From positions 1 to 64,000 of IMG/VR virus record IMGVR_UViG_3300037245_001773: DNA of 64,000 nt. The stretch is one strand, 5' to 3'. Made by a program: the position numbers and the translations under genes. Below the pieces are notes generated by a model. The model saw only the letters and a program-made list of their open reading frames with translations, was not told the DNA's origin and ran no database searches. The DNA is from a virus. Below, piece after piece: positions 1-64,000 of the stretch. Position 1 is the first letter of the stretch. Every line of letters starts with the position of its first letter.

Positions 1-93
1 TTTTTTTGTTTCAAGTGGCTCAAAATCTGACCCGCCGTATGTAACTTTTTGACCTGGTTCTGCGTCGAAGTCACAACTACATGATAATGGCAT
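1..93 (-). CDS. Partial hypothetical protein, N-terminus only
   Basis: An ATG at 91-93 opens a frame that runs off the left edge, so only 31 residues are seen. It begins MPLSCSCDFD and continues with EPGQKVTYGGSDFEPLETK. A Cys-x-Cys pair near the N-terminus is the only motif. Small phage proteins opening in this style are familiar to me but have no assigned role. It follows the next gene by about 40 bp in the same transcription direction. Confidence 0.65.
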   Translation of the reverse strand, partial: MPLSCSCDFDAEPGQKVTYGGSDFEPLETKK

Positions 94-135
94 TTTATTT
101 CCTTTTTAAGATTGCCTTTGTTGTGTTGATAAGGT

Positions 136-531
136 TTATAGCCACACTTGGTTATCTGTCAGCATAATCGCTATTTCATCAGCATTGACAGTTTTTACAG
201 TTTCCGAGCAAAAATTACATCCTAAATAAAAGATGGTCTGGACTTCGTTTAATTTTAATCGGCCATCTACTACCCCACTATTTGTATTTTGGGTGCAACC
301 CCACTCTAAATCAGTACTTCCGCATTCTCCACATTTTGGATTGTTTTCGGAAGGTTCTCGGTCACCTGACAAGCCTTTCAAAGTATCGATGCACTCCTGT
401 TCGTCACCATCCTCAAGTGCTGTGAGTGCGTTTCTGGCTTGTGTTGAATACGCTGTTCTGGCAAAGAGCATGGTTTTTTCGAGCTCTTGAATCTTAACTT
501 TTAAATGAGTAATTTCAATACTGTCAGACAT
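136..531 (-). CDS. Zn-ribbon hypothetical protein
   Basis: 131 residues from the ATG at 531, chosen because a GGAG box precedes it. An ATG four codons upstream would lack this box. The N-terminal third (SDSIEITHLKVKIQELEKTM) is a probable coiled coil. The middle has a CGECGSTDLEWGC ribbon, and a CNFC pair follows in the C-terminal third. No enzymatic motif is visible. It is one of many small Cys-rich genes in the left 8 kb. Function unknown. Confidence 0.75.
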   Translation of the reverse strand: MSDSIEITHLKVKIQELEKTMLFARTAYSTQARNALTALEDGDEQECIDTLKGLSGDREPSENNPKCGECGSTDLEWGCTQNTNSGVVDGRLKLNEVQTIFYLGCNFCSETVKTVNADEIAIMLTDNQVWL

Positions 532-660
532 GATTTTCTCCAAGTTTGGTCATACTACCCGGTCGGTGTTTCGACATTTACTTAGCCGTTCTTACCTTAA
601 ATGTGACAAAGAGCACTGAACCGGGTAGCAAGTGTGGTTATTTACGTTATTACTACGATT

Positions 661-888
661 CTAACTGCTGCCGTTGTTGCGTTCAGAGGCATGAATAAAA
701 TGCTTTGAATCTTTCATTTTACCTATTTCACGATTAAGCCTTTCAACCTGGTCCACCTCTTGTTTTTCCAAACCGATCAGGCATTTTTCGCAAAGGGCAA
801 AGAATTTTTCATATTCATGTCTGATGCTGAATAGCTTTTTATCACAGAAATAGCACTTTATTTCTCTTGGATCGGTTGGTGCTTCCAT
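661..888 (-). CDS. Small Zn-finger-like protein
   Basis: 75 residues with two CxxC knuckles (CYFC and CEKC) about 20 residues apart, then a charged helix (EVDQVERLNREIGKMKD). The spacing suits one zinc site. The start overlaps the stop of the upstream gene by one base, so the two are probably translationally coupled. No further homology recognised. Confidence 0.7.
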   Translation of the reverse strand: MEAPTDPREIKCYFCDKKLFSIRHEYEKFFALCEKCLIGLEKQEVDQVERLNREIGKMKDSKHFIHASERNNGSS

Positions 889-1268
889 TAAGCCTCTATT
901 TGTTTTACAGATTTACCCGATCCACTGCACCGATTGCATGGCCTGTATTTTGTCCCATCCTTTGCGCTCCATGAATTCATGACTTTACCTTCACCGAAAC
1001 ATTGAGCACAATTTCCGGTTTCTTTTTCATATTTTTCACACCAAACAATCGTTTCGTCTGCTGTCATAACGGTTTTTCTTTCTCCCTCTGGAAGCCATCT
1101 CACATCACCTTTATTCTTGCCCCTTGTGATTATTTTTGTGAGACTGCCCTCTAACAGCATCATATCCCCTTCGATTCTTTCAAATCTAAAGAAGTCAAAA
1201 CCAATCTCAGTACTTAATTTATCTTTTCCGGCTTCACCGTAGTGCTTAAATGACAATTCAAAACTCAT
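888..1268 (-). CDS. Protein with DnaJ-type CxxCxGxG zinc motif
   Basis: 126 residues. The C-terminal third has CAQCFGEGK and CNRCSGSGK, the paired CxxCxGxG repeats of the DnaJ cysteine-rich domain. Only two repeats are present and there is no J domain, so this is a zinc-binding module rather than a DnaJ chaperone. The N-terminal 90 residues are not recognised. Its role could be binding protein or nucleic acid; that is inference. Confidence 0.75.
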   Translation of the reverse strand: MSFELSFKHYGEAGKDKLSTEIGFDFFRFERIEGDMMLLEGSLTKIITRGKNKGDVRWLPEGERKTVMTADETIVWCEKYEKETGNCAQCFGEGKVMNSWSAKDGTKYRPCNRCSGSGKSVKQIEA

Positions 1269-1295
1269 GGCTTATTCTCCTATTTGTTTTACAGG

Positions 1296-1733
1296 TTAAA
1301 GATAGTCTGAGTAATCTGGCTCAGGGTTGCATTCGGCAAACATGGCCTTTTTTTCCTTATTCCAAACAAATCCCGGAAATAACCCTGTTGTTTTGGTTAG
1401 GCGCATTGCAGAAAGAATACACGCCGGACAGTTGTTAGACGCTTTCCTTAATTCATCAAGTACAGTTTCTTCAAATTCACCTGATTTAAGCTCTGTCCAT
1501 TCCCATGGGGTATTTCCTTGCTCATCTTCGGTACTCATCCAGATAATTGATTTATTGATTATCTCAGTTAAGTCATTGAGTTTTGGTTGAGTCTCTTCCA
1601 TGATTCTGCAAAATCCACATTTTCTATCAGGGTTTTTAGTGCATGACTCTTCATGGTTTTTCATGTGGCCACCGCTTCCGCCTGACTTTTTGCAGAAGTC
1701 GCAGTAATATCGCCAGCGTTTAATCTTTTTCAT
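1296..1733 (-). CDS. Cys-rich hypothetical protein
   Basis: 145 residues. A C2H2-like finger (YYCDFCKKSGGSGGHMKNHEESC) is followed by a CGFC pair and, near residue 100, a CPAC pair. Two or more zinc sites are likely. The start overlaps the end of the ribbon-helix-helix gene upstream by 14 bp, so it is probably the second gene of that regulated unit. Function not recognised. Confidence 0.75.
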   Translation of the reverse strand: MKKIKRWRYYCDFCKKSGGSGGHMKNHEESCTKNPDRKCGFCRIMEETQPKLNDLTEIINKSIIWMSTEDEQGNTPWEWTELKSGEFEETVLDELRKASNNCPACILSAMRLTKTTGLFPGFVWNKEKKAMFAECNPEPDYSDYL

Positions 1734-1878
1734 CCTTTTCCTTTTTGGCTGTCAGGCTTTCAAAATACAAATCGATTCCCCTTCTCACAACTTCTGATCC
1801 AGGGATCCCCGTTTTAATTTTGTGCTCTTTAAGTCGTTTGATTTGATCCTCTCGGATTGGAAAGTTTGTTGTTTTCAT
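1720..1878 (-). CDS. Ribbon-helix-helix (CopG/Arc-like) regulator
   Basis: 52 residues, ATG at 1876-1878. The pattern is a short N-terminal strand (TTNFPIRE), then a helix (QIKRLKEHKIKTG), a turn and a second helix (EVVRRGIDLYFESL), typical of RHH repressors. It is clearly a paralog of the 52-residue protein at 9312-9470: both carry V(V)RxGxDLYF. A promoter with a palindrome over its -10 lies directly upstream, which suggests autoregulation. Confidence 0.75.
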   Translation of the reverse strand: MKTTNFPIREDQIKRLKEHKIKTGIPGSEVVRRGIDLYFESLTAKKEKDEKD

Positions 1879-1883
1879 ATCTA

Positions 1884-1913
1884 ATATTAGTTAATGTTAT
1901 ATATTTCTGTCAA
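1884..1913 (-). promoter_or_regulatory. Promoter with operator-like palindrome
   Basis: On the minus strand, TTGACA (1908-1913), 18 nt, then TAATAT (1884-1889), just ahead of the RHH gene. The 10-bp perfect palindrome CTAATATTAG (1881-1890) covers the -10. An RHH dimer binding there would repress its own transcription. The promoter overlaps the stop codon of the upstream nuclease gene. Confidence 0.6.
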
Positions 1914-2299
1914 GCTTTTTTATTAAAATTCTCAACCTCTCTCCTGACATCATCAACAGATTCAACCAGCCAATAAAACCCGCCTGCCCGCCTGACTTTT
2001 ATCTCTCTTTTGATCTGATCAGGAGACTGTTTTTCGCCCGGTTTTTTGACTTCGATCTCTCCATATTTCGAGTTTAGGCAGACGGTTATATCTCCCTTGC
2101 CTCCTCCCTCGGTTTTCTTGGCTTTAATGTAGATATTGCCTACTTTCCGGCCTTTGGTACCGGTTTTTGTAGCGAGGCACCATGGAACACAATTTAGGAA
2201 AGTGAGGATATCGGTTTCTATGCTGGTTTCTGATGGTTCTATTTCAGCGCATAGTTTGCAGACCTGAAACGGCTCGCAATTGCAGATTCTATTTTTCAT
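1910..2299 (-). CDS. VRR-NUC-type nuclease
   Basis: 129 residues from the ATG at 2299; a TTG nine codons upstream is the alternative. The core GKGDITVCLNSKYGEIEVKKP carries the G-D-x(n)-E-x-K signature of VRR-NUC/PD-(D/E)XK nucleases, followed by QSPDQIKREIKVRRAGGFYWLV, the usual family tail. The catalytic Asp, Glu and Lys are all present. Four Cys lie near the N-terminus (CNCEPFQVCKLC). Such stand-alone phage nucleases are thought to process DNA structures; the role here is inferred. Confidence 0.85.
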   Translation of the reverse strand: MKNRICNCEPFQVCKLCAEIEPSETSIETDILTFLNCVPWCLATKTGTKGRKVGNIYIKAKKTEGGGKGDITVCLNSKYGEIEVKKPGEKQSPDQIKREIKVRRAGGFYWLVESVDDVRREVENFNKKA

Positions 2300-2304
2300 A
2301 TTAA

Positions 2305-2586
2305 TTATGGATAATTTCTTGTCCAAAAAACTTTCCCGAGTCGTATTGCATAAACCTGTTCACCATGGAATGTTCCGTAAGAAATCCCCGCAAACTCAAC
2401 TCTCATGTTCGGTCGGTGTGATCCGTAACCGTTTACAAAATAGATTCCATCAAAATCTTTGAACTTGTCACCATCCATCAGGCGTTTTGTCCAGTATGGT
2501 TTGATTTCGCGGTATTCAAAAACCTTGCTGCCTGATGCGATTTCGTCAAACCATTTTTTATGAAGGGTCAAGTGTAGAATTTTCAT
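2305..2586 (-). CDS. ASCH-domain protein
   Basis: 93 residues, essentially one domain. MKILHLTLHKKWFDEIASGSK followed by EYREIKPYWTKRL matches the start of ASCH-fold proteins (PUA-like RNA-binding fold), and FDGIYFVNGYG supplies the next strand. In phages, single-domain ASCH proteins are common and mostly uncharacterised; an RNA- or nucleotide-binding role is expected. It lies tightly between a Zn-ribbon gene and the nuclease gene. Confidence 0.85.
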   Translation of the reverse strand: MKILHLTLHKKWFDEIASGSKVFEYREIKPYWTKRLMDGDKFKDFDGIYFVNGYGSHRPNMRVEFAGISYGTFHGEQVYAIRLGKVFWTRNYP

Positions 2587-2733
2587 TTAATCCCTGTATT
2601 GTTTGCACCGATCCATTTCAGTCCAATTTTTACAGCATTTATTGCAATGGAAAGTTGGTTGTTTTTCTTTCCGATATCTTGGTAAAACATTTCCACCACA
2701 GGGGCACTTGTTTGCTTCTTTTGTCGATTTCAT
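2587..2733 (-). CDS. 48-residue Zn-ribbon protein
   Basis: Opens at ATG 2731-2733, overlapping the upstream stop as ATGA. The sequence has CPCGG then, 18 residues on, CNKCCKNW, a compact four-Cys ribbon. The stop is followed directly by the ASCH gene start. Very basic. Function unknown; probably zinc-stabilised. Confidence 0.7.
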   Translation of the reverse strand: MKSTKEANKCPCGGNVLPRYRKEKQPTFHCNKCCKNWTEMDRCKQYRD

Positions 2734-2921
2734 GATTCTCCTTTTTCAATAATTAACTTACTATTTGAAGACCCACAATGAGAGCAAGGATATTCATGGA
2801 TCAAATGACAGCAATTCCAGCATTTTGTTATCGGGCCGGTTTTCTTTTCTGTATCCTTGACCAGATTTTCGAATGTGTTTTTGACATTTCTGAACTTTTC
2901 CTCTGCCTCTGCTTCTCTCAT
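2730..2921 (-). CDS. Small Zn-ribbon protein
   Basis: 63 residues. The N-terminal helix (REAEAEEKFRNVKNTFENLVKDTEKK) is followed by CWNCCHLIHEYPCSHCG, a CxxC-x(n)-CxxC ribbon. Its reading frame stays open for about 45 codons upstream of this ATG without a standard start codon, so the N-terminus is not certain. Ends with an ATGA overlap onto the next gene. Confidence 0.65.
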   Translation of the reverse strand: MREAEAEEKFRNVKNTFENLVKDTEKKTGPITKCWNCCHLIHEYPCSHCGSSNSKLIIEKGES

Positions 2922-2925
2922 GGCT

Positions 2926-3054
2926 CTATGTGTGTTTTGGTGTGTGAAAACGTTTTTTATTCCAGCAATATACCTGCATCGTTGAGACAGACAGATAAGG
3001 CCAATAATGTTGACAACTACTACATCGCCAGCTTTTACATCCTTTATAAGGCAT
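2926..3054 (-). CDS. Possible 42-residue Cys-rich peptide
   Basis: ATG at 3052-3054 with an AGAGGGG box close by. The product has CKSWRCSSC and a later YCW, consistent with a small zinc knuckle. The same DNA is also open in the frame of the downstream gene, where it would encode a hydrophobic stretch (KAGDVVVVNIIGLI) but lacks a start codon. I favour the Cys-rich reading only weakly. Confidence 0.4.
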   Translation of the reverse strand: MPYKGCKSWRCSSCQHYWPYLSVSTMQVYCWNKKRFHTPKHT

Positions 3055-3077
3055 AACCCCTCTATGTGTGTTTGTGG

Positions 3078-3230
3078 TTAACGTTCTTCAACAGTAGCGT
3101 ACCACCCTATATTGGTAATCTCACAACAATTTGGGCACTCCCATTCTGTATTATCACAAGCTAGATCCGGGATATCCCCGCCATCCACTTCTGATTTCTT
3201 TTTGCATTTTGGGCACTCAAAGTCTAGCAT
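3078..3230 (-). CDS. 50-residue Zn-ribbon protein
   Basis: ATG 3228-3230. MLDFECPKCKKK and, 24 residues later, WECPNCCEI form a four-Cys ribbon, the arrangement seen in many phage zinc mini-proteins. No RNA- or DNA-binding extension. Function unknown. Confidence 0.7.
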   Translation of the reverse strand: MLDFECPKCKKKSEVDGGDIPDLACDNTEWECPNCCEITNIGWYATVEER

Positions 3231-3259
3231 CTTATATCCCCTGTGTTATAGATGGTTTA

Positions 3260-3541
3260 TTATTTTAATAACTTAGAAACAATCATAGCAAATATACCCC
3301 TAATACAAAGACCGTTTGAAAACTGAATATAAGCCTCTGACCATTTTCCATGTCCGCAACAGGCATTCATTGTATATTTTAGATTTTTAATGCATGGATC
3401 ATGGTCGTTTTTTGTGTTTGGTAGATCGCATTTTTTGCAGTCCCTGTCTTTGTTTGAGCTTACAGGGTTTTTTGTGTCTGAATAGAGCCAATGATTTTTT
3501 GTGTATTCTATTTTATGACCTCGATATGTGCTTATTATCAT
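3260..3541 (-). CDS. Hypothetical protein with CxxC pair
   Basis: 93 residues. MIISTYRGHKIEYTKNHWLY opens a small beta-type fold; CKKC follows, then MNACCGHGKW. Single copy, no recognised family. It starts right after the upstream stop, as part of a tightly packed operon. Confidence 0.65.
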   Translation of the reverse strand: MIISTYRGHKIEYTKNHWLYSDTKNPVSSNKDRDCKKCDLPNTKNDHDPCIKNLKYTMNACCGHGKWSEAYIQFSNGLCIRGIFAMIVSKLLK

Positions 3542-3542
3542 T

Positions 3543-3761
3543 TCACACCTTCACAACAGTAACCGCACGCGCTCCATAGTTATGCATGGAGCATCTAATA
3601 AAAGAAGTGACCCGGTTTGAATACATCTCACATTCCCATACTTGCTTGATATCTCCAAGGTTTACGGAGACTTGGAATTGATCCCGGATTGCTGACTGGA
3701 ATTCTAGCGGGTCGATGTGTCCTAGTGTTGTGTATTCGTCTGGTTTTATTTCGATTTGCAT
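3543..3761 (-). CDS. Hypothetical protein
   Basis: 72 residues, soluble, with no Cys clusters forming a ribbon and no known motif. It overlaps the upstream 59-residue gene by 16 bp and ends one base before the next gene. Length and codon pattern fit the neighbours. Function unknown. Confidence 0.65.
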   Translation of the reverse strand: MQIEIKPDEYTTLGHIDPLEFQSAIRDQFQVSVNLGDIKQVWECEMYSNRVTSFIRCSMHNYGARAVTVVKV

Positions 3762-3925
3762 TTTTTAAAGAACTCTTGATTAGATTTTGCACGTTTCACA
3801 GATTTTAAAACAAATTTAACCATCTCAAAGTTGATGAGACCTGCATTAAGGGAAAGCATCAATCCTTTTGCAAGGTAGTATTCAGCGTTTGATTTGTCTG
3901 AGTGATATTTTTCTGTGTGTTTCAT
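3746..3925 (-). CDS. 59-residue hypothetical protein
   Basis: ATG 3923-3925 overlaps the helicase-loader stop (4-bp overlap). Sequence MKHTEKYHSDKSNAEYYLAK continues as two predicted helices with a basic C-terminal tail (KSVKRAKSNQEFFKK). No motif recognised. Position directly behind the loader hints at a replication accessory role, which is inference. Confidence 0.65.
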   Translation of the reverse strand: MKHTEKYHSDKSNAEYYLAKGLMLSLNAGLINFEMVKFVLKSVKRAKSNQEFFKKCKSK

Positions 3926-4791
3926 CGGTAGCTTTCCCCTTCAAACCTCTCAAGAATAACCGATTTACCGCGTACCCTATCAATCATTACTTCAAGGTCA
4001 AGGCTATTTTTGTTTGAATCTGCTATCTGATCTATTGCATGATTGGCTGTTATTATCACAATATGTCGATTTTTAAGCTCTTCAATTAAGAGGAGGAGTT
4101 GGCGAATCTGGAAATCCTTTTGCTTGTCGAATTTGTCAAAGTCATCAATCAAGACGATCTTTTTCATTTTACTTATATCGACATATTCCGGATTGTCAGG
4201 CTGAAGACTCTTGACCCATTTTCCAATTGACAGGAAAGTGGCTTCTCTCTCTGGGTAGTTTTTAATCATCTCCCAGACTGCCCGAGTCGCAAGGGAAGTT
4301 TTGCCCCTGCCGGGATCCCCATAAATATAAATCCATGACCGGCGTATGTTTGACATAATAGTGCTTAGATTTTCACCGAAATTGTGAGAACTGATAAATA
4401 GACGGTCCTTGCGATCATATGGGAATTGGCATTCATCAAGACGTTTGTTGAAGTCGTTTCCATGTCTTTTGAGTGCAATGTTTCTTTTTACGTCATTTTC
4501 CTGAGAAACGAACTTGGAGACATCCTGGAATGGCCGACCTTTTTCATCTTCATGAAATCCCTCAGTATCTTTTATCATTGCGCCAGATTTTATCCTTTCC
4601 CGGGCCTCTTCCATTTTATCCTGAACCCATGTTCGATCTTGAGGGACTATATTTGAAATATTTTCCACGGTTCTTATTTCATGGATTTCTTTTTTAAGAA
4701 CATCGACAACCAATTTTTTATTTTGTTTTTGGACTGCTCTCTGGCTGACTCGCTCTAAGGCTGCGTCTCTTTCAGATATCTGGCGCGTCAT
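3922..4791 (-). CDS. DnaC-like helicase loader (AAA+ ATPase)
   Basis: 289 residues from ATG 4791, preceded by AAGGACAC; a longer frame exists but would overlap the upstream gene by 125 bp. Walker A is GDPGRGKT (about 158-165) and Walker B is IVLIDDFD (about 212-219), with the ITANH sensor-type strand beyond. The N-terminal 130 residues are charged and helical, as in loaders that grip the helicase. Together with the O-like protein upstream this forms the classic phage lambda O/P-type or DnaC-type pair that places the host replicative helicase on the phage origin. Confidence 0.9.
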   Translation of the reverse strand: MTRQISERDAALERVSQRAVQKQNKKLVVDVLKKEIHEIRTVENISNIVPQDRTWVQDKMEEARERIKSGAMIKDTEGFHEDEKGRPFQDVSKFVSQENDVKRNIALKRHGNDFNKRLDECQFPYDRKDRLFISSHNFGENLSTIMSNIRRSWIYIYGDPGRGKTSLATRAVWEMIKNYPEREATFLSIGKWVKSLQPDNPEYVDISKMKKIVLIDDFDKFDKQKDFQIRQLLLLIEELKNRHIVIITANHAIDQIADSNKNSLDLEVMIDRVRGKSVILERFEGESYR

Positions 4792-5614
4792 TGTGTCCTT
4801 TCGGGTATCGGATTTTGTTTTCGTTAGGTTCAGGTGTTCTGCTGTTCTTTTTTTCACTTCCAATCTGATTAAGATAACCGTCAAACTTATTTCCAAACAG
4901 AGTTTCAGGTCTTAAATACTTTTCACTTTCAGTGCCTATCCACTCATTGTATTTTTTATCAATTACCGTTTCGAAGTCCTTTTCTGTGTAATCTTCATTT
5001 AGCCTGGCAGTGATACAGGAAACTGTTTTTGATGCTGTCGCTTTGAATTTTGTTCCAAGTTTTTTATTGAGGTAATCGACAATATTCTTTATTTTAACAT
5101 TCTTTTCATTGTTAGGTGTATTAGGTGTATTGGTTGTGTCCTCTGCCTGTCCTCTGCCTGTCCCTTGGTTGTCCTCTGCCTGTCCTTTTGCTTGTCCTTC
5201 GTCAGTCTGTGATTCAATAGTATCGTCGCCTTTAGGTTGTCCTTCTGCCTGTCCTTTGTAATTATTCATATCTTGATAAAAGTTATAATCACAGATAGTT
5301 ACAATAGAATAATGCGGTTCTGGTTTTATCGATATATTTTCGAACGGTTTATTTGATAAAATTTCCATTATATTTCTGACAGTTGAGGGCTTCATTGCCA
5401 ACCTTTCAGCCGCTTTATTTCTTCCAAATATAAATTGTCCTCTTTCTACCCAAACGGCAGTTGTAGACTTGCCTATTTTGACAGACGCAAATTTGCCTTT
5501 ATGGTTCGCCTGGATCAGACACCAAATGAAAACCTTAAGCCATTTTTCATTCTGGAAAATATCAGATTCATCCAGGGAACGGGCGAGTAAAACACACCCC
5601 CTTGATAAATCCAT
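4772..5614 (-). CDS. O-like replication initiation protein
   Basis: 280 residues. The first 115 residues resemble the winged-helix N-terminal domain of phage replication proteins (GQFIFGRNKAAERLAMKPSTVRNIM is the helix-turn-helix). Residues 118-165 form a low-complexity linker rich in GQAEG/GQAKGQAED repeats. The C-terminal part (IVDYLNKKLGTKFKA to LRPETLFGNKFDGYLNQ) matches the conserved phage C-terminal domain found in such initiators. It lies immediately upstream of the DnaC-like loader and overlaps it by 20 bp. The origin may lie inside this gene, as in lambda O; the tandem repeats at 5120-5240 are a candidate. Confidence 0.85.
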   Translation of the reverse strand: MDLSRGCVLLARSLDESDIFQNEKWLKVFIWCLIQANHKGKFASVKIGKSTTAVWVERGQFIFGRNKAAERLAMKPSTVRNIMEILSNKPFENISIKPEPHYSIVTICDYNFYQDMNNYKGQAEGQPKGDDTIESQTDEGQAKGQAEDNQGTGRGQAEDTTNTPNTPNNEKNVKIKNIVDYLNKKLGTKFKATASKTVSCITARLNEDYTEKDFETVIDKKYNEWIGTESEKYLRPETLFGNKFDGYLNQIGSEKKNSRTPEPNENKIRYPKGHNDAPDI

Positions 5615-5821
5615 TTATCCCTGATTCAAATACTCGTTAATGGCTTTTTTAACATCATCACGCATGGTCCGAGTGCCTAAAAGCATCATTCCGAAATGCC
5701 CGTGACTTACATTTTCGATCTTGCCCTGAATATGCTCAATATAAAACCATGTTATAGAACCTTTCGGGCTCATTTCCTTAAATTTCTTTTCAAGGTTTTT
5801 CTTTTCTATTGTTTCTAACAT
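5615..5821 (-). CDS. Small protein, paralog of 13588-13773
   Basis: 68 residues. The C-terminal half HGHFGMMLLGTRTMRDDVKKAINEYLNQ matches HFMNMLDGNTPMRDDVKETIETYL in the protein at 13588-13773. The pattern looks like helices 3-5 of an XRE-type helix-turn-helix domain, with the N-terminus divergent. A DNA-binding role is possible. It abuts the replication gene by zero bases, so it could regulate it. Confidence 0.65.
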   Translation of the reverse strand: MLETIEKKNLEKKFKEMSPKGSITWFYIEHIQGKIENVSHGHFGMMLLGTRTMRDDVKKAINEYLNQG

Positions 5822-5870
5822 AATAATTTTTATAAAGCCCCTTAATTAAAAGAGGCTGACGTTTATGGCA

Positions 5871-6083
5871 TTATGCGCTTCCTGTCGGTTCTTCTTGCTT
5901 AACTTCCTTGATCTCTCTTACAACAGGATAGTGAGTATCCCAAACCGTGACCGTGACAGATTCGCCGGGTTGCAATGTGTGTTTTGTGCCCTCTGCCGGT
6001 TCGCTGCCTTTGTAATGATCAAACTCTGTCACCTCTGCAATATACGTGGTTGACTCGTTTGAAATTTTGATTTCCATTGTCAT
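5871..6083 (-). CDS. Hypothetical beta-rich protein
   Basis: 70 residues with alternating hydrophobic pattern (TTYIAEVTEFDHYKG; HTLQPGESVTVTVWDTHYPV), suggesting a small beta-sandwich or barrel. No Cys. Preceded by a promoter-like element at 6139-6168, so it may head a transcript that includes the replication genes. Confidence 0.65.
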   Translation of the reverse strand: MTMEIKISNESTTYIAEVTEFDHYKGSEPAEGTKHTLQPGESVTVTVWDTHYPVVREIKEVKQEEPTGSA

Positions 6084-6138
6084 GTTGAAAAACTCCTTTA
6101 ACTATTTCAAAATCAGCTCGTTATTGAACTGTTGCAGT

Positions 6139-6168
6139 AATTAAAACAACAAATAGAGCAAAAGTCAA
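6139..6168 (-). promoter_or_regulatory. Putative sigma70-type promoter
   Basis: TTGACT (6163-6168), 18 nt, then TTAATT (6139-6144) on the minus strand in an AT-rich gap of 94 bp. The -10 is poor but the -35 matches the TTGAC(A/T) seen at other promoters in this window. Would drive the gene at 5871-6083 and the replication genes beyond. Confidence 0.45.
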
Positions 6169-6177
6169 CTATTATTT

Positions 6178-6450
6178 TCAGAAAGTCGCCTGCCCCGGAA
6201 TATCCAATTCCTCAAAAGGTTTTGTCTCAGTAAATGCGCTGCATACTGGTTTTTCTGTCGCTGGACATATACGCCATTCATCTGGGTATTTTGGATCATC
6301 TATTTCAAATAGAATAACCCTGTCGTGGATGTCGCATTGCCTGATATAATCGCCTGTTTCCTCGTCCATTAAATCATGGTAGCACTTGTCGCAAAATTCT
6401 GACTCAAATGAACATCCTTCTGATCCGGATGTTGGCCTGTATTTTTTCAT
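6178..6450 (-). CDS. Cys-containing hypothetical protein
   Basis: 90 residues. CDKC pair plus scattered Cys (QCDIHD; RICPATEKPVC). Acidic overall. Overlaps the upstream gene by 4 bp. No family recognised. Confidence 0.65.
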   Translation of the reverse strand: MKKYRPTSGSEGCSFESEFCDKCYHDLMDEETGDYIRQCDIHDRVILFEIDDPKYPDEWRICPATEKPVCSAFTETKPFEELDIPGQATF

Positions 6451-6635
6451 AGCTTACTCCGGCATTTGGCAGAGCAAAAATGATACCATTCGCCCTCATG
6501 CTTTTTAAAACTCCATCCATCCCGTTTTGCCTGGTCGATGCAGTCCTGAAAGGTGCCGTCAAATTCGTCTTCATTTATGCATATGTCGCAATTTAGCGTC
6601 ATATGCTCGGCTTTGTTTATATATTTTTGGGTCAT
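6447..6635 (-). CDS. Zn-ribbon hypothetical protein
   Basis: 62 residues, preceded by AAGAGGGG. CDIC near residue 15 and the ending FCSAKCRSKL (a C-x(3)-C knuckle) would form one zinc site. The central DGTFQDCIDQAKRDGWSFKK resembles the linker found in phage Zn-ribbon mini-proteins. Function unknown. Confidence 0.7.
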   Translation of the reverse strand: MTQKYINKAEHMTLNCDICINEDEFDGTFQDCIDQAKRDGWSFKKHEGEWYHFCSAKCRSKL

Positions 6636-6670
6636 AATAACCCCTCTTAATGTGAGTGTTTTTTGGATGC

Positions 6671-6853
6671 TTAGTCAAAAGAAGAAACAAAAGTTTGATC
6701 AAGCTTATTAATAGCCTGGTCAATATAAGAAACAGGATCGTGACCACTGGCGCCTTCAATTTTCCTGCGCTTAAGTATTTTATTTCTGAGAGCGCAGAGC
6801 TGGTCATGGATTGATGAGAGTTTTAGCTCTTCTGAATGTGTAATTTTTTTCAT
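6671..6853 (-). CDS. 60-residue helical hypothetical protein
   Basis: Start taken at ATG 6853, so the protein begins KKITHSEELKLSSIHDQL. A 50-codon longer frame would overlap the upstream Zn protein and reads as non-natural sequence. Two amphipathic helices with a basic KILKRRK segment. No family recognised. Confidence 0.6.
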   Translation of the reverse strand: MKKITHSEELKLSSIHDQLCALRNKILKRRKIEGASGHDPVSYIDQAINKLDQTFVSSFD

Positions 6854-6872
6854 ATTTGTTTTAGTATGTGGT

Positions 6873-7172
6873 TTATTTTTTAAACACCCATTCACACCGC
6901 CCGCCATCCCTAACCATTTCAAGGATCTTGCCGGATTCAATGTGAATTTTATCAAAGCATATTCCAAGCAATTCAGCCGCTCCCATCGGGATAGGTCCGT
7001 CAAATATTCCCCCGGTTCCCTTGGTGTCCTTTTCGCAATCGTAGCACCATATCAGGTGTTCATATTCTGACCAATGGAGATTTTCACCGTTGCAGATATC
7101 GCACTGGATGCTGAACTTTTGGGGTTTATCGTAGAAACATTCTGTGCGTTTTTTGAGTTCTAATAGTTTCAT
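6873..7172 (-). CDS. Zn-ribbon hypothetical protein
   Basis: 99 residues with CDICNGE and, 17 residues on, CYDCEKD, a four-Cys ribbon. The C-terminal half is a mixed alpha/beta segment. Starts on the TAATG overlap from the upstream 55-residue gene. No recognised family. Confidence 0.7.
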   Translation of the reverse strand: MKLLELKKRTECFYDKPQKFSIQCDICNGENLHWSEYEHLIWCYDCEKDTKGTGGIFDGPIPMGAAELLGICFDKIHIESGKILEMVRDGGRCEWVFKK

Positions 7173-7339
7173 TAAGTCCCAAATCTAAGTGCCTTTATAA
7201 TCTTTTCGTCTTTCCTGTACTGATAGCGAAAATATTGCGAGATAAGAGTTTTATGGTACTGTTTCCTGTGCGATTCTGAACAGTATTTTCCCGCGCTTGC
7301 TAACTCGATATTACACCAGATACATTTATGTTTTTTCAT
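7172..7339 (-). CDS. 55-residue Cys-rich basic protein
   Basis: Overlaps both neighbours by one base (TAATG at each end). MKKHKCIWCNIELASAGKYCSE gives a CxxC plus Cys knuckle; the rest is Lys/Arg/Tyr-rich helix. It resembles small zinc-finger proteins that bind nucleic acid, but no specific family can be named. Confidence 0.7.
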   Translation of the reverse strand: MKKHKCIWCNIELASAGKYCSESHRKQYHKTLISQYFRYQYRKDEKIIKALRFGT

Positions 7340-7542
7340 TATTGATCCTTTAGAAACTCATCGACTGCCCCCGGGTGTTCGTTGGTTGAGGTAAAGTTCT
7401 TAAACGATTTTTCATCAAATACAGTCCTGGTAATTTTACCGCCATTGGCCAGGTATTCAGATACGGCGTTTGAAATAAAAGCGCTGTCTGGTTTGAATTT
7501 TACTGACTTTCTCATTGATCTTCTGTTAATTCGTTTTTTCAT
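7339..7542 (-). CDS. Hypothetical protein
   Basis: 67 residues with a very basic N-terminus (MKKRINRRSMRKSVKFKP) followed by an acidic C-terminal half. No recognised motif. Translationally coupled with both neighbours. Confidence 0.65.
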   Translation of the reverse strand: MKKRINRRSMRKSVKFKPDSAFISNAVSEYLANGGKITRTVFDEKSFKNFTSTNEHPGAVDEFLKDQ

Positions 7543-8051
7543 GGTTTGGTTACCTTTTGGCCGGCGATAAGTTCTAAAATTATTCTTGTATGAGTTAATG
7601 GTATTGCACGCTCATTGACAAATGCCTTAACAGCATCAAGACGAATTTGCAACTCTTCCCGGTTCGGTTCTGATGGTTTTTGTTTTATCCATGTTATGTG
7701 GCAATCCTCATGTAGCACTATTTTGTCGCCTGTTCTTACTTCTATTTCACAGTAGGGCTCATTCCAGAACAAAACCTTAATGTCTTTTTTGTTGTGCTCA
7801 TAGAGTTTGGTAAAATGACGCGCCTCTTTTCCTAAATCTTTTGGAGGCGTCAAATCCAGATAATGAGTTGGCTCCGGTACTTCTGTGATTTGATATTTGG
7901 TTGTCTCTTTCCATTCTGGTATCAACCCCAATTGACCAGCTGGTTTTAAAAGACAATCATAATCTGGCTCCTGTCCAGAACATGACTTAAGGCATGGAAG
8001 AGTTTGTTGAATGCATTTTTTATTCATGCACATCCATACTGTTTTTGACAT
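7539..8051 (-). CDS. Hypothetical protein with Cys cluster
   Basis: 170 residues from ATG 8051; an ATG two codons upstream is the alternative. Six Cys occur in the first 35 residues (CMNKKCIQQTLPCLKSCSG), perhaps a metal or disulfide site. The middle part is beta-rich. No family recognised. Overlaps the next gene by 4 bp. Confidence 0.65.
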   Translation of the reverse strand: MSKTVWMCMNKKCIQQTLPCLKSCSGQEPDYDCLLKPAGQLGLIPEWKETTKYQITEVPEPTHYLDLTPPKDLGKEARHFTKLYEHNKKDIKVLFWNEPYCEIEVRTGDKIVLHEDCHITWIKQKPSEPNREELQIRLDAVKAFVNERAIPLTHTRIILELIAGQKVTKP

Positions 8052-8053
8052 TT

Positions 8054-8413
8054 TCAATCTCCTTGGTTGTGTGATAGTTCAATTAATCGATCCCACTCTT
8101 TTTCGTGGGATTTGAGTTGCGCCTGAGTCGCATCAGGTGGAAGTGCTACCGAAAAGATTTGATCCGCTTCAGTGCTCAACCATGCTGTTTTTTCGACTGG
8201 GATTCTGCCGCCCATGATACCGGTCCCGCCTTTGTGGTTTTTTGACTCTGAATGACACCAGCGTTCCGAGCCGGTGACATATCCAAGGTGTCTGCAATGG
8301 CGCTCTTTTGGTGGCGGCTGTTTTTGCAGATTCTTTTTCCGGCGCTTTTCTGGTTTTGGGAATGCAGGAACGTCAACCGCTCTGTCTTTAATGGCTTGGT
8401 ATGTGTGTTTCAC
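8054..8413 (-). CDS. Hypothetical protein with His/Cys cluster
   Basis: 119 residues. After a basic tract (KPEKRRKKNLQK) comes RHCRHLGYVTGSERWCHSESKNHKGG, a C-x(2)-H...C-H arrangement that could bind zinc and recalls small HNH-like sites, though the match is not firm. The C-terminal third is helical. Function unknown. Confidence 0.65.
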   Translation of the reverse strand: MKHTYQAIKDRAVDVPAFPKPEKRRKKNLQKQPPPKERHCRHLGYVTGSERWCHSESKNHKGGTGIMGGRIPVEKTAWLSTEADQIFSVALPPDATQAQLKSHEKEWDRLIELSHNQGD

Positions 8414-8655
8414 AGTGCTGAAAACTCTTTTTCAACTTCTGCAAGTTTGATTTGAATGCGTTTTTCTTGGGAGAAAAGGGCGATTTCAAAAAGGTCATGG
8501 TCTATCATCTTGTTTTCCCCGTATGCCCTTACAGCGCATTTATCTGGGTTCCTTTCTCCTCTGGCTCTAATTTCTTCCACCTTTTCAAGTTGACTTTTGA
8601 GTGCTTTGATTCTTTCAGTTAACAGATTTGCTCTCTCAAGTTTTTCATTGTCCAT
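8410..8655 (-). CDS. Coiled-coil hypothetical protein
   Basis: 81 residues beginning MDNEKLERANLLTERIKALK. A much longer frame upstream is only the antisense-phase shadow of the endonuclease gene. Heptad-like pattern throughout (QLEKVEEIRAR; RIQIKLAEVEKEF). Overlaps the endonuclease stop by 11 bp and the next gene by 4 bp. Confidence 0.7.
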   Translation of the reverse strand: MDNEKLERANLLTERIKALKSQLEKVEEIRARGERNPDKCAVRAYGENKMIDHDLFEIALFSQEKRIQIKLAEVEKEFSAL

Positions 8656-9328
8656 TTTTATCCTTTTTTGATTGTTTGATACCCATAGCCCTGTGATAAT
8701 CGGGATATTTAAATTCAGAATAACACTCAGGAATATTTTCACTGGCGCACCAATCATAAATAGTCCTCCTTGATACACCGCAAGCGATAGCGGCGTCTTT
8801 CGATCTCTCATATACATAGCCATATATAAACCAACGCTTTGACGTCCTCCTATTTCCGCCGTTAACTTTACTGGTTGCCCACCTAACGTTTCCAGGCTCA
8901 TACCCTCTGTTGTTATTGATTCGGTCTATTTGGTGCTTTTTGCTCGGTGATGGCCCAATGTGTTTATAAAAAGCAAGGAAGTCATTTATCCATAATGTCG
9001 AAATATTGATTCCGCGACCTCCATAATTATGGTAGTCTGGGCTTTTCTTATTTAGGCACCTTTCTTTCAACTTACACCAGGCGGCATGTTCTTTTGTGTG
9101 CGACATGCCGTGTTTTGTGTTTGCGTTTTTGGTACTTTCTTTATTTAGGCACCCGCAACTTTTTGTTACCCCTTTTCTTAATCTATACCCAACAATTGAC
9201 ACCGTATTCCCACAATCACAAAGACACTCCCAGTAAACCTTTCTATTCTTATGAGAGTCTTGCCGAATAACTGTTAGCCGGCTAAACTTTTGTCTCGTTA
9301 AATCAATAAACCTATTTCCGCGTTTCAT
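8645..9328 (-). CDS. Homing-type endonuclease, HNH/AP2-like family (copy 1)
   Basis: 227 residues from ATG 9328. The first 70 residues hold a zinc-ribbon (CLCDCGNTV ... TKSCGCLN). The core reads AAWCKLKERC...YHNYGGRGI...IDRINNNRGYEPGNVRWAT, the signature of a phage selfish-endonuclease family related to HNH/homing enzymes. A C-terminal helix-turn-helix-like segment (SKDAAIACGVSRRTIYDW) probably binds DNA. A second copy is at 37845-38681. It overlaps the RHH gene upstream by 17 bp, so it probably sits as a guest in this operon. Confidence 0.85.
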   Translation of the reverse strand: MKRGNRFIDLTRQKFSRLTVIRQDSHKNRKVYWECLCDCGNTVSIVGYRLRKGVTKSCGCLNKESTKNANTKHGMSHTKEHAAWCKLKERCLNKKSPDYHNYGGRGINISTLWINDFLAFYKHIGPSPSKKHQIDRINNNRGYEPGNVRWATSKVNGGNRRTSKRWFIYGYVYERSKDAAIACGVSRRTIYDWCASENIPECYSEFKYPDYHRAMGIKQSKKDKNGQ

Positions 9329-9470
9329 CTTTTTTCTTTTTCCCTTCTCTGATGAAATACAAGTCCAGACCCATGCGGACAACAACGGACATTTTCATCC
9401 CTGTTTCCTTGCAGTGATCTCGAAGTGTCTTCGACCTCTCGTCGTCTATGGTAAATGTTTCTCGTTTCAT
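9312..9470 (-). CDS. Ribbon-helix-helix (CopG/Arc-like) regulator
   Basis: 52 residues, ATG 9468-9470. MKRETFTIDDERSKTLRDHC is strand plus helix 1; VVVRMGLDLYFIRE is helix 2. Same length and pattern as the RHH at 1720-1878, with which it shares VxRxGxDLYF. Preceded by an AT-rich promoter. Likely a dimeric repressor of its own unit. Confidence 0.75.
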   Translation of the reverse strand: MKRETFTIDDERSKTLRDHCKETGMKMSVVVRMGLDLYFIREGKKKKDETRK

Positions 9471-9478
9471 AGTTATAA

Positions 9479-9505
9479 CTTATATGAATTATTATGAATA
9501 GTCAA
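9479..9505 (-). promoter_or_regulatory. Putative promoter of RHH gene
   Basis: TTGACT (9500-9505) followed at short spacing (15 nt) by TATAAG (9479-9484). The spacer contains the direct repeat ATTCATAATAATTCATA. Same GCTTGAC context as the promoters at 1884 and 13807, so these three may be co-regulated. Confidence 0.5.
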
Positions 9506-9515
9506 GCTTTAATTA

Positions 9516-9932
9516 TCAAAAATTCAAAGCTATTTCCATTTCCAACTCTTCCCTGGTAGTATCTGGAATAAAGTATTTAAGAACGATATTGACCGCCTTA
9601 TTGTAAAAAGCGTTAAATTCGTCCTCATCCATCGAAACGAAAGAGATTGACTTAGGGACATAGACCACAACCCCTTTCATCGTGACGTGCTCTTGATAGT
9701 GTCCTGTCCTAAGTTTTATCTCTGTCAGAACATCGTTGAGCGTGTCGTATTTATCTTGATTTTCAAATACGATATTGAAGAGGGAAAAGGCTTTTTTGTG
9801 GAAACGGTAATTCCGGGGCTTTTTTACTTCGCAACTCAGGACTTCGCCTTGCTTCCACTTTTTCAGGACTTCGGCGGCTTCATTATCAGCTGGTTCCAGT
9901 TTCGATAGATTTTTGCGTAGATAAATTTTCAT
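9516..9932 (-). CDS. DUF1367-like protein
   Basis: 138 residues. KPRNYRFHKKAFSLFNIVFENQDKY is the hallmark of the DUF1367 family, found in lambdoid and other phages near recombination genes. FYNKAVNIVLKYFIPD near the C-terminus also fits. No biochemical role is established for the family. Overlaps the next upstream gene by 4 bp. Confidence 0.8.
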   Translation of the reverse strand: MKIYLRKNLSKLEPADNEAAEVLKKWKQGEVLSCEVKKPRNYRFHKKAFSLFNIVFENQDKYDTLNDVLTEIKLRTGHYQEHVTMKGVVVYVPKSISFVSMDEDEFNAFYNKAVNIVLKYFIPDTTREELEMEIALNF

Positions 9933-10219
9933 GTCATTGATTCAAGTGATTGCATTGCATCGATAAATTTGTACATGAATCTTTCTTCCTGCTCGGTTGT
10001 CTCACTCGGGAACGCCAACATAGCTTCTGAAATATGCGATATATGCCCGGCAGAGAAAACTTTAAATCCCATGATCTCAGGTATTACAAGGGCATTTTCA
10101 AGAACGCCCTGGTCGATTAACAATATGGCCTTGCTGAGATCAACCTTAAGACCTGTCTCAGTTTGTACGTCTCTCAGAGCTTGCCCGATTATCTCAACTA
10201 TTTTTGTTCTTTCGATCAT
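9929..10219 (-). CDS. Hypothetical protein
   Basis: 96 residues, helical, acidic (SETTEQEERFMYKFIDAMQSLE at the C-terminus). Preceded by the ATAGGTGGAGATATG leader shared by three consecutive genes here. Family not recognised; it belongs to the recombination operon by position. Confidence 0.65.
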   Translation of the reverse strand: MIERTKIVEIIGQALRDVQTETGLKVDLSKAILLIDQGVLENALVIPEIMGFKVFSAGHISHISEAMLAFPSETTEQEERFMYKFIDAMQSLESMT

Positions 10220-10227
10220 ATCTCCAC

Positions 10228-10404
10228 CTATTCTGATTTAAGATTATCGAATAAATTAAATATCTCTTCGGATGTTCCGAAATACTCCAAGGCGGCATCA
10301 ACTCCAAACTCCCTGATAGCCGCCTCGAACTTTTCTACTCCGGTACCATATAGGATTTCTTCATGTCCGCAAGTTTCGCATTTGTCTAATTTAACGATAG
10401 ACAT
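10228..10404 (-). CDS. 58-residue hypothetical protein with CxxC
   Basis: ATG 10402-10404, preceded by ATAGGTAGAGATATG. CETCGHEEIL near the N-terminus followed by an acidic helical part (FEAAIREFGVDAALEYF). A single CxxC suggests a dimeric or incomplete zinc site. Unknown function. Confidence 0.7.
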   Translation of the reverse strand: MSIVKLDKCETCGHEEILYGTGVEKFEAAIREFGVDAALEYFGTSEEIFNLFDNLKSE

Positions 10405-10421
10405 ATCTCTACCTATTCGAG

Positions 10422-10694
10422 TTATTTATCATCCGAGTGAAGAAAATAGTGCATCATCTCAATGAATTCTCGACCTTTTTCGTCAAGATCATCGACCGAC
10501 ATAGCTATCCCCAAATGCGACTCAGGATAAATTTCACCCATCTTATTGATGAGCTTGGCCAGCGTGTCGGACATACCCTCGGAAAGAAGATCGATTATAT
10601 CCTCGGGCTTGATTGCGATTTGATGAGACTCAGTAACCATTGCGATTATTTCTTTTTGCTGGCCGTTATTTTTGTGAGACTCTGTAATTTTCAT
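10422..10694 (-). CDS. Hypothetical protein
   Basis: 90 residues: hydrophilic N-terminus (MKITESHKNNGQQKE), then helical (KPEDIIDLLSEGMSDTLAKLINKMG). Shares the ATAGGTAGAGATATG leader with the next two genes. Lies directly behind the exonuclease gene. No family recognised. Confidence 0.65.
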   Translation of the reverse strand: MKITESHKNNGQQKEIIAMVTESHQIAIKPEDIIDLLSEGMSDTLAKLINKMGEIYPESHLGIAMSVDDLDEKGREFIEMMHYFLHSDDK

Positions 10695-10720
10695 ATCTCT
10701 ACCTATTGAGGTTATTAAAA

Positions 10721-11323
10721 TTAAGCTGCAAAAACTATTTCCATTTTATTTTCAATGGCACTGATCATCTTAGCGCCAGCGGTCAAACCGATCTCAAGCT
10801 TTTTGTACTTTTCAAGATCAGGAAGAACACGCTTGATAAAAATAATCTTGGCAAAATTAGGATTATAGGCCACAAAATCACACCACTCCTTTTCGCAAAT
10901 CATCATCTGCATTTGCATCTGCCAGATATCTTCCGGTTTCAGAGTCTCTTCAGTCAGTAGCCTGAAATACTCCTTATCATCCCTGGCTTTTATTTCTGCC
11001 ATCCCCCAATGCCCAACAAATAAATCAGGGGAACATCCTGAAAATTCGTCATGGATTACGAATCCTATTTTCTGGACTTCGTTTCCAGTTTCGGCAGCAT
11101 AAACAAAGGCCGCTGAGTCTTCAAGATCGTTTCCCCTTTTGGTATGGTGGTTTTGAAAATGATCAGGTTCAGCAATTGAATAATATTCCTGCATCATTTC
11201 CCTGGTATAAGTCACTAGCCCTTTTCCATTGGCAGCTATTGCCTGGGCGTGACTTGCAGACATACGTTTTTCTTTCAGCTTCCACCATTCCGGGGATTTC
11301 TGATCAACGTTAACTATCTGCAT
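10721..11323 (-). CDS. YqaJ-type (lambda exonuclease-like) recombination nuclease
   Basis: 200 residues. The family frame is intact: QKSPEWWKLKEKRMSAS at the N-terminus, RGNDLEDSA near 63-71, then CSPDLFVGHWGMAEIKA with the catalytic D100, E110 and K112. QMQMQMMICEKEWCDFVAYNP is the usual C-terminal block. It would chew dsDNA 5' to 3' and load the RecT protein encoded just upstream. Overlap with recT is 14 bp, so the pair is coupled. Confidence 0.92.
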   Translation of the reverse strand: MQIVNVDQKSPEWWKLKEKRMSASHAQAIAANGKGLVTYTREMMQEYYSIAEPDHFQNHHTKRGNDLEDSAAFVYAAETGNEVQKIGFVIHDEFSGCSPDLFVGHWGMAEIKARDDKEYFRLLTEETLKPEDIWQMQMQMMICEKEWCDFVAYNPNFAKIIFIKRVLPDLEKYKKLEIGLTAGAKMISAIENKMEIVFAA

Positions 11324-12125
11324 TCTGCAACTCCTTGACTATTTTATCTTTCCTGATTGCAAGTGCATCAACAAAGACTTGTGCAAATTTGTCGCGCTTG
11401 GCCACCTTCAGATGTTTCTGATAGTAGTCAACCGTGTCTTGTACGGTTTTAAGGGCTTCAATCTCTCCCTTCATTTCGATAGGAAAGCCGGTTGGCTGGT
11501 CAAGATCATAGTTCTCGTTGTCCAGTTTTTCAATACCCTCGTAGATATCATCAAAATGCTTCTTGCAAGCCTTTTTAATGACGGTCTTAAGGCACATTTC
11601 AATGAACCACTTTTTCCAGATATAATCAGTTTTTGCGACTTCCCTGTGCTTTTTTAGTTCATCCGAGCTTAACGTGGTGATGAATTCGCCACGTTTGTTT
11701 TTAATAACACAGTAAGCGCCAATGACTTTATCCTCTTTTTTGGAACTGAAAGAGTTTTCCATTACATGGGTGTAAAGGACTTTCCCTGATTCTTTTTTAG
11801 GGCTGAATTGATCCCCATCGTAAACGATATCCATGTCAATTTTTGACTCTGGGTAGGCCATCAGCATCTTGTTTCGATAGGCTACATAATCATAACTGAC
11901 GCCAGTTGCAAGAAGTGTGATATGGACACCATCAAAAGTCATTTCAGACAAAGACACAGCCTTAAAAATATCTGCCAATTGTTGATCACTTCTGTGCTGC
12001 ATCCATGGGTTTTTTGGTTGGTTGTCTTTCTTTTCGTTCTCAAGGTTCCAGCAGTATTTTGAAAAAACCTCTACGGCTGCCTGGTCGAAATCTTGAAGTA
12101 GTGCTGTTAGTGCTTGCGGGTTCAA
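11310..12125 (-). CDS. recT: RecT-family single-strand annealing protein
   Basis: 271 residues. Diagnostic stretches include MTFDGVHITLLATGVSYDYVAYRNK and GAYCVIKNKRGEFITTLSSDELKKHREVAKTDYIWKKW, followed by EMCLKTVIKKACKKH, the standard RecT/RedB core end. With the YqaJ exonuclease it forms an exonuclease/annealase recombination pair like lambda Exo/Beta. C-terminal 60 residues are helical and may contact the exonuclease. Confidence 0.93.
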   Translation of the reverse strand: MNPQALTALLQDFDQAAVEVFSKYCWNLENEKKDNQPKNPWMQHRSDQQLADIFKAVSLSEMTFDGVHITLLATGVSYDYVAYRNKMLMAYPESKIDMDIVYDGDQFSPKKESGKVLYTHVMENSFSSKKEDKVIGAYCVIKNKRGEFITTLSSDELKKHREVAKTDYIWKKWFIEMCLKTVIKKACKKHFDDIYEGIEKLDNENYDLDQPTGFPIEMKGEIEALKTVQDTVDYYQKHLKVAKRDKFAQVFVDALAIRKDKIVKELQNADS

Positions 12126-12157
12126 TTGATCTCCTGTAGGATAGTGGTTGTGTAGCG

Positions 12158-12267
12158 TTAGATTACGGCTTCGTCATCTTCAGAATGGCGAAGATTATTT
12201 ATTCCCTCGATCACCGTTGCGATAGCGATCATAGCGCAAAGACAAATATTTTCAGAATGTCAGTCAT
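12158..12267 (-). other. Two tiny overlapping ORFs upstream of recT
   Basis: 12229-12267 encodes a 12-residue peptide (MTDILKIFVFAL) whose TGA overlaps, as ATGA, the start of a 24-residue frame (12158-12232, MIAIATVIEGINNLRHSEDD...). Read together they look like a short membrane helix plus acidic tail cut by a frame change. They may be one small membrane protein needing a frameshift, or a leader peptide for recT, or chance. Confidence 0.3.
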
Positions 12268-12506
12268 GGTTCAATCTCAAGTATCCAGCCTTTGCTTTTA
12301 ACCTGCGAAATTATGCCGCAAGCAGTCGGTGGTTGGCCATTTGATTTGTTTCCATTTCCGTCAACATCCACTGAAAAAAGCGTTTTCCCATCAGATTCAC
12401 GTATCAATGAAAACTTTCCTCTGTGGTGATCCCATTTGGCTATATCTCCGGGCTCTGCGTGTGCGACATTTGGCCAGATTGGATATGTGTTTTTAATAAC
12501 TTTCAT
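12264..12506 (-). CDS. Hypothetical beta-rich protein
   Basis: 80 residues, beta-rich with Gly turns (GKFSLIRESDGKTLFSVDVDGNGNKSNGQPP). Overlaps the upstream gene's stop by 4 bp (ATGA). No family recognised. Confidence 0.65.
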   Translation of the reverse strand: MKVIKNTYPIWPNVAHAEPGDIAKWDHHRGKFSLIRESDGKTLFSVDVDGNGNKSNGQPPTACGIISQVKSKGWILEIEP

Positions 12507-12655
12507 TTATCCAACTCGTTTATAAGTTTGTCAGCCATCCAAACCGCATCAACAACCTTGGCTTCACTGTCCTGTTTTGGATTGTTTAGCAGGATGTATG
12601 ATTTAAGAATTTCTAGCGCCATTTCTGCCCGCTGTGCTTTTTCCCAATCTTTCAT
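12503..12655 (-). CDS. 50-residue helical hypothetical protein
   Basis: ATG 12653-12655, overlapping the upstream stop. MKDWEKAQRAEMALEILKSYILLNN plus a second helix (KVVDAVWMADKLINELDK). Likely a two-helix bundle. Unknown function. Confidence 0.65.
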   Translation of the reverse strand: MKDWEKAQRAEMALEILKSYILLNNPKQDSEAKVVDAVWMADKLINELDK

Positions 12656-12900
12656 GATTCCCCCAAAAGTTTCTTGATATCACTGTCATAATAACCAGCC
12701 ATCCAAAAGAACTTTCCTTCTGTTGGCTCGATATTGTGTTCGGTTTTCAAATGTTTTTCCATGCTTGGAATGCACCCTCGGTTCTCCGGCGTGTACCCGC
12801 AAATTTTGCAACGGTATTTAGTTGAGTAGACAACTTCAATATGTTCCGCATCTTCGAACATTTCTTTTTGCTTCTCTGTCATCGGTTTGTGTCCGTTCAT
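12652..12900 (-). CDS. C2H2-like Zn-finger protein
   Basis: 82 residues. YRCKICGYTPENRGCIPSMEKHLKTEHN is a good C2H2 finger (C-x2-C...H-x4-H). One finger only; flanks are helical. Could bind nucleic acid or a protein partner. 4-bp overlaps with both neighbours. Confidence 0.75.
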   Translation of the reverse strand: MNGHKPMTEKQKEMFEDAEHIEVVYSTKYRCKICGYTPENRGCIPSMEKHLKTEHNIEPTEGKFFWMAGYYDSDIKKLLGES

Positions 12901-13322
12901 GCATCCCCTTTGAATTTATCAATATCCAATGGAAACAAAACGTTTTGACCTCTCTGAATATCATTCCAGGCATGGTACATTGCCCATGCCCAATTTGTGA
13001 CCTGATCTTTTTGTTCGGTCAGTTTTTCAAGCCTGCTTGACATTGCGCCTATTTCACCCTTTGCAATATCGCTTGATGCTTCGGCAACTTGACGAACAGC
13101 TTTATCAAGTGGGGTTGACGGTTTCTCAGGAGTATGGCTAATTGAACCATATGAACCCATGCTTGTCATTCCCTCTACGATCTGGTCTGCAACGTTTTTG
13201 ATAATTTTATCATTGCATGACAGATAATCGGCTATTTCTTCAACTTCATCAGGACCGAGTTTTTCAAGTATGTCTCTAAGGTCAAGAGTCACCTTGCCTC
13301 GATCAAATGTAACTTGGCTCAT
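12897..13322 (-). CDS. Hypothetical protein with long helices
   Basis: 141 residues, mostly helical (LEKLGPDEVEEIADYLSCNDKIIKNVADQIVEGM; KAVRQVAEASSDIAKGEIGAMSSRLEKLTEQ). Soluble, probably a homo-oligomer. No family recognised. Confidence 0.65.
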   Translation of the reverse strand: MSQVTFDRGKVTLDLRDILEKLGPDEVEEIADYLSCNDKIIKNVADQIVEGMTSMGSYGSISHTPEKPSTPLDKAVRQVAEASSDIAKGEIGAMSSRLEKLTEQKDQVTNWAWAMYHAWNDIQRGQNVLFPLDIDKFKGDA

Positions 13323-13588
13323 TTCGCCTCCGTTATTTGTTCACATAAATCCTTCAGAGCTTCATCTTTCGTTGATCCTGATCCGCTGAATTCGCCTAAA
13401 TCGATGGTATAAACTCCTGATGTGGCTAGTTTTGTCATCAGAATAGTGCAGAGCCAGGATTCCATGATTTCTGATTTGGAATAGATGGAAGGGATTGAAT
13501 CGAATATCTCGTGGGTTTCTTTCTCGAAATATTCAGGTGGTACAGTGCTATCATACCGTCTTTGCGCTGATTTGAATTGATCGCTCAT
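13319..13588 (-). CDS. Hypothetical protein
   Basis: 89 residues, no motif. Middle helix (SKSEIMESWLCTILMTKLATSG) followed by a strand-turn (VYTIDLGEFSGSGSTKDEALKDLCEQI) that resembles a small ligand-binding half-domain. Unknown function. Confidence 0.6.
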   Translation of the reverse strand: MSDQFKSAQRRYDSTVPPEYFEKETHEIFDSIPSIYSKSEIMESWLCTILMTKLATSGVYTIDLGEFSGSGSTKDEALKDLCEQITEAK

Positions 13589-13773
13589 TACGCCCCTAAA
13601 TAAGTTTCAATCGTTTCTTTCACATCATCCCGCATCGGGGTATTGCCATCCAACATGTTCATAAAATGGGAATACGTTATACTGTTATTAGCCCTAACGT
13701 AGTTCGCCCAGAACCATTTAAACTTTCTGTCAATGTCTGGCAATTTCAACTTCATCATCAACTTTTCTTTCAT
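13588..13773 (-). CDS. Small protein, paralog of 5615-5821
   Basis: 61 residues. SHFMNMLDGNTPMRDDVKETIETYLG matches the C-terminal half of the protein at 5615-5821. Both may carry the second half of an XRE-type DNA-binding domain. It is the first gene behind the promoter at 13807-13836, the usual place for a regulator. Confidence 0.65.
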   Translation of the reverse strand: MKEKLMMKLKLPDIDRKFKWFWANYVRANNSITYSHFMNMLDGNTPMRDDVKETIETYLGA

Positions 13774-13806
13774 TTCTCCTCTTACGTTTAATTAATGTGT
13801 TGATTA

Positions 13807-13836
13807 ATAATAATATGAATTATTAGTAAAAGTCAA
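13807..13836 (-). promoter_or_regulatory. Putative sigma70-type promoter
   Basis: TTGACT (13831-13836), 18 nt, TATTAT (13807-13812) on the minus strand, in a gap whose flanks are extremely AT-rich and carry TAATAATTCATATTATTATTAAT, a near palindrome. Shares the GCTTGACT context of the promoter at 9479-9505. Confidence 0.55.
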
Positions 13837-14201
13837 GCTATTTTTTTCAATTTATTTTTACTAAACAACCACACTTCCCGGCATGTCTCAATATCAAACA
13901 TTCCAATATGACATTTATCTTTTGTAATTCCCAGGAAATCGGCCAACATTTTATATGATTCTGTTCTTGTGAAATGCTTTTTCTTCCACAGTCGGTCGAA
14001 TTCCTTGTGGGTTAATTGACGGGCTTTTTTAAGTTCTGCATTCGCCAATGTTCCAAGAGGCTTATCGGTTCCTTTATGACATCCAACGTGGGCATCGCAC
14101 CGGTAACAAATCCACATTTTGCCATAGCTTCGATATCGGTAAATATAAATAGAATCAATTAGCTCTGCTTCTTGATTGCAATATGGGCAAATTGGTATCA
14201 T
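13833..14201 (-). CDS. DUF3268-like zinc-finger protein
   Basis: 122 residues. CPYCNQEAELIDS then WICYRCDAHVGCHKGTDKPLGTLANAELKKAR is the characteristic block of a phage/bacterial zinc-finger family (DUF3268), and KDKCHIGMFDIETC supplies its closing motif. Function of the family is not established; the zinc site and conserved basic helix suggest nucleic-acid contact. Confidence 0.8.
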   Translation of the reverse strand: MIPICPYCNQEAELIDSIYIYRYRSYGKMWICYRCDAHVGCHKGTDKPLGTLANAELKKARQLTHKEFDRLWKKKHFTRTESYKMLADFLGITKDKCHIGMFDIETCREVWLFSKNKLKKIA

Positions 14202-14410
14202 ACCGATGCAGTCTTAAATTCAGGGTGTTGATCGACATTGGCCGTACCATCCCGCAAGTCTTTGATGAGTTCTTTTTCCTGACCGATAGAGCGGGTTTTT
14301 ACTTGCCAGTTTGCTGAGTTCTTGACCATTTGGGACCGTTCATCCATCAGGCGATTGATGCGTGAGCTTGCCTTAATGATAAGTCGATCTTTGTATGTTA
14401 GATTTTTCAT
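14198..14410 (-). CDS. Hypothetical basic helical protein
   Basis: 70 residues (MKNLTYKDRLIIKASSRINRLMDERSQMVK...). Two basic helices; no Cys. Overlaps the Zn-finger gene downstream by 4 bp. Unknown function. Confidence 0.65.
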   Translation of the reverse strand: MKNLTYKDRLIIKASSRINRLMDERSQMVKNSANWQVKTRSIGQEKELIKDLRDGTANVDQHPEFKTASV

Positions 14411-14775
14411 CAGAACCTCAAATTGAATCTACCTGAATAAGGGGCCTTTTCCAATCTCCTGTATAGATTCGGAGGTTGTGAAGGCACTGAGAAAGTGAGA
14501 TAAAACTTTTTGGTGTGGACTTCTTTCATGTGCAACATTCCTTCTCTGTCCCAGTTTATAAAAACGATTGGGAATGCAAACAGAATTTCTGGTATTTCAA
14601 CCTCTGGAGAATAGGTTTCTAAATGAATGACATCGATGTCTTCAATACCAACATATCCTCCGGTAGAGGATTCAATTAATTCTACACCAGCTTGTTGGAT
14701 TTCTCGCAGGCATTCGTCAGTTGCTCCGGTTCCGTGTGAGTCTGTACTGGTAATCACATAAACTTTTTCTTGCAT
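14410..14775 (-). CDS. Hypothetical protein
   Basis: 121 residues. VYVITSTDSHGTGATDECLREIQQAGVEL looks like a Rossmann-like beta-alpha unit with an S-D-S-H-G-T-G loop; the rest is beta-rich. No family recognised with confidence. Confidence 0.65.
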   Translation of the reverse strand: MQEKVYVITSTDSHGTGATDECLREIQQAGVELIESSTGGYVGIEDIDVIHLETYSPEVEIPEILFAFPIVFINWDREGMLHMKEVHTKKFYLTFSVPSQPPNLYRRLEKAPYSGRFNLRF

Positions 14776-14787
14776 TTATCAGGCACC

Positions 14788-14931
14788 TTAAAAAAATATT
14801 TGAGTCAGAGACCAGAAAGCAAATGCCCACCCGCACAGGACCAGAACGCCGCCCGTCATCCAATAAAGCGTGTCATTCCACCATGTCAAAACGAGAATAG
14901 TCAAGATTGAGAAAATAAAATTGGCAAACAT
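14788..14931 (-). CDS. 47-residue two-helix membrane protein
   Basis: ATG 14929-14931. Two hydrophobic segments, FANFIFSILTILVLTWW and GGVLVLCGWAFAFWSL, separated by a short polar turn. Size and topology would suit a small holin or inner-membrane exclusion protein, but it is in the early region. Function not assigned. Confidence 0.65.
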   Translation of the reverse strand: MFANFIFSILTILVLTWWNDTLYWMTGGVLVLCGWAFAFWSLTQIFF

Positions 14932-14968
14932 TGTACTACGTTTTTAAATTGTCCGCTACGTTTAGAGA

Positions 14969-15286
14969 TTAGAATCGCTTTAAGGGCTTTTTGGGGACTT
15001 CTGAAAGTGAATTTTTGATATCCTGCCATGCGTCTTCGTATTTTGCTTTTTCATCACCAGAACAGGACTTGCAAACATAAAGATCAGCCATTTCAAAACT
15101 GATATTTTCAGGCGTTAGCTCTATGCCGCATTCGTAGCAACATTTCTTTTTTACTGCAACCCCGTGAGGGATTAGTTCCAGAACCTTCCATCCGTTGCAT
15201 TTATCGGCACAGACACGGCGGGTTATTCCTGGGCCGTGGTAGCTTCTGACTTTTCCGCCGCAATCTGGACAGGTTTCGATTGTCAT
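14969..15286 (-). CDS. Double Zn-ribbon protein
   Basis: 105 residues. CPDCGGKVRSYHGPGITRRVC and CCYECGIELTPEN...YVCKSCSG form two ribbons. C-terminal tail is basic. Could bind nucleic acid. Overlaps the upstream gene by 4 bp. Confidence 0.7.
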   Translation of the reverse strand: MTIETCPDCGGKVRSYHGPGITRRVCADKCNGWKVLELIPHGVAVKKKCCYECGIELTPENISFEMADLYVCKSCSGDEKAKYEDAWQDIKNSLSEVPKKPLKRF

Positions 15287-15753
15287 GCCGGTTTTTCATT
15301 CAGAGTAACTTCGTCGACCATGCGTATAGCCTCATTAAATCCGTACTTCATGGCCTCATATCTGTCAGTGATATATAGATCCTCAAGACCGCAACCCATG
15401 GTTTCTGAATTATATTCAACGTCAGATAGCACAGTATCAAGGGCACTCCATGCAATTTTGTCCTGGTCATTTCTGGCGCTCATGATTGCGCCTGCTATTT
15501 GAAAGAGATTACCATCAACCGCACTTATTTCCGCCCCGTGAAGTCTGCAATACTCCATTGCTTCGCCGGCTGTTTTGAATTCACCCATGCTGGTTAATTC
15601 TTTGACGCGAGTATTGTCCTTTTCTTCTCTGACTTTTTCCAGCCAAATAAAAATACAACCCACTAAAACTGCCTGCTGAACGTTGGTTAATGCACATCCT
15701 GATTTTCTGAATGTGCTTTCTATTGAATCTATGATTTCGTTATTTGTTTTCAC
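15283..15753 (-). CDS. Hypothetical helical protein
   Basis: 156 residues, GTG start preceded by AAGGAGAACCT. Predominantly helical (EIIDSIESTFRKSGCALTNVQQAVLVG; WLEKVREEKDNTRVKELT). No family recognised. Confidence 0.65.
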   Translation of the reverse strand: MKTNNEIIDSIESTFRKSGCALTNVQQAVLVGCIFIWLEKVREEKDNTRVKELTSMGEFKTAGEAMEYCRLHGAEISAVDGNLFQIAGAIMSARNDQDKIAWSALDTVLSDVEYNSETMGCGLEDLYITDRYEAMKYGFNEAIRMVDEVTLNEKPA

Positions 15754-15762
15754 AGGTTCTCC

Positions 15763-15942
15763 TTATTCCAATTTTTCACAAAAATAGTTTGATCTCTCCT
15801 TGAGACGTTTTTCTAGTCCCGGGATTGACATCAAATCAAGATCTTTGATTCTCTCGATGATATGTACATCTTCATTAAAAACATGATCGATCTGGTTTTC
15901 TATTTCGACTATGCTTTCGATGAGATTATCTTTTCTGCTCAC
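15763..15942 (-). CDS. 59-residue coiled-coil protein, GTG start
   Basis: GTG at 15940-15942 overlaps the upstream stop (GTGA). SRKDNLIESIVEIENQIDHVFNEDVHIIERIKDLD is a strong helix with heptad spacing. Short; probably a dimer. Unknown function. Confidence 0.6.
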   Translation of the reverse strand: MSRKDNLIESIVEIENQIDHVFNEDVHIIERIKDLDLMSIPGLEKRLKERSNYFCEKLE

Positions 15943-16115
15943 GCTTTACCCTTTTCAATTGAAATACCCATTAAAAAACCTCGTGCCAAATCAACGGCTC
16001 CGCCAGTGCAAATATCATAAAATCCGCATTTATGGCAGTGCACGTTGAGGCATCCACGGTCATTGACTATCTGCTGAGCCTGTTCTGTTAGTTTTTGTTT
16101 TTCGGAAAGTCCCAT
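15939..16115 (-). CDS. 58-residue His/Cys protein
   Basis: ATG 16113-16115, overlapping the upstream gene by 28 bp. RGCLNVHCHKCGFYDIC has C-x(4)-H-C-H-x-C-x(5)-C, enough ligands for a zinc site. Function unknown. Confidence 0.65.
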   Translation of the reverse strand: MGLSEKQKLTEQAQQIVNDRGCLNVHCHKCGFYDICTGGAVDLARGFLMGISIEKGKA

Positions 16116-16318
16116 GCTTTCTTCTCCAAATCGTTTTTATCACTCAGTGAATCAAGTCTGACAGTCTTCTTTTTTCCGTAAAGCTCAATCAATGCCGATT
16201 TTTTGCCACGTAGCTCAATGAAAGTGCATGGTGTCCTTGTTTTATTTACATTGTTCCAGTAGCCAGGGTCAGCGTAAATTATTCGATCATGTTTTTTAAA
16301 TGTTAATTTCTGACTCAT
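16088..16318 (-). CDS. Hypothetical small beta-barrel-like protein
   Basis: 76 residues from ATG 16318, preceded by GGGAG. TFKKHDRIIYADPGYWNNV...CTFIELRGKKSALIELYGKKKTVRL has the strand pattern of a small SH3/KOW-type barrel. No named family. Confidence 0.65.
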   Translation of the reverse strand: MSQKLTFKKHDRIIYADPGYWNNVNKTRTPCTFIELRGKKSALIELYGKKKTVRLDSLSDKNDLEKKAWDFPKNKN

Positions 16319-16323
16319 TTGAA

Positions 16324-16503
16324 TCACTCCCACATATGGCGCATTTCGTCTTTTGGCATCCAAAGAACACCTCTTATTTCACCTTCCCAGCTTACAGAAT
16401 GGTCCTGATAAGTCACTTTATGGCCTCCTGTCTCTTTGCATGAGTCTACCCACCATATTTCCCACTGTTCAGGCCATGAATCAATACCTTGATAAAATAT
16501 CAT
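16324..16503 (-). CDS. 59-residue Trp-rich hypothetical protein
   Basis: ATG 16501-16503 overlaps the RHH stop (ATGA). Nine Trp or Tyr in the first half (YQGIDSWPEQWEIWWVDS). Compact beta-rich domain likely. Unknown function. Confidence 0.65.
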   Translation of the reverse strand: MIFYQGIDSWPEQWEIWWVDSCKETGGHKVTYQDHSVSWEGEIRGVLWMPKDEMRHMWE

Positions 16504-16673
16504 GTCTCCCGTGTGATTTTATTAGCCGGAAAATTTGCCTTTGCTTTTTTTAATGCAAAATGAATAACGCTTGATATAGTTCGACCCTCGTTTTTTGCTA
16601 TCTTGCGAATCCAATCGATTGTTTCCTTATCGGTTCTGGCGCTTACTTCTTCGCTTCTCGGTGCTGTTTTCAT
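16500..16673 (-). CDS. RHH/CopG-like small regulator
   Basis: 57 residues. SEEVSARTDKETIDWIRKIAKNEGRTISSVIHFALKKAK gives strand, helix, turn (EGRTISSV) and helix 2, the CopG-type pattern. First gene after the promoter at 16776-16804, so it is a good candidate regulator of the early operon. Confidence 0.7.
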   Translation of the reverse strand: MKTAPRSEEVSARTDKETIDWIRKIAKNEGRTISSVIHFALKKAKANFPANKITRET

Positions 16674-16775
16674 ATTCCTTTTTTGATTGTGTTTGGGATG
16701 TCAAGTCCCTTTTGTTTTAGGCTCTCACATTGACAATTTGAACCTTCCGGTTTTGTTTATGGTTGCCATGATTTG

Positions 16776-16804
16776 AATGTATAGGAGTTACACTTATCTG
16801 TCAA
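16776..16804 (-). promoter_or_regulatory. Early-operon promoter
   Basis: TTGACA (16799-16804), 17 nt, TACATT (16776-16781) on the minus strand. Perfect -35 and ideal spacing, in the 161-bp gap behind the cargo genes. It would drive the RHH gene and the long early transcript toward position 1. The rest of the gap, 16674-16775, holds no gene I can see. Confidence 0.7.
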
Positions 16805-16834
16805 GTAAAAAACACCTTTCGGTGAATTTATTTT

Positions 16835-17221
16835 TTACTCGTCTTTCGGTATGTTATCCGTAGGCCCCTCGTAGATTTCAATTGGGTATAGCTCCCCGCC
16901 CCACGATGAGTTGATTAGTTCTGTTCTCTCTGTATCACCACCATAAATAGCCCACAAGACCCTTGACTGGCCTTTGTACTTTGCAAAATAGTGGTTCTGT
17001 TCGTTCAGTTCTCCCACTTGCGCCAGTTTCATACATTTGCCATACATCTCGATCATAAATATGAACAGCTTCTTTCTCCCGCGTTCATCTTCATGATAGT
17101 TTAACATATAGTGGCATTTAACCAGCTTTGGGGGCTCTTCTTTATCTTTATTGAACGGCCAAATAGCAAGCGCCGGGAATGATATCAATATGATTATGAT
17201 TGAAAGGAGTAGTTTTTTCAT
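16835..17221 (-). CDS. Secreted hypothetical protein
   Basis: 128 residues with a clear Sec signal (MKKLLLSIIIILISFPALA, cleavage after ALA). The mature part contains two Cys and is alpha/beta with no recognised family. It overlaps the outer-membrane gene by 4 bp, so the two are probably co-expressed cargo acting in the envelope. Confidence 0.7.
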   Translation of the reverse strand: MKKLLLSIIIILISFPALAIWPFNKDKEEPPKLVKCHYMLNYHEDERGRKKLFIFMIEMYGKCMKLAQVGELNEQNHYFAKYKGQSRVLWAIYGGDTERTELINSSWGGELYPIEIYEGPTDNIPKDE

Positions 17222-17901
17222 CTTGAAAGGGGGAATGATATTCCGACAAATCCGCCGACGTGTGAGGGGTTCCCGTCATTTTCTGCCGCTGTTGGGATTT
17301 CTTCTTTATCTGATGCCACCCGGACCCACTTGACCCCGGCGAAAAGATAGTTGCCTGCCCATGGTTGATTAAATTGTAGCCCTACCTCTGTCATCATGCC
17401 CAGGTCAGAAACGTCTTTCCCGTCCGAGTCGGTGGCCTCTATTAGTTTGCCCCACCCAAAATAAGCTTTCAAAGTCTGGAATAAATAAAAACCAGCGCCG
17501 ACAAACCCGTATTTTATATTGAACTTTTCGTCGTATACTGCATCCAATGACTGATTTATCTGGTAGCTTCTTTGGCCTAGAGTCCCATACCAGAAAGCCC
17601 TTGGGGATAGGTTGTGGACCACTGTTGCTTCTAGGTTGCCCGGAAAATAAAAGTCAAGTCTGTCGCCACCCGGGGTTTCAGCGAGTCCGAATCTTACCTC
17701 TAATTCTAAATCAAAGACATTTTCGCCCCTGTCAACATCGCCCCATGGTGTGTTCGGGTATGTCTGGCACGACTTTTGATTAACAGGATTGTACTCACTG
17801 ACAGTTTCCCTTATCTTCTGCCCATAAGAGTTTGAAAGTCCACCAGCAAAGACCGGGAATGAAAGAAAGGAAATTAGAAGTACAAGGATAAGCTTTTTCA
17901 T
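17218..17901 (-). CDS. Predicted outer-membrane beta-barrel protein
   Basis: 227 residues from ATG 17901, which has GAGG six bases upstream; a longer frame adds eight residues. Signal peptide KKLILVLLISFLSFPVFAG. The mature chain shows many amphipathic strands (VFDLELEVRFGLAE; FNIKYGFVGAGFYLFQTLKAYFGWG; AGNYLFAGVKWVRV) and ends in a strand, HVGGFVGISFPL. Phages carry such proteins as lysogenic-conversion or superinfection-exclusion factors (lom-like); that role is inferred. It is divergently arranged with the plus-strand gene. Confidence 0.7.
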   Translation of the reverse strand: MKKLILVLLISFLSFPVFAGGLSNSYGQKIRETVSEYNPVNQKSCQTYPNTPWGDVDRGENVFDLELEVRFGLAETPGGDRLDFYFPGNLEATVVHNLSPRAFWYGTLGQRSYQINQSLDAVYDEKFNIKYGFVGAGFYLFQTLKAYFGWGKLIEATDSDGKDVSDLGMMTEVGLQFNQPWAGNYLFAGVKWVRVASDKEEIPTAAENDGNPSHVGGFVGISFPLSR

Positions 17902-17918
17902 GGGATCCTCGTTTTTAA

Positions 17919-17947
17919 TTGACAAAAATTTAACTGTTGAGTATACT
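17919..17947 (+). promoter_or_regulatory. Near-consensus plus-strand promoter
   Basis: TTGACA (17919-17924), 17 nt, TATACT (17942-17947), then 27 bp to the start of the only plus-strand gene. It is one of the best promoters in the window by match and spacing, and points opposite to all others. Confidence 0.8.
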
Positions 17948-17974
17948 TTAAATTAAACCCTAACATAAAGCAAT

Positions 17975-18397
17975 ATGAAAATTCTAATTTTAATTATTCT
18001 CTTCCCGGCAATCGCCAGCGCTCAATATTTTGAGCCGTTTACGACTCAGGATTACGTGCTGCAATCTATCTACACTGCTGTAACCGTAATTGACTGGGCA
18101 CAAACTAAGGATTTCGTTTCCCAGGGAATTGAAGAAAGAAACATTATCTTAGGTAAATACCCCTCACAAGACAGAATAGATATTCTTATTTTTAGTGCCA
18201 TCGTTGTGCATGGTTTGATTACTTACGCCCTTCCGAGAAAGTATCGTTTTTACTGGCAATCACCTTGGATTGTCACTGAATATGTTGCTGTTTGCTATAC
18301 TAAGTATGATATGGAATTGCATGGTTACAAATTAACAAAAAACCCACCTGGTAATTGTGAAGGTGCCCATAAAATAGAAATTATTATAAAATTTTAG
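17975..18397 (+). CDS. Plus-strand membrane or secreted protein (moron-like)
   Basis: 140 residues on the plus strand, the only gene with this orientation I accept. N-terminal signal or helix MKILILIILFPAIASA. A later conserved-looking block, VIDWAQTKDFVSQGIEERNIILGKYPSQDRI, followed by a hydrophobic stretch (ILIFSAIVVHGLITYALP), resembles a family of small phage and bacterial membrane proteins with D-W-x-Q-T and NPILG-type motifs. Its own strong promoter, opposite orientation and position at the end of the tail module fit a moron expressed independently of the lytic programme. Confidence 0.75.
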   Translation: MKILILIILFPAIASAQYFEPFTTQDYVLQSIYTAVTVIDWAQTKDFVSQGIEERNIILGKYPSQDRIDILIFSAIVVHGLITYALPRKYRFYWQSPWIVTEYVAVCYTKYDMELHGYKLTKNPPGNCEGAHKIEIIIKF

Positions 18398-18413
18398 AAA
18401 TTGATTATTTATT

Positions 18414-19793
18414 TTATGCAGCGTACCATATAGTTACCCATCCACGGTTATAAGATGGATCATTAAAACTACCGTTATCTAACTGACCGCTTGTTAGTCT
18501 TAAAATATCTACAGTAGTAGTGGTAATGTACCTAACCCAAACCTGCATTTCACCATTAGTTATAGATGAGGACCCACCAGCAGCATAATATATACTATCT
18601 TGATCATTTCTGATCAAAATATTAACACTTCTAATATTAGCAAGAGTCAGCCCATGTGGTACGGCAATGTTTCCAGTCGTATCCATGTTCCAATTACCGA
18701 TATTAATGATCTTACATTTCAATCCATTTGCAGCAACTCCTGCTTGATCTTTTACGCTGTCGACTTCATTAATAGCGTTGTTGTCTCCTGATATTGTTTT
18801 ATTTGTAAGTGTTTCAGATCCTGCTTTAGTTGCAGCGGTCGCTTTGTCGTAAACATCAAGATTTGTTCGAGAAATTGCTTTACTAGCTACATCATTTAGG
18901 TTTTCACTTTTTTCCAATCTCTTGTTTGAATCAATATCTGCTAAAACTTCTGGAGTAAGCAACAAAGACCCTGAATCAGTCAAAACTTTCCCAATCGGCT
19001 CATAAAAAGTATAATCAGCCGGTAATGTCGGTGTAGTAGCACTCAATGAAAACAATCCTGCCTGCGTGTCTGTGGTAGGGTTGTATATCACGTATATATA
19101 ATACAAAGTACTCGCTGCTACCGATCCCGTGTCAAGTCCATTTGCGCCCGATGTGGTTATATCAGCTGTTAGATTAACTGCATCCGCTCGGAATGTTTCA
19201 CCATTTACGTTTTGTATGGCTATGTTATCAGCGTCAATGTCGGTTTGAATATTTGGATTACCCGCGTTTTGAATAAGGATTAGGTTTTTCCAGATTCCGG
19301 GAATGGATTCTGGGGCCAATGTTGTTGCTCGATTAATAAACCCATATTTACCGGACCCGGTTATCACTTTCCCGGTATCGCTGACATTTATATCAAAAAA
19401 ACAATCATCTCCAAATATCAAATCTTGTGAGGAATTATCAAGCGTAATACTTGGATCGGATATTACCTTTAATCGATCAATGGCTGATAAATCGAAGTCA
19501 TTTGTTAATGTGTCTAGTCCGATGATATAAACTCTGTCATCGTCATCCAATACCACTATGTTGTCGTCTTTGTCGCGTAGCGTTTGGTCTGATGATTGGT
19601 ATTTTAACGTACAATCATTTAAGGCTAATTGTGCAGCCGTCCCGATTACATGATCCTGCTGTATTTCGAATAGAGCTTGATTGAAATATTTATCAAATAT
19701 TCCATTCCCACCGGACACGCCGGATCTTTTCAGCCCGGTCGGTACGGTGTCCCTTTGTTCTGGGTCTATCGCGAATAATTTTCTTCCACTCAT
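18414..19793 (-). CDS. Tail fibre protein
   Basis: 459 residues, Gly/Ser/Thr/Asn-rich. KAISRTNLDVYDKATAATKAG and SETLTNKTISGDNN are typical phage fibre phrases. The N-terminus (MSGRKLFAIDPEQRDTVPTGL) is a probable baseplate-attachment part; the C-terminus may be the receptor-binding tip. It is last in the tail operon and converges with the plus-strand gene, leaving a 16-bp gap. No chaperone gene follows. Confidence 0.75.
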   Translation of the reverse strand: MSGRKLFAIDPEQRDTVPTGLKRSGVSGGNGIFDKYFNQALFEIQQDHVIGTAAQLALNDCTLKYQSSDQTLRDKDDNIVVLDDDDRVYIIGLDTLTNDFDLSAIDRLKVISDPSITLDNSSQDLIFGDDCFFDINVSDTGKVITGSGKYGFINRATTLAPESIPGIWKNLILIQNAGNPNIQTDIDADNIAIQNVNGETFRADAVNLTADITTSGANGLDTGSVAASTLYYIYVIYNPTTDTQAGLFSLSATTPTLPADYTFYEPIGKVLTDSGSLLLTPEVLADIDSNKRLEKSENLNDVASKAISRTNLDVYDKATAATKAGSETLTNKTISGDNNAINEVDSVKDQAGVAANGLKCKIINIGNWNMDTTGNIAVPHGLTLANIRSVNILIRNDQDSIYYAAGGSSSITNGEMQVWVRYITTTTVDILRLTSGQLDNGSFNDPSYNRGWVTIWYAA

Positions 19794-19794
19794 A

Positions 19795-20400
19795 TTAACT
19801 TATGTGTTTGATAAATTTACCGCCGTCGCTGCCGTCTGACAATGTTGCAAATCCTGAGCCAACAGGCACGCCACCATCAGCAGACGTTGAAAATAGAAAT
19901 ACAGGGGTGTCTTGTAACCCAATATCTAATCGTACCCCCTGAGCCCTGATTGATTGCATCTCTCTGTCTATTTCTTCCTCGTTGGTTACGTCGTCTATTT
20001 CGTCTACAATTGCATACAGTGCAAGCGCTCGTGGGTAAAAAAATTCATGGTCAACTCTTGACGCTCCTGACAAGTTTGTCAATGCCTGGATTAATACTTC
20101 GTGTTGTCCTGCCTTCCTTAATTTTGCTGGAAGAATTTGCAAAAAAGACCTGTACTGGTCATCTGTTCTGTTGTTCCTGTCTCCTTGATCTCCGAAAAAT
20201 TCCCCGAGTCCGTCTAACTGAACGCCGTCAGCGGTGGATATGGCACGCTCATTAATCATCTGATTCAGAACGTCCTCAAGTATCTGGATTCTGTTGGCAC
20301 GTATCTTGATTACTTTGTCGATGTTGGTTTTATTTTTAAACCGCTTGACCATCCTGGCTTGTGCGGCTTCGACATTATCTGTTATGGGTTCAAATGTCAT
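19795..20400 (-). CDS. Baseplate protein, DUF2612/gpI-like
   Basis: 201 residues. DGVQLDGLGEFFGDQGDRNNRTDDQYRSFLQI matches the tail-tip gpI-like or DUF2612 family that follows baseplate J proteins in many myophages. Its position between J-like protein and fibre agrees. Likely links baseplate wedge to fibre. Confidence 0.75.
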   Translation of the reverse strand: MTFEPITDNVEAAQARMVKRFKNKTNIDKVIKIRANRIQILEDVLNQMINERAISTADGVQLDGLGEFFGDQGDRNNRTDDQYRSFLQILPAKLRKAGQHEVLIQALTNLSGASRVDHEFFYPRALALYAIVDEIDDVTNEEEIDREMQSIRAQGVRLDIGLQDTPVFLFSTSADGGVPVGSGFATLSDGSDGGKFIKHIS

Positions 20401-21794
20401 GTGCTAATTACCCCCACGTCAGGCGTATCAATATTTGCAAAATCAGTAGGGTCAATAACTATCGGGGCCGTGTTTGACGGTGAAGCAGATGTATCGAATT
20501 TAAGTGATGTTATTGTAATTATGCCGGGTACAAGAGCCGTTATTGACCCTTTTAAAAATTCAGGCCATAAATCTTGACCTGGATCGAATTCAATTAACGC
20601 AAGTGCGGCTTTGACTTGATCGTCACCTGTGGCAGGATATACTGGACCTTGAAATATATCTGTATTTGTCGTCAACTCAACGTCAACCCACGTTCTAAGC
20701 TCTGTCAGTCTTGAGAATTTTATTGTAACGTCGTTACCCTGCGAATCTGTGACAATCTCAGTGACGTTCCCGAATGTTTGAATCCCCGAAGAAACGGCAT
20801 TAAATACACCTTCCGCCACGTCCTCATCTGTCCCTCCGGACGCAAAACATTCGACGGTGCCGGGTTCGCGTCCTTCTGAATCTACAATATTTGATGTATT
20901 TTCAAATACAGAGGCGGCTGTAACTCCTGACACTTCCAAAAGTATAGCAATGATTGCCTCTCTAAACCCACCGCCTGCAATACTAACCGTTTCGTCAACT
21001 CTTTCTCTTACCTCTGGGTCCGTCTCTGCATCAACTCCAAGTACCGCGTCGTCTGCATTTTCGGCGGCCACTACTCCAGGGACTGAACCCGATATATTTC
21101 TGAGTGTTCCAGCAAGTGCTATGACCGGGCCTGTCTCTTGAGCTTCGAAAGGTATTGGTGTTGCTTCATGGGCGTTTATTGAACCAGTTGCAGGGCTGAC
21201 AGCTCCGGAGTCAACCACATAGTCAAACGTGGTCCCGGTTACTCCTGATATTTCGGTTAGGATATTGTATTCTGATTGATCAGCGCCTTCAATAAATACA
21301 AACGATCCATCTATATATGAATGACCACCTGATATTGTGACCGTCGCGAGACCTACTGATTGCGTGATGCTGGTTACAGATTCGGTTCCAATACTTCCGA
21401 GTGTTGCGGCTGCCGGGTTCTGGAATATGGCGGTTGTTTCATCAACCGTCACCTTTAACGCCTCGGCCGCAATAGCCTGGTTTACTGTTCCCCTGACGTA
21501 CTCTGTGACGGTTGAATTCGTGGCGACTTGTCTTGAGTGTCCGGTTATTTCGAGATTAAAATCGAGATTGATACCTTGAGACGTGCTTCGAAAACCGGAT
21601 GAGTAACAGAATTGAATAGCCTCTTGGAGTAACGCCTCGCGCTCAGCGTATACACCTATCTCCTTGCCAGCCAGTGCATTATCAGCAACATTAAAAGAAG
21701 CCCCGAGCTCGTCCCTATAGTCCTGTTCAACCTCTAATTTTATCTCTTCTAAGCTCTGAACAGATAATCCGGTTTCGTCAAATTCAATTGGCAT
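20397..21794 (-). CDS. Baseplate J-like protein (wedge)
   Basis: 465 residues, close to Mu gp47/P2 J family lengths. N-terminus SVQSLEEIKLEVEQDYRDELG and central VDAETDPEVRERVDETVSIAGGG are standard family blocks. Residues about 140-205 (GLATVTISGGHSYIDGSFVFIEGAD...) look like an inserted immunoglobulin-type domain related to the one in the sheath gene. Wedge component next to the gp25-like protein. Confidence 0.88.
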   Translation of the reverse strand: MPIEFDETGLSVQSLEEIKLEVEQDYRDELGASFNVADNALAGKEIGVYAEREALLQEAIQFCYSSGFRSTSQGINLDFNLEITGHSRQVATNSTVTEYVRGTVNQAIAAEALKVTVDETTAIFQNPAAATLGSIGTESVTSITQSVGLATVTISGGHSYIDGSFVFIEGADQSEYNILTEISGVTGTTFDYVVDSGAVSPATGSINAHEATPIPFEAQETGPVIALAGTLRNISGSVPGVVAAENADDAVLGVDAETDPEVRERVDETVSIAGGGFREAIIAILLEVSGVTAASVFENTSNIVDSEGREPGTVECFASGGTDEDVAEGVFNAVSSGIQTFGNVTEIVTDSQGNDVTIKFSRLTELRTWVDVELTTNTDIFQGPVYPATGDDQVKAALALIEFDPGQDLWPEFLKGSITALVPGIITITSLKFDTSASPSNTAPIVIDPTDFANIDTPDVGVIST

Positions 21795-22159
21795 TATAGT
21801 GTAACCTCAAGTTCAATCACTCCAAATTCTGTAAGTGCTTCGATATCTACGACTAATTCTGTTTGACCCAGATCAAGTTCGAATTTGTTCAATGAAATAA
21901 CTCCTAACGTATTTTCTGATGCTGCGATTAATTGTCCTTCTTGAGCCGTGGTTATTGTTTTGGCTCCCATTATTCCGGCGTCATTATCGAAAAACAGTAT
22001 GCCCTCATCGAAATTCAGAAACCAATCTTTTTTTGATAGCTTGAGATTTGTTTCCATCTGCTGTTTAATGACTTCGGCATCTTCGACAATGACGAATGAA
22101 CCGTTTTCAATGGCTCTATCCCCGCTTGCATCAAGTTTGTAATCGGTATATGTTGCCAT
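21794..22159 (-). CDS. gp25/GpW-like baseplate wedge protein
   Basis: 121 residues. IVEDAEVIKQQMETNLKLSKKDWFLNFDEGILFF is the gp25-like lysozyme-fold pattern used by baseplate wedge initiators, in the expected place before the J-like gene. One-base overlaps with neighbours. Confidence 0.8.
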   Translation of the reverse strand: MATYTDYKLDASGDRAIENGSFVIVEDAEVIKQQMETNLKLSKKDWFLNFDEGILFFDNDAGIMGAKTITTAQEGQLIAASENTLGVISLNKFELDLGQTELVVDIEALTEFGVIELEVTL

Positions 22160-22854
22160 TAGTTTATCAGCGTAGCAAGTTTTTGGGCGATTGCCTCGTT
22201 ATCTGTTTTCATCGTCGCTAAATCAGTCAATATTTTACTGTTTGTTCCTGTCGAAGCTGTACCAGGATTATCAACGCTACCACTTAACTTGTCTATCAAT
22301 GTGTTTTGAACTGTTAGCAAATCTTGTATTAGTGTCGGTATGTCAGCCGTCTCTGACCCTATTTCAAGTTTCGTGCCAGACATTACTTTTATTTCTGCCG
22401 TGTCGTCTTTCGGCGGACTTGTCCATGCCATCAAGTCAGGATACAGCCCTAAAACCGCAACGGCGTCTGCATAATAAAACTTTCTTCCGTCAGTGGGAAG
22501 GACATTGCCTCCGGTCTTTTTCCAGTTGGCTAGATAGTTATTTGAAATTATCAGCCCGACCCACGACCCAATTAACGATTTATCATCCGTTGGTGGCCTG
22601 ATAATAAATGTGTTTGTCCGTCCAACCATCATCAAAGGGATACTTTGTATCGCCCTTGGTTTGGCTAGATTCGTTTCCGGGTCAATCTGCAAGAAAGCTG
22701 AAACAACATCAACCACAACCGTGTTAGGGTTTACAGGTGATCTTTTAACCTTCGATATCGTAGCAGGGAAGAACGTTGACACTTCATTAAAAAGAACACG
22801 CTGAACGACTGATTCAATCGCATCCTCCATGCTCTCTGAGTTTTCTTGTGTCAC
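22159..22854 (-). CDS. Baseplate spike, Gp138-like membrane-puncturing protein
   Basis: 231 residues. The N-terminal OB-type domain (FFPATISKVKRSPVNPNTVVVDVVSAFLQI, IQSIPLMMVGRTNTFIIRPPT, GSWVGLIISNN) matches the Gp138 N-terminal domain of needle-like spike proteins. The C-terminal 60 residues are helical (IPTLIQDLLTVQNTLIDKL). It sits after the hub gene, as expected for the central spike. Confidence 0.8.
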   Translation of the reverse strand: MTQENSESMEDAIESVVQRVLFNEVSTFFPATISKVKRSPVNPNTVVVDVVSAFLQIDPETNLAKPRAIQSIPLMMVGRTNTFIIRPPTDDKSLIGSWVGLIISNNYLANWKKTGGNVLPTDGRKFYYADAVAVLGLYPDLMAWTSPPKDDTAEIKVMSGTKLEIGSETADIPTLIQDLLTVQNTLIDKLSGSVDNPGTASTGTNSKILTDLATMKTDNEAIAQKLATLIN

Positions 22855-23795
22855 CCTGTAACCTGTTTTAATAAATCAATAAACTTTGTTGTCACGCTAG
22901 TTTTAAATTCTCCCTCCCTGTTATCGCCTGAATGGATAATTTTACTAGACACCGTTATTCCTGATCTCTCAATACCAGCCGCCCCGCCGCTTGCAATTGC
23001 CAACCTGTCTGTCGTTGTTGATATCACTTTTACCGGATCATTTATTCTATATGTGGCATCGAGTCTGGTCTCATATTCAAGTCCACTAGTAGTTGCCCTC
23101 GGTGCGCCGATAAGACCATTTATTTCTGATACAATCTTTGTTTCTCTGCCTTTCGTCGGAAGTCCTAGCGGGTCAAATGATACTCCAGCATCATCCCAAT
23201 AGACAACTATTCTACGTGGTAACCCTTTACTGAATGCTGTCAGAATTGAATCAAGCGTTCCTTCAATGAGTTCATCTTCGTCATAAACAGCACCCGCTAA
23301 GTTGGTTCTTAGGGCTGTGTCTTGTCCGGATTCGATAATTCCACCGGCCTGTCTTATTATTGATAGTACAGCATCTGCCTTGGATTGTCCAGCCGCGGCT
23401 TGATATGTTATCGGCCTACGCATTAATTCATAATAAATATTTCTACACTCAACCCTTGTTATATAATCAGGGGCTTCGAACGTGGTTAAGGCTTGGACCA
23501 CAACACCTGAGTACATTTGTTTGGGACCGTCTTCAATAAACCCGCCCTTGATTGTAACCTGTGGACCGAATTGGGTTGCGAAAGGATCGAATTTAAAATC
23601 AATTGCCCCGGAGTGTTCTTCGCTCAGATTATATATTTCAAGTGATGCGCTGTTTGGTTCGCTGGAAACCTGCTTTTCGACTTGGAACTTTACAAATATT
23701 TGAGGCTGGAATAAAGCGAAAGCGAGTTCATTTATTGTAAATGGTGCTGAATCTTTTGGGTTGAATGTTACTTCTAAATGCCTGGTACGTGTCAT
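22851..23795 (-). CDS. Baseplate hub protein
   Basis: 314 residues. RHLEVTFNP...ANLSLEIYNLSEE-like phrasing (here NSASLEIYNLSEEHSGAI) and TFEAPDYITRVECRNIYYELMRRPITYQ match hub proteins of simple myophage baseplates, the equivalent of T4 gp27 or Mu gp44. Encoded between the plug-like and spike genes. Confidence 0.8.
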   Translation of the reverse strand: MTRTRHLEVTFNPKDSAPFTINELAFALFQPQIFVKFQVEKQVSSEPNSASLEIYNLSEEHSGAIDFKFDPFATQFGPQVTIKGGFIEDGPKQMYSGVVVQALTTFEAPDYITRVECRNIYYELMRRPITYQAAAGQSKADAVLSIIRQAGGIIESGQDTALRTNLAGAVYDEDELIEGTLDSILTAFSKGLPRRIVVYWDDAGVSFDPLGLPTKGRETKIVSEINGLIGAPRATTSGLEYETRLDATYRINDPVKVISTTTDRLAIASGGAAGIERSGITVSSKIIHSGDNREGEFKTSVTTKFIDLLKQVTG

Positions 23796-23995
23796 GTTAC
23801 AGAACCCGTGCCCGTCCCGTTTATAGTGTCAGGCGTCGTTACCACGGTTGCCACGGTACCACCTTTCACATATGTATCAATGGCATCTGCTATAGCATTG
23901 GCGACTGTTGTGTCTGCCGGCTGTAACCCTTGCCCGTGTGCCGCTGCGAATGCGTTAGCTATCGCTGTTCCGAGTGCTGCTTTATTAAGTGCCAT
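23792..23995 (-). CDS. Small tail-associated hypothetical protein
   Basis: 67 residues. Ala-rich helix (NKAALGTAIANAFAAAHG) then DTYVKGGTVATVVTTPDTINGTGTGSV, a Gly/Thr tail. Such short proteins occur within tail operons; role in spike or hub assembly is unproven. Overlaps both neighbours. Confidence 0.65.
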   Translation of the reverse strand: MALNKAALGTAIANAFAAAHGQGLQPADTTVANAIADAIDTYVKGGTVATVVTTPDTINGTGTGSVT

Positions 23996-24308
23996 TTGAT
24001 TCTGTATAGTTAAAGGTTATCCGTCCGCCAAACGTGTTTCGGGTGGGGTCACGGTTAAGTCCGTCAAAATCAAATAGTCTCAGTTCGCCCGGGGGAACTG
24101 CTAAATGGTGAAGCTGTTGGATCATATCAACACCGTTTTGAACAGTTATTCCTCTTGCCGCTTCCCCGATACTCAAAATGAATCTGTCCGGTCTTGACAA
24201 AAATTGAACCGTGAAAGTGTAAGTCACATCTTCAAGGGTCTTTTGGAATGACCGATAAAACTTTCTGTCTTCTGAGAAGTTGGGCAGGTTAAATAATATA
24301 TCGGCCAT
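23985..24308 (-). CDS. Baseplate plug-like protein
   Basis: 107 residues. FYRSFQKTLEDVTYTFTVQFLSRPDRFILSIGEAARG and NGVDMIQQLHHLAVPPGELRLFDFDG fit the small baseplate plug family described in simple contractile baseplates. Position directly before the hub agrees. I am moderately sure. Confidence 0.7.
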   Translation of the reverse strand: MADILFNLPNFSEDRKFYRSFQKTLEDVTYTFTVQFLSRPDRFILSIGEAARGITVQNGVDMIQQLHHLAVPPGELRLFDFDGLNRDPTRNTFGGRITFNYTESNGT

Positions 24309-24814
24309 TAAATAACCCCAATCGGAATAACACTGGTTGCTGAATGTGCAATACTTGAGTCAACTAAAAGAGCCGCCGCCAATGCAGCAAGACCCAAATC
24401 AGTCAATTGAACCTCAACGAATTTGATAGTTATTTTAATCGATTTACCGTCTGATGGTTGCTTGCTCGGATTAAGTTCCTGGATATGCATATTGATATAT
24501 GATCTTAGACCGAGAACAAGAATCAATGAGACCTTGAGTTTCTGCCATATTCTTAACTGAGCATATATAACACGGTGCCGACCTTCAAAGCTACTAACCC
24601 CGTCTTGTAGTGGGGTATCAGTTACCAATATATTCAACTCTACTTCGTCCGGTTGTTCCTGTGCATGGTCTGATCCAAATCTACCAGACTCAACGGGGTA
24701 ACGAGTATACCTGACAACAGAACTATGATTTTCTGAGTTTAAAGAATCAATCAAAATAGGGATCCCGGGCCCTATGATTATTGACCTCTTTCCAGTTCCT
24801 CTTGTGAAACTCAT
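24308..24814 (-). CDS. Baseplate/tail protein
   Basis: 168 residues. SIIIGPGIPILIDSLNSENHSS and QPDEVELNILVTDTPLQDGVSSFEGRHRVIYAQLRIWQKLK suggest a DUF6046-like or gp53/LysM-type baseplate subunit; the exact family is unsure. It follows the tape measure gene with a 4-bp overlap. Confidence 0.65.
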   Translation of the reverse strand: MSFTRGTGKRSIIIGPGIPILIDSLNSENHSSVVRYTRYPVESGRFGSDHAQEQPDEVELNILVTDTPLQDGVSSFEGRHRVIYAQLRIWQKLKVSLILVLGLRSYINMHIQELNPSKQPSDGKSIKITIKFVEVQLTDLGLAALAAALLVDSSIAHSATSVIPIGVI

Positions 24815-26130
24815 TTACTAACCGCTGGCTGTACTGTTGTGTTAAGTGCTTGAGGGGTTTCTCTTCTCTGACTGTTTTTAATTATCCGGCTTGCCATTTT
24901 TGATTCGACGGCTCGGGCTGTTTCTTCAGGGTTTTTCGCCTCGGTTATATTAAACGTTGTGTTGTTTGTCGTGTCACCTTGCTTGTTTGTTGTGTTGACC
25001 TGACTTTGTTTTGTGCTTCCCACAGCCGCGCCGAGTAATCCGGCGTTAGGGTCTCCGAATATATTTCTTAAAAAGCCCTGCTTAATTCCGAAGAACCCCT
25101 TGTCGTCCTTTTCTTTTTCGTCCTTTTTTTTAATAATATTCCCGGCCTCGTCAAAGTCTAGTTCGCCACTAAACCCTGACACAAATTTAACAAACTTAAG
25201 CAACGCCTCCCCTACTGATTCACCGGATTCTATGTCTTTCTTGAATTTGTCTATTACCCCGGTTATTTCTTGCGCGGCCTTGTTTATTCCTGGGTTTAAT
25301 TTTTCACCAAGGACAACGACCGTATCCTCTGTAACGGTTGACAATCTATCAAGTGTTGCCTGACTTCTTTTAAGTACTTTAGCGAAGTTAACGTCTAGTT
25401 TTTCCTCCCCTTTGGAAATCTTCCCGCTAAGAAGTGACTTTCTAGTTTCTAATCCTTGCTGTGAAAAGTCAGTGCTTGCTTTTTTTAATGCGTCTATTTC
25501 TTCTACTTTGAAAAATTCAAACGCTACAAGTTCGTCAAGGTTGGCACCTGTTTTTATAAACGTTGAAAATGCCCTTTGAACTTCGTCTACGTCTTTTCCC
25601 AGAACCTTTGACAATTTTATGACAGTTTCAAAGTTATCTATGACAAAGTCAATATCCCCTGTCATGTTCGCGCCTATGTTTATAGCATTAAGCGCGTCCA
25701 GTTCTGACACAAGGTTCCCGGTTTTCTCTCTTATATCGTCAATTCTTTTTAGGGTGTCCTCTATATTGTCTTCTCCTACCCTGAACTCAATAACCCCTCT
25801 AGCCCCTTCAATAGTTGCGAACCCGGTAAAAATTTTAGTTGCGGCGGCTACCCCTGCGGCTATTGCAACGGCTACGACTGCCAGCGCTTTCTTTGCAACG
25901 CTTGCCATTCTCCCTGTCGCGGCCTTGAATTTTGAACCGAAATCTTTCTCGAACTTATTGAAATTTGGCTTTCCCAGCAAGTCTCTAATTTTTAGCTTAC
26001 TTTTCTTGCTTCCTCCTATCCTATCTAGGCTTTCCTTGAGACGTTTAAACCTGGACTTGAATACATCGGCCCCGGTCGTATCAACGTCATACCCTAATTT
26101 TACTGTCAGACTTCTGATTGATTCACCCAT
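24811..26130 (-). CDS. Tape measure protein
   Basis: 439 residues, short for this role, implying a short tail tube. N-terminus SIRSLTVKLGYDVDTTGADVFKSRFKRL is typical. A hydrophobic stretch AKKALAVVAVAIAAGVAAATKIFTG lies near residue 85. Helical middle, then low-complexity charged and Asn/Thr-rich C-terminus. Directly follows the frameshifted chaperone, the standard arrangement. Confidence 0.88.
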   Translation of the reverse strand: MGESIRSLTVKLGYDVDTTGADVFKSRFKRLKESLDRIGGSKKSKLKIRDLLGKPNFNKFEKDFGSKFKAATGRMASVAKKALAVVAVAIAAGVAAATKIFTGFATIEGARGVIEFRVGEDNIEDTLKRIDDIREKTGNLVSELDALNAINIGANMTGDIDFVIDNFETVIKLSKVLGKDVDEVQRAFSTFIKTGANLDELVAFEFFKVEEIDALKKASTDFSQQGLETRKSLLSGKISKGEEKLDVNFAKVLKRSQATLDRLSTVTEDTVVVLGEKLNPGINKAAQEITGVIDKFKKDIESGESVGEALLKFVKFVSGFSGELDFDEAGNIIKKKDEKEKDDKGFFGIKQGFLRNIFGDPNAGLLGAAVGSTKQSQVNTTNKQGDTTNNTTFNITEAKNPEETARAVESKMASRIIKNSQRRETPQALNTTVQPAVSK

Positions 26131-26394
26131 TTTTAAGAAGGTCCTCTAATTCCTGTTTTTCTTCGTATGCTTTCTGTGCTTTGTGTGAATTTATGGCTTT
26201 GAGGTCTTCAACGTAGATCATTTCTAGCAAGTCGGTATAGGTCCATGATTCGATGATATTTTTTCTTGAGTCGTACCCTTCCATTACGGCGTGCCATTGG
26301 AGACTTTTTGTTTCGCCTAACTCGCTTGGTTCTCCAGTTTCTCCACTATCAAAGAGATCCTGGTGATTATTCCGGTTGATACCAATTTTTTTTT
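26123..26394 (-). CDS. Tail assembly chaperone, -1 frameshift extension
   Basis: Not an independent gene start: the frame is entered from the upstream chaperone by a -1 slip on a run of nine A (26386-26394 on the minus strand, codons AAA AAA AAA before TTG). After the slip it reads IGINRNNHQDLFDSGETG and goes on through the first frame's stop, without interruption, to EEKQELEDLLKNG at the tape measure start. The G/GT arrangement of lambda is the model. An internal ATG at 26283-26285 (MEGYDSRKN) could also start a short form. Confidence 0.75.
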
Positions 26395-26754
26395 AATGTC
26401 ATTAATCACCTTGCCGAAATTGTGTTCCATAATCCAGGCAACTAAGCTTACTTGATGGTGATAATTTTCTGTGAATGCCGTGTCGTAATCGTCATATTTT
26501 TCCATAACAGGAAATCTTATCCCGGACATGATAATGTCACGCAAAAGATGAGCTCCTTTTTCTGGTTCGAGTCTGTCTAAAAGTCCTGTTACCATTTTTC
26601 CATAGTTCATTTCTGAGTCAATATCTTTTATGCCTTCCCCGACCCCGGTCGCTATATGTTTTAATTGAAGCGCTATTATTGACCTCTGGGTGGCCGGCAT
26701 CTCAACGATTTCATAATTAACACCGTCAATGCTTTTTGGTAGAATGTTAGCCAT
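26317..26754 (-). CDS. Tail assembly chaperone (G-like)
   Basis: 145 residues. MPATQRSIIALQLKHIATGVGEG and MEKYDDYDTAFTENYHHQVSLVAWIMEHNFGKV fit the small helical tail chaperones of myophages. In-frame product of the slippery gene; the long form fuses its first 121 residues to the -1 extension. Lies between tube and tape measure. Confidence 0.8.
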   Translation of the reverse strand: MANILPKSIDGVNYEIVEMPATQRSIIALQLKHIATGVGEGIKDIDSEMNYGKMVTGLLDRLEPEKGAHLLRDIIMSGIRFPVMEKYDDYDTAFTENYHHQVSLVAWIMEHNFGKVINDIKKKLVSTGIITRISLIVEKLENQAS

Positions 26755-27185
26755 TAGACAGCCAAGCCCCCGCCCACGATACCTTTATAATCGTCGACCC
26801 ATATCCGCCACGCCCTGTCTGTGACTGTATCGGCCACCGTGATATCTGCGTATTTCATGATACTGGCCCCGGATCCACTGCCCTCAGTGTCACCACGGAG
26901 ATCGCGAAAAGAAACATCTTTTGTATTGTTTCCAGTATTGAGGTCTTCCGCATGGATGTCTGACAAGAACTTATTTGACTTTGAGTACATCGCCAGTGTG
27001 ACCGTAATAATCACAGACCTGTCGTTTGACATTACCCTAGCGCCCTCTCCATCGTTTCCTTTGTAGTAGGTAAAGGCGTCCTGATTGTAAACAATGCCTA
27101 TCTGGGTCCCCTTCGTGTATCCACCTACCAAGTGATCACCGAAAACAAAAGGATTCTCTGCAGGGTTGATTGTGCTTTGTGTCAT
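26754..27185 (-). CDS. Tail tube protein, DUF3277-like
   Basis: 143 residues. NPFVFGDHLVGGYTKGTQIGI and VSFRDLRGDTEGSGSGASIMKYADITVADTV, plus IVGGGLAV at the end, are family features of small tube proteins following DUF3383 sheaths. Expected partner of the sheath encoded just upstream. Confidence 0.82.
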   Translation of the reverse strand: MTQSTINPAENPFVFGDHLVGGYTKGTQIGIVYNQDAFTYYKGNDGEGARVMSNDRSVIITVTLAMYSKSNKFLSDIHAEDLNTGNNTKDVSFRDLRGDTEGSGSGASIMKYADITVADTVTDRAWRIWVDDYKGIVGGGLAV

Positions 27186-27194
27186 TTATTCTCC

Positions 27195-28490
27195 TTATAC
27201 GATCAGAGTTACATTAACGGTTAACTTCAGGACAGCCGAACCGATTCGGGCCGTTACAGGAATTGCATCAACGATACCTGCTTGCCTGTTTGATACAGAG
27301 GCGGAAAGAGCGTCAGGCATCTCAATGATGAAATCTTGAGTGTCGCTGAGAGGATTCAAGCCGGTTCTCCCGAGTTGGACATTCAGAGAACTTGCGATTG
27401 CTTTTCTGATAAGCTCAAAGCCTGAATTAGTGTATGGGATTTTCTCATTGGATATCTGAATATTGAAAATATCCGTCGCCATGTTCAATTCAATGAACAC
27501 TCTCACATTCTCATCAACTATCTGCCTTCCGGTAATTGTGAATCCGTCAGACGTTACCGAGATATTGTTTTGCGGCTCGGTATATGTGATATAAAACTTA
27601 TCTCTCAGAACTTGAATGTCTGACTCACTGTAAAGAGTCTTTGGAACTGCTACCTGACCTGCTAATGCTTTATAGGCCCATGAGCTTGTCCCGATCAGTT
27701 TTCCAAGCTGGAAACCCTCGAAAGCGGCCTCAGGGAAAAGATACCTTGCAAAGTAGTCGATTGCCCCGTTGTTAGCGTCTGCCCCGTCGCTTTCAGTTGT
27801 GGCAAATGTCCAGGTTCCATCTGTGGGAACTGATGCAACCACATGATTTCCGTTCAGGTCCGAGCCGTCTGCGCCGGAGAGAGTTACAGGATCACCGACC
27901 CTTAAACCGTGAGCCGCGTCGGTTACCGTGGCCACAAGAGAAGCGACGGTTATATCAACGTCTTCCACGTCAACCCCTGCTTCATGGTGCGCGTGAAGGT
28001 ACGTGTTTGTATTACCTGATGCATTCAAGATACTGCCAAGATCCGTTTCATCGTCCGAGTCGATCATTTCTGCATCGATTTCGATTGAAGCCCCGAACAT
28101 GATGTTTTTCCCAAGAGCCCAATCTGATATCTCTTCGAGTTCGGTTTCGTCTTTGGTCGTTGTCAGGAGCTGAAAGAATCCTCTGTCTTGCGCCCATATA
28201 TTGTCAAGCGATGCTGTGATATTTGCATCACCTGAATCAGTCCGCGCCACCTTGAAAGTTGAATTGTGGCCGGGTTGCTTGTAATGAGCGTTTGCACATT
28301 TAGCAATCTTGGTTGTGTTCGCAAAATCAGTTAACAGGTCAGTTTCAGAAGTGTAACTCTTTGTCAGGTTGGTGATTACGTCGGTTAGTAAGGGGTCGAA
28401 AACCATCGCAATATCAAGAGACGGTGCGGCTGCCACTTTATCAGCCAAGCTGACATTTACAACGACAGCATCAAAAAGAATGGAAGCCAT
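27195..28490 (-). CDS. Tail sheath protein, DUF3383-like
   Basis: 431 residues. N-terminus SILFDAVVVNVSLADKVAAAPSLDIAM and C-terminus (GLNPLSDTQDFIIEMPDALS; AGIVDAIPVTARIGSAVLKLTVNVTLIV) match the DUF3383 sheath family. Residues about 176-243 (VASLVATVTDAAHGLRVGDPV...) form an inserted immunoglobulin-like domain that would protrude from the tail surface. Confidence 0.88.
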   Translation of the reverse strand: MASILFDAVVVNVSLADKVAAAPSLDIAMVFDPLLTDVITNLTKSYTSETDLLTDFANTTKIAKCANAHYKQPGHNSTFKVARTDSGDANITASLDNIWAQDRGFFQLLTTTKDETELEEISDWALGKNIMFGASIEIDAEMIDSDDETDLGSILNASGNTNTYLHAHHEAGVDVEDVDITVASLVATVTDAAHGLRVGDPVTLSGADGSDLNGNHVVASVPTDGTWTFATTESDGADANNGAIDYFARYLFPEAAFEGFQLGKLIGTSSWAYKALAGQVAVPKTLYSESDIQVLRDKFYITYTEPQNNISVTSDGFTITGRQIVDENVRVFIELNMATDIFNIQISNEKIPYTNSGFELIRKAIASSLNVQLGRTGLNPLSDTQDFIIEMPDALSASVSNRQAGIVDAIPVTARIGSAVLKLTVNVTLIV

Positions 28491-29020
28491 TAGATATCCT
28501 CGATAGTAAGGGTTGCATCGATTGTAGAGACATCAACTTCGAACGTCTCCTCTGTGTAATTCAAATTGTTATTCAAGAAAATCTCGACCGTGGCGCGTTG
28601 CTCGTTTTTATCTCCCATGAATTGTACTAATGGGGTTAAATCCGTCCAGTTCATTACGCCTATATTGTTGCTTTTCTGATAAGCCTGGCTTGAAAATGTG
28701 TTTAACCGGATAGTCATTTCTTCAGCGATTTGATTAGCTGATTTAAATCCGGAAACCTTTTTGTTTTTATTCTGTGCCGCTGTCTTTGTGTAGAAATTTA
28801 CCTGAACGGCTTCGGTTTTATTGATATCTATTGTTTCAGTGTAAACGCCGGCGACGTCTAAATACCCTATTTGCTCACGCCCGTTTGCCGGGTTGCTGAT
28901 TTCTTGCCAAGAACAATAAGGATTTTTAGGGGCCGCTCCTGGTTGGTTGTGTTTTATCACTTTAAAACCAACAGGTAGGAGTATTTTAAAAAAGCCCTGC
29001 AAGACTGAATCAGGTATCAT
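28490..29020 (-). CDS. Tail terminator/neck protein
   Basis: 176 residues. IPDSVLQGFFKILLPVGFKVIKHNQPGAAPKNPYCSWQEI and VQVNFYTKTAAQ resemble neck and tail-terminator proteins encoded before the sheath in DUF3383 myophages. Assignment rests on position and general pattern. Confidence 0.7.
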   Translation of the reverse strand: MIPDSVLQGFFKILLPVGFKVIKHNQPGAAPKNPYCSWQEISNPANGREQIGYLDVAGVYTETIDINKTEAVQVNFYTKTAAQNKNKKVSGFKSANQIAEEMTIRLNTFSSQAYQKSNNIGVMNWTDLTPLVQFMGDKNEQRATVEIFLNNNLNYTEETFEVDVSTIDATLTIEDI

Positions 29021-29381
29021 CTATATTATCCGCTTCGCCACTTCTCGTTAAATCAAATTCTCTGTAATCTCCTGGCCAGTGTACCATATTACTGACAGTA
29101 AATAATCCGTCATCTACTGTGATAATGTCTTTGTTTGATACTTTGTTCCCGGGAATATCAACTGCCCATCCATGCCATGAAATTTCCTGTCTTTGTGATG
29201 GTACGCCGTCATTGAGCTTGTCAACTATCGGTTGTAAATGAACTTTGACTGTTGTTTTTGATTCCGGAGCATCAACCCATATCCCGTCATCATCATCAAA
29301 AAATCCTTCTGCCCGTTCGAATCTTTGTATCGGATATTCCCTAGACCTGCTTAAAATAGTCTTTCTTATCGATTTGCTCAT
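29010..29381 (-). CDS. Head-tail joining/neck protein
   Basis: 123 residues. IQRFERAEGFFDDDDGIWVDAPESKTTVKVHLQPI and LFTVSNMVHWPGDYREFDLTR resemble small stopper-type connector proteins. Position between the gp10-like protein and terminator fits a head-tail joining role. Overlaps both neighbours. Confidence 0.65.
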   Translation of the reverse strand: MSKSIRKTILSRSREYPIQRFERAEGFFDDDDGIWVDAPESKTTVKVHLQPIVDKLNDGVPSQRQEISWHGWAVDIPGNKVSNKDIITVDDGLFTVSNMVHWPGDYREFDLTRSGEADNIDDT

Positions 29382-29827
29382 GATACTTTAACGGTCGCCC
29401 CGTTTATCATTCTTGATGAGTCAATCAATGGCGTGTCACTTCCTTTTCTGTCGATTGTCGATTGCTCGTTATCCGCCAATCCTAATTCTCTTGTGACAAC
29501 TCCATTCATCATTGTGTTTCTGTAAAAGTCTCCCCATACTTCTAGTGCTAACTCCGCGTCTATTTTATCATCCAGATATTTATCAGCGAGCTTAACACCC
29601 ATGTCGCCTATTTCCTGCTCGTTATTATCAAACGAATCCCGCATGAATGGCCTTGCCGTCTGTCCTTCGCCTAACTCATGTATGATTGCGAGTTTAGCAA
29701 GATCAATTCCATCCTCTTCGGACTCCCCTTGTTGATAACCAACTTCGGCATCCATCTTTGTCAGAGTTTCTATTTTGTCAAAAAAGTCATCAAACCCATT
29801 ATCAATGTCTATTATCTCAACACCCAT
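29378..29827 (-). CDS. Virion morphogenesis protein (HK97 gp10/Mu gpG-like)
   Basis: 149 residues. MDAEVGYQQGESEEDGIDLAKLAIIHELGEGQTARPFMRDSFDNNEQE is the conserved block of neck proteins in which HELG and RPFMR recur. ELGLADNEQSTIDRKGSDTPLIDSSRMINGATVKV is the usual end. Likely part of the neck or completion complex. Confidence 0.82.
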   Translation of the reverse strand: MGVEIIDIDNGFDDFFDKIETLTKMDAEVGYQQGESEEDGIDLAKLAIIHELGEGQTARPFMRDSFDNNEQEIGDMGVKLADKYLDDKIDAELALEVWGDFYRNTMMNGVVTRELGLADNEQSTIDRKGSDTPLIDSSRMINGATVKVS

Positions 29828-30195
29828 CAGTTGTAAAACCCCACGTACCTATGTTTCATTATGTGCCAAAAAGAACGCCCATATTGAGTTTCCTGGATAG
29901 TCATGTCAGGGGGTGGGTTGTTAACTGCCAACGTCACCCCCGTTGATACTGACCCAATAGATTCACTGGATCTTGTTCCTTCGCCTGCGGGTGGAGTTAT
30001 GGCCATATTAGCCCAATGCGAAGCATAATAGCGCCTCGCATCGAATGTGTCATCCAGATATCGAGACTCTGCAATCCGACGGTTTGTCATATTTATCACC
30101 AAGTCACGTTGAGCCGGTGTGAACAACTCAAGTTCTTCGGCAATATCCTGCGCCGTGTTCTGCACATCAGTCCATGTAATATCTGGAAGTGCCAT
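29827..30195 (-). CDS. DUF4054-like head-tail adaptor
   Basis: 122 residues. ITWTDVQNTAQDIAEELELFTPAQRDLVINMTNRRIAESRY and ASHWANMAI match the DUF4054/head-tail adaptor family. C-terminus TQYGRSFWHIMKHRYVGFYN also agrees. Encoded between the coiled-coil gene and the gp10-like gene. Confidence 0.8.
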   Translation of the reverse strand: MALPDITWTDVQNTAQDIAEELELFTPAQRDLVINMTNRRIAESRYLDDTFDARRYYASHWANMAITPPAGEGTRSSESIGSVSTGVTLAVNNPPPDMTIQETQYGRSFWHIMKHRYVGFYN

Positions 30196-30668
30196 TATTT
30201 ATCCGCCTTTTTTGCTTCTTTTTTGGCTTCTGCCAATGCTTTTTTGGCTTCTTTGACCACAAGCAATGCGGCCTTTTTCTCATCCGCATTAGCAGCCTTT
30301 TCAAGAGCGTCTTCTGCTTCCATTAAAGCCTTTTCAGCCTTGCCGACTTCAGACTCCTGTTTTTCATCGAACTTCGCCTTGTCCTCGGCATATTTGAGTT
30401 TTTTCTCAAGTTTCGTGATTTCACCCTTGAGACTTGAGATTTCAGACGACGCGGACTCGGCATCTTCGACAAAATCACCGCGATTCAACAGATGTTTCAA
30501 TGCACTCCCATTTTCAGCCATGAGAGCGTCGAATTGATCATCGTGAACCTCAGTTTTTTTATCGGGCAAAAATTCAACCGAAAATACCTTGTCGGGTTTA
30601 TCTTTGCCGACTTTAATCCTACCACTCATGACATTGGCGGATGTTAGCTTTGAATAAATCAAATGCAT
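30195..30668 (-). CDS. Coiled-coil structural protein
   Basis: 157 residues. N-terminal 60 residues are a compact beta-rich part (IKVGKDKPDKVFSVEFLP); the rest is a long Ala/Lys/Glu helix (SSLKGEITKLEKKLKYAEDKAK ... KEAKKALAEAKKEAKK). Directly behind the capsid gene. A minor capsid or connector role is inferred. Confidence 0.65.
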   Translation of the reverse strand: MHLIYSKLTSANVMSGRIKVGKDKPDKVFSVEFLPDKKTEVHDDQFDALMAENGSALKHLLNRGDFVEDAESASSEISSLKGEITKLEKKLKYAEDKAKFDEKQESEVGKAEKALMEAEDALEKAANADEKKAALLVVKEAKKALAEAKKEAKKADK

Positions 30669-30677
30669 TTTATCCTC

Positions 30678-31832
30678 CTATATGCCGTAAGTTTGATCAA
30701 GAGCAACCGCGTAGCGCATTGTCACGCCACCGAATTCCATCTCTGAATCAAAGTTGAAAAGAAGCCCTTTGATTGACATCGGCATCCAAATGATACTTTC
30801 GACAACGTTTGCCTCTAGGACTCGGTTGTCTTTTGGATACACAATCATCAACTGACTTGAGCCGGTTCCCTGATCAGACAGCTCGAAAATAACCACGAAA
30901 TTGCTGATTCCGTTGACTGCTGAATTGTTCAGGATGTACTGCATGATCGACGTGTCAGTACCGGACGACATACGCTCGTTTGCAAGAAAGTCGAATCTTG
31001 CTTGACTCAGAGCAACGGTCATTCCAGCCTTGCCATAAACACCGTAAGTCCTGGTTCGAACCCTGGAAACAGAATCAACGACATCGTGCATGATCTCATC
31101 GTTGGTCTTTTCTCCGCCTGGCCATGTCCTGTCAGTACCGGACGCGCCCAGCGGTGCTTGAGTATTCGTCACGCCAGTAGCGTTGATAAATCCCTCAAGT
31201 CCAAGTGCTGAGTTTCCAAGGAACATCTGAGTTTGAAGCCGTCTTGCATAACCGAGTTCAACAGCGATCAAATCTTCAGTGCTCAGAGGTACGCCAGCCA
31301 TTGCAGCCTTGCGCAACTCTTGAGCTGTGTAGCCATAACCCAAAGCCCAAGAATAAACTTTATTCGAGAACTCAACGCCTTTGGCGTTTGCCCGTGGAAC
31401 GTTCGTGATGTTTCCGACTGCGGTCAGTTCAGCAAGTCCGGTATGATCGATGGTTCTGTATGTAATCCGATCAGTTCCGGGTGTGAACGTCTTGATTGGA
31501 AGAACTTCTTTCCAATTGTCCAGGGGCTTATGGATCACCGCGTAACGGGTGGGATCGATCTCTTCCAACTGACGGGCAAAAACGAGCCCTTCATTTGCAT
31601 CGAAACGACCGGATTTCTCCATGTTTTTGACAATCTCATCATCTGTCAATTCCCTGCTGTACTGGTTTTTGAAAGCGTTGTTTTCAATCGCCGCTTTCTC
31701 ATACTCAATCACCCGAAACTGCTCCTTAAGCTGATCGAGTCTGTACGGGGTGTCTTTCCCGTCAGGATTGATAGCTTTCATAATAAAGGGGTTGGCCTTT
31801 ATCTCAGCCATCAAAGTATCTAAATATTCCAT
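30678..31832 (-). CDS. Major capsid protein, DUF2184-like
   Basis: 384 residues, HK97-fold capsid of the DUF2184 type. RYAVIHKPLDNWKEVLPIKTFTPGTDRITYRTIDHTGLAELTA and AKGVEFSNKVYSWALGYGYTAQELRKAAMAG are family blocks; the C-terminus has GGVTMRYAVALDQTYGI. It follows the protease and decoration genes as expected. Confidence 0.92.
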   Translation of the reverse strand: MEYLDTLMAEIKANPFIMKAINPDGKDTPYRLDQLKEQFRVIEYEKAAIENNAFKNQYSRELTDDEIVKNMEKSGRFDANEGLVFARQLEEIDPTRYAVIHKPLDNWKEVLPIKTFTPGTDRITYRTIDHTGLAELTAVGNITNVPRANAKGVEFSNKVYSWALGYGYTAQELRKAAMAGVPLSTEDLIAVELGYARRLQTQMFLGNSALGLEGFINATGVTNTQAPLGASGTDRTWPGGEKTNDEIMHDVVDSVSRVRTRTYGVYGKAGMTVALSQARFDFLANERMSSGTDTSIMQYILNNSAVNGISNFVVIFELSDQGTGSSQLMIVYPKDNRVLEANVVESIIWMPMSIKGLLFNFDSEMEFGGVTMRYAVALDQTYGI

Positions 31833-31841
31833 TTATCCCCC

Positions 31842-32351
31842 TTATGTTAGAGTTGAGCCAATTCCTGCCGCGATATCGAGGTAGAAAAGGACAATGTCAC
31901 CTGAGTCACCACCCTCAAGATAATATCCCGGGACTTGGCTGGCTTTGTTGGTATCCAGGTCAATTCTCCAGGTTTTGGCCGCCGAGTCGCCGGTGGTATG
32001 AGTAAAATATCCGATATCATTCTTGACCACCGTATCGCCAAGCAATACAGCGATAGTTCCCTTTCTCAGGAGCGTAATCGGCTGGTCGTCTTCGTACGAG
32101 TTGACCCCGGTGCTGAGAGCTTTCTCGTTCTGAAACTCCGACCAAATGGCGATCCCTTGGAATGTTTTCTGGGTAAAAGCAGCCTCCGCGCCTTTGACAT
32201 CAATTTCCGCCGTGCTTTGGACTGCTACCTCGCCCGGCTTCATATTGGTGTCGTCGTCAAGAATTCTGACCAGAGTTTCGGCGGTTTCGAGATCAACCAC
32301 TTGGCCGGCCACCAAACGATCACGGAATTCACTTACTGTTGTTTGTGTCAT
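31842..32351 (-). CDS. Head decoration / capsid cement protein
   Basis: 169 residues from ATG 32351, which overlaps the upstream TAA (TAATG) and has GGAGG upstream. AGQVVDLETAETLVRILDDDTNMKPGEVAVQSTAEID and FQGIAIWSEFQNEKALSTG fit cement proteins encoded before DUF2184 capsids. Would bind the outer capsid surface. Confidence 0.78.
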   Translation of the reverse strand: MTQTTVSEFRDRLVAGQVVDLETAETLVRILDDDTNMKPGEVAVQSTAEIDVKGAEAAFTQKTFQGIAIWSEFQNEKALSTGVNSYEDDQPITLLRKGTIAVLLGDTVVKNDIGYFTHTTGDSAAKTWRIDLDTNKASQVPGYYLEGGDSGDIVLFYLDIAAGIGSTLT

Positions 32352-33565
32352 TATCCGTTCCTCCATGCTCTGGCTTTATCGAATGCAGACGTTTCCCCTT
32401 CTTTGCCTGGTTCGAAACTGTGGTTATCAAGATTCTCCTTGGCGGCAATCTTCTTTTTTTCATGCTTATGATCCAGCATGTCAAACGCGGCCTTGGCGTA
32501 AACAGGATTTTCAAGATCAGCATGCTTTGACTCTGGCAATTTGCCTGCTTTCTTGACCACCCCTACAATGATTTCTTCGTTGGTCATTTTATCCGCACCA
32601 TCAAGCTTGTACTCGCTTGCTGTATTCAGATAACCTGACCTTTCCTTGACAAATTCATCCAGCTTTTCTTTCGGGATTGAATCTACATTCGCTCCCTCAA
32701 GCTCTGTATTCTTAGCTTCAAGAATATCGAACTTTGCCTTGGATGCTACTGCTTCATTTGTCAAAGAATCAAATTTCTCAACAGCTTCTTTCAGTGCAGT
32801 TGTGAAACGTTTCTCGCGCTTTTTCAGCTGAGTGATGACTCCCTTATATTCCTTAGGAAGCTCAACCTCTTCAGCATCAAGCCGAAAATCGCCAACCACT
32901 ACCTCCGGTAGCTCCCGTTGAATAATTTCCATGATTGATTCCTCTTTATGGTTTTCGCTGATTTCCTCGGAGTCGATTCTCTCAGCTTCAATGCCGTTTA
33001 TTGCGCTATTACTATCAAGACGGATACGGCATGTTTCCCCGCCCCTAGCGTTCTTCACTCTTGCTATGTGGTTGTATCTTATGTTTTTTTGACGTTTTTG
33101 AAACTCAACCCCTTCAAAGATACCCGATTCGTTTATTACATCACATCGATATCCGGCTGAAAGTTCTAAATCTTTTTCCCCTTCTATCGCTTTTATTTCT
33201 TTTCCATCAACAATTTTTAACGGTACTCTTGCATGATTTTCAACTCTAGAAACATCCTCCATTGACATTCCAAAAGTTTTATTAGCAGCGTTTTCAGGAG
33301 TAAACAGTTCAACATGATTTGATTGAGTTGTGTATGGCAGCCCCTTCAATGAATCCATTGTCTCGACAGAAAACACATCATCCGGGTGCCTTAATTCTCC
33401 CCACTCATTACCAATAGAGTCCCGGTACATGAAAACACCGGCTCTTGTCGGAGTCGAATCAACCCTCAAAAAACCGTTGCTGTCTTTTTTTGGGTCATCT
33501 ACTTTGAACGCTGGAACGTTGACCTTGAAAAAGTCATACCTGATTTGGCCCATCATTTTACTCAT
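32351..33565 (-). CDS. Prohead protease-scaffold fusion (DUF2213-like)
   Basis: 404 residues. The N-terminal 200 residues carry the DUF2213 protease pattern: LRVDSTPTRAGVFMYRD, YTTQSNHVELFTPENAANKTFGMSM and ELSAGYRCDVINESG, ending with NIRYNHIARVKNARGGETCRI (the catalytic His region). Residues 220-330 are a coiled-coil scaffold (YKGVITQLKKREKRFTTALKEAVEK). Such proteins shape the prohead and then cut themselves out. Confidence 0.85.
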   Translation of the reverse strand: MSKMMGQIRYDFFKVNVPAFKVDDPKKDSNGFLRVDSTPTRAGVFMYRDSIGNEWGELRHPDDVFSVETMDSLKGLPYTTQSNHVELFTPENAANKTFGMSMEDVSRVENHARVPLKIVDGKEIKAIEGEKDLELSAGYRCDVINESGIFEGVEFQKRQKNIRYNHIARVKNARGGETCRIRLDSNSAINGIEAERIDSEEISENHKEESIMEIIQRELPEVVVGDFRLDAEEVELPKEYKGVITQLKKREKRFTTALKEAVEKFDSLTNEAVASKAKFDILEAKNTELEGANVDSIPKEKLDEFVKERSGYLNTASEYKLDGADKMTNEEIIVGVVKKAGKLPESKHADLENPVYAKAAFDMLDHKHEKKKIAAKENLDNHSFEPGKEGETSAFDKARAWRNG

Positions 33566-33842
33566 TGATTAACTCCCGTATTCCATTGATTAGCCACTCC
33601 CAAAAGTCCTTGAATTCAGAGATATACTGACGCATGAAAAAGAAAACCAGCCCGAACAAGGCAGCAAAAACCGCTATTCTGATGATGAAATTGTCATCCC
33701 TGGTCTTTGACTCTGACTGATTTAATGTAGCTCTCTCAGCCCTTGCCAGTGCAATTTTCAACAGCATATATATGATGCCTGCCATTGCAAGGATGTTGAA
33801 ATAATACCAAACTAGCCCGGTTTGAGCGTAACTAAGAAGCAT
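33558..33842 (-). CDS. Two-helix membrane protein
   Basis: 94 residues with two hydrophobic segments, VWYYFNILAMAGIIYMLLKIAL and IIRIAVFAALFGLVFFFM, and a charged middle loop. C-terminus is amphipathic (SEFKDFWEWLINGIRELI). It overlaps the protease gene by 8 bp and the next membrane gene by 11 bp. Holin-like in size but lying inside the head module, which is unusual. Part of the inserted membrane/patatin cluster. Confidence 0.7.
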   Translation of the reverse strand: MLLSYAQTGLVWYYFNILAMAGIIYMLLKIALARAERATLNQSESKTRDDNFIIRIAVFAALFGLVFFFMRQYISEFKDFWEWLINGIRELINE

Positions 33843-34302
33843 TTTCCTTCCTCGGCATTCCGTAAAGTTTCGCGCCTGTATTCTTCTGGTTTCCCTTGAA
33901 GCATTGGGACAATATCACAGCAGACGTAATCAATATGTACCCGAATCCATTATCCCCAAATGGCGGAACAAATGACTCAGTTGGCCATAACATTGCGAAC
34001 GCTTGCCATTGCCAATAATATCCAGTAGCCCCACATATAAAAAACTTGGCTAAATAATTAGTTGTGTAGTCCACATATCTAGCTGTGAGAAAGCAAACGA
34101 TTACAAACTGCCATATGATAAGCCCAAAAGTTCCAGATTTCACGGGAACGGAACTGTCACCGAGATAACCAGTTGTTACCAGCCCGATCAAAAACCCGTT
34201 AAACAAGGCAACCATCAGAATAATATTAGGCGTTATATTATCTGTTGCGGTTCTCAGAAAATCATTTACACCCTGGAGGGCGTCATCTGCTTTGTCTTTC
34301 AT
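33832..34302 (-). CDS. Multi-pass membrane protein
   Basis: 156 residues with about four membrane helices (IILMVALFNGFLIGLVTTGYL; GLIIWQFVIVCFLTARYV; a Trp-rich segment YYWQWQAFAMLWP; GYILITSAVILSQCF). A hydrophilic N-terminus precedes. No family recognised. Second member of the inserted cluster. Confidence 0.7.
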   Translation of the reverse strand: MKDKADDALQGVNDFLRTATDNITPNIILMVALFNGFLIGLVTTGYLGDSSVPVKSGTFGLIIWQFVIVCFLTARYVDYTTNYLAKFFICGATGYYWQWQAFAMLWPTESFVPPFGDNGFGYILITSAVILSQCFKGNQKNTGAKLYGMPRKENAS

Positions 34303-34303
34303 T

Positions 34304-34477
34304 TTACCTTTTCCTCAGTGCTCTGTTTAACGTGTTGCTTAACTCTTCATCTTTTTCTATTTCGTCATGTCCGGCCTCTACATATTTCGCAATGGTTGCC
34401 AAGTCGAACTTGTTTGATCTTCTCATTGACTTGTTCGTATCATATTTATTTGATTTTGATTTCCTAACGGTTGTCAT
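34304..34477 (-). CDS. 57-residue basic hypothetical protein
   Basis: ATG 34475-34477, overlapping the upstream stop as ATGA. N-terminal third is very basic (TTVRKSKSNKYDTNKSMRRSN), C-terminal part is a charged helix (HDEIEKDEELSNTLNRALRKR). Could bind nucleic acid or lipid head groups; no homology seen. Confidence 0.65.
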   Translation of the reverse strand: MTTVRKSKSNKYDTNKSMRRSNKFDLATIAKYVEAGHDEIEKDEELSNTLNRALRKR

Positions 34478-35181
34478 TCTTTGTCGTCCTCCACAAAGTC
34501 CTCAATTACATCTGGACCGATTACACACCTAAACCGTTTTTGATCTTCTTTATTCTTGATTCTTTTGACTCTCCATGATTTAACAAAAACCGCTTCCATT
34601 TCTTCGTCTGGCAGAAACCCGTCGAAATAATCCTCACAATAATCATCGGCTGACATGCTGAAAAAAGTCGAGTGATCCAAGTTAAGTCTTGCGTTATCTT
34701 TTCCCCTCGCCGCTGATCTCATCACCATAAAATCTTGCTCATCATATATAGCGTATGCGAATATTTTCGAGAACTTTATTTTCTTGTCAAATTCAACATT
34801 GAACTTCGATTCTAAACTTCGGACTCCCTTGGTATGGAAAAAAGGGTGCATGTTTAGTTTTGTGGATTTATGTCCTGATTCTTTTGCGAATATCTTAAAG
34901 AATCCCACATAATCATCTTTTGCCCCCGCATCCGCCAATCCACCGGCAATGTCTACACTCTTTGTATAATTCATTGTGAGTGCCATCATTGCTACTGTAA
35001 AAACACCCAAGAACATAAACCTTGCCACCTGATAACCAGCCGCTTTCTTGCCGAGTTCACATATCGTGTTCAAGAGTGGATGCCTTATCAAGAAATCAGA
35101 ACGTCCTGTATCGGTGTCGAGTCTGGTCTCCTCTGTCTGATTTGTATCGCTGAATTCATCCAAATTAAATAAATTAGACAT
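34474..35181 (-). CDS. Single-pass membrane protein of the patatin cluster
   Basis: 235 residues. Residues about 1-50 are soluble and acidic; a hydrophobic helix (RFMFLGVFTVAMMALTMNY) lies near 54-72; the remaining 160 residues are soluble alpha/beta with many aromatic residues. No enzyme motif. Overlaps the patatin-like gene by 8 bp, so the pair is probably co-translated. It may anchor the partner at the membrane. Confidence 0.7.
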   Translation of the reverse strand: MSNLFNLDEFSDTNQTEETRLDTDTGRSDFLIRHPLLNTICELGKKAAGYQVARFMFLGVFTVAMMALTMNYTKSVDIAGGLADAGAKDDYVGFFKIFAKESGHKSTKLNMHPFFHTKGVRSLESKFNVEFDKKIKFSKIFAYAIYDEQDFMVMRSAARGKDNARLNLDHSTFFSMSADDYCEDYFDGFLPDEEMEAVFVKSWRVKRIKNKEDQKRFRCVIGPDVIEDFVEDDKE

Positions 35182-36376
35182 CTATCGCCCCTGACTTTTG
35201 CGCTGTTTGGATTGCCTTGTCATTTGATGCAAATTGAAAAAGTTCATCAATCGGGTTGCACTCGTATCTTGTGGATCCGCACGCTCTGGAATTATCCAGG
35301 TTGACATCATGCTTTTGTTCGTCTTTTTTGATCAGTTTGCTGCGTTCATCCAGTACCCCTGACCCCTTATCAAAAATTCTCACGGGTGCGCCGATACTTG
35401 TCACACTCAGACCAGTGTTATATTGCATGAGATAGACATCGTTATTCTTTACAATGTCCCCGTTCATAATCCCAAAACCTGTAAACATTGGCTTGGAATT
35501 GAAGAAAACAGGATCCAGCATTGCAGCACAGACAGCTATGTAAATCGGCATATCCGGAAATGTCTTTCTTGTGATTGTCATGGTCCTACGTGAAATATCC
35601 CATACCGGAATATAAACATCTTTCTGGCATTCCTTGACTGTCAGATCTCGGTCTGTTCTCCCTCCTCCAGCACTCTTTGCCTTGAAGTAATTCCGGATAA
35701 CTTTTTCCGCTTTCTTCGATTTGATTCTATCATTGTCTCGGTTCAGGAGAATGGAAGACGCTATTTCAACACCGACTTGAACGTATCCTTTTCTCACGAC
35801 ATTTAGAAAATCGCTCAGATACCACCGATTTAATTCATCTGCACTGTAACCGAGCGCACAACTGAACGCCTGTAATGAACCGAACCCGGCACCTGAAAAA
35901 ACATCAAATTCGGTTACTATTGAACCGTACCTTTCCGCGATCCTTCCTTCCAGTCTATGCTGAATTACTATCTGGCCGATTGTGCGGGTAAAATATGACT
36001 GATCGAATGAAAGCGCCTTGCCTGTAAATTTCTGGTTAAGTGTTTCCTGGCTCTTTTGAATCTCGGCCCTGAAATATTGGTTCCCCGCAATCGACTTTTT
36101 GACGGGGGGTTCATCATATTTTTTTGGTGCTGTGGTTGCTTGCTCGTCAATGATAAAATGATAACTCGCGTTCATCAGGTAGCAATCCTGAAAGGTGATT
36201 TCCGCAATGTTGTCTTCCGGTATCAGGACAATTTTAGGCGGCATTATCCCGGTTCCGGAAGTACATCTTATATATACAGGAGTACCGGCAAATTCAGATC
36301 CTACCCTGTATATTCTGCTATTCGGTATCTTGATGCGAAATTCTTGCCCTAGCTTTATCTGCTGGTTCGATTGCAT
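35174..36376 (-). CDS. Patatin-fold protein lacking catalytic motifs
   Basis: 400 residues from ATG 36376; a TTG two codons earlier is possible. Residues 1-80 are a beta-rich unrecognised domain. From about 120, ALSFDQSYFTRTIG...IVTEFDVFSGAGFGSLQAFSCALGYSADEL aligns step by step with the patatin core (LSLDGGGxRG ... FDxIxGTSxGAL...ALGYSAEEL). VYIPVWDISRR, PIYIAVCAAMLDPVFF and FTGFGIMNGDIVKNN match later patatin strands. The oxyanion loop DGGGxRG is DQSYFTR, the nucleophile elbow GxSxG is GAGFG, and the DG[G/A] catalytic Asp motif is GFG. It is therefore probably a pseudo-enzyme. Its place in a head gene cluster with membrane proteins is unexplained. Confidence 0.75.
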   Translation of the reverse strand: MQSNQQIKLGQEFRIKIPNSRIYRVGSEFAGTPVYIRCTSGTGIMPPKIVLIPEDNIAEITFQDCYLMNASYHFIIDEQATTAPKKYDEPPVKKSIAGNQYFRAEIQKSQETLNQKFTGKALSFDQSYFTRTIGQIVIQHRLEGRIAERYGSIVTEFDVFSGAGFGSLQAFSCALGYSADELNRWYLSDFLNVVRKGYVQVGVEIASSILLNRDNDRIKSKKAEKVIRNYFKAKSAGGGRTDRDLTVKECQKDVYIPVWDISRRTMTITRKTFPDMPIYIAVCAAMLDPVFFNSKPMFTGFGIMNGDIVKNNDVYLMQYNTGLSVTSIGAPVRIFDKGSGVLDERSKLIKKDEQKHDVNLDNSRACGSTRYECNPIDELFQFASNDKAIQTAQKSGAIDV

Positions 36377-36818
36377 TATCAATCTCGGTTATCATTGTTT
36401 TAATCTGGCTTTCTTCTGTAGATTCTACCAGGTAAGATAAATAGCATGCCACATTTTGATTTACCAGCGTTTCGTCTGAGAAAAAAGCCTCTTTCTGGTC
36501 ACTGTGTCTTATTCTTAAAATTCCACCGTTGACATATAGATAATGGTGACCGTCGAAAATTAGTCCTTTTGTCCTCGGTGTTATTTCGTTCAACTCTTTC
36601 ACAAAGTCCGTTACTTTCAAAGGACTTTCAAATGCCCCGGTTCCAAATAATCTGTCATTCTCGAAATATTGTGGCGGCACGCTTCTGTTGGGAGTCAGAG
36701 ATTGTTCCCTTATGTTCGTTGCCTTTAATCCATTCTGCACTGATTCCAAAAACCAAGGATTCCTTGTCGGGTTCTTTTTATCTGGTCTTTCCTTGTATGT
36801 GGTTAATAAGTTTTTCAT
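36318..36818 (-). CDS. Hypothetical protein of the patatin cluster
   Basis: 166 residues. N-terminal half is Pro/Arg/Asn-rich and probably extended (NPTRNPWFLESVQNG); the middle has strands (TKGLIFDGHHYLYVNGGILRIRHS); C-terminal helix is acidic. No family recognised. It overlaps the minor head gene by 4 bp and the patatin-like gene by about 59 bp, a long overlap for this genome. Confidence 0.65.
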   Translation of the reverse strand: MKNLLTTYKERPDKKNPTRNPWFLESVQNGLKATNIREQSLTPNRSVPPQYFENDRLFGTGAFESPLKVTDFVKELNEITPRTKGLIFDGHHYLYVNGGILRIRHSDQKEAFFSDETLVNQNVACYLSYLVESTEESQIKTMITEIDNAIEPADKARARISHQDTE

Positions 36819-37855
36819 GCTGCTTTTTTCCTCGCCTCAACAGTATCGGGATGGCTCACACCTGTTATTTCGTCATAAATTGCCTGTGGCCAACAACGAT
36901 CTTGAATATCAGTTCCGGCATGATGCCTTTCACCTGCTCTTTTTCCCTTGAAAACTGTGACCGGGGGATCATTCCACTTAATTATCACCCCTTCTAGCCG
37001 TTTATGGTCTGAATATCCGTCTGAATTTGCCAATGATCTGACCCTGCCATCCTGCCTTGTTCTCCAAATATACTCAGTAACACCGGACTTTCTTTGGCGG
37101 GCCTCTTCAATATTGGCCGTCAACTTTCCGATCTGGTCACGGGCAATTAATCTGGCTCTATTTTTTGCGTTTCCTGTCAATTCCTGAATCTTCGCTCTTG
37201 CCGTGGCTGTCAATTCGCCTTTCCGTACAGCGTCTTTGGTGATTTGCTCTATCTGAGAAAAGTATTGACCCGGGACTGTTTTGATTAAAGAGATGTTTGC
37301 CTGCAAAGAATCTTGAATAAATTCATCCACGTTTAACTGTGCCGGTAATGGCTTGGTTCCGGTCTGTCTTTCGAATTCATTAACAAATTGCGTCTCTGTT
37401 TTTTCTTTGACTCTGTTTAAAAATGGTTTCACGGTTTTATTCAATGATCTGGTAAAAATCTCTTGCCTTGGTTCCGTGTTGGGTTTTACTGATTCGCCGA
37501 AAAACATGCTCTTCATTCTTGCGATCAATGCGGCTACCAGTGTGATTCCTGCCAGTTCTTTAAATTGTACGTCTAGCCTGATTTCTTTTATAAACGGGAT
37601 GCCGATAAGGTCACAGGCTTCTTTTTTACTTATGAGACTGGTGTCGAATCGTTCTGTTTTATGGTTCGTTAATCTATCGAGTTCAGGGAGTAAGACTTTT
37701 TTTGTTATTTCATCGATTTTGTTTATCTCTTTGATGATTGCCTTTCCGAATTCCATTTCGATCATGCGATTCTCGGGGGGTTCTTTGAAAGCGCGGGTCT
37801 TTCTCCTGTTTGATAGTTGTTTTTTGATTCGCTTTCTTTGTGCTTCAGTTGGCAT
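36815..37855 (-). CDS. Phage head morphogenesis protein (Mu F / SPP1 gp7-like)
   Basis: 346 residues. The C-terminal half has the family signature: LTATARAKIQELTGNAKNRARLIARDQIGKLTANIEEARQ then GVTEYIWRTRQDGRVR, a KRLEGVIIKWNDPP loop and DIQDRCWPQAIYDEI. The N-terminal half is helical. Minor head protein, normally encoded just after the portal; here 5 kb of extra genes intervene. Confidence 0.88.
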   Translation of the reverse strand: MPTEAQRKRIKKQLSNRRKTRAFKEPPENRMIEMEFGKAIIKEINKIDEITKKVLLPELDRLTNHKTERFDTSLISKKEACDLIGIPFIKEIRLDVQFKELAGITLVAALIARMKSMFFGESVKPNTEPRQEIFTRSLNKTVKPFLNRVKEKTETQFVNEFERQTGTKPLPAQLNVDEFIQDSLQANISLIKTVPGQYFSQIEQITKDAVRKGELTATARAKIQELTGNAKNRARLIARDQIGKLTANIEEARQRKSGVTEYIWRTRQDGRVRSLANSDGYSDHKRLEGVIIKWNDPPVTVFKGKRAGERHHAGTDIQDRCWPQAIYDEITGVSHPDTVEARKKAA

Positions 37856-38681
37856 TAATGGCTCTTAATGGTTTTGTTAGTGCGTCTTCTGTTGACCACC
37901 CGCGACCAATCCTGTTGCTTATTACTTTTTTTGGTATCCCAGTTTTATTAGACCACTCCATGGCTGTCGCAGTAATTCCATTGTATGTGTGCAGGGCTGG
38001 CTTCTTTATTTGTTTTGTTATGGCATCTTCGAAGCTCATTCCCTTTCGCATTCTGCTGTCAACAGTTTCCGGCTTTATGCCGTTCCTCCTGCACCATTGT
38101 GCAAATGTCAGTGTTTGATTTTCATACGTATAAAATGTATTTGATCTTCTGTTGTTTGCCTGCTCCATTGGAGTTGCCCACTTGCAATTGTCCGGAGAGT
38201 ATCCCTTGTCGTTGTCTTCCCTTTCTATTGTCATTCCGTCCGGGACGTCTCCCATGTCTGAGTAGAAATTTTCAAACTTTGCCCACCTCTCACAGACTTT
38301 TATACCTCGGCCACCGTAGTATTTATAGTCTTTGTCATTCTCGTTGTGGCACCTATTCTTTATTTTTAGCCACCTTCTATATGACTTTGTTATTGTGCCA
38401 TTTGATGAGTGCCCGTGTGTTGTTGCCCTTTTAATCAAAGACTTAATTTTTCCGCAGCCACAACTCTTCGTGTGCCCACTTATTAAATCATTTGATGCAA
38501 CCTTTGTAATAGACCCACAATCACAAACGCACAACCACATTATTTTTTTATTTTCGTAGTCAGTTCGGTACAGAACGTCGATATCTCCAAATCTTTTGCC
38601 GGATAAAATGTATTTTAATTTTTTTCTCCTAATAGTATTAGGACCTTTCCTGGATTGTTGTAGCTCAAATAATATGCTCAT
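37845..38681 (-). CDS. Homing-type endonuclease, HNH/AP2-like family (copy 2)
   Basis: 278 residues. Zinc-ribbon CVCDCGSITKVASNDLISGHTKSCGCG, then YRRWLKIKNRCHN...YKYYGGRGIKVCERWAKFENFYSDMG and MTIEREDNDKGYSPDNCKWATPMEQANN, the same core as the copy at 8645-9328. Two further repeats of a small DNA-binding motif follow (TFAQWCRRNGIKPETVDSRM; TAMEWSNKTGIPKKVISNRI). It overlaps the minor head gene by 11 bp and likely homes into this locus. Confidence 0.88.
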   Translation of the reverse strand: MSILFELQQSRKGPNTIRRKKLKYILSGKRFGDIDVLYRTDYENKKIMWLCVCDCGSITKVASNDLISGHTKSCGCGKIKSLIKRATTHGHSSNGTITKSYRRWLKIKNRCHNENDKDYKYYGGRGIKVCERWAKFENFYSDMGDVPDGMTIEREDNDKGYSPDNCKWATPMEQANNRRSNTFYTYENQTLTFAQWCRRNGIKPETVDSRMRKGMSFEDAITKQIKKPALHTYNGITATAMEWSNKTGIPKKVISNRIGRGWSTEDALTKPLRAINAN

Positions 38682-38695
38682 AGTTTTCTGTTTAA

Positions 38696-39565
38696 TTACA
38701 AGTCTTTGTAATCACTAGAGGCGGCGTCGGTAATTGCTTTCTGTGCATCGCTCCCCTCAATCCCAAGCTCTGAAACCTTGAATTGAACTGTGCTCGAACG
38801 GGGTAATACCCAATAAATTCTGTTGTTTGCGGGATCGTAAGTGCCGTTTACTTTCTGTCCGCTATAGAAAACTCCACTCAACTCAGCAGGCAAGCTGATG
38901 ATTTCAGCAGTTCCAGTGAGGCTTGCAAGGCTGACAGTCGGACGTTGGCTGGAAACGAAAATTGAGACCTCATTTTCTCCCGCCCCACTACTCGGGGTAA
39001 TTACAATCGCGGCCCCGGCGTAAGTGTCGGTTGTCGTTCCGGATACGGTTAAATCTTCTGGGACTGTAAAAGAGTATTGAGGTTTAGCGAGAACAACTTT
39101 ATATGCTCCATCATCCAAGGCAAATACAACTATGCCGCTTGAATTGGTGTTTTTTGAGTCAAGCTTTACCGTTTGGGCTGCATTCCATACTTGAACTTCT
39201 ACGCCTAGAATTGGGACTGGAACAGCATCGTTAACAGTGATCGTGACAGAATTAGCACCGGGACCAGAAGAGGCTGATTCAACCCATCCACCGACACGGA
39301 AGAAACCGGAATACTTCTTTGTGGTGGCGTCCACCATCGTCCAATAGTATTCAGCGAATGCGGTCGGAGGCGTTACCAGATCAGAAAGGGGATAGTAGAA
39401 AACTCCTGTTGTGCCAATTTGAACAGCTGTTCCGGTTGTCATTGCTTCCGGAGTTGCGGACCCGTCTTTATATACAGCGACGGTTATCGCATCAAGATTG
39501 GCGAATACCCCGAGAAAGGAGTAGACTTTTGATGATGCAAATTCAGAGAGTTTTATTCTGTCCAT
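38696..39565 (-). CDS. Ig-like virion/fibre protein
   Basis: 289 residues. About 120-195 (NSVTITVNDAVPVPILGVEVQVWNAAQTVKLDSKNTNSSG...GAYKVVLAKPQYSF) is a carboxypeptidase-regulatory-like, immunoglobulin-type fold. The N-terminal part (SSKVYSFLGVFANLDAITVAVYKDG) is a second beta domain. Likely a surface-exposed virion protein; specific attachment site unknown. Confidence 0.68.
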   Translation of the reverse strand: MDRIKLSEFASSKVYSFLGVFANLDAITVAVYKDGSATPEAMTTGTAVQIGTTGVFYYPLSDLVTPPTAFAEYYWTMVDATTKKYSGFFRVGGWVESASSGPGANSVTITVNDAVPVPILGVEVQVWNAAQTVKLDSKNTNSSGIVVFALDDGAYKVVLAKPQYSFTVPEDLTVSGTTTDTYAGAAIVITPSSGAGENEVSIFVSSQRPTVSLASLTGTAEIISLPAELSGVFYSGQKVNGTYDPANNRIYWVLPRSSTVQFKVSELGIEGSDAQKAITDAASSDYKDL

Positions 39566-39840
39566 TATTTAGACTCCCATGCGCTTATGTTCTTCCATTC
39601 TCCAGTGGAATCATCCAGAATATCAAAGACACCTCCCCTGGTTTTTTTGTTCTTGTGCATTAAATCCCATATTTCTTTAAGGAATTCGGATACTGAGAGG
39701 CTATAATCAAGCTCAGGGTATTCTGTGCTGACCCTATCCTTTTTTCTCCTGTAATCAACATACCACTGAAGAGCGTCAACTTCGTCACCTTCAAAATCAT
39801 CAGGTAGATGGATGTATCCTATGAATTGGAGAATTTTCAT
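39565..39840 (-). CDS. Hypothetical protein in fibre cluster
   Basis: 91 residues from ATG 39840; a GTG one codon before is the alternative. MKILQFIGYIHLPDDFEGDEVDALQWYVDYRRKK, then an amphipathic helix (SVSEFLKEIWDLMHKNKK). No family recognised. Overlaps the Ig-like gene by one base. Confidence 0.65.
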   Translation of the reverse strand: MKILQFIGYIHLPDDFEGDEVDALQWYVDYRRKKDRVSTEYPELDYSLSVSEFLKEIWDLMHKNKKTRGGVFDILDDSTGEWKNISAWESK

Positions 39841-40007
39841 CACTTGGTCTCGCCTCTTTCTATCTCAAGGTTCATTTTTTCCAAAAGATCTTCAGGGACT
39901 TGTTTTAAGGACTTTAACTCTTCGATCAGGTCTTTAACATCACCATAGGGGCACGTTCTTAAATAAGCATACAACGCCCCTATAAATTCACCTTTGATTA
40001 AATGCAT
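39840..40007 (-). CDS. 55-residue hypothetical protein
   Basis: ATG 40005-40007; its TGA overlaps the next start. MHLIKGEFIGALYAYLRTCPYGDVKDLIEELKSL is helical with one Cys. Possibly a small assembly chaperone for the neighbouring fibre proteins (inference only). Confidence 0.6.
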   Translation of the reverse strand: MHLIKGEFIGALYAYLRTCPYGDVKDLIEELKSLKQVPEDLLEKMNLEIERGETK

Positions 40008-40013
40008 TATATT

Positions 40014-40538
40014 TTACCAGCTTGCAATCGCAACACGTTCCCATTCATCTGTTCCCACACAAATATAGATGAAGTCAGCATCCCATGCGATAGTCCCGGC
40101 TGTTCCAGTATCATTTGCTGCTGATGGGGTTTTAGTTGCTGTTATCAAAAGACCTGAAGCCGTAATATTAACCCCGGTGATATTTCCAGAGGCCGCAAAA
40201 TCAACCGACCCTGCGTTACCAGTTACCGCGAGAATACCTGGGAGTGTCACGGTTCCAGCATCATCAATGATGACCTCATGTTCAACCCCGGCACCATCCT
40301 GGAAATAAGCCTTGTTATCGGCCTTGTAATAGATTGTCCCGAAGTCCGGCACCGCTGTCGGGGTTGTGATCTCAGGGAGCCCAACAAATCCAGCTGTCAC
40401 AGTCAACGCCTTGAGTGTCACTGTTGTGGCCGCTTCGACACTTGCCACAATCTCAGATGCCGTTCCTGATTTCCAATCCGTACCGATGTGCGCGTCAATC
40501 AAGGCGATTATTTCGCCTGCTCTCACTGTTCCGTACAT
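40014..40538 (-). CDS. Fibre/spike-like structural protein
   Basis: 174 residues. Beta-rich Thr/Ala/Gly repeats (VTAGFVGLPEITTPTAVPDFGTIYYKADNKAYFQDGAGVEH) and AANDTGTAGTIAWDADFIYICVGTDEWERVAI, a phrase common at the ends of fibres and spikes. N-terminus holds a short helix (AGEIIALIDAHIG). Starts on TAATG overlap with the small gene upstream. Confidence 0.7.
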   Translation of the reverse strand: MYGTVRAGEIIALIDAHIGTDWKSGTASEIVASVEAATTVTLKALTVTAGFVGLPEITTPTAVPDFGTIYYKADNKAYFQDGAGVEHEVIIDDAGTVTLPGILAVTGNAGSVDFAASGNITGVNITASGLLITATKTPSAANDTGTAGTIAWDADFIYICVGTDEWERVAIASW

Positions 40539-40684
40539 TACTTGTCCTCCTTTTTTTCTTCTTCTTTCTTGCCGAAATTAAACTTGTCTTTCCGTTCGTT
40601 CAATCCTTTTTCGTGAGCTTCCTTTGCCATCATTCCGGCGTCTTTTTTCTCTTCCTTTTCTTTCTTCTCAAAATTAAATGGCAT
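40538..40684 (-). CDS. 48-residue Lys/Glu-rich protein
   Basis: ATG 40682-40684 with AAGGAGAAAAC upstream. MPFNFEKKEKEEKKDAGMMAKEAHEKGLNERKDKFNFGKKEEEKK is almost entirely charged; FNFEKK and FNFGKK repeat at the two ends. Coiled coil or disordered. First gene after the promoter at 40715-40743. Function unknown. Confidence 0.65.
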   Translation of the reverse strand: MPFNFEKKEKEEKKDAGMMAKEAHEKGLNERKDKFNFGKKEEEKKEDK

Positions 40685-40714
40685 GTTTTCTCCTTTATTT
40701 TGGTTTCTGTTTTA

Positions 40715-40743
40715 ACGATACACTGAACATTTGTTCTTGTCAA
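40715..40743 (-). promoter_or_regulatory. Late promoter with GAAC-N4-GTTC operator
   Basis: TTGACA (40738-40743), 17 nt, TATCGT (40715-40720). The spacer carries GAACATTTGTTC (40725-40736), a palindrome with GAAC/GTTC arms identical in form to the Gram-positive LexA (DinR) box. The same 16-nt -35/spacer start is found at the portal promoter (44799-44827). Confidence 0.7.
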
Positions 40744-40752
40744 ATTTTCAGT

Positions 40753-43026
40753 TTATACCCCTATCATTATCACATTATCTGGTAATGTTGCGTGGCTTGA
40801 TGTTTTCCATAATTCATTTGCAATAGCTCCAGATCCTATCTGTGTCGCTCCTGACTTCATATTCGTCAGCAATGTGGGGTTGGTAAGGTCAAGCGTTTGA
40901 TTTGGGGACCTGCCAGCCAATAAAAGGTATTGAGCGTGATCATCGTCGGCCAAACCCGCCATATCTCCGTGATCACTTACACCCGCATTAGCAAATAACT
41001 GATCAAACGCTGAAGATATTGTTGCTGTGTCCGATGATTTTTGAAATGTAAACCTTGCAGCTAATAAAGATGTTTCTGTTATTTTTGACGGTAAGGATGA
41101 ACTGGGAACCGCTTCATTGTCAGCCGCAAATTCCGAATTATGTTGAGCGCGTCCATAAACCATAACAATATGGTCATCTGGTTCAATAAAAAAGAATAAG
41201 TTGGCCCACTTGTTATTGCTTAAAGTGGTCAATGTTCCAGCATTGTCATATTGTAAATTATTCCATTGGGATGCTGCCGCTTCCTCTTGTCCTCCCGCTG
41301 AATATGTTGAAAAGGTATCTGCACCCGAAGTGTTGAAAGTGGATATGGGATATTCAGTTCTGCCCCACCAAATCGATCCTGACGTCACGGAAACATCTCT
41401 ATTAGCATCTCCTGACTGTCCGAAAATCAATCCACCTTTTCTTTTATCTCTACTTAAACCAAAGACCCGTCTGATAAATCTACCGGCCTGACCTATGCTT
41501 TCTTGGAGTCTAACTCCCAATGAAAAAACATGTTCGACAGCTCCGTTTTCTTTTGTGACTACTCCAATTTGAATTTTATCAGGAGTTTCTAAAAACTCAT
41601 CTGTGCTTAATGAGATAACGCCTGAATCATCGACGTAAACATATTGAGTAGTGTTATCTGTAACCGCTATACCTAGTGATTCTGACCACTTGAAAGACTG
41701 CAATTCAGCGTTAGGATCATTAGTTGTGCGGATAAACCCTGATCCGGCAGATACGTCAAGAGTTCCTGATCCACCATCACTTAAGATGCCACCCAGGAAG
41801 AAACCGGATGATCCTGTATTGTCTAGATACTCTTGTAATTGATCTACTGTTGGGGTGCCTGATCCTTTGGCAATAGACACCGAACTGCTTGGAACTTCAG
41901 AAAAGTTTGTACCCTTGAATGTTGGGCTTGATCCGCTGGTTACATCTTGGTCAATAAGTGAATGATCACTGCCATCTGACCCACGATGAGTATCATTAAG
42001 CGCTACGTTGGCGTGATCTGATCCGTTCCCAGATCTATGAGAATTATTTAAAACAACGTCGGAATGGTCTTTTCCGTCACTTGACCGATGAGTATCGTTT
42101 AGAGCAACGTTTGCATGGTCAGACCCATTTCCGGTTCGATGACTATTGTTCAGTACTAGGTCGGAATGATCCTTGCCATCTGAAGTTTTGTGTGTCGTAT
42201 TTAAAGCAACATCTGAGTGATCAGAACCGCTCCCCGATCTATGAGAGTTATTAAGAACTACATCTGAGTGATTCTTCCCGTCCGAACTTCGATGAGTTGT
42301 ATTTGCGTCAACATTCGTATTGGCGTTGACTCTCGCTTCAGTATAATAAAGATTCGATCCCTCCTCAACATCGTCTGTATTTTGAGTTTCCCATATTGCG
42401 TCCCCTGCCTCGCCTGAATCTTTTGTTAAATGCTGGCCTGCTGTCCCGTCTGGAGGCAGACCCAGTTTCCAATCTGACGTACCTAAAATCTTGGTAAATT
42501 CGGCAATGATCTCTTTTGCATCGATTCCAGCATGAGAGGGTAGTTTGATTTTGCCTGACTTCAATTGCTTGACAAGTTCGATAATATCTTGCTTGCGGTC
42601 TTTAATCAGTTGGGTAACGTCGATTAAATCAGCTATTTCTTTTTTGTCTCTGTCTGTCAGTGGGAGGGGTTGAGCGTCTTGACCGGGCTCTCCCTGCTCA
42701 CCGGGAATGCCTTGTTCACCATCTTTGGGTACTTCGATTTGATCAAGTACGGATTTTTGAAAGGCTTCTTTTACTTCAGGGGAAAATATTTCATCCCGAT
42801 AAAAGTCAACTCGCTTTTCATCGTCTGTGGATTTGACTTGATCTAAAAGCTGTTTGACTATTTCTGATGAATCTAACTTAGGGGTTTGGATTGAGGATTG
42901 AACGCGCGCAACTATATTGTCAATTTCAGATTGATCGAAACGTATTTTTCTTTTGTCTAACTGTTCGATTATCTCTGATATAATTTCAAACTTTAATTTT
43001 TCTCTTGATTCAGGGGTTGCTTTCAA
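40753..43026 (-). CDS. Large fibre-like virion protein with 17-residue repeats
   Basis: 757 residues. Residues 1-95 are helical and charged. Near 103-116 a collagen-like GxY run (GEQGIPGEQGEPGQ) occurs. EEGSNLYYTEARVNANTNV precedes seven 17-residue repeats (HRSSDGKDHSDVVLNNS type). The C-terminal 350 residues are beta-rich. The start overlaps the portal stop by 4 bp. Fibre-like proteins normally lie in the tail operon; encoding one right after the portal suggests a head- or neck-attached fibre. That placement is inference. Confidence 0.75.
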   Translation of the reverse strand: MKATPESREKLKFEIISEIIEQLDKRKIRFDQSEIDNIVARVQSSIQTPKLDSSEIVKQLLDQVKSTDDEKRVDFYRDEIFSPEVKEAFQKSVLDQIEVPKDGEQGIPGEQGEPGQDAQPLPLTDRDKKEIADLIDVTQLIKDRKQDIIELVKQLKSGKIKLPSHAGIDAKEIIAEFTKILGTSDWKLGLPPDGTAGQHLTKDSGEAGDAIWETQNTDDVEEGSNLYYTEARVNANTNVDANTTHRSSDGKNHSDVVLNNSHRSGSGSDHSDVALNTTHKTSDGKDHSDLVLNNSHRTGNGSDHANVALNDTHRSSDGKDHSDVVLNNSHRSGNGSDHANVALNDTHRGSDGSDHSLIDQDVTSGSSPTFKGTNFSEVPSSSVSIAKGSGTPTVDQLQEYLDNTGSSGFFLGGILSDGGSGTLDVSAGSGFIRTTNDPNAELQSFKWSESLGIAVTDNTTQYVYVDDSGVISLSTDEFLETPDKIQIGVVTKENGAVEHVFSLGVRLQESIGQAGRFIRRVFGLSRDKRKGGLIFGQSGDANRDVSVTSGSIWWGRTEYPISTFNTSGADTFSTYSAGGQEEAAASQWNNLQYDNAGTLTTLSNNKWANLFFFIEPDDHIVMVYGRAQHNSEFAADNEAVPSSSLPSKITETSLLAARFTFQKSSDTATISSAFDQLFANAGVSDHGDMAGLADDDHAQYLLLAGRSPNQTLDLTNPTLLTNMKSGATQIGSGAIANELWKTSSHATLPDNVIMIGV
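41938..42294 (-). repeat. Seven 51-bp coding repeats
   Basis: Codes seven 17-residue units in the fibre-like protein. Units alternate between HRSSDGKDHSDVVLNNS and HRSGxGSDHxxVALNDT forms, giving a 102-bp (34-residue) higher-order period. The even spacing and conserved His/Asp suggest a metal-binding solenoid or a coiled fibre shaft. Confidence 0.85.
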
Positions 43027-44771
43027 ATCTCTATTTCCTGATCTAGTTTTTTGCTGATTTCATCAAGTCCCTTCTGAATATCGTCTATCTCTTTCGCATG
43101 GTCGATCTGTTCCGGGATTTTAACGTTGACAATTGGGGCTTCTACGATTATCTGTGGTTCGAGTTTTATGATTTGGTCTTTCTTTTCTTCTGGCTTCTCT
43201 GGAATTTCCGGTGGAATGACTTGATTCTGTTTTGCGGCCTCATCACTGATGGCCTTTTCCATCTTGATGCCTTCGAGTTCTTCAGCCATTGCGTCGGCCT
43301 CTTCCGGGGTGAACTCGTCTTTCATTTCTTCCCGGGCTTTGAAATCGATGATCATAGATTCAAGGTCAACCGTGTCCTTACTGAAACGAGATATTCCGAC
43401 TTCTTCAGGACTTACAACGTTTAAATTAACGTAAATTTCATCCTTTTGAGCTACAGTGTAGGCTGTATCGGCCTTGTCTTTGTCTGATTGTTCCTGTAAT
43501 GGGTTGAATACGTATGACGGTAATTCTGTCAGCATTCCGACTGCCATATTCACAAACGTCATGAACTCATTTAACCATGGCCTGAGTTGAATCTCTTGTT
43601 TTGAGTGGATCCCATTGAAATATGTTCTAGTGTCTGATTCAGAAGATGTTCCCCCTAGATTGCCTGACTCAGAAGAGAAAAATCTTGATTTGGGGATACT
43701 TGCGGCCCCGCATATTGCCTCTGTGTACCTGTCCCATAGGTCGGCAAGACCGGTTATTGGCGTTCCTTTGCGCTCCATTTTCTCTGAATCGGCATCATAC
43801 ACATTGAGACGGTTCGACGTCATATTAAAATGAGTCATAGCCAAGCGGTCAAGTATATAGTCAGGGTCGCTTCCGGTCATCACTTTTTCTGCCAGGCCCT
43901 TCATTCCGAGATAATCCTGGGTGAAGGTTTCCATTGTGCTGTTGGATTCCGTGACACAGATACCATAGTCTCTCAGAGCTGTATAAACTGCCTGCAGCTC
44001 TGAATCATCCCACCCTCTGTTGAGAGTACGTGGTGTTTGAGTGGTGAAACGTCCGTCCATGCGGATAAGTCTGGATTCGTGAACGTTCAGCGTCTTGCCG
44101 CCTGCGGGTTCCCTGATAATGACTTGGTAATGTTCAGGTTGTAACCATTTGGGGTCGTTTACGTCTTGATACCATGTAACAGGGATTGCAAACCATGCCG
44201 GAACCTGCCTAACCCACCTGATTTCTGAGACTTGATTTTCATTGAGAGGTTCCCAGAAATCATCAGGACCGCTAACGTCATCAAAATTAAACACGGTCAC
44301 AGAACCACCGGACGCGCGCGCGAGGGCTATGGACTGGAAAGCTGTTTGCCATAACTTGAACTGCTCATTCAGGAGATCATCGAAGTCTTCTACCTCTTTT
44401 TGGATTTTTATTTGATCTGTGGCTTCTTTTTCTTCACCTTCTTTTGATTCGTCGTCGTCGTTGTGCTTGTATGAGATACCATTGCGGGTCATGTCTTCGC
44501 TCGGCGCGTCTATAATTTTTCTAGAAACCCAATCAGACTGGTAAAGATCTTCTTGTTGTACGGTGTCTACTTTTGGAATGCCGGTGTATTGTGAGTTTGC
44601 CACGGGATGTTGGGCGCGCGTTCCAAATCCGGTTGATGGATTGGTCCATGCGTCCATTCTTTTGGAACGTGGGATTCTTAAGGCTGGGTCGATGTCTTTG
44701 AGCGGTTTTAGGTCGTAACCCTTTGAGGCTAACAGTAATCTTTCGTCTGCGAATGCGTTGGATTGCGCCAT
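43023..44771 (-). CDS. Portal protein, DUF1073-like
   Basis: 582 residues. LYQSDWVSRKIIDAPSEDMTRNGI, QSIALARASGGSVTVFNFDD and AICGAASIPKSRFFSSESGNLGGTSSESDTRTYFNGIHSKQEIQLRPWL are DUF1073 family features. C-terminal tail is acidic with a helix. Would form the dodecameric vertex through which DNA passes. Upstream promoter and terminator isolate it from the accessory genes. Confidence 0.9.
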   Translation of the reverse strand: MAQSNAFADERLLLASKGYDLKPLKDIDPALRIPRSKRMDAWTNPSTGFGTRAQHPVANSQYTGIPKVDTVQQEDLYQSDWVSRKIIDAPSEDMTRNGISYKHNDDDESKEGEEKEATDQIKIQKEVEDFDDLLNEQFKLWQTAFQSIALARASGGSVTVFNFDDVSGPDDFWEPLNENQVSEIRWVRQVPAWFAIPVTWYQDVNDPKWLQPEHYQVIIREPAGGKTLNVHESRLIRMDGRFTTQTPRTLNRGWDDSELQAVYTALRDYGICVTESNSTMETFTQDYLGMKGLAEKVMTGSDPDYILDRLAMTHFNMTSNRLNVYDADSEKMERKGTPITGLADLWDRYTEAICGAASIPKSRFFSSESGNLGGTSSESDTRTYFNGIHSKQEIQLRPWLNEFMTFVNMAVGMLTELPSYVFNPLQEQSDKDKADTAYTVAQKDEIYVNLNVVSPEEVGISRFSKDTVDLESMIIDFKAREEMKDEFTPEEADAMAEELEGIKMEKAISDEAAKQNQVIPPEIPEKPEEKKDQIIKLEPQIIVEAPIVNVKIPEQIDHAKEIDDIQKGLDEISKKLDQEIEI

Positions 44772-44798
44772 TGATACCCTGCTGATTGTTTTTCTCTT

Positions 44799-44827
44799 AT
44801 CTTACAGGGTACATTTGTTCTTGTCAA
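44799..44827 (-). promoter_or_regulatory. Late promoter for head genes
   Basis: TTGACA (44822-44827), 17 nt, TAAGAT (44799-44804), on the minus strand before the portal gene. The spacer has GTACATTTGTTC (44809-44820), one base off the GAACATTTGTTC palindrome at 40725. Likely a major late promoter with a shared regulator. Confidence 0.75.
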
Positions 44828-44851
44828 ATCTCTAATTACCTGAACGCAAAA

Positions 44852-44884
44852 AGACCACCAACACTCTCTTGAATGCGGTGGTCT
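44852..44884 (-). terminator. Rho-independent terminator
   Basis: Minus-strand stem AGACCACC / GGTGGTCT (44852-44859 and 44877-44884), followed by TTTTT on the minus strand. Stops the transcript of the secreted-protein gene upstream before the head promoter. Confidence 0.75.
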
Positions 44885-44922
44885 CAGCTTTCTCTATGCT
44901 CTGTTCCGGTTTATACTTTATC

Positions 44923-45291
44923 TTAACCGGCCAGGGCTGCCAGATCTCGTTTTTGTGTGTTGTTTGCCGTCAGGGGCGATAAATCCAGACCGATCCCCGT
45001 TCGGTGTGCCGCCTCCCAATGGTTAAGAATTCCGGCAATTAGGGTTTCGGACCTTGTAATTGTATTTGGCTCCGTTTTGCTGCTGGCTTCGTTGGGGATA
45101 ATATAGATAGTCTCGTTGTCGAATTGACTAACATCACGACAATGAACGGTGTTGGCCGTTGACTGTCCCATAAAAACGGGGGTAACGAATTCCGGCACGC
45201 TTTGTGACATTCCAAGTTCAGCCGCAAAAATTACGGGACTGAACAAGATTGCCAACATGAAGGCCAGAATACTGAATAAACTTAATTTCAA
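44923..45291 (-). CDS. Secreted hypothetical protein
   Basis: 122 residues with Sec signal (KLSLFSILAFMLAILFSPVIFAAE). The mature part is soluble, Asn/Thr-rich, with one Cys and no recognised family. Own promoter (45365-45394) and terminator make it a monocistronic, moron-like gene. It may act in the periplasm or be exported. Confidence 0.7.
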   Translation of the reverse strand: MKLSLFSILAFMLAILFSPVIFAAELGMSQSVPEFVTPVFMGQSTANTVHCRDVSQFDNETIYIIPNEASSKTEPNTITRSETLIAGILNHWEAAHRTGIGLDLSPLTANNTQKRDLAALAG

Positions 45292-45320
45292 TTTAACCTC
45301 TTTGCAAAGATATTAAAGGA

Positions 45321-45339
45321 GGCGATTAACCGGATCGCC
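45321..45339. promoter_or_regulatory. Leader stem-loop
   Basis: GGCGAT (45321-45326) / ATCGCC (45334-45339) with a 7-nt loop, followed on the plus side by TTTTCC. It sits between the promoter and gene 44923-45291, so it could be a leader hairpin, or a terminator for plus-strand transcription. Confidence 0.45.
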
Positions 45340-45364
45340 TTTTCCGGTCGTACTGTATGTTTTA

Positions 45365-45394
45365 ACTATCTCATATTGAATACCTTTTTGTCAA
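45365..45394 (-). promoter_or_regulatory. Putative promoter for secreted-protein gene
   Basis: TTGACA (45389-45394), 18 nt, GATAGT (45365-45370) on the minus strand. Perfect -35; weak -10. A gap of 100 bp follows to the secreted-protein gene. Confidence 0.5.
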
Positions 45395-45401
45395 GTAATT
45401 T

Positions 45402-45488
45402 TTAAGGCAGGTTAAAGCTAATCCTCAGAACACCGAAGAACACAAACAGAGCAAAGCAGACTATTAGCATTTTAGATTCAAAGCTCAT
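45402..45488 (-). CDS. 28-residue membrane peptide
   Basis: ATG 45486-45488, overlapping the upstream stop as ATGA. MSFESKMLIVCFALFVFFGVLRISFNLP is a single membrane span. Such short peptides occur as small holins or regulators in phages; no specific assignment. Confidence 0.5.
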   Translation of the reverse strand: MSFESKMLIVCFALFVFFGVLRISFNLP

Positions 45489-45748
45489 TTTGGCGGGTCC
45501 GGTAATGGCATCCAGTGAGTTACTGGATAATTTAACTCACATTCACACTCATTTTCGGAAACAAAAACATTGTCTGGGAAATCCATATAATTTTCCTTGT
45601 AAAACTCACTATCTGCTGGATTGATGAGCCTCCCAACTGATTGACCGCCCGCCTTACTATATACTAAGATAGGAACGCTTTTCCAGCATTTAGTGAGTTT
45701 TAATATTCCACCGGGCGGTAACCGTTCTTTGACGTTTATCCAGTTCAT
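45485..45748 (-). CDS. DUF551-type protein
   Basis: 87 residues from ATG 45748 (MNWINVKERLPPGG); a longer frame is a shadow of the neighbour. The opening WINVKERLP and the closing THWMPLPDPP are the two diagnostic ends of the phage DUF551 family. Function of the family is unknown. Confidence 0.8.
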   Translation of the reverse strand: MNWINVKERLPPGGILKLTKCWKSVPILVYSKAGGQSVGRLINPADSEFYKENYMDFPDNVFVSENECECELNYPVTHWMPLPDPPK

Positions 45749-45767
45749 ATAATCTTGTATGGAGGTA

Positions 45768-46187
45768 TTATTTATCAACCGCCTTATGAGTAAGCAGACC
45801 GATTGCGAAAGGAAATAGCAGAATAAACTGAAGCGGTATTTTGTGAATATACGCCAAATAGGAGCACACAAAGCAAACGACAGGTAATGCCCAACCGTGG
45901 GTAAACCCTCTATGTTTGTCTGAGCTGAAGGCCATATATACGATGCCCGTCACCGCTGAATGTCTGTCTTTCCCGTACCACATAAGCAGAGCCGCGATGA
46001 TAATTCCAGCCCATGCGAACATCCTTGACGGTATACTTCCGGTATCGATATCGCTTGCCAGGGAACCGATTACAGTCACCCCTGCAAACGCTAATCCTGC
46101 AACTGGATTCTTTGTGATGTACCAGGCAGTTGCTCCGGTTATTAGTCCGGTTGCGGTTCCTGCTAATGCGTGCGCTCGAAAATTCAC
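45768..46187 (-). CDS. YdjM-like membrane-bound metal-dependent hydrolase
   Basis: 139 residues. HALAGTATG at the N-terminus, D46-x-D48 (SLASDIDTGSIPSR) and HRGFTHGW (92-99) are the His/Asp motifs of the LexA-regulated YdjM/DUF457 membrane hydrolase family. Four membrane segments. In phages the role is unclear; membrane modification is an inference. Confidence 0.8.
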   Translation of the reverse strand: MNFRAHALAGTATGLITGATAWYITKNPVAGLAFAGVTVIGSLASDIDTGSIPSRMFAWAGIIIAALLMWYGKDRHSAVTGIVYMAFSSDKHRGFTHGWALPVVCFVCSYLAYIHKIPLQFILLFPFAIGLLTHKAVDK

Positions 46188-46214
46188 TTTATCCCCTATT
46201 TGATTGATGTTTTA

Positions 46215-46493
46215 TTAGTGCCTTTGTAATGCTGTTTCACTTGTCCCTGTTGACGTTTTTGGTGTTTCTGTTATTGTTTCGGGTCCATCCTGGTAGAAAT
46301 CTTCCACGTCATGCCCTGGATTCTCGAATGGATTAACGCGAGTGTTCCAAGCTTTGATTAAGTCCCGCCTACTGTCCCTGTCCATTATTATCTCGCAGCG
46401 TTCACATTCTATCCACCATCCCGAGTCTGCCGGTTCTGGTCCCACTGGTTTTGTATCGCAAAAAGGACACGGCTTTAATTCTTCACCTATCAC
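46215..46493 (-). CDS. Lar-like restriction-alleviation protein
   Basis: 92 residues. LKPCPFCDTKP (C9, C12), WWIECERCEI (C30, C33) and IKAWNTR match the Lar/restriction-alleviation Zn family. Lar proteins modulate type I restriction-modification. The C-terminal 35 residues are an unrelated Thr/Glu-rich tail. Confidence 0.82.
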   Translation of the reverse strand: MIGEELKPCPFCDTKPVGPEPADSGWWIECERCEIIMDRDSRRDLIKAWNTRVNPFENPGHDVEDFYQDGPETITETPKTSTGTSETALQRH

Positions 46494-46521
46494 AATAACC
46501 CCCTCAATCTCTCAATTATAC

Positions 46522-46701
46522 TCAATTTTCTGACAGGAAACCTTCTATATTCGTGGCCACTGCTCTCAGTTTGTCAGGTATTGTGGTTTCATCTTCTATA
46601 CCCATGAACTGTACTTTTGCCACATACCCGTCTAACTTAAATACTAACTCCTGTCTTATTACTTCACCATCCAGTTTGTTTTTATTGACTGTTATTTCCA
46701 T
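46522..46701 (-). CDS. 59-residue hypothetical protein
   Basis: ATG 46699-46701, directly behind the transglycosylase gene. MEITVNKNKLDGEVIRQELVFKLDGYVAKVQFMG has a beta-rich N-terminal half, followed by a helix (KLRAVATNIEGFLSEN). No family recognised. Confidence 0.65.
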   Translation of the reverse strand: MEITVNKNKLDGEVIRQELVFKLDGYVAKVQFMGIEDETTIPDKLRAVATNIEGFLSEN

Positions 46702-46702
46702 T

Positions 46703-47383
46703 TTACATCCACCCCTTTAATCTTTCAATAATCGTTAATTGTCTGACAGGCTTCACACCTAACGCTTTCATGTTCCGGATGATGTGTTTGACTGCCATGA
46801 TTTTATTATAATAGTTTTGCGTCTCCGATGGCAAGGTGGATTTGCCTAATAGCCACGATTTTACTCGACTGGCTCCGCAGTTATAAGCGAGTATGGATAA
46901 CTTGGCTGTTTCTTTGTGGTATCTGAATTGCTTGAATAGGATCCCCATATGTTTTGCGCCGAGTCGGGTGTTTATCACTGGATCTTTGCCGTACTTCAAT
47001 ATTTTGGCCGGTGTGGGTACCATTGTGAATGTTTGGCCCATGATTGTCTTCTCTTTGGTCATGTAATGCCGAATATTGAAGGGCATGAGCTGCCATAAGC
47101 CGATTGCGTTTGATCTGCTGATAGCGTCAGGCTTGAATGATGATTCCACAGCTGGAACAGCGATCAACCATCTCGGCAAGTCTTCTTTGTCCAGGTATTT
47201 GAACATCATTTTCGAGTAGCCCACCATGCGCCCGAGAATTAATTCCAGGTCTTGCTTGCAAGCTCGGTTCTTTTCAAGGGTTGTGCAATCTCTGAGATAA
47301 AAATCTGTCCATTGTTCGATGCTGAAAACGGTTGCATTTAGATGGAATGGAATGAGCAAAAAAAGAATGATCAAGATTCTCAT
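46703..47383 (-). CDS. Lytic transglycosylase (SLT domain)
   Basis: 226 residues with a signal peptide (MRILIILFLLIPFHLNATVF). The SLT fold is plain: AVPAVESSFKP (catalytic E80), SNAIGLWQLMP (91-101) and LAYNCGASRVKSWL. Cleaves peptidoglycan glycan strands. Exported by signal, it may act as the lysis enzyme or during entry; it is near a three-span membrane protein (47955-48188) that could serve as holin. Confidence 0.88.
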   Translation of the reverse strand: MRILIILFLLIPFHLNATVFSIEQWTDFYLRDCTTLEKNRACKQDLELILGRMVGYSKMMFKYLDKEDLPRWLIAVPAVESSFKPDAISRSNAIGLWQLMPFNIRHYMTKEKTIMGQTFTMVPTPAKILKYGKDPVINTRLGAKHMGILFKQFRYHKETAKLSILAYNCGASRVKSWLLGKSTLPSETQNYYNKIMAVKHIIRNMKALGVKPVRQLTIIERLKGWM

Positions 47384-47608
47384 TTATTTGTTTTGAGGTG
47401 GAATTCTGACGACTGCTTGCATTGGAAACATGTGAACCATGAAACTAACATCACCTCTTTTATCTTCAAGACGCTTTCCAGGCGGAAGCAAATCTTTTTC
47501 GATGTCTTCCCAGTCTCGATCTATTAATGATCTTTTCAACCGGTCTTCTATCATTTCTTCAAATGTCTTGCGCGGTAGTGCGTCTGCTTTAATTTTGTTT
47601 GGCTTCAT
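47384..47608 (-). CDS. Hypothetical protein
   Basis: 74 residues, mostly charged helix (RKTFEEMIEDRLKRSLIDRDWEDIEKDLLPPGK) with a hydrophobic C-terminal end. Ends one base before the transglycosylase start. No family recognised. Confidence 0.65.
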   Translation of the reverse strand: MKPNKIKADALPRKTFEEMIEDRLKRSLIDRDWEDIEKDLLPPGKRLEDKRGDVSFMVHMFPMQAVVRIPPQNK

Positions 47609-47958
47609 TCCTTATTCTCTCCCCCTACGCCTCTGTTTATGCGGTCTTTCGTGCGACTTTCGAGTAATGCGATTGCCATTTGAGCGTATCCAAGAGCAAC
47701 TTCATTTTCGGTGCATGGAAAGTCCCCTGCCTGAAATCCCTTGAGTCTATGAATACAGATAGCGAATAAATCTTCTATCTGGCAGCCGTTGACACCGTTT
47801 TCTTGAATTGGGCCTTTTTGAAAGTAGACGAATTGATCAGTCATTTCTTTGTTATCATCGTCTGACGATTTTACCATGTACCGATGACAAGCGCCGCCTT
47901 CTCCTGGTTCATCCATTACAATTACTTTTGCATGCTCTGTTTCTCTGATTGTTTTCAT
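47605..47958 (-). CDS. Conserved phage protein with RT-x3-R-RG motif
   Basis: 117 residues from ATG 47958, which follows GAGGAGAG. FQKGPIQENGVNGCQIEDLFAICIHRLKGFQ, FPCTENEVALGYAQMAIALLESRTKDRINRGVGG match a widespread phage family ending RTxxRxxRGVEGT. Members are often annotated as hypothetical; I recall some being placed with the Acb2/Tad1 helical-hairpin fold used as nucleotide sponges, but I cannot confirm that here. Confidence 0.75.
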   Translation of the reverse strand: MKTIRETEHAKVIVMDEPGEGGACHRYMVKSSDDDNKEMTDQFVYFQKGPIQENGVNGCQIEDLFAICIHRLKGFQAGDFPCTENEVALGYAQMAIALLESRTKDRINRGVGGENKE

Positions 47959-48188
47959 CTCTCCTCTGTATGTTCTGATATTATTTTTAACATCGGGTAT
48001 CCCCATGTGAATATTATGCCAATAGAGGTGCACAATAAATTAAACCATATTGGATAAAAAGACAGGATTCCTAATTTTAGGGGATCAAATAAATACGTTG
48101 AAGAAAAAAAGAATTGGCCCAACAATGGAATGAGACCAATTACAATGATGACCCTGCCAACCATAAGTAATTTCTTTTCCTTGTCCAT
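47955..48188 (-). CDS. Three-span membrane protein
   Basis: 77 residues: LLMVGRVIIVIGLIPLLGQF, a central Phe-rich segment and LLCTSIGIIFTWGYPMLKII. Size, charged ends and location beside the transglycosylase make it a holin candidate. Overlaps the next gene by 4 bp. Confidence 0.65.
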   Translation of the reverse strand: MDKEKKLLMVGRVIIVIGLIPLLGQFFFSSTYLFDPLKLGILSFYPIWFNLLCTSIGIIFTWGYPMLKIISEHTEER

Positions 48189-48208
48189 CCTCTCTCTCGT
48201 TTAATGTT

Positions 48209-48454
48209 TTACCGATTAGCGAAGCCTTCCACGCGCTCGACATCTGATTGAATTACGATATAACCGTATATTTCACCACATCTTGAGCATGAAATGGTAT
48301 TTCCTATTGTTTGGAATATATCGTAACCGCACCCTTGGCATAAACCATCTGGATAAATACCGGCAATCCTTCCGCAAAATTCACATGGATGTGATACATG
48401 ATTAAAACATCCTGGATGATCGCATGGTTCGCCTTTTTTAAATACTTCGCTCAT
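48209..48454 (-). CDS. Multi-Zn-ribbon hypothetical protein
   Basis: 81 residues with five Cys pairs: CDHPGCFNH, CEFCG, CQGCG, CSRCG. Likely a rubredoxin-type stack of zinc knuckles. Function unknown. Confidence 0.7.
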   Translation of the reverse strand: MSEVFKKGEPCDHPGCFNHVSHPCEFCGRIAGIYPDGLCQGCGYDIFQTIGNTISCSRCGEIYGYIVIQSDVERVEGFANR

Positions 48455-48846
48455 CTCATTTTTTTGTTTAATGTTTTACAGCCACCGTGACTCAACCTGG
48501 CTCCTGATTTAGAGCGTGGGAACTGTCATCCACATTTGGCGATCTGATACGGTGGCATTGATTATCTTTTTATCGGCTTCGATTCTTGGCCTCCTCGGGC
48601 ACAAAAACTTTAGCCAGAAAGTTGCTGATTAGATATAAATACATGTCTTTTCCTTATTTTTGGGTCCCGGCCCCACACTGCGATAGTAACGAGTGCGCGT
48701 TTATGTCGAACTCAAGTTCTCCGAAGCCGGGGTTTAATGTTTCAGGGCATGGCTGCTGTTCAAGTGGTCCAACTCCATTTGATTGTTGGTCCGGCTATTC
48801 ACCCTTGCTAATCCATGCCCCATTGAAATGGTTATTGTGATTGTTA
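48455..48846. other. Gene-free stretch with two 76-bp inverted-repeat units
   Basis: No gene is convincing here on either strand; the one open frame on the plus strand (48586-48840) has no RBS and odd composition. Two units are notable: 48481-48556 (GCCACCGT...ACGGTGGC) and 48745-48820 (GGGCATGG...CCATGCCC). Each is exactly 76 bp long with perfect 8-bp terminal arms. The minus-strand copy of the first contains CTCTAAA and GGTTGAGTC, which echo tRNA loops, but inner stems do not pair. Confidence 0.5.
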
Positions 48847-49284
48847 TTATTGGCATGGTGGTTTGAGGGTTTTCATTACATTAGATAACAATGTTAGCCC
48901 GCTGTTCATTTTACCATCAATAATCAATTCAGCTGCCTCTCTCAACTCCTTTGTCCGGTTCCATTCTTTGAGGCTAAAATATTTATGACACAAAGCTATG
49001 GTATTTCTGACTGTGGCATGAACGCAATCAGCATTCCATATGCCATCAACCGGACCTTGTTTTCTGGCTATTTCTTCTATCTCTTCAGCCGTCAAAACCT
49101 TTGGCTCTGCTTTTATTACTTGCCATTTGTCTGACGCGATAGCGTTTGGAGTGGGGAAGTTTACCTGATTATCAAGAATATACTTCAAGGTAAGTTTGCC
49201 AGTTGAATTCCACCCCTCTTCGAGAAAAGGAATATCATCATCACCGCATTTAAACGCTTGTTCCATTTTCATGTATTTGGTCAT
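48847..49284 (-). CDS. Hypothetical protein
   Basis: 145 residues from the ATG at 49284, just behind a GAGGAG box; 13 more codons exist upstream. Mixed fold with helices (EEIEEIARKQGPVDGIWNADCVHATVRNTIALCHKYF). No family recognised. Confidence 0.65.
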   Translation of the reverse strand: MTKYMKMEQAFKCGDDDIPFLEEGWNSTGKLTLKYILDNQVNFPTPNAIASDKWQVIKAEPKVLTAEEIEEIARKQGPVDGIWNADCVHATVRNTIALCHKYFSLKEWNRTKELREAAELIIDGKMNSGLTLLSNVMKTLKPPCQ

Positions 49285-49297
49285 ATCTCCTCTTTGG

Positions 49298-49483
49298 TTA
49301 TTCCGCATTATAGGTAAATTCATTTTCCGAAACGCTGGTCACTTTATAGACAACCGGTTTAGGCGTATACCAGAAAGCGAGCCATAGAATGAAGCGCTTG
49401 AACCAGTGCTTTTTCTCTTCTTTGACATACACCGCATCACCGGCTTTTAGATCATGGCCTGCTGTTGCTTTGATTGTGTTCAT
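49298..49483 (-). CDS. Hypothetical protein with amphipathic Trp/Phe segment
   Basis: 61 residues. ATAGHDLKAGDAVYVKEEK looks like the first strands of a small beta-fold; a Trp/Phe/Arg segment (HWFKRFILWLAFWY) may touch membrane. 4-bp overlap with upstream gene. Confidence 0.6.
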   Translation of the reverse strand: MNTIKATAGHDLKAGDAVYVKEEKKHWFKRFILWLAFWYTPKPVVYKVTSVSENEFTYNAE

Positions 49484-49839
49484 GATTCTTTTAGTTCCCT
49501 GATTACACCGAAACCCGCCATTAATGAGTTATCTGACAAGACGTTTATCACTTCATCAATCGCAGCGTTCCAGCCAGTTTTTCTATCTTCATATTCAACT
49601 CTGTTTTTATGGAAATTCATGCCGCCTGAATTCCACTTCTGAAAGGCTGATTGTTTTGGTGGTAAGTATACCCATGTTCTAGAAATATCAGAAGGGGTAA
49701 ATATAATACGCCCCCCATTCATGTATCTTTTCAATTCGTCGGCTGTATGCCTGCCGCAATGTTCTTGATTTTTGTGGTGTATTAGTCCGCCGTTCTCCTT
49801 GCATAGCTCAATTGCTTTTTGTAATGTGCATTCTATCAT
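49480..49839 (-). CDS. Hypothetical protein
   Basis: 119 residues. TLQKAIELCKENGGLIHHKNQEHCGRHTADELKRYMNGG opens the chain, and TGWNAAIDEVINVLSDN closes it. It recalls phage DUF-type proteins with a swivelling helix pair, but no firm family. Unknown function. Confidence 0.65.
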   Translation of the reverse strand: MIECTLQKAIELCKENGGLIHHKNQEHCGRHTADELKRYMNGGRIIFTPSDISRTWVYLPPKQSAFQKWNSGGMNFHKNRVEYEDRKTGWNAAIDEVINVLSDNSLMAGFGVIRELKES

Positions 49840-49894
49840 GTCTCCCCCTTGTTCACAAATTCATGAGTTTCTAGCGCCTCAACTATCACGGCGG

Positions 49895-50275
49895 TTATGA
49901 ATGGATAAGAACCTCTGTTTTTAGCTCATCGTCTGATTCGAATGCGCTGAATACATGCTGACCAATCCAGTAATCAATAATTTGCGCATCATCCCACTCG
50001 GCAGCAGTGTTATGGCTGATTTTAACGTAAATCCTACTTATATCTTCATTGTAGGCAAATCGTGTCCCGAGTGCAAGCGAATCAAAAGGTTTCTTGATTA
50101 AATTATACGTTACAGTACACTTGCTTTCGATCTCATGATTTTCTAGGGCTTCAACCATTACTGAGGTCATTGAGCAGTTTTGTTTTTCACTGATGAACCT
50201 GAGATGATTTACTGATCTTTCTGGGAGGTTCCAGGGGCCTATCTTGATATGTCCTCTTTGGTTTCTTTTTGGCAT
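49895..50275 (-). CDS. Hypothetical protein with RHH-like N-terminus
   Basis: 126 residues. MPKRNQRGHIKIGPWNLPERSVNHLRFISEKQNCSMTSVMVEALENHEI fits a ribbon-helix-helix with a basic leader; the remainder is a beta-rich extension. It overlaps the upstream gene by 37 bp. Could be a DNA-binding regulator; not firmly assigned. Confidence 0.65.
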   Translation of the reverse strand: MPKRNQRGHIKIGPWNLPERSVNHLRFISEKQNCSMTSVMVEALENHEIESKCTVTYNLIKKPFDSLALGTRFAYNEDISRIYVKISHNTAAEWDDAQIIDYWIGQHVFSAFESDDELKTEVLIHS

Positions 50276-50454
50276 ACTTTCTCTATTCGTTTATACTTCT
50301 CAATCCATGCGTTGAACTTCTTATCAAAGCGCTTCTTTTCCATCACAGACATAAATCCATTCTTAACCAATCCCTCAGCGCATGATTGAACATACTCATT
50401 GAGTGTCAGGATTGTGCTCTCGATATGGATGTTTAGCATTGGGTGATTTTTCAT
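50239..50454 (-). CDS. 71-residue helical hypothetical protein
   Basis: 71 residues, helical and basic (VMEKKRFDKKFNAWIEKYKRIEKVCQKETKE). First coding gene after the non-coding, tRNA-like segment. No family recognised. Confidence 0.6.
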   Translation of the reverse strand: MKNHPMLNIHIESTILTLNEYVQSCAEGLVKNGFMSVMEKKRFDKKFNAWIEKYKRIEKVCQKETKEDISR

Positions 50455-50488
50455 TGGCTTTTATTCAAGGTGCAATTCTTTTAAACAG

Positions 50489-50588
50489 CTATTCGACAGG
50501 ATTCGAACCTGCGGGGATCGGGGTATAGGCCACTGGACCACCCCTCACCCTAACCAGTGCTAACGTTAAACCTTTCCGCCACAAATAG
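50489..50588 (-). tRNA. Degenerate tRNA-like gene with long anticodon loop
   Basis: Minus strand, 100 nt. Acceptor CTATTTG / CGAATAG (7 bp, one G-U), a good T-arm (GCAGG-TTCGAAT-CCTGT) and a plausible D-arm (GCG-GAAAGGTTTAA-CGT). The anticodon position holds ACTGG/CCAGT but with a 17-nt loop instead of 7, and the region between D- and T-arm is about 8 nt too long. The amino acid cannot be assigned. Probably a recombined or decaying tRNA; a structured functional variant is possible. Confidence 0.45.
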
Positions 50589-50597
50589 CTGCTTATA

Positions 50598-50685
50598 TAC
50601 AGAGAACAGGCTTCGAACTTTCGGTCAGAGCCGGTTTAAATTCACGGTGGTGACCTATTCTAATCCGATTCCTATCTACTCTGCA
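50598..50685 (-). tRNA. Degenerate tRNA-like element, type II size
   Basis: Minus strand, 88 nt. TGCAGAG/CTCTGTA forms a 7-bp acceptor (one G-U). A T-loop TTCGAAG is present, but the T-stem pairs at only two or three positions. A short arm CGG-CTCTGA-CCG lies where a type II variable arm would be. Contains ATTTAAA, as in a Leu(TAA) loop, but the stem does not close around it. Likely a remnant. Confidence 0.35.
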
Positions 50686-50696
50686 ATTCTTTATCA

Positions 50697-50732
50697 TTCA
50701 AAGCCGGTGTTTTGCCACTAAACTACAACATC
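50697..50732 (-). tRNA. tRNA 5'-half-like fragment
   Basis: Minus strand. GATGTTG-TA-GTTT-AGTGGC-AAAAC-A-CCGGC-TTTGAA reads as a normal 5' half (acceptor strand, canonical D-arm, anticodon arm start). The matching 3' half is absent: the next sequence is GATAAAG and then the neighbouring element. The amino acid is not determined. Confidence 0.4.
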
Positions 50733-50779
50733 AAGATCAGCCATTGAATATATCCTTTCTATACTTTTCACTGCTTGAC

Positions 50780-50841
50780 TAGATGCCCCGGAATTGAACC
50801 AGGGGGCTCCGACACTCGGTATCATTCTTTTAAAATACACC
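50780..50841 (-). tRNA. tRNA 3'-half-like fragment
   Basis: Minus strand. A T-arm (CCTGG-TTCAATT-CCGGG), 3' acceptor GCATCTA and a variable arm CCGA-GTG-TCGG make a good type II 3' half. The anticodon arm GGTGT/ATACC encloses a 14-nt loop with TTTTAAAA. No 5' acceptor partner (TAGATGC) is within 150 nt upstream; the nearest is TGGATGG, pairing 6 of 7, about 110 nt away. Confidence 0.4.
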
Positions 50842-50965
50842 GCCGCCACTTTTCGCCGGTCGTTCCACCGGTCAGCACGTTGAACAATTTATGCTGGAAA
50901 AGGGTATATCCATCCAAACCCAGTCAGCAGAAAAGGAGGGTCAGGACAGCATCAAAGCGGTGTAT
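50835..50965 (-). ncRNA. Candidate structured RNA between long-range pairing arms
   Basis: ATACACCGC (50835-50843, plus strand) pairs with GCGGTGTAT (50957-50965), closing a 131-nt domain. Inside lie CCGGT-GGAACG-ACCGG, CAGCA/TGCTG and GGGT/ACCC hairpins on the minus strand. The segment is transcribed from the promoter at 51115-51142. No known RNA family was recognised. Confidence 0.4.
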
Positions 50966-50973
50966 CTTTGTAT

Positions 50974-51007
50974 GGCCGGTAACTCAGATCAGGGAAAGCT
51001 ACCGGCC
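50974..51007 (-). repeat. 8-bp perfect inverted repeat
   Basis: GGCCGGTA (50974-50981) / TACCGGCC (51000-51007) with an 18-nt loop, between the short ORF at 51010-51102 and the structured domain. Could be part of the same RNA or a terminator-like hairpin without a U tract. Confidence 0.5.
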
Positions 51008-51009
51008 TC

Positions 51010-51102
51010 TTATCGGGCTAGCTCCACCCAGCCCACGCACTCAAGTTCTGAGCGCATTCTTGGATCAAAAAACTGTAACCGGTCAGGGTTTTTCTGTTTC
51101 AT
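51010..51102 (-). CDS. Possible 30-residue leader peptide
   Basis: ATG 51100-51102 begins a few bases after the predicted transcript start (MKQKNPDRLQFFDPRMRSEL..., 30 residues). No Shine-Dalgarno box; it would be leaderless. It could be a peptide linked to the RNA or a chance frame. Confidence 0.35.
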   Translation of the reverse strand: MKQKNPDRLQFFDPRMRSELECVGWVELAR

Positions 51103-51114
51103 GATCACAATTTC

Positions 51115-51142
51115 ATTGTACAGGGTTCCATACTTTTGTCAA
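51115..51142 (-). promoter_or_regulatory. Promoter of the non-coding/tRNA-like segment
   Basis: TTGACA (51137-51142), 16 nt, TACAAT (51115-51120) on the minus strand: near-consensus. It points into the 660-bp gene-free segment (50455-51114), so that segment is probably transcribed as an RNA. Confidence 0.75.
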
Positions 51143-51324
51143 TACTTTATTTTCTGTGTTCCGTCGTTATTCATGATAAAATGCAGGGTATCAGCCAGTA
51201 TCCTGTCGTTGAGATCTTCCGCTATCTGACGTGTTGTTTTTCCTTCTGGATCTATTGGCGTTCCCCTTATCGACTCTAGCCTGGCCTCTTCTTCCTCGTC
51301 AATAAACCTTACTTCAGCCCTCAT
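51139..51324 (-). CDS. Small hypothetical protein
   Basis: 61 residues, charged (MRAEVRFIDEEEEARLESIRG; GKTTRQIAEDLNDRILADTLHFIM). The middle reads like a helix-turn-helix (TTRQIAEDLND). It could be a regulator. Its stop overlaps the -35 of the RNA promoter. Confidence 0.6.
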   Translation of the reverse strand: MRAEVRFIDEEEEARLESIRGTPIDPEGKTTRQIAEDLNDRILADTLHFIMNNDGTQKIKY

Positions 51325-51346
51325 AATTCATCCTCTGTTAGTGGTT

Positions 51347-51613
51347 TTATGACGGTTCCATGACTGAGACAATATCAAAATTCTTTTGAGCTGATTCAAG
51401 CCTTGACTTTGATCTTTCAAGTTCCTGAATTACTCTGAGTTGTAGGAATGAAAAAGCATCTTCCCATGAATCAAAATGTTGATTGGATTGCGTGTTCTTT
51501 CTTTCGTGGTACTGTTGATTCTTGATCCAAATAGAGTGCTCGGACTCTTTGGTAATTTCAAGTTTTTCGATCTTCGTTCTATACTCATTTACCCTGTATT
51601 TAAACTTTTCCAC
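51347..51613 (-). CDS. Coiled-coil hypothetical protein
   Basis: 88 residues (KYRVNEYRTKIEKLEITKESEHSIWIKNQQYHER ... QLRVIQELERSKSRLESAQKN). Helical, charged. No family recognised. Confidence 0.6.
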   Translation of the reverse strand: MEKFKYRVNEYRTKIEKLEITKESEHSIWIKNQQYHERKNTQSNQHFDSWEDAFSFLQLRVIQELERSKSRLESAQKNFDIVSVMEPS

Positions 51614-51657
51614 TTTATTCCCTCTGTTAGTGGTTAGTAATATCTATGTGTTTCCGA

Positions 51658-51927
51658 CTAAAGTTTATGCTTTTTTACATAGTTCCAGACCTCTAAACAG
51701 CCAGTGCATGTCGGGCGCTTATCGGTTTCGTGCATGTTGAGATCCATTCGATCAACATTCCCACATAATGTCTCCATCATATTAAAACCAACTATATGAA
51801 CAATGTCCGGACCTTCATCCCCTTCTGTGTAATACTCAGCGTTAATCTTTGGGGTATAATATAATCTTTCGGCGATTTCCAGCATTTGGAATACTCGGTT
51901 AATAGTTAATAAGGAATAACTGGTCAA
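51658..51927 (-). CDS. Hypothetical protein
   Basis: 89 residues, or 75 from an internal Met. KRPTCTGCLEVWNYVKKHKL gives one CxxC near the C-terminus; ETLCGNVDRM another Cys. Probably binds zinc with a partner. Start uncertain. Unknown function. Confidence 0.55.
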   Translation of the reverse strand: MTSYSLLTINRVFQMLEIAERLYYTPKINAEYYTEGDEGPDIVHIVGFNMMETLCGNVDRMDLNMHETDKRPTCTGCLEVWNYVKKHKL

Positions 51928-51930
51928 TAA

Positions 51931-52170
51931 TTAGGCGCTTTCGGTTAATATGATGTCGGCCACTTTTCTCAGAAAGAACTTTTTCTTTAGATTTTTCTTC
52001 ATTGGAAATCCCATGTATCCAACGAGAACAAACAGGAAGTCTTTTGTTCCATTATCCAATGCCCTGATTAATGATCTCCTGTCTTTTATTAATTTTATTT
52101 CACTGATGTATCCGTCAATCTCTTTCTTTCCGCCAAGCACTTCTTTAGCCCAATCTTCTTTTGTTTTCAT
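51931..52170 (-). CDS. Hypothetical basic protein
   Basis: 79 residues, ATG with AAGGAG upstream. DWAKEVLGGKKEIDGYISEIKLIKDRRSLIRALDNG is helical; the basic MKKNLKKKFFLRK stretch follows. No family recognised. Confidence 0.6.
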   Translation of the reverse strand: MKTKEDWAKEVLGGKKEIDGYISEIKLIKDRRSLIRALDNGTKDFLFVLVGYMGFPMKKNLKKKFFLRKVADIILTESA

Positions 52171-52185
52171 CTCAATCTCCTTTCG

Positions 52186-52404
52186 TTATGTGTTGTTTAG
52201 TGCTGATTTCTTGAGTTTCTTAAGCTTTTGGATCTTGTTATGCAAATCATCAAAGAAAAGCCCTAGTGTCTCTTCACTAAGACCGTCTTCATGGAGATAC
52301 TGCGCGTGCTCAATAGAATAAATATGGTTCTCAAATAAAAAATGAGCTATATCACAACTCTGCGCCTCTTCCCAGCAATCGTTAATTTTATCCATATCAA
52401 TCAT
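52186..52404 (-). CDS. Hypothetical helical protein
   Basis: 72 residues (MIDMDKINDCWEEAQSCDIAHFLFENHIYSIEHAQYLHEDGLSEETLGLFFDDLHNKIQKLKKLKKS). Helical with many His/acid residues. Family unknown. Confidence 0.6.
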   Translation of the reverse strand: MIDMDKINDCWEEAQSCDIAHFLFENHIYSIEHAQYLHEDGLSEETLGLFFDDLHNKIQKLKKLKKSALNNT

Positions 52405-52448
52405 CTTCTCATCTCCTTTGATTGCTGGGTTAATCTATTGATGTGGTG

Positions 52449-52700
52449 TTAAATCATGTTTATTAAACCACCGTCATCTACCCCAATAAATTTAGATTCG
52501 GTATACGTTGGAGTATAATATATTTTTCTGAGATCAAAACATCCCGGTTCAGATCCTAAGATAACGATGTTTATTTCAACGTTTTCAAGAATTGAGAAAT
52601 CAATGGTTTTGTCCTCGAATACGTACTTAAGCCTAGAATATGTAACTACCCCATTTTTAACTTTCCTTTTGAAATTTTTGTAATAGGCTGTTTTTTTCAT
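52449..52700 (-). CDS. Hypothetical beta-rich protein
   Basis: 83 residues. YYKNFKRKVKNGVVTYSRLKYVFEDKTIDFSILENVEINIVILG suggests alternating strands. No family recognised. Confidence 0.6.
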   Translation of the reverse strand: MKKTAYYKNFKRKVKNGVVTYSRLKYVFEDKTIDFSILENVEINIVILGSEPGCFDLRKIYYTPTYTESKFIGVDDGGLINMI

Positions 52701-52705
52701 CTTTG

Positions 52706-52939
52706 TTAATTATCCAGTTCCGCAAATATATTATCGTATTCTGTTTTATCCTTATTCCATGCAGCAATTGCTCTATACGAAATAGGGCAAGTAATTAAAC
52801 CCATAGAATCACTACACGCTAAATAGTCGTGCCATATTTCACAATCAGGGCAATAAATATCTGAATAAAAGATCACTCTCAATTCTCCAATATTAAATTC
52901 TATCTTCAATACGCTGTCGATATTCCAGGGGAACATCAT
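52706..52939 (-). CDS. Hypothetical Cys-containing protein
   Basis: 77 residues from ATG 52939. A 15-codon longer frame would overlap the upstream gene more extensively. YCPDCEIWHDYLACSDSMGLITCP has a CxxC plus two Cys. No family recognised. Confidence 0.55.
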   Translation of the reverse strand: MMFPWNIDSVLKIEFNIGELRVIFYSDIYCPDCEIWHDYLACSDSMGLITCPISYRAIAAWNKDKTEYDNIFAELDN

Positions 52940-53033
52940 CTTTATACTTATCCCAAAATATCTTGAATTCTGCTCGGTCTTCATCTGTGAGGGTTCCGGC
53001 TTCGAATTTGACTTCGAATTCTGTTATGGACAT
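52893..53033 (-). CDS. 46-residue acidic hypothetical protein
   Basis: ATG 53031-53033 with AAGGAACCC upstream. MSITEFEVKFEAGTLTDEDRAEFKIFWDKYKDDVPLEYRQRIEDRI is helical and acidic. It overlaps the next gene by 47 bp in another frame. No family recognised. Confidence 0.6.
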   Translation of the reverse strand: MSITEFEVKFEAGTLTDEDRAEFKIFWDKYKDDVPLEYRQRIEDRI

Positions 53034-53075
53034 GGGTTCCTTTTTGGTTGCCGGTATTGTGACCGGCGTTTTGGT

Positions 53076-53297
53076 CTATGCAGAATATTTTTTAAGGTGA
53101 TTGAAATCCGTTCCGTGGTCTTTTTTGCCAATTAACCATGCTGGGCATTTCGTATTTTTTGAGACAATACTGCATCCATCAAATATACCCCTGAAGGATT
53201 CAAAATCGTATTCGTTCCAGTCTGATCTAACCGTTGCTACATGAATAATTCTGTTGTTTTTGTAAATCGGGATATGTAGCGTTTCCAGTTTTTTCAT
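53076..53297 (-). CDS. Hypothetical protein
   Basis: 73 residues from ATG 53297 (GGAG box five bases away). A longer frame would overlap the upstream gene by 83 bp. KKLETLHIPIYKNNRIIHVATVRSDWNEYDFE resembles small phage beta-fold proteins. Unknown function. Confidence 0.6.
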   Translation of the reverse strand: MKKLETLHIPIYKNNRIIHVATVRSDWNEYDFESFRGIFDGCSIVSKNTKCPAWLIGKKDHGTDFNHLKKYSA

Positions 53298-53310
53298 TTT
53301 TATCTCCGGT

Positions 53311-53544
53311 TTAGACTGATTCAAGTTCAAGATTTTGCAGTTTTTCTGCTTGCTCGGATATGCACTTTTGTAAACTGTTCCTGTCCCATCCATTCTTTAC
53401 GAATTCTGGAACGCCACCGTTTTCAATTATCTCTTGATTTTGTTGTTCCGCCAATTCAAGTAAGTCGGATCTTTTATAATCAACCAAACCGCAGTAACAA
53501 AGGTCCATGATTTCGATCCAGTCCATTTTAAGAAGCTCATTCAT
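53311..53544 (-). CDS. Hypothetical helical protein
   Basis: 77 residues, acidic helices (WIEIMDLCYCGLVDYKRSDLLELAEQQNQEIIENGG). A C-x-C pair is present. Family unknown. Confidence 0.6.
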   Translation of the reverse strand: MNELLKMDWIEIMDLCYCGLVDYKRSDLLELAEQQNQEIIENGGVPEFVKNGWDRNSLQKCISEQAEKLQNLELESV

Positions 53545-53591
53545 CTTTGATTCCTTGTTAAGATTGTGCCGGGTTGCCCCGGCTTTGGTTC

Positions 53592-53777
53592 CTAATGCAA
53601 TGGTGATGGACTAAGATCACCATTTGTTCGCTCATCAACAAATGCTCTGTCAAGAGTTGCCCATTCTTCGGTTGCCCAAAACTTAAAGGCATAACGGTTG
53701 GCCTCATCATGAAAACAAATGATGGTCTTGCCAGTGATGCGCTCTATTGCGCGAAAAATCTTATCGGAAGCTGTCAT
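53592..53777 (-). CDS. Hypothetical protein
   Basis: 61 residues (ASDKIFRAIERITGKTIICFHDEANRYAFKFWATEEWATLDRAFVDE). Short alpha/beta. First gene behind the regulatory cassette at 53903-54085. Confidence 0.6.
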   Translation of the reverse strand: MTASDKIFRAIERITGKTIICFHDEANRYAFKFWATEEWATLDRAFVDERTNGDLSPSPLH

Positions 53778-53902
53778 GGGATTTCCTGTATGGAGTTAAC
53801 TGCGCGGGTGGAAAAACAAAGGAATTTATTTTAAATCCGGTATTTTCTAACCCGCTTTAACCCGGTGCGCGGTTTTAAGTTTTTGTTGTTTTGTATGTCT
53901 TA

Positions 53903-54085
53903 ATCATAACATTATGGCAATATATGTCAAGTAAATAATCATATTATTTTAATTTATTTTTGCCTTCCTTGGCTTTGATGAATAGGGGCTGGACGGGGGG
54001 TCGTTTTTGCTGTGTGGTTTTCGTGCTGATCGTTTTTAGCGTATGCTACTGAAACATAACGGTATTATCGTTTTAAATCGGTTTT
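53903..54085 (-). promoter_or_regulatory. Promoter/operator cassette, copy 1
   Basis: TTGACA (53925-53930), 16 nt, TATGAT (53903-53908) on the minus strand. Just upstream lie the shared ATATGATTATTTACTTGACATA block and, at 54056-54085, ATAACGGTATTATCGTTTTAAATCGG. A second copy is at 63501-63657. The gene-free stretch 53778-54128 contains nothing else I recognise. Confidence 0.7.
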
Positions 54086-54128
54086 CAATATGCCGGATCG
54101 GTAAAAACGGAAATATCGGTGTATCTTG

Positions 54129-54317
54129 TTATTGTTTACTTTCTGGTTTCTCTTCAGGCTTCACGAAGATTTTATCGTACCATTTGAGAGACTTCTCTCT
54201 TTCTTCTTTTGTCGTCTCTCTGTATGGATCATCAATTATAATTAATGTCTTTTGTTTTGATTTGCCCTCCATAATCATGTCCTTTAGTGTCCTCGTGATT
54301 TTGCGTGAGCTTTCCAC
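54129..54317 (-). CDS. 62-residue protein with IIDDP motif
   Basis: 62 residues. KQKTLIIIDDPYRETTKEEREKSLKWYDKIF closely echoes the Walker B segment of large terminases (in this phage GNLIIIDDPIK...W). Charged tails on both sides. It could be a terminase-derived peptide or a coincidence. Overlaps the upstream gene by 34 bp. Confidence 0.6.
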   Translation of the reverse strand: MESSRKITRTLKDMIMEGKSKQKTLIIIDDPYRETTKEEREKSLKWYDKIFVKPEEKPESKQ

Positions 54318-55021
54318 GCTTCCTCAAGATCGCCGGTTGTAAAGTCATGCCTGTTTGGGTGATGCATTCTTCTTGTTCGAGTTGCCCAATCTTCAAAGGT
54401 CTCAGTCTCACGGTGTTTGAGTTGGTTGTTTGCTTCGCCCTGTTTGAGTGAATCTTTAGCGACTCTTTTCACGATCAACCCAATTCTTGATTCAATTAAC
54501 CCCTTTACCGAATACTTATTTTCGATCAATTCCTTATACGTCTGGGTTGATTTCTCCCATTCAAGCATATGACATGCCCACTCTTCAGGATCAACCGGCT
54601 CAACTTTCTGACAATCTTCACAGGTCAACGGATTATTGATATCGATTCCGTCTAACTCTTTCCCGCATTTATTGCACTCGATTACTTCTACTAAAAGCCC
54701 CAGTCTTAACAGGCTTTCATCCCACATATCGTCAATTTCGCCGTTTCTTTCTGCCAGTCCTGGGTTTATCCATCTGAGTAACTCTTCCGATATCTCTAGC
54801 CTGTAGCGCTTTTGCGACTTTTCTGGAATTCCGAAGTTAACACGAGGGTCAGGGTTGTATCGCTTTTGGGCGCTCTCATATCGCTTTAATTTATGAGCTT
54901 CTTCGATACCGTCAATAATAGACTTGAATTTTTCCATATGAACCGCGTTTCCGTCGTATGCGTGCTCATCACAAAGAATGCCATAGATAGACCTCAACAG
55001 TTTAATATCTTCTTTGTTCAT
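54284..55021 (-). CDS. Zn-finger hypothetical protein
   Basis: 245 residues. CNKCGKELDGIDINNPLTCEDCQK (CxxC...CxxC) near residue 115-138, flanked by long helices. C-terminal RHETETFEDWATRTRRMHHPNRHDFTTGDL. Overlaps the MazG-like gene by 4 bp. Function unknown; perhaps nucleic-acid-binding. Confidence 0.7.
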   Translation of the reverse strand: MNKEDIKLLRSIYGILCDEHAYDGNAVHMEKFKSIIDGIEEAHKLKRYESAQKRYNPDPRVNFGIPEKSQKRYRLEISEELLRWINPGLAERNGEIDDMWDESLLRLGLLVEVIECNKCGKELDGIDINNPLTCEDCQKVEPVDPEEWACHMLEWEKSTQTYKELIENKYSVKGLIESRIGLIVKRVAKDSLKQGEANNQLKHRETETFEDWATRTRRMHHPNRHDFTTGDLEEAWKAHAKSRGH

Positions 55022-55602
55022 CCCTTCCCCCTAACACGGTTGGCCCATGACTTACCTTCATCAGTCTCAATTATCCACTCGCTGTACTTCATCTTGCTTT
55101 TTATCCATGCATCTCTTGGCTCACCGCTCTGTGGTTCTGGGTGATCATGGATAGCCGCCTCTTTAGTGTCTGCCGGATCATATGCGGTGTCACATAGACC
55201 ACACATTATCCACCTGCTATCTGTGGTCTTTTTGGGGAGGTCATTTCTGTCAAACGATTCGCATGATGCTACCGCAAGTGCCGCAACTTGTATCATCCTG
55301 CGTCTGAATTTATCCGGGCTATCTAATCTCCACATCATCTTTGCCCACTGAGCATAAGTGCAGATGAATTCAACCCAATCATTCACGCAGTGGGTATCAT
55401 CATGATCTGAGCCACCCCACTTCTCATCCTGACGGTCTCTTTCTTTCTGCACATCAATTAGAGCGTTGCTTACTGGCTTGTGAGTTTCCTCGTCCATCTC
55501 ATAGACCATATCAACCAACTCATTTCCTTCACTTGCTGACATGTTCCTGATTGTTCCGCTACCAACCATTTTATCGAGTAGTTCTTTCAATCTAGGTTCC
55601 AT
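55018..55602 (-). CDS. MazG-like NTP pyrophosphohydrolase-type protein
   Basis: 194 residues. VSNALIDVQKERDRQDEKWGGSDHDDTH followed by NDWVEFICTYAQWAKMM...FRRRMIQVAALAVASCESFDR is the pattern of phage MazG-like proteins: (ERxRQxxKWG ... xVAALAVA). The usual ExxE pair is not clearly present, so activity is uncertain. A second part adds CGLCDTAY, a CxxC. Confidence 0.72.
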   Translation of the reverse strand: MEPRLKELLDKMVGSGTIRNMSASEGNELVDMVYEMDEETHKPVSNALIDVQKERDRQDEKWGGSDHDDTHCVNDWVEFICTYAQWAKMMWRLDSPDKFRRRMIQVAALAVASCESFDRNDLPKKTTDSRWIMCGLCDTAYDPADTKEAAIHDHPEPQSGEPRDAWIKSKMKYSEWIIETDEGKSWANRVRGKG

Positions 55603-55620
55603 TTTTTCTCCTTAAAAATA

Positions 55621-55690
55621 AAAAGCCAAACCTAACAGAGCTGTCCAGCAAGCAGTAAATACTATTTGCACTCCGGGAGATTTGGCTTTT
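55621..55690 (-). promoter_or_regulatory. Long stem-loop leader
   Basis: AAAAGCCAAA / TTTGGCTTTT, perfect 10-bp arms around 50 nt, with inner CTGTCCAGC pairing possibilities. It is between the promoter at 55717-55745 and the gene at 55018-55602. Could be an attenuator, a terminator following terminase, or a small RNA. Confidence 0.55.
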
Positions 55691-55716
55691 TAAGTTACTG
55701 CGCACTGGACAATATT

Positions 55717-55745
55717 AACGTACCATTATGATATACTAAAGTCAA
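55717..55745 (-). promoter_or_regulatory. Promoter behind terminase
   Basis: TTGACT (55740-55745), 17 nt, TACGTT (55717-55722) on the minus strand, immediately after the terminase stop. Starts a new transcript for the MazG-like gene and accessory genes. Confidence 0.55.
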
Positions 55746-55748
55746 GGT

Positions 55749-57350
55749 TTATCGATTCCGACGACGACTCAAAGCCTCAAGCATGGTTATTTCAGTGTTG
55801 ATGTGCTCCGCTAATCCACTGACCGCGTCAGGTGCGTCATCATGAGCGTTTCCGCCTTCTTTCGAGTATTTCATAAGGGCCTCTGAGAAACCAGTCCAAT
55901 GTTTGTTTCTGGTTCTCCAATCAGCCGGAAAATAAACATACTTCATAACCGTGTTCGAATTCGCGTTGATCCTGGCGTTCTTATTCTCTGACTGGTGAAA
56001 TGACTCGATGTAAATCTTTTCCTTTGGGTAGTTGGCCCTTATAGCGTTCTTAACATTCGTAGCGTAATACCCCCCGCCTGCCTGGGACTCTACTTTTACA
56101 TTCACGCTGTTCTGGATATTATTCTGAACCAGAAAATCAACCATCATTTCTTCGGTTACTTCGAGACCTTCCTGAGTATAAAGAACGTCTAAGATATATG
56201 CCTTTTTAATTGGTATCCCGAATGCATCCTTACCGTATTTGATCCCTCCGAATGGAGAGCACAGAAAATCAGACCCCATATCAGCCGTATCGATATAGCA
56301 AAACATCTCATCAAATGTTTCTGGCTGTTCTTCTGCAGTATAGAAATTAAAAGAGGTATACAGCTTCCCGGCCATTCCTAATCGCTGGCACAGATAGTTT
56401 CCGGATAGGATAATGGGATCCAGTCTCGATGTCAGAATATCAAACGCTCTTTTGTCCAGGATATCTTCACACAGCATTCCCTGGGTTTCAGTGTAGGCTT
56501 TGCAATTGAATATTTTTATAATCTCTCCAGAGTCAACCGCACCTTTAATTATTCTATCTCCCGGGTCCCCTTCTATCCATGGGGTCATTACCAGGATTTG
56601 TTTTCTCGGTTTTTCGAGACGTGACAGCCATGAATTCGAATATGCATTCCAGACCTTATCAAGATGGTTTTCATTAAATGCTTCAAGACTTCCTTTGATC
56701 GGGTCGTCGATTATGATTAAGTTTCCACCCTTACCCATAATTCCTGCCATGATACCAGCGCCAGTATATGACAAAAATGTACCCTCAAGTGCCCACCTTT
56801 CTTTCGATCTGTCACCGTGTTTGGTTCTGGTTTCCGGGAATATGTCAGGGTAGATAATATCAAAAGGTTTTATTCTGACTTCCTCGATTCCGTCCCTTAC
56901 ATACTGGCTGAATTCATTTGCTAGTTTTGAATTATAAGACGCCGTGATCATGATCTGTTTAGGATCTTGTCCTAAAATCCAGCACTCGAAATTGATTAAC
57001 GAATGGGATTTATGGTGCCGGGGCGGAACTTCTACAATCAAGATATCTGTTCCGGACGTATCGACCGTGATTAATGTTTTGTCGTTTTGATCTTCAAGTT
57101 CTACTTTAATTGTGCATTGTGACAGGTCAAGTAATTCATGGTGCTCGATTGGTAGGTTTGATAGATAGCTGACTGGCTCATCCTGGTAGAACGACTGTAG
57201 GCAGAGTGATAGGATTATCAGGTAAGTTCTGTCTTCTGTGTAGTCTTGCGGGGCTGTGATTTTTTGGAATTCCCATAAACTCTCTCTTGCCGCGAATATT
57301 TGATCAAGTCTTTCAAGCTCAAGGAGTTCTCTTTCTTCGGCTTCATTCAT
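55749..57350 (-). CDS. Terminase large subunit
   Basis: 533 residues. Walker A VPPRHHKS (about 108-115), Walker B NLIIIDDP (210-217), coupling TPW (256-258). Nuclease: Asp in CYIDTADMGSD (near 354), KVESQAGGGYYA and HDDAPDAVSGLAEH (near 510). Length suits the family. It cuts and pumps DNA through the portal using ATP. Overlaps the small subunit by 4 bp. Confidence 0.93.
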   Translation of the reverse strand: MNEAEERELLELERLDQIFAARESLWEFQKITAPQDYTEDRTYLIILSLCLQSFYQDEPVSYLSNLPIEHHELLDLSQCTIKVELEDQNDKTLITVDTSGTDILIVEVPPRHHKSHSLINFECWILGQDPKQIMITASYNSKLANEFSQYVRDGIEEVRIKPFDIIYPDIFPETRTKHGDRSKERWALEGTFLSYTGAGIMAGIMGKGGNLIIIDDPIKGSLEAFNENHLDKVWNAYSNSWLSRLEKPRKQILVMTPWIEGDPGDRIIKGAVDSGEIIKIFNCKAYTETQGMLCEDILDKRAFDILTSRLDPIILSGNYLCQRLGMAGKLYTSFNFYTAEEQPETFDEMFCYIDTADMGSDFLCSPFGGIKYGKDAFGIPIKKAYILDVLYTQEGLEVTEEMMVDFLVQNNIQNSVNVKVESQAGGGYYATNVKNAIRANYPKEKIYIESFHQSENKNARINANSNTVMKYVYFPADWRTRNKHWTGFSEALMKYSKEGGNAHDDAPDAVSGLAEHINTEITMLEALSRRRNR

Positions 57351-57910
57351 TTATTCCTGAGTTGCTTTATTCTTTCCTGAACATCTTCGCGGGTCATCCC
57401 TTTTGTTGGATCGTTAGCGTCATTTTCTTTTTGTTTATCCTCTCTATCCATACCAAGGGCTTTCCTTGCCCCTTCATACCCTAGTTTCAGTGCTTCAATT
57501 GCTGTCTTGATTGCCTTTGCGCTTTCCCATATCCGGCTGAACTCTTCCTTTGTTACTTTTAATTTCTTTTTTTTGACTGGATCACTTTTCGACGCTTCGT
57601 TGTAGGCAGATGCTAATTCAGAGGCAGGCATCAGGCTAAGCTTTCTATACTTCTCGATATCTTCTAGAAAATTGGTTGTTATTTGCGTGGCTAAATCAAC
57701 TTGTTTATTGATTATCTTATCCAGTGACCGATTTTCTGTTGCCTTGTCTATTTCTGTACGATTCTTGCCATATACCCACCCTTCCGATGCCGCGATTTTG
57801 TAGATTGTGGAGCGTGTAAGCTTGTGTTTGTTTGCTATGTCGCTTTTTGTCAGTAAACCGGCTTCAAAATCGACTTTGATAACGGTTTTTTTTTGGTGGG
57901 ATATTGCCAT
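57347..57910 (-). CDS. Terminase small subunit-like protein
   Basis: 187 residues. N-terminal helix-turn-helix: LLTKSDIANKHKLTRSTIYKIAASEGWVYGKNR; then helical oligomerisation part (AIKTAIEALKLGYEGARKALGMDRED). Directly upstream of the large subunit. Would recognise the packaging site. Confidence 0.82.
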   Translation of the reverse strand: MAISHQKKTVIKVDFEAGLLTKSDIANKHKLTRSTIYKIAASEGWVYGKNRTEIDKATENRSLDKIINKQVDLATQITTNFLEDIEKYRKLSLMPASELASAYNEASKSDPVKKKKLKVTKEEFSRIWESAKAIKTAIEALKLGYEGARKALGMDREDKQKENDANDPTKGMTREDVQERIKQLRNK

Positions 57911-58069
57911 TTATCTATTTACTTCAAGTAGTAACAATATCAGTCTTTTAGTAGATGGATGAAATCCATTGTTTTTCCATCTCCATACTGTGTTTCTGTC
58001 AACCTGTAGTTTGCGTGCAAGCTCTGAATCTGTTTTACAACCCAGAGCTTTTTTGATTTCTTCAATCAT
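57911..58069 (-). CDS. 52-residue XRE-like DNA-binding protein
   Basis: ATG 58067-58069 overlaps the stop of the radical SAM gene (4 bp); the TAA ends immediately before the small terminase gene. MIEEIKKALGCKTDSELARKLQVDRNTVWRWKNNG is a good helix-turn-helix (TDSELARKL-QVDRNTVWRW). May regulate late packaging genes. Confidence 0.75.
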   Translation of the reverse strand: MIEEIKKALGCKTDSELARKLQVDRNTVWRWKNNGFHPSTKRLILLLLEVNR

Positions 58070-58794
58070 GCTGCGAGTAAATCCTTTTTGATCATGTATC
58101 TTTTACCGAGTGACTCTAATTTATTGATCACTGATTCACGAAAAGATACCCAATCAATTGACTTTGAATGTTGGTGATAGTTGAGCTTTCCAACCTTGTA
58201 AAAATCAACAAATTCATGGGTTGAGTCTATTAATCTCATAACAGCGTCAGGGTCAATCACCGGCTCAAAACTGACAAACGTTTCAATCCCGAGTGTCCAC
58301 GCCTCCATTAATGCTTTTATTCTGTCTTGCGGTAATGCTGCCCCTGGTTCCCATTCCAAGGAAACTGAATCAACATCATGTGTTAGAGAAACGCCAAACT
58401 TTCTATTTTTGAATTTCGTGAGAATATCAAAATCCTTGGTTGCATTAGTCCCGCCTTTTGTCAGGATTACAGGGAATAAATCATATTTGAGCGCGATCTC
58501 AAGAGCTTGACGTGTGATATTTATTTCAGTTTCGCATTTCTGATAAGGGTCTGTTGTGAATGAAAAAAGTATTTCTCTTTGATCTCCTGCGTATTTTTTG
58601 CAGTCTTTTTCGAATTGTTCCAAAACTTTAGCACGTGGCCTAATGTATTCATCTGAATGGAATATTTTTCTGTCTTTGAATGTAGCTGAAGGCGCGTAAC
58701 AGTAGATACATGAATGTGAACAACCTTTATATAAATTTGCTGCAAGGGGGCTATACTCTAACGCCTTACCCTTTGGTTCGTAAATTATAGACAT
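58066..58794 (-). CDS. Radical SAM protein (SplB/Rv2578c-like)
   Basis: 242 residues. CxxxCxxC at C25-C29-C32 (GCSHSCIYCYAP) binds the 4Fe-4S cluster. DPYQKCE, ITRQALEIALK and VILTKG follow the SPL-like radical SAM family pattern (GDQREILFSFTTDPYQ). These proteins are related to spore photoproduct lyase and uncharacterised phage homologs; the substrate is unknown. May modify phage DNA or repair it; that is inference. Confidence 0.85.
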   Translation of the reverse strand: MSIIYEPKGKALEYSPLAANLYKGCSHSCIYCYAPSATFKDRKIFHSDEYIRPRAKVLEQFEKDCKKYAGDQREILFSFTTDPYQKCETEINITRQALEIALKYDLFPVILTKGGTNATKDFDILTKFKNRKFGVSLTHDVDSVSLEWEPGAALPQDRIKALMEAWTLGIETFVSFEPVIDPDAVMRLIDSTHEFVDFYKVGKLNYHQHSKSIDWVSFRESVINKLESLGKRYMIKKDLLAA

Positions 58795-58880
58795 TTTATC
58801 CTGTTTATTTTCAGAACCGCTTTATTGCTGATCTGTTAAGTAATACTTTCAGTTTGTCGTCATTCTGTCAACACTTATCT

Positions 58881-59432
58881 CTATAATTCAAAAGAAAAAT
58901 AGTTTTTATTTTTTATTCCTTTGTAATGAATCTTAGAAACGCCGTTCAAGGCAAGATAAAGTTTCATCTTATCCATACCGTTTTTATTGAATAAAGTTGG
59001 TATTTTTCTAACCATTTTATTAGGGTATCCGCATTCTTTTAAGAAAGCGCGAGGTAAAGCACCAAACATAGTCTGTATAAACGTTACAAAAACAATTACA
59101 TCTAATTTCTTTTTTTCGTTTTGCATAAATATTATTTTTAATTGCTTGAATGGCACTCCGTAAGCATCTAAGTCTATCACGTCAAATTTACTTAAATCCA
59201 TCCCTTTTAAGAATTTGACATTGTCTCCCTTTAAATATATGCCTTGTTTTTTTTCCTTATCTAATCTTAACACTTGTATCTCTTTATCCGTTTTTTCCTT
59301 AACTTCATCCCATATTTTCCCATCACTTGAAAAAGCGTCCAATACTTTTATTTTACCTTTTCCTGGCAAATGATTTAATCTTAATATCACTTTATCGTAA
59401 AAATAACTATTATCAGTTACTACTTTGCTCAT
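58881..59432 (-). CDS. Methyltransferase-like protein
   Basis: 183 residues, low-GC compared with neighbours. KVLDAFSSDGKIWDEV (29-44) resembles SAM motif I; RLDKEKK (56-62) and FDVIDLDAYGVPFKQL (83-98) resemble later Rossmann motifs, with DLDAYG in the catalytic position of Trm1-like enzymes (DPFG-type). The fold is likely; the target (DNA, tRNA) is unknown. Overlaps the ParB-like gene by 20 bp, so the two probably work together. Confidence 0.65.
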   Translation of the reverse strand: MSKVVTDNSYFYDKVILRLNHLPGKGKIKVLDAFSSDGKIWDEVKEKTDKEIQVLRLDKEKKQGIYLKGDNVKFLKGMDLSKFDVIDLDAYGVPFKQLKIIFMQNEKKKLDVIVFVTFIQTMFGALPRAFLKECGYPNKMVRKIPTLFNKNGMDKMKLYLALNGVSKIHYKGIKNKNYFSFEL

Positions 59433-60015
59433 ATTCTATGCCCTCTATTTTTATGATTTTTTCAATATAATTTTTTATTTCGCTAAATTTTTCAGGGCTG
59501 AAGCTTAAAAGTATATGAGTTTTTTTGTATGCTTTTATTTCTTCCTCTTTTTCCGGTATTTCTTCTATTAACGTTTTTCCAAACTCGGAGCCACTTAATT
59601 CATTGAGTTTAAGATCTTCAAAATCTTGCATTTCGATGCTTAAATCTTCAAGCTGTGAATCCAGTAAATCAATATCCCATTCTCCTTGAATCTTTTCGTT
59701 ATTCGCAATTATACAAGCTTCTTTGTGGGTTTGTTCGTCCCAGTCCACCTCACGGTAATTAAGGCGTTGTCCAGTCGGGAGTGTAATTGTTCCTTCTGCT
59801 GTGGTTCCGGTATCGTCTGAAGTTGAATTGACTTTAATTACTGAATCTTTGTGGATTGTCTTAACCCGGTAGTGGCCTCCGACTAACTGTTCATTGCGGA
59901 TGTTAAATACCACACCGGATAGATCACCGTATTTCAGGATTGATTTTGATAAGCCTTCACCGTCTCCGTGGATGCGCGGATTGTCAGGATACGGTTTTAA
60001 ATCTTCTGTTTTCAT
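59413..60015 (-). CDS. ParB-like nuclease-domain protein
   Basis: 200 residues. LKPYPDNPRIHG (6-17) and QLVGGHYRVK (43-52) are ParB-like (Srx-fold) motifs; GEGLSKSILKYGDLSGVVFN lies between. The C-terminal part is acidic and helical. In other phages a ParB-like domain is often fused to a DNA methylase; here the partner is a separate overlapping gene. Recognition of a DNA site or a nuclease role are the options. Confidence 0.82.
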   Translation of the reverse strand: MKTEDLKPYPDNPRIHGDGEGLSKSILKYGDLSGVVFNIRNEQLVGGHYRVKTIHKDSVIKVNSTSDDTGTTAEGTITLPTGQRLNYREVDWDEQTHKEACIIANNEKIQGEWDIDLLDSQLEDLSIEMQDFEDLKLNELSGSEFGKTLIEEIPEKEEEIKAYKKTHILLSFSPEKFSEIKNYIEKIIKIEGIEYEQSSN

Positions 60016-60071
60016 ACCCTTAATCTATCATAGGTTAATGATATTGTCCATTTTTGCAAGTTGGTTTTTTC

Positions 60072-60170
60072 CTGCACACAAGGACGATAGGCAGAGAGTT
60101 ATTTACTGCACACATAGATAAAAGTCAGTTATCAATTATCTGCCATACATAGGCGATAGGCAGATAATTT
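60072..60170. repeat. Three 34-nt degenerate iteron-like repeats
   Basis: Units begin TGCACACAAGG (60073), TGCACACATAG (60107) and TGCCATACATAGG (60141), all spaced 34 nt. Two contain CGATAGGCAGA. The last includes an 11-bp inverted repeat AATTATCTGCC (60134-60144) / GGCAGATAATT (60159-60169). The gap (60016-60277) has no gene. Confidence 0.6.
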
Positions 60171-60277
60171 TCCGTTTTTGTTTTAGTCTGTATTTTCATT
60201 GTGTTGAATAATATTAAGCGCAAAATTATCTCTATTCTCTGACTATCATTAATGTGTGTGTTCTATAGATAGCCATA

Positions 60278-60697
60278 CTATGCAGTTTTCATTTTATCAG
60301 TAAACCCTCTTTTGCCGGGCTTAAATTTTAACCGACTCCTTTCTTTCACAATAAAATCTTCAGTACCGTACTTCTTCCACCGATCGGACAAACCGTAAAG
60401 AGTCCAATTGCCTTTTGCGTGTCCGCCGTACTTCTCAATACTGATAAACCCATATTTGAATAATTCATCAATCGCCCTTGTGAATTTTGAGGCAGGATAT
60501 CCGTGTTTATTGAGTGCGTCTTCATATGTGAAAACCAGTTCTTTATCATTAACGAACTGATAACTTCCATTCATTTTTACAAATCTTCTCTTGCAAAGGA
60601 ACTGGAACAAAATGTACTTTGGTGATCCTGGCAATTCTTTGAAAGCTTTTGATCTTAATAAGCTTTTTTCGATCCTTATTAGGCCACTGCTTGACAT
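60278..60697 (-). CDS. Winged-helix replication/partition-like protein
   Basis: 139 residues from ATG 60697, which has GGGAG seven bases upstream; 29 more codons lie before it without an RBS. SSGLIRIEKSLLRSKAFKEL, PKYILFQFLCKRRFVK and SKFTRAIDELFKYGFISIEKYGGHAKG are winged-helix style DNA-binding segments found in small replication or regulator proteins. The iteron-like repeats lie just downstream. Confidence 0.7.
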   Translation of the reverse strand: MSSSGLIRIEKSLLRSKAFKELPGSPKYILFQFLCKRRFVKMNGSYQFVNDKELVFTYEDALNKHGYPASKFTRAIDELFKYGFISIEKYGGHAKGNWTLYGLSDRWKKYGTEDFIVKERSRLKFKPGKRGFTDKMKTA

Positions 60698-60836
60698 GGA
60701 TAACTCCCTGAAAATCATCAAGATAAGACCGGCTGAAAGAGGTTGTTCAGGGCAACCCCCTTCAATTACTGGCAGCAACTCCACCGGAAGGACTGTGTGT
60801 CTCTTGATATAATCATAAAGGAGTGATCACGCTAAA

Positions 60837-61256
60837 TCAAGTTTTTTCTTGTGCTAGTGGAGGGTAAATAGTGTAGTCAAGTTCTCTGACGCCGATACCT
60901 GCTTTTTCCAGGTTTGCGGCAATGATTTTTCTGTGGCAATCTTCCCGGTCCTTGCACATGCAAATGAAGATGATGTTTTTATCTTCGCCGTTCAGGAGTT
61001 TTTCGATCATCTTCAGGCCACCCGCATAGTTTTTCAATTCGGCCTGCTCGATTGGGGCCCGATAATTCAGATTCCCGAAGAACTCACCGCCTGCAATGTA
61101 CTTCTCCTTGAACGTTCTAATGAAGTTGGACTGTCCCCATGTTTTGTTTCTTGACCAGGGCTTTATCCGAATGTCAATAATGAATGCGTCCAGCTCTTCT
61201 ACTTTTGCAATCAGTTTTTCAATCTTCAGGCCTGTGTATCCAGTTGTGTAAATCAT
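60837..61256 (-). CDS. DUF488-family protein
   Basis: 139 residues. IDIRIKPWSRNKTWGQSNF near 30 and IIFICMCKDREDCHRKIIAANL near 100 are the two family blocks (xCxCxxxxxCHR). Fold resembles a phosphatase or sulfurtransferase but activity is unproven. Overlaps the XRE-like gene by 4 bp. Confidence 0.85.
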   Translation of the reverse strand: MIYTTGYTGLKIEKLIAKVEELDAFIIDIRIKPWSRNKTWGQSNFIRTFKEKYIAGGEFFGNLNYRAPIEQAELKNYAGGLKMIEKLLNGEDKNIIFICMCKDREDCHRKIIAANLEKAGIGVRELDYTIYPPLAQEKT

Positions 61257-61453
61257 TTTTTCCCTTTGAGTTTTAAGAGTTCATCGTAAAATTTTATGGA
61301 ATTCGCCAAGACTTCAGGTATTGCATTTGGATTTTCTCCCTCATACCTTCTCAGCGTGTGATATTTCACGCCGAATACCGTCGCCATCCACTCTTTTGAC
61401 ATTTTACCTGGAAACACTCTCTCTCTAAATTCGCCCATCTGTTCGCCTGTCAT
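61253..61453 (-). CDS. XRE-like DNA-binding protein
   Basis: 66 residues. RVFPGKMSKEWMATVFGVKYHTLRRYEGENPNAIPEVL has helix-turn-helix positions typical of phage CI/Cro-type or XRE regulators. First gene after the promoter at 61478-61506, consistent with self-regulation. Confidence 0.72.
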   Translation of the reverse strand: MTGEQMGEFRERVFPGKMSKEWMATVFGVKYHTLRRYEGENPNAIPEVLANSIKFYDELLKLKGKK

Positions 61454-61477
61454 TTTTTTCTCCTTTGTATATTATTA

Positions 61478-61506
61478 ATGATACTGTTTTGGGCCTTTTG
61501 TGTCAA
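61478..61506 (-). promoter_or_regulatory. Promoter of the XRE-like gene
   Basis: TTGACA (61501-61506), 17 nt, TATCAT (61478-61483) on the minus strand, 25 bp before the XRE-like gene. Confidence 0.7.
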
Positions 61507-61543
61507 GTGTTTTGCCAGTTTTTTTGGTGTGTATTGTAGCGCT

Positions 61544-61777
61544 TTATACTAAGAACAGCATGATAATCCATGTGGTAACTGCGGCCGGGATTGATAGTTG
61601 CCCGACCAGAGGTGTAAAGCCAAGGAAAAATCCATGCCACCATAAAACAACGGCTTCTTTTCCGGCATAAACGAGCCATGTGTTAATCGTGTAAGTCCAG
61701 CAAACAGCTCCGATAGCTCCGAAAATTGACAAAATCAAACATATTCCAATTACATAAGCAATGAATTTCATATTCAC
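61544..61777 (-). CDS. Two-span membrane protein
   Basis: 77 residues with strong hydrophobic segments (IAYVIGICLILSIFGAIGAVCW and a C-terminal VTTWIIMLFLV), plus a middle Trp-rich helix. RBS AGAGGTGA precedes. No family recognised. Confidence 0.65.
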   Translation of the reverse strand: MNMKFIAYVIGICLILSIFGAIGAVCWTYTINTWLVYAGKEAVVLWWHGFFLGFTPLVGQLSIPAAVTTWIIMLFLV

Positions 61778-61887
61778 CTCTTTGGTTTGAGTTTTTGATT
61801 AACTGCTTTTACTCCGTACCGATCTGAATTGAGCGGTAGAGAGTAACAGGCAGTTAAGCCTGCTAGATATCCTCCTTCTTGTTTAGG

Positions 61888-63012
61888 TTACCACTGGATT
61901 TTGACTGGCATTAAAACAGCCAAATACTCGGGCTTGTCCGGGTCCAGGAAAAGGATAGGTTTATCAGGTCCAGCCACGACCATATCAAAGCTTTCTACCT
62001 TTTTGAATATCGCAACGGCTTCTTTGAGAAGGCAAATAGTCAAACCCCATGCTTGGGTTGTGTTTTCATATTCACAATCTATTTCAACTCTGCCTTCCCC
62101 GAATTCTATTTTCTGGGTTTCCATGGTCAAGGAATTATTGCCATTTAAACTCAGCTTTGCAATTGCGTTGGGGTTTGTGTCGGTCAAGACTTGCATCATT
62201 TCCATGGCTTCCAGTGCTGCTTTGGAGTCGATCCGGCAAGGCTGGCCCCCGGCTTGCGTCAGGCTGTCAAGATTTGGATATTCTGCCTCAATCAATCTTG
62301 ACTGATATTTCTGGGTATCATTTTGAATAATCAGGCAATCATCATCAAAATACCAGTCGGAGTCCTGCCAATTAAATATCTGGTTTGATTTGCTGAATGC
62401 CTTTTTGGGGAAAATAACAACCTCCTCAAAGTCATTCGCCAGTGGCAAAAAGTACCTGGCTATCCTGTAGGCGTCTGCTCCTTGGAACATTACCTGTCTA
62501 TCCTTTTGTCTGATATTCAACCCCATCAGGCTTTTCCTGCTCTCGTTTTCACCGATACTGTACAGAACCATTTCAGTAATTTCCTTCAAATGAGCGGCTG
62601 ACAACTTGAATTTCCAGGCCGGTTTTTTGAATTCACATTCAGGGAAAGCGCTTGAATCCGCCCCGGGAAGTTTTGTTGTGATTTTTCCCAGCTTCATATT
62701 GAACCAGTTGTGAACAGTTGTCTCGATCTCAACAGTCTCTGCCTTTGATTTTGACAGCACCTTTTTCAGTTTGTCGGCATTGACTAGGATGGAAGGGTAT
62801 TGCTCACAGTTTTCTTGATCCCGTATTTCATTGAATGCCGGGATAGTTTCCCTGTAAATCTCTTCGTAATCCGTGGCGGTAACTTCGATGCTTGCGCTCT
62901 TGCAGTCAATCCTAAGATTACTGATGATAGGATCAGTACAGGATTTTGGCGCTATCCTGCAGGCGTTTTTGACTGCATCAAGTAAATCTGTTCTTCTGCA
63001 TGTTGCCTTCAT
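61888..63012 (-). CDS. dnaN: DNA polymerase III beta subunit (sliding clamp)
   Basis: 374 residues, the size of bacterial beta clamps. Three-domain pattern: KATCRRTDLLDAVKNACRIAPKSC...PIISNLRIDC in domain I, LPGADSSAFPECEF then AAHLKEITEMVLYSIGENESRKSLMGLNI in domain II, and the C-terminal KPEYLAVLMPVKIQW. The clamp ring would tether a polymerase to phage DNA. No polymerase is visible in the window. Residues lining the family's hydrophobic cleft cannot be checked here. Confidence 0.88.
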   Translation of the reverse strand: MKATCRRTDLLDAVKNACRIAPKSCTDPIISNLRIDCKSASIEVTATDYEEIYRETIPAFNEIRDQENCEQYPSILVNADKLKKVLSKSKAETVEIETTVHNWFNMKLGKITTKLPGADSSAFPECEFKKPAWKFKLSAAHLKEITEMVLYSIGENESRKSLMGLNIRQKDRQVMFQGADAYRIARYFLPLANDFEEVVIFPKKAFSKSNQIFNWQDSDWYFDDDCLIIQNDTQKYQSRLIEAEYPNLDSLTQAGGQPCRIDSKAALEAMEMMQVLTDTNPNAIAKLSLNGNNSLTMETQKIEFGEGRVEIDCEYENTTQAWGLTICLLKEAVAIFKKVESFDMVVAGPDKPILFLDPDKPEYLAVLMPVKIQW

Positions 63013-63031
63013 GTTTCTCCTGTGGTTTGTG

Positions 63032-63235
63032 TTAAGTATGATTTTTGAAATAATTCAAAATCATACTATCCTGATGAAACGCAGCCATTGCCGCGTCAAT
63101 ATCTGCCTGGTTGACATTCACAGATTTGATCTTTTTGGATGATGCCACGATCAGCCGCCCGCGTTCGAGATTGTAAGTCGTTACGTTCATGCCTTCCAGA
63201 ATCTTGACGTTGATGCTTTCTTGTAAGTGGCCCAT
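63032..63235 (-). CDS. 67-residue hypothetical protein
   Basis: Short alpha/beta protein (NVKILEGMNVTTYNLERGRLIVASSKKIKSVNVNQADIDAAMAAF). Precedes the clamp gene by 19 bp. No family recognised. Confidence 0.62.
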   Translation of the reverse strand: MGHLQESINVKILEGMNVTTYNLERGRLIVASSKKIKSVNVNQADIDAAMAAFHQDSMILNYFKNHT

Positions 63236-63281
63236 TTTATTCTCCGTTGGGTTCCGGGTTGATTCCCGGCTTTGTTGGTTG

Positions 63282-63452
63282 TTAAACTTCGCTGAAATCG
63301 TTCAGTCCACTGCATGACGGGCAAATCTCTTCGTCATACCCGTAAAGCTCACTGCCACACCAGCCGCATTCCAGGTCTTCCATTTCTATCGTATTCCCAG
63401 ATTCTTTATGGGTTACTTTTGTTATTACCTTTTTTGCCATTTTTGATTTCAT
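63282..63452 (-). CDS. 56-residue Zn-ribbon protein
   Basis: ATG 63450-63452 (or 63438-63440). KKVITKVTHKESGNTIEMEDLECGWCGSELYGYDEEICPSCSG has CGWC and CPSC, a four-Cys ribbon. No family recognised. Confidence 0.65.
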   Translation of the reverse strand: MKSKMAKKVITKVTHKESGNTIEMEDLECGWCGSELYGYDEEICPSCSGLNDFSEV

Positions 63453-63500
63453 TTTCGGGCTCCGTTTGGGGGTTTTTGTTTTTTGTTGTTTGTTAATATA

Positions 63501-63657
63501 ATCTTACCATTTTGGTAGAATATGTCAAGTAAATAATCATATTAATTTCCCCACCCTATAGCCTTAGTGCTAGGGGATGTACGGCTGGTCAGTTCGCGGT
63601 GTCCATGCCTTATCCCCCTGTTATGATAACGGTTTTATCGTTTTAAAACGGTTTTCA
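63501..63657 (-). promoter_or_regulatory. Promoter/operator cassette, copy 2
   Basis: TTGACA (63523-63528), 16 nt, TAAGAT (63501-63506), with the same ATATGATTATTTACTTGACATA block as copy 1. Upstream, CGTTTTAAAACG (63639-63650) is a perfect 12-bp palindrome inside AACGGTTTT direct repeats (63628-63636 and 63647-63655). No gene lies between 63453 and 63654. Confidence 0.75.
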
Positions 63658-63972
63658 GAATTCAAACTGAGCCCTTATCTCGGTAGCCATATCCTGATAA
63701 GATTGAGACGTTCGCCGGTTCCCCTCGAAATAGCGGTTGTTGATCTTGAAAAAATGGTTGGTGATATTGCTCGTCCAATATTCACACATTCGAAACGCTT
63801 CACAGGATCCGGTAGTCTCCCATTTTTCCGGGGGCAGCAATTCCAACATTTCCCAGTACCGTTCCTTGTCAATTTCATGCCATGGATTTGAGGCGTCGGC
63901 GTCATCCATTTTTTTCGTGATCGCTTCAAATTTGCAGTAAGGGACCAGGACCAGATTCGGCCTTTCCTGCAT
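63655..63972 (-). CDS. DUF1419-like hypothetical protein
   Basis: 105 residues from ATG 63972, but the frame stays open to the window edge (VRKRPFKEY before it), so the N-terminus may lie outside. ERYWEMLELLPPEKWETTGSCEAFRMCEYWTSNITNHFFKINNRYFEG resembles DUF1419-type proteins. Function unknown. Confidence 0.6.
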   Translation of the reverse strand: MQERPNLVLVPYCKFEAITKKMDDADASNPWHEIDKERYWEMLELLPPEKWETTGSCEAFRMCEYWTSNITNHFFKINNRYFEGNRRTSQSYQDMATEIRAQFEF

Positions 63973-64000
63973 GTACTCTTTGAATGGTCTTTTCCTAACT

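What the first reader, a model, noticed from the sequence alone, without database searches (positions are those of the whole stretch)
33558..36818. Membrane-plus-dead-patatin cluster inserted in the head genes
Six genes lie between the minor head protein (36815-37855) and the DUF2213 protease (32351-33565), where related phages usually run directly on. One encodes a protein whose second half follows the patatin core strand by strand, but with all three catalytic signatures changed: oxyanion loop DGGGxRG to DQSYFTR, nucleophile elbow GxSxG to GAGFG, and DG[G/A] to GFG. It also carries an unfamiliar N-terminal beta domain. Its partners are three membrane proteins (33558-33842, 33832-34302, 34474-35181), a 57-residue basic protein and an unknown 166-residue protein, all coupled by overlaps. 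A pseudo-phospholipase in a membrane cluster could be a decoy or inhibitor for bacterial patatin effectors such as CBASS CapV, a lipid-binding virion part, or a superinfection-exclusion unit. Which is correct is inference.
Basis: partly seen in the sequence, partly recalled or inferred. Interest (0 to 1): 0.82.

Follow-up and report, generated by a model that had tools for sequence, protein, structure and literature searches.

The report
Dead patatin module in phage head operon
An uncultured phage and its relatives carry, among their head-building genes, a conserved five-gene set built around a lipase-shaped protein that has lost every catalytic signature, together with three membrane proteins; no phage in the collection searched has it, and keeping a dead lipase this carefully points to a new non-enzymatic membrane job in the phage life cycle.

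Summary
Window 35174-36376 (-) encodes a 400-aa protein whose residues ~120-320 are a divergent patatin (PNPLA) domain: Pfam and NCBIfam matches, a profile-profile match, and a low-confidence AlphaFold model whose patatin matches stand clear of unrelated folds. Nearest are CBASS phospholipases CapV/CapE. The loss is ancient, not decay: all five lineages found are dead in the same way, dN/dS is ~0.07, close to the adjacent minor head gene, and the ex-catalytic loops are enriched in invariant residues. Five genes (166-aa, pseudo-patatin, three membrane proteins) stay together just upstream of the protease wherever contigs span the region, and co-diverge with head genes. The 57-aa gene is not part of this set. 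No relative was found among 50,697 phage records. Best reading, partly inferred: a non-enzymatic, membrane-docking module of head assembly or genome delivery. A CBASS decoy and a rebuilt active site remain open. Function, host and virion presence are untested.

The parts
36318..36818 (-). 166-aa protein of unknown family, first gene of the module
   Evidence: Homologs at the same place in L002, L003, L009, L028, L029 (36-84% identity); no Pfam or PDB relative
35174..36376 (-). Pseudo-patatin, 400 aa: N-terminal domain of unassigned fold (aa 1-95) and dead patatin domain (about aa 120-320)
   Evidence: Pfam, NCBIfam, profile and fold matches; dead in five lineages; dN/dS ~0.07
35984..36010 (-). 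Former oxyanion loop, aa 123-131 SFDQSYFTR (in place of SLDGGGxRG)
35879..35893 (-). Former nucleophile elbow, aa 162-166 GAGFG (Ser replaced by Gly164)
35456..35464 (-). Former catalytic-Asp motif, aa 305-307 NGD (Asp replaced by Asn305)
34474..35181 (-). 235-aa protein with one TM segment near aa 50-70 and a C-terminal soluble part
   Evidence: Homologs in L002, L028, L029; hydropathy; no known family
33832..34302 (-). 156-aa multi-TM protein
   Evidence: Homologs in L002, L028, L029; hydropathy; no known family
33558..33842 (-). 94-aa two-TM protein, overlaps the protease start
   Evidence: Homologs in L002, L028, L029; hydropathy
34304..34477 (-). 57-aa basic protein in a variable slot, not a module member
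   Evidence: No counterpart listed in L002 or L029; an 88-aa DUF6527 protein sits in the slot in L028

Best explanation
The five genes at 33558-36818 (without the 57-aa gene) are a core, apparently vertically inherited part of this clade's head operon. The central protein is a patatin-fold pseudoenzyme: it keeps the fold and a strongly conserved pocket but lacks the Ser/Asp dyad and the oxyanion glycines. Most likely (inferred) it no longer cuts lipid but uses the remodelled pocket to hold a lipid head group or a partner protein at the inner membrane, where the three co-encoded membrane proteins form its platform. That complex would serve head morphogenesis (a membrane-docked start of prohead assembly, as known for the T4 portal with gp40) or be packaged and delivered with the DNA. 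Shown: homology, loss of catalytic residues, purifying selection, conserved order, TM segments. Inferred: binding, complex formation, and the stage at which it acts.
For: Patatin homology. Same loss in five lineages, ex-catalytic loops enriched in invariant residues, 27 of 43 against 65 of 233, p ~1e-7. dN/dS 0.067-0.073, minor head 0.038-0.065. Conserved order directly upstream of the protease and identities to the distant relatives of 31-44%, near the 38-52% of head genes. T4 prohead assembly starts on the inner membrane with a phage chaperone, gp40 (PMC9958956). A catalytically inactive S64A version of CapV Q329R keeps its phenotype, suggesting a scaffold role of the fold (PMC9095652).
Against: No virion, expression or binding data; no host known. 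Partners have no known family. Most myophages build heads without such a module. Only five lineages. Position in the head operon alone does not prove a head function.
Confidence: 0.42

Rival explanations
1. Anti-defence decoy: a captured, inactivated CapV/CapE-like effector that binds the cyclic nucleotide as a sponge, or enters CapV/CapE filaments and poisons them, so that patatin effectors of CBASS cannot attack the membrane.
For: Nearest known patatins are CBASS effectors: NCBIfam CBASS_lipase, best profile score to a patatin next to a nucleotidyltransferase gene; CapV and CapE are solved as ligand-bound filaments (titles).
Against: Match confined to the core (about positions 22-199 of a 340-column profile), the C-terminal part of CapV is not matched. 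Fixed in all five lineages and co-diverging with head genes, unlike an accessory gene. Does not explain three conserved membrane partners.
Confidence: 0.2
2. Rebuilt active site: the old dyad was replaced by another set of conserved residues (for example D125, S127, D307, or C250), so the protein is an enzyme of changed chemistry, perhaps on lipids.
For: SFDQSYF and GD..KNN are invariant in all five lineages and the ex-catalytic loops are the most constrained region.
Against: No known patatin uses such residues as far as known to me; invariance is also expected for a binding pocket; the low-confidence model cannot place side chains.
Confidence: 0.13
3. Superinfection exclusion or membrane protection: the membrane proteins and pseudo-patatin alter the host membrane to block a second phage or to shield it from lipases.
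For: Three membrane proteins of the module.
Against: Position inside the late head operon and head-like conservation; no similarity to a known exclusion protein was found in Pfam, PHROGs or NCBIfam.
Confidence: 0.1
4. Decayed or chance feature: a broken patatin gene or a spurious resemblance.
For: In the window protein alone the Pfam score is below the curated cut-off.
Against: Independent sequence, profile and fold matches; dN/dS ~0.07; identical loss across deep divergence.
Confidence: 0.02

Closest known systems
CBASS patatin phospholipases CapV and CapE (NF041079; PDB 8zr9, 9kej, 9kh6, 9ion, 9iop)
   Same: Patatin core fold; nearest family by sequence and among the top matches of the model
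   Different: Phage protein lacks Ser/Asp dyad and oxyanion glycines, has an extra N-terminal domain, no matched CapV C-terminal part, no adjacent nucleotidyltransferase gene
Catalytically active patatins (potato patatin, RssA, Wolbachia phage WO patatin)
   Same: Same superfamily; another phage (WO) also carries a patatin gene
   Different: They keep the catalytic motifs in the proteins checked (for RssA only DG[G/A] was found by the pattern used); WO patatin is not a relative at detectable level
T4 membrane-bound prohead initiator (gp20 portal with gp40 chaperone)
   Same: Precedent for a head-assembly step on the inner membrane that needs a phage factor (PMC9958956)
   Different: No sequence relation found or claimed; no patatin-like part in that step

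Membership tests
Patatin (PNPLA) superfamily, by homology | Sequence similarity over the patatin core | tested here: met
   Pfam 9.6e-6 and 1.8e-5 in relatives (below the curated cut-off), profile-profile probability 95.6%, shuffles lower
Patatin (PNPLA) superfamily, by homology | Patatin fold | tested here: inconclusive
   Low-confidence model (pLDDT 42) whose ten best PDB entries are all patatins, Z 5.9-7.6, next 2.3
Patatin phospholipase (active enzyme) | GxSxG nucleophile elbow | tested here: not met
   GAGFG or GAGVG in all five lineages
Patatin phospholipase (active enzyme) | DG[G/A] catalytic Asp | tested here: not met
   NGD or GGD in all five lineages
Patatin phospholipase (active enzyme) | GGGx[K/R]G oxyanion motif | tested here: not met
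   Replaced by SFDQSYFxR
CBASS effector CapV/CapE | Gene next to a CD-NTase | tested here: not met
   Neighbours are head genes and membrane proteins
CBASS effector CapV/CapE | Cyclic-nucleotide binding | not testable with these tools
   Needs binding assay
Phage virion or head-assembly protein | Presence in particles, or a head defect when removed | not testable with these tools
   No isolate known here; inference rests on operon position, selection and conserved order

The most novel reading that the evidence does not exclude
A previously undescribed phage membrane machine, encoded within the head operon, that uses a patatin-fold pseudoenzyme and three membrane proteins to couple head assembly or genome delivery to the host membrane, possibly derived from a captured CBASS phospholipase turned from killer into scaffold.
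Probability: 0.28. Interest if true: 0.85.

Novelty: new variant of a known kind. Interest (0 to 1): 0.64.

Why it matters
A lipase fold with every catalytic signature lost, yet conserved about as tightly as a head gene, points to a non-enzymatic membrane task in phage assembly or entry that was not found described in the papers searched here. If it descends from a CBASS effector, it would be a case of a phage turning a bacterial killer protein into a part of its own. It also offers concrete residues (SFDQSYF, GAGFG, NGD) to test.

Tried and rejected
AlphaFold with the three close homologs failed (mean pLDDT 28); a partly usable core appeared only for residues 96-400 with two distant homologs added, so the N-terminal domain (aa 1-95) has no fold assignment. 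Foldseek against the PDB gave nothing significant on its own (best E 0.3); against viral models the best rows are patatins, E 6.5e-3 at best. Sequence searches of the PDB with the protein or its profiles gave only chance hits. Two scans of genome contigs found no relative (they need exact short peptides, so distant relatives would be missed). No match or only chance-level matches among phages and plasmids. Sampling bacterial genomes around a host was not possible, as no genome handle with kinship was at hand. A lysis-cassette reading was dropped: an SLT transglycosylase lies elsewhere (46703-47374) and the module shows no lysis-type enzyme. Decay was rejected on dN/dS and conserved loss. Ligand-binding residues of CapV could not be compared, as no structure paper describing them was found in the library. 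Paper searches for a phage pseudo-patatin found none.

Full report
Observation. Successive genes overlap by 4, 59, 8, 4, -1, 11 and 8 bp. The surroundings are those of a contractile-tail phage: portal 43023-44771, a virion structural protein (phrog_563) 31842-32351, major head protein 30678-31832, sheath 27195-28490, terminase 55749-57350. The window is part of a 72,208-base virus record.

Patatin identity. The window protein matches Pfam Patatin at E 0.0011, below the curated cut-off; the best of the three close members reaches 1.8e-5 and the distant relative L029 9.6e-6, 26.4 bits against a cut-off of 27.7. NCBIfam's best family is CBASS_lipase, 2.2e-5 at best. A profile made from twelve CapV, patatin and RssA proteins scores the window protein at 18.4 bits; 3000 shuffled copies of residues 96-400 reach at most 8.6. 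Profile-profile comparison gives 95.6% probability over 165 columns, residues 130-316 of the window protein. A template-free AlphaFold model of residues 96-400 from five phage sequences is of low confidence (mean pLDDT 42; 38 residues at 70-90, 53 at 50-70), yet the ten PDB entries at Z 5.9 to 7.6 are all patatin-fold (AbCapV 7.6, VipD 7.3, CapE 7.0, patatin 6.0) and the next row is at 2.3. Z below 8 alone would prove little; it agrees with the sequence evidence.

Catalytic residues. The alignments put GTSTG opposite G162-A-G-F-G166 (Ser to Gly164) and DGG..ANN opposite N305-G-D-I-V-K-N-N (Asp to Asn305). The oxyanion motif (SLDGGGAKG in the Sinorhizobium protein) stands opposite SFDQSYFTR; this pairing of the loop is by eye from the edge of the alignment. 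No GxSxG or DG[G/A] occurs anywhere in the five phage proteins; DG[G/A] was found in all twelve reference proteins and GxSxG in ten of them with the pattern used.

Conserved loss. Scans of viral contigs gave L001 (identical), L002 and L003 (84% and 82%) and, with a core alignment, L028 and L029 (43% and 39%). All are dead in the same way. The three ex-catalytic loops, as I bounded them, hold 27 invariant positions of 43, against 65 of 233 in the core (hypergeometric p ~1e-7). dN/dS among the close members is 0.067-0.073, next to 0.038-0.065 for the minor head gene (synonymous sites are near saturation, so these values are rough).

Module. In the window, L002, L028 and L029 the order is 166-aa protein, pseudo-patatin, one-TM protein, multi-TM protein, two-TM protein, protease; L003 shows the first two before its contig ends. 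Identities between window and L028/L029 are 31-44% for the five module proteins and 38-52% for minor head, protease, the phrog_563 protein and major head, so the set appears to have diverged together with the head genes. The 57-aa gene is not conserved. Accessory genes vary at two slots: between minor head and the 166-aa gene (180-aa in L002, 102-aa in L003, about 5 kb with opposite-strand genes in L028, none in the window) and between the one-TM and multi-TM genes (57-aa in the window, an 88-aa DUF6527 protein in L028). More distant phages lack the module: Vibrio phage pA2SJ1 runs from minor head straight to protease; pOW20-A, MyoSmar and L030 have other small genes there; a profile search of these records finds nothing. 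tblastn against 50,697 phage records finds no relative of the pseudo-patatin (chance-level hits with the L029 query), and the multi-TM and 166-aa proteins give only chance-level hits.

Mechanism. Best reading: a pseudoenzyme whose pocket binds a lipid head group or a partner, working with three membrane proteins at the inner membrane in head assembly or delivery. The T4 prohead initiator on the inner membrane is the nearest functional precedent (PMC9958956), and the phenotype of CapV Q329R that persists without the catalytic serine (PMC9095652) shows that a patatin domain may act without catalysis. The step from conserved module to this function is inference. The decoy reading is kept at 0.2 and a rebuilt active site at 0.13.

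Limits. Five lineages, two of them distant; no host, expression or virion data; a structure of low confidence; an unassigned N-terminal domain; origin from a CBASS effector suggested only by ranking of similarity.

Noticed in passing
L009:3021-5093 and L029:4824-6911: The minor head protein carries an intein-like Hint domain at the same site (after DIQ) in both, weak Pfam Hint_2/Intein_splicing matches. Inside it, on the opposite strand, a conserved 270/282-aa ORF with a Cys-rich start and a nuclease-like stretch (69% identity, pN 0.18, pS 0.62) overlaps a sense frame without any stop; possibly an antisense homing endonuclease.
   Followed up: partly
L002:895-1437, L003:4168-4476, L028:2272-7232, L028:9458-9724; window 34304-34477: Two variable cargo slots at the edges of or inside the module, filled differently in each lineage (180 aa, 102 aa, about 5 kb, DUF6527 protein, 57 aa).
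   Followed up: partly
window 37845-38681: HNH endonuclease (phrog_374, E 3e-68) directly upstream of the minor head gene.
   Followed up: no
window 45768-46187: YdjM inner-membrane family protein (Pfam E 2.6e-9), not far from an SLT transglycosylase at 46703-47374.
   Followed up: no
window 38696-39565: 289-aa protein with weak Ig-like or carboxypeptidase-regulatory-like matches upstream in the head region, conserved in L003 (79%) and L029 (44%).
   Followed up: no
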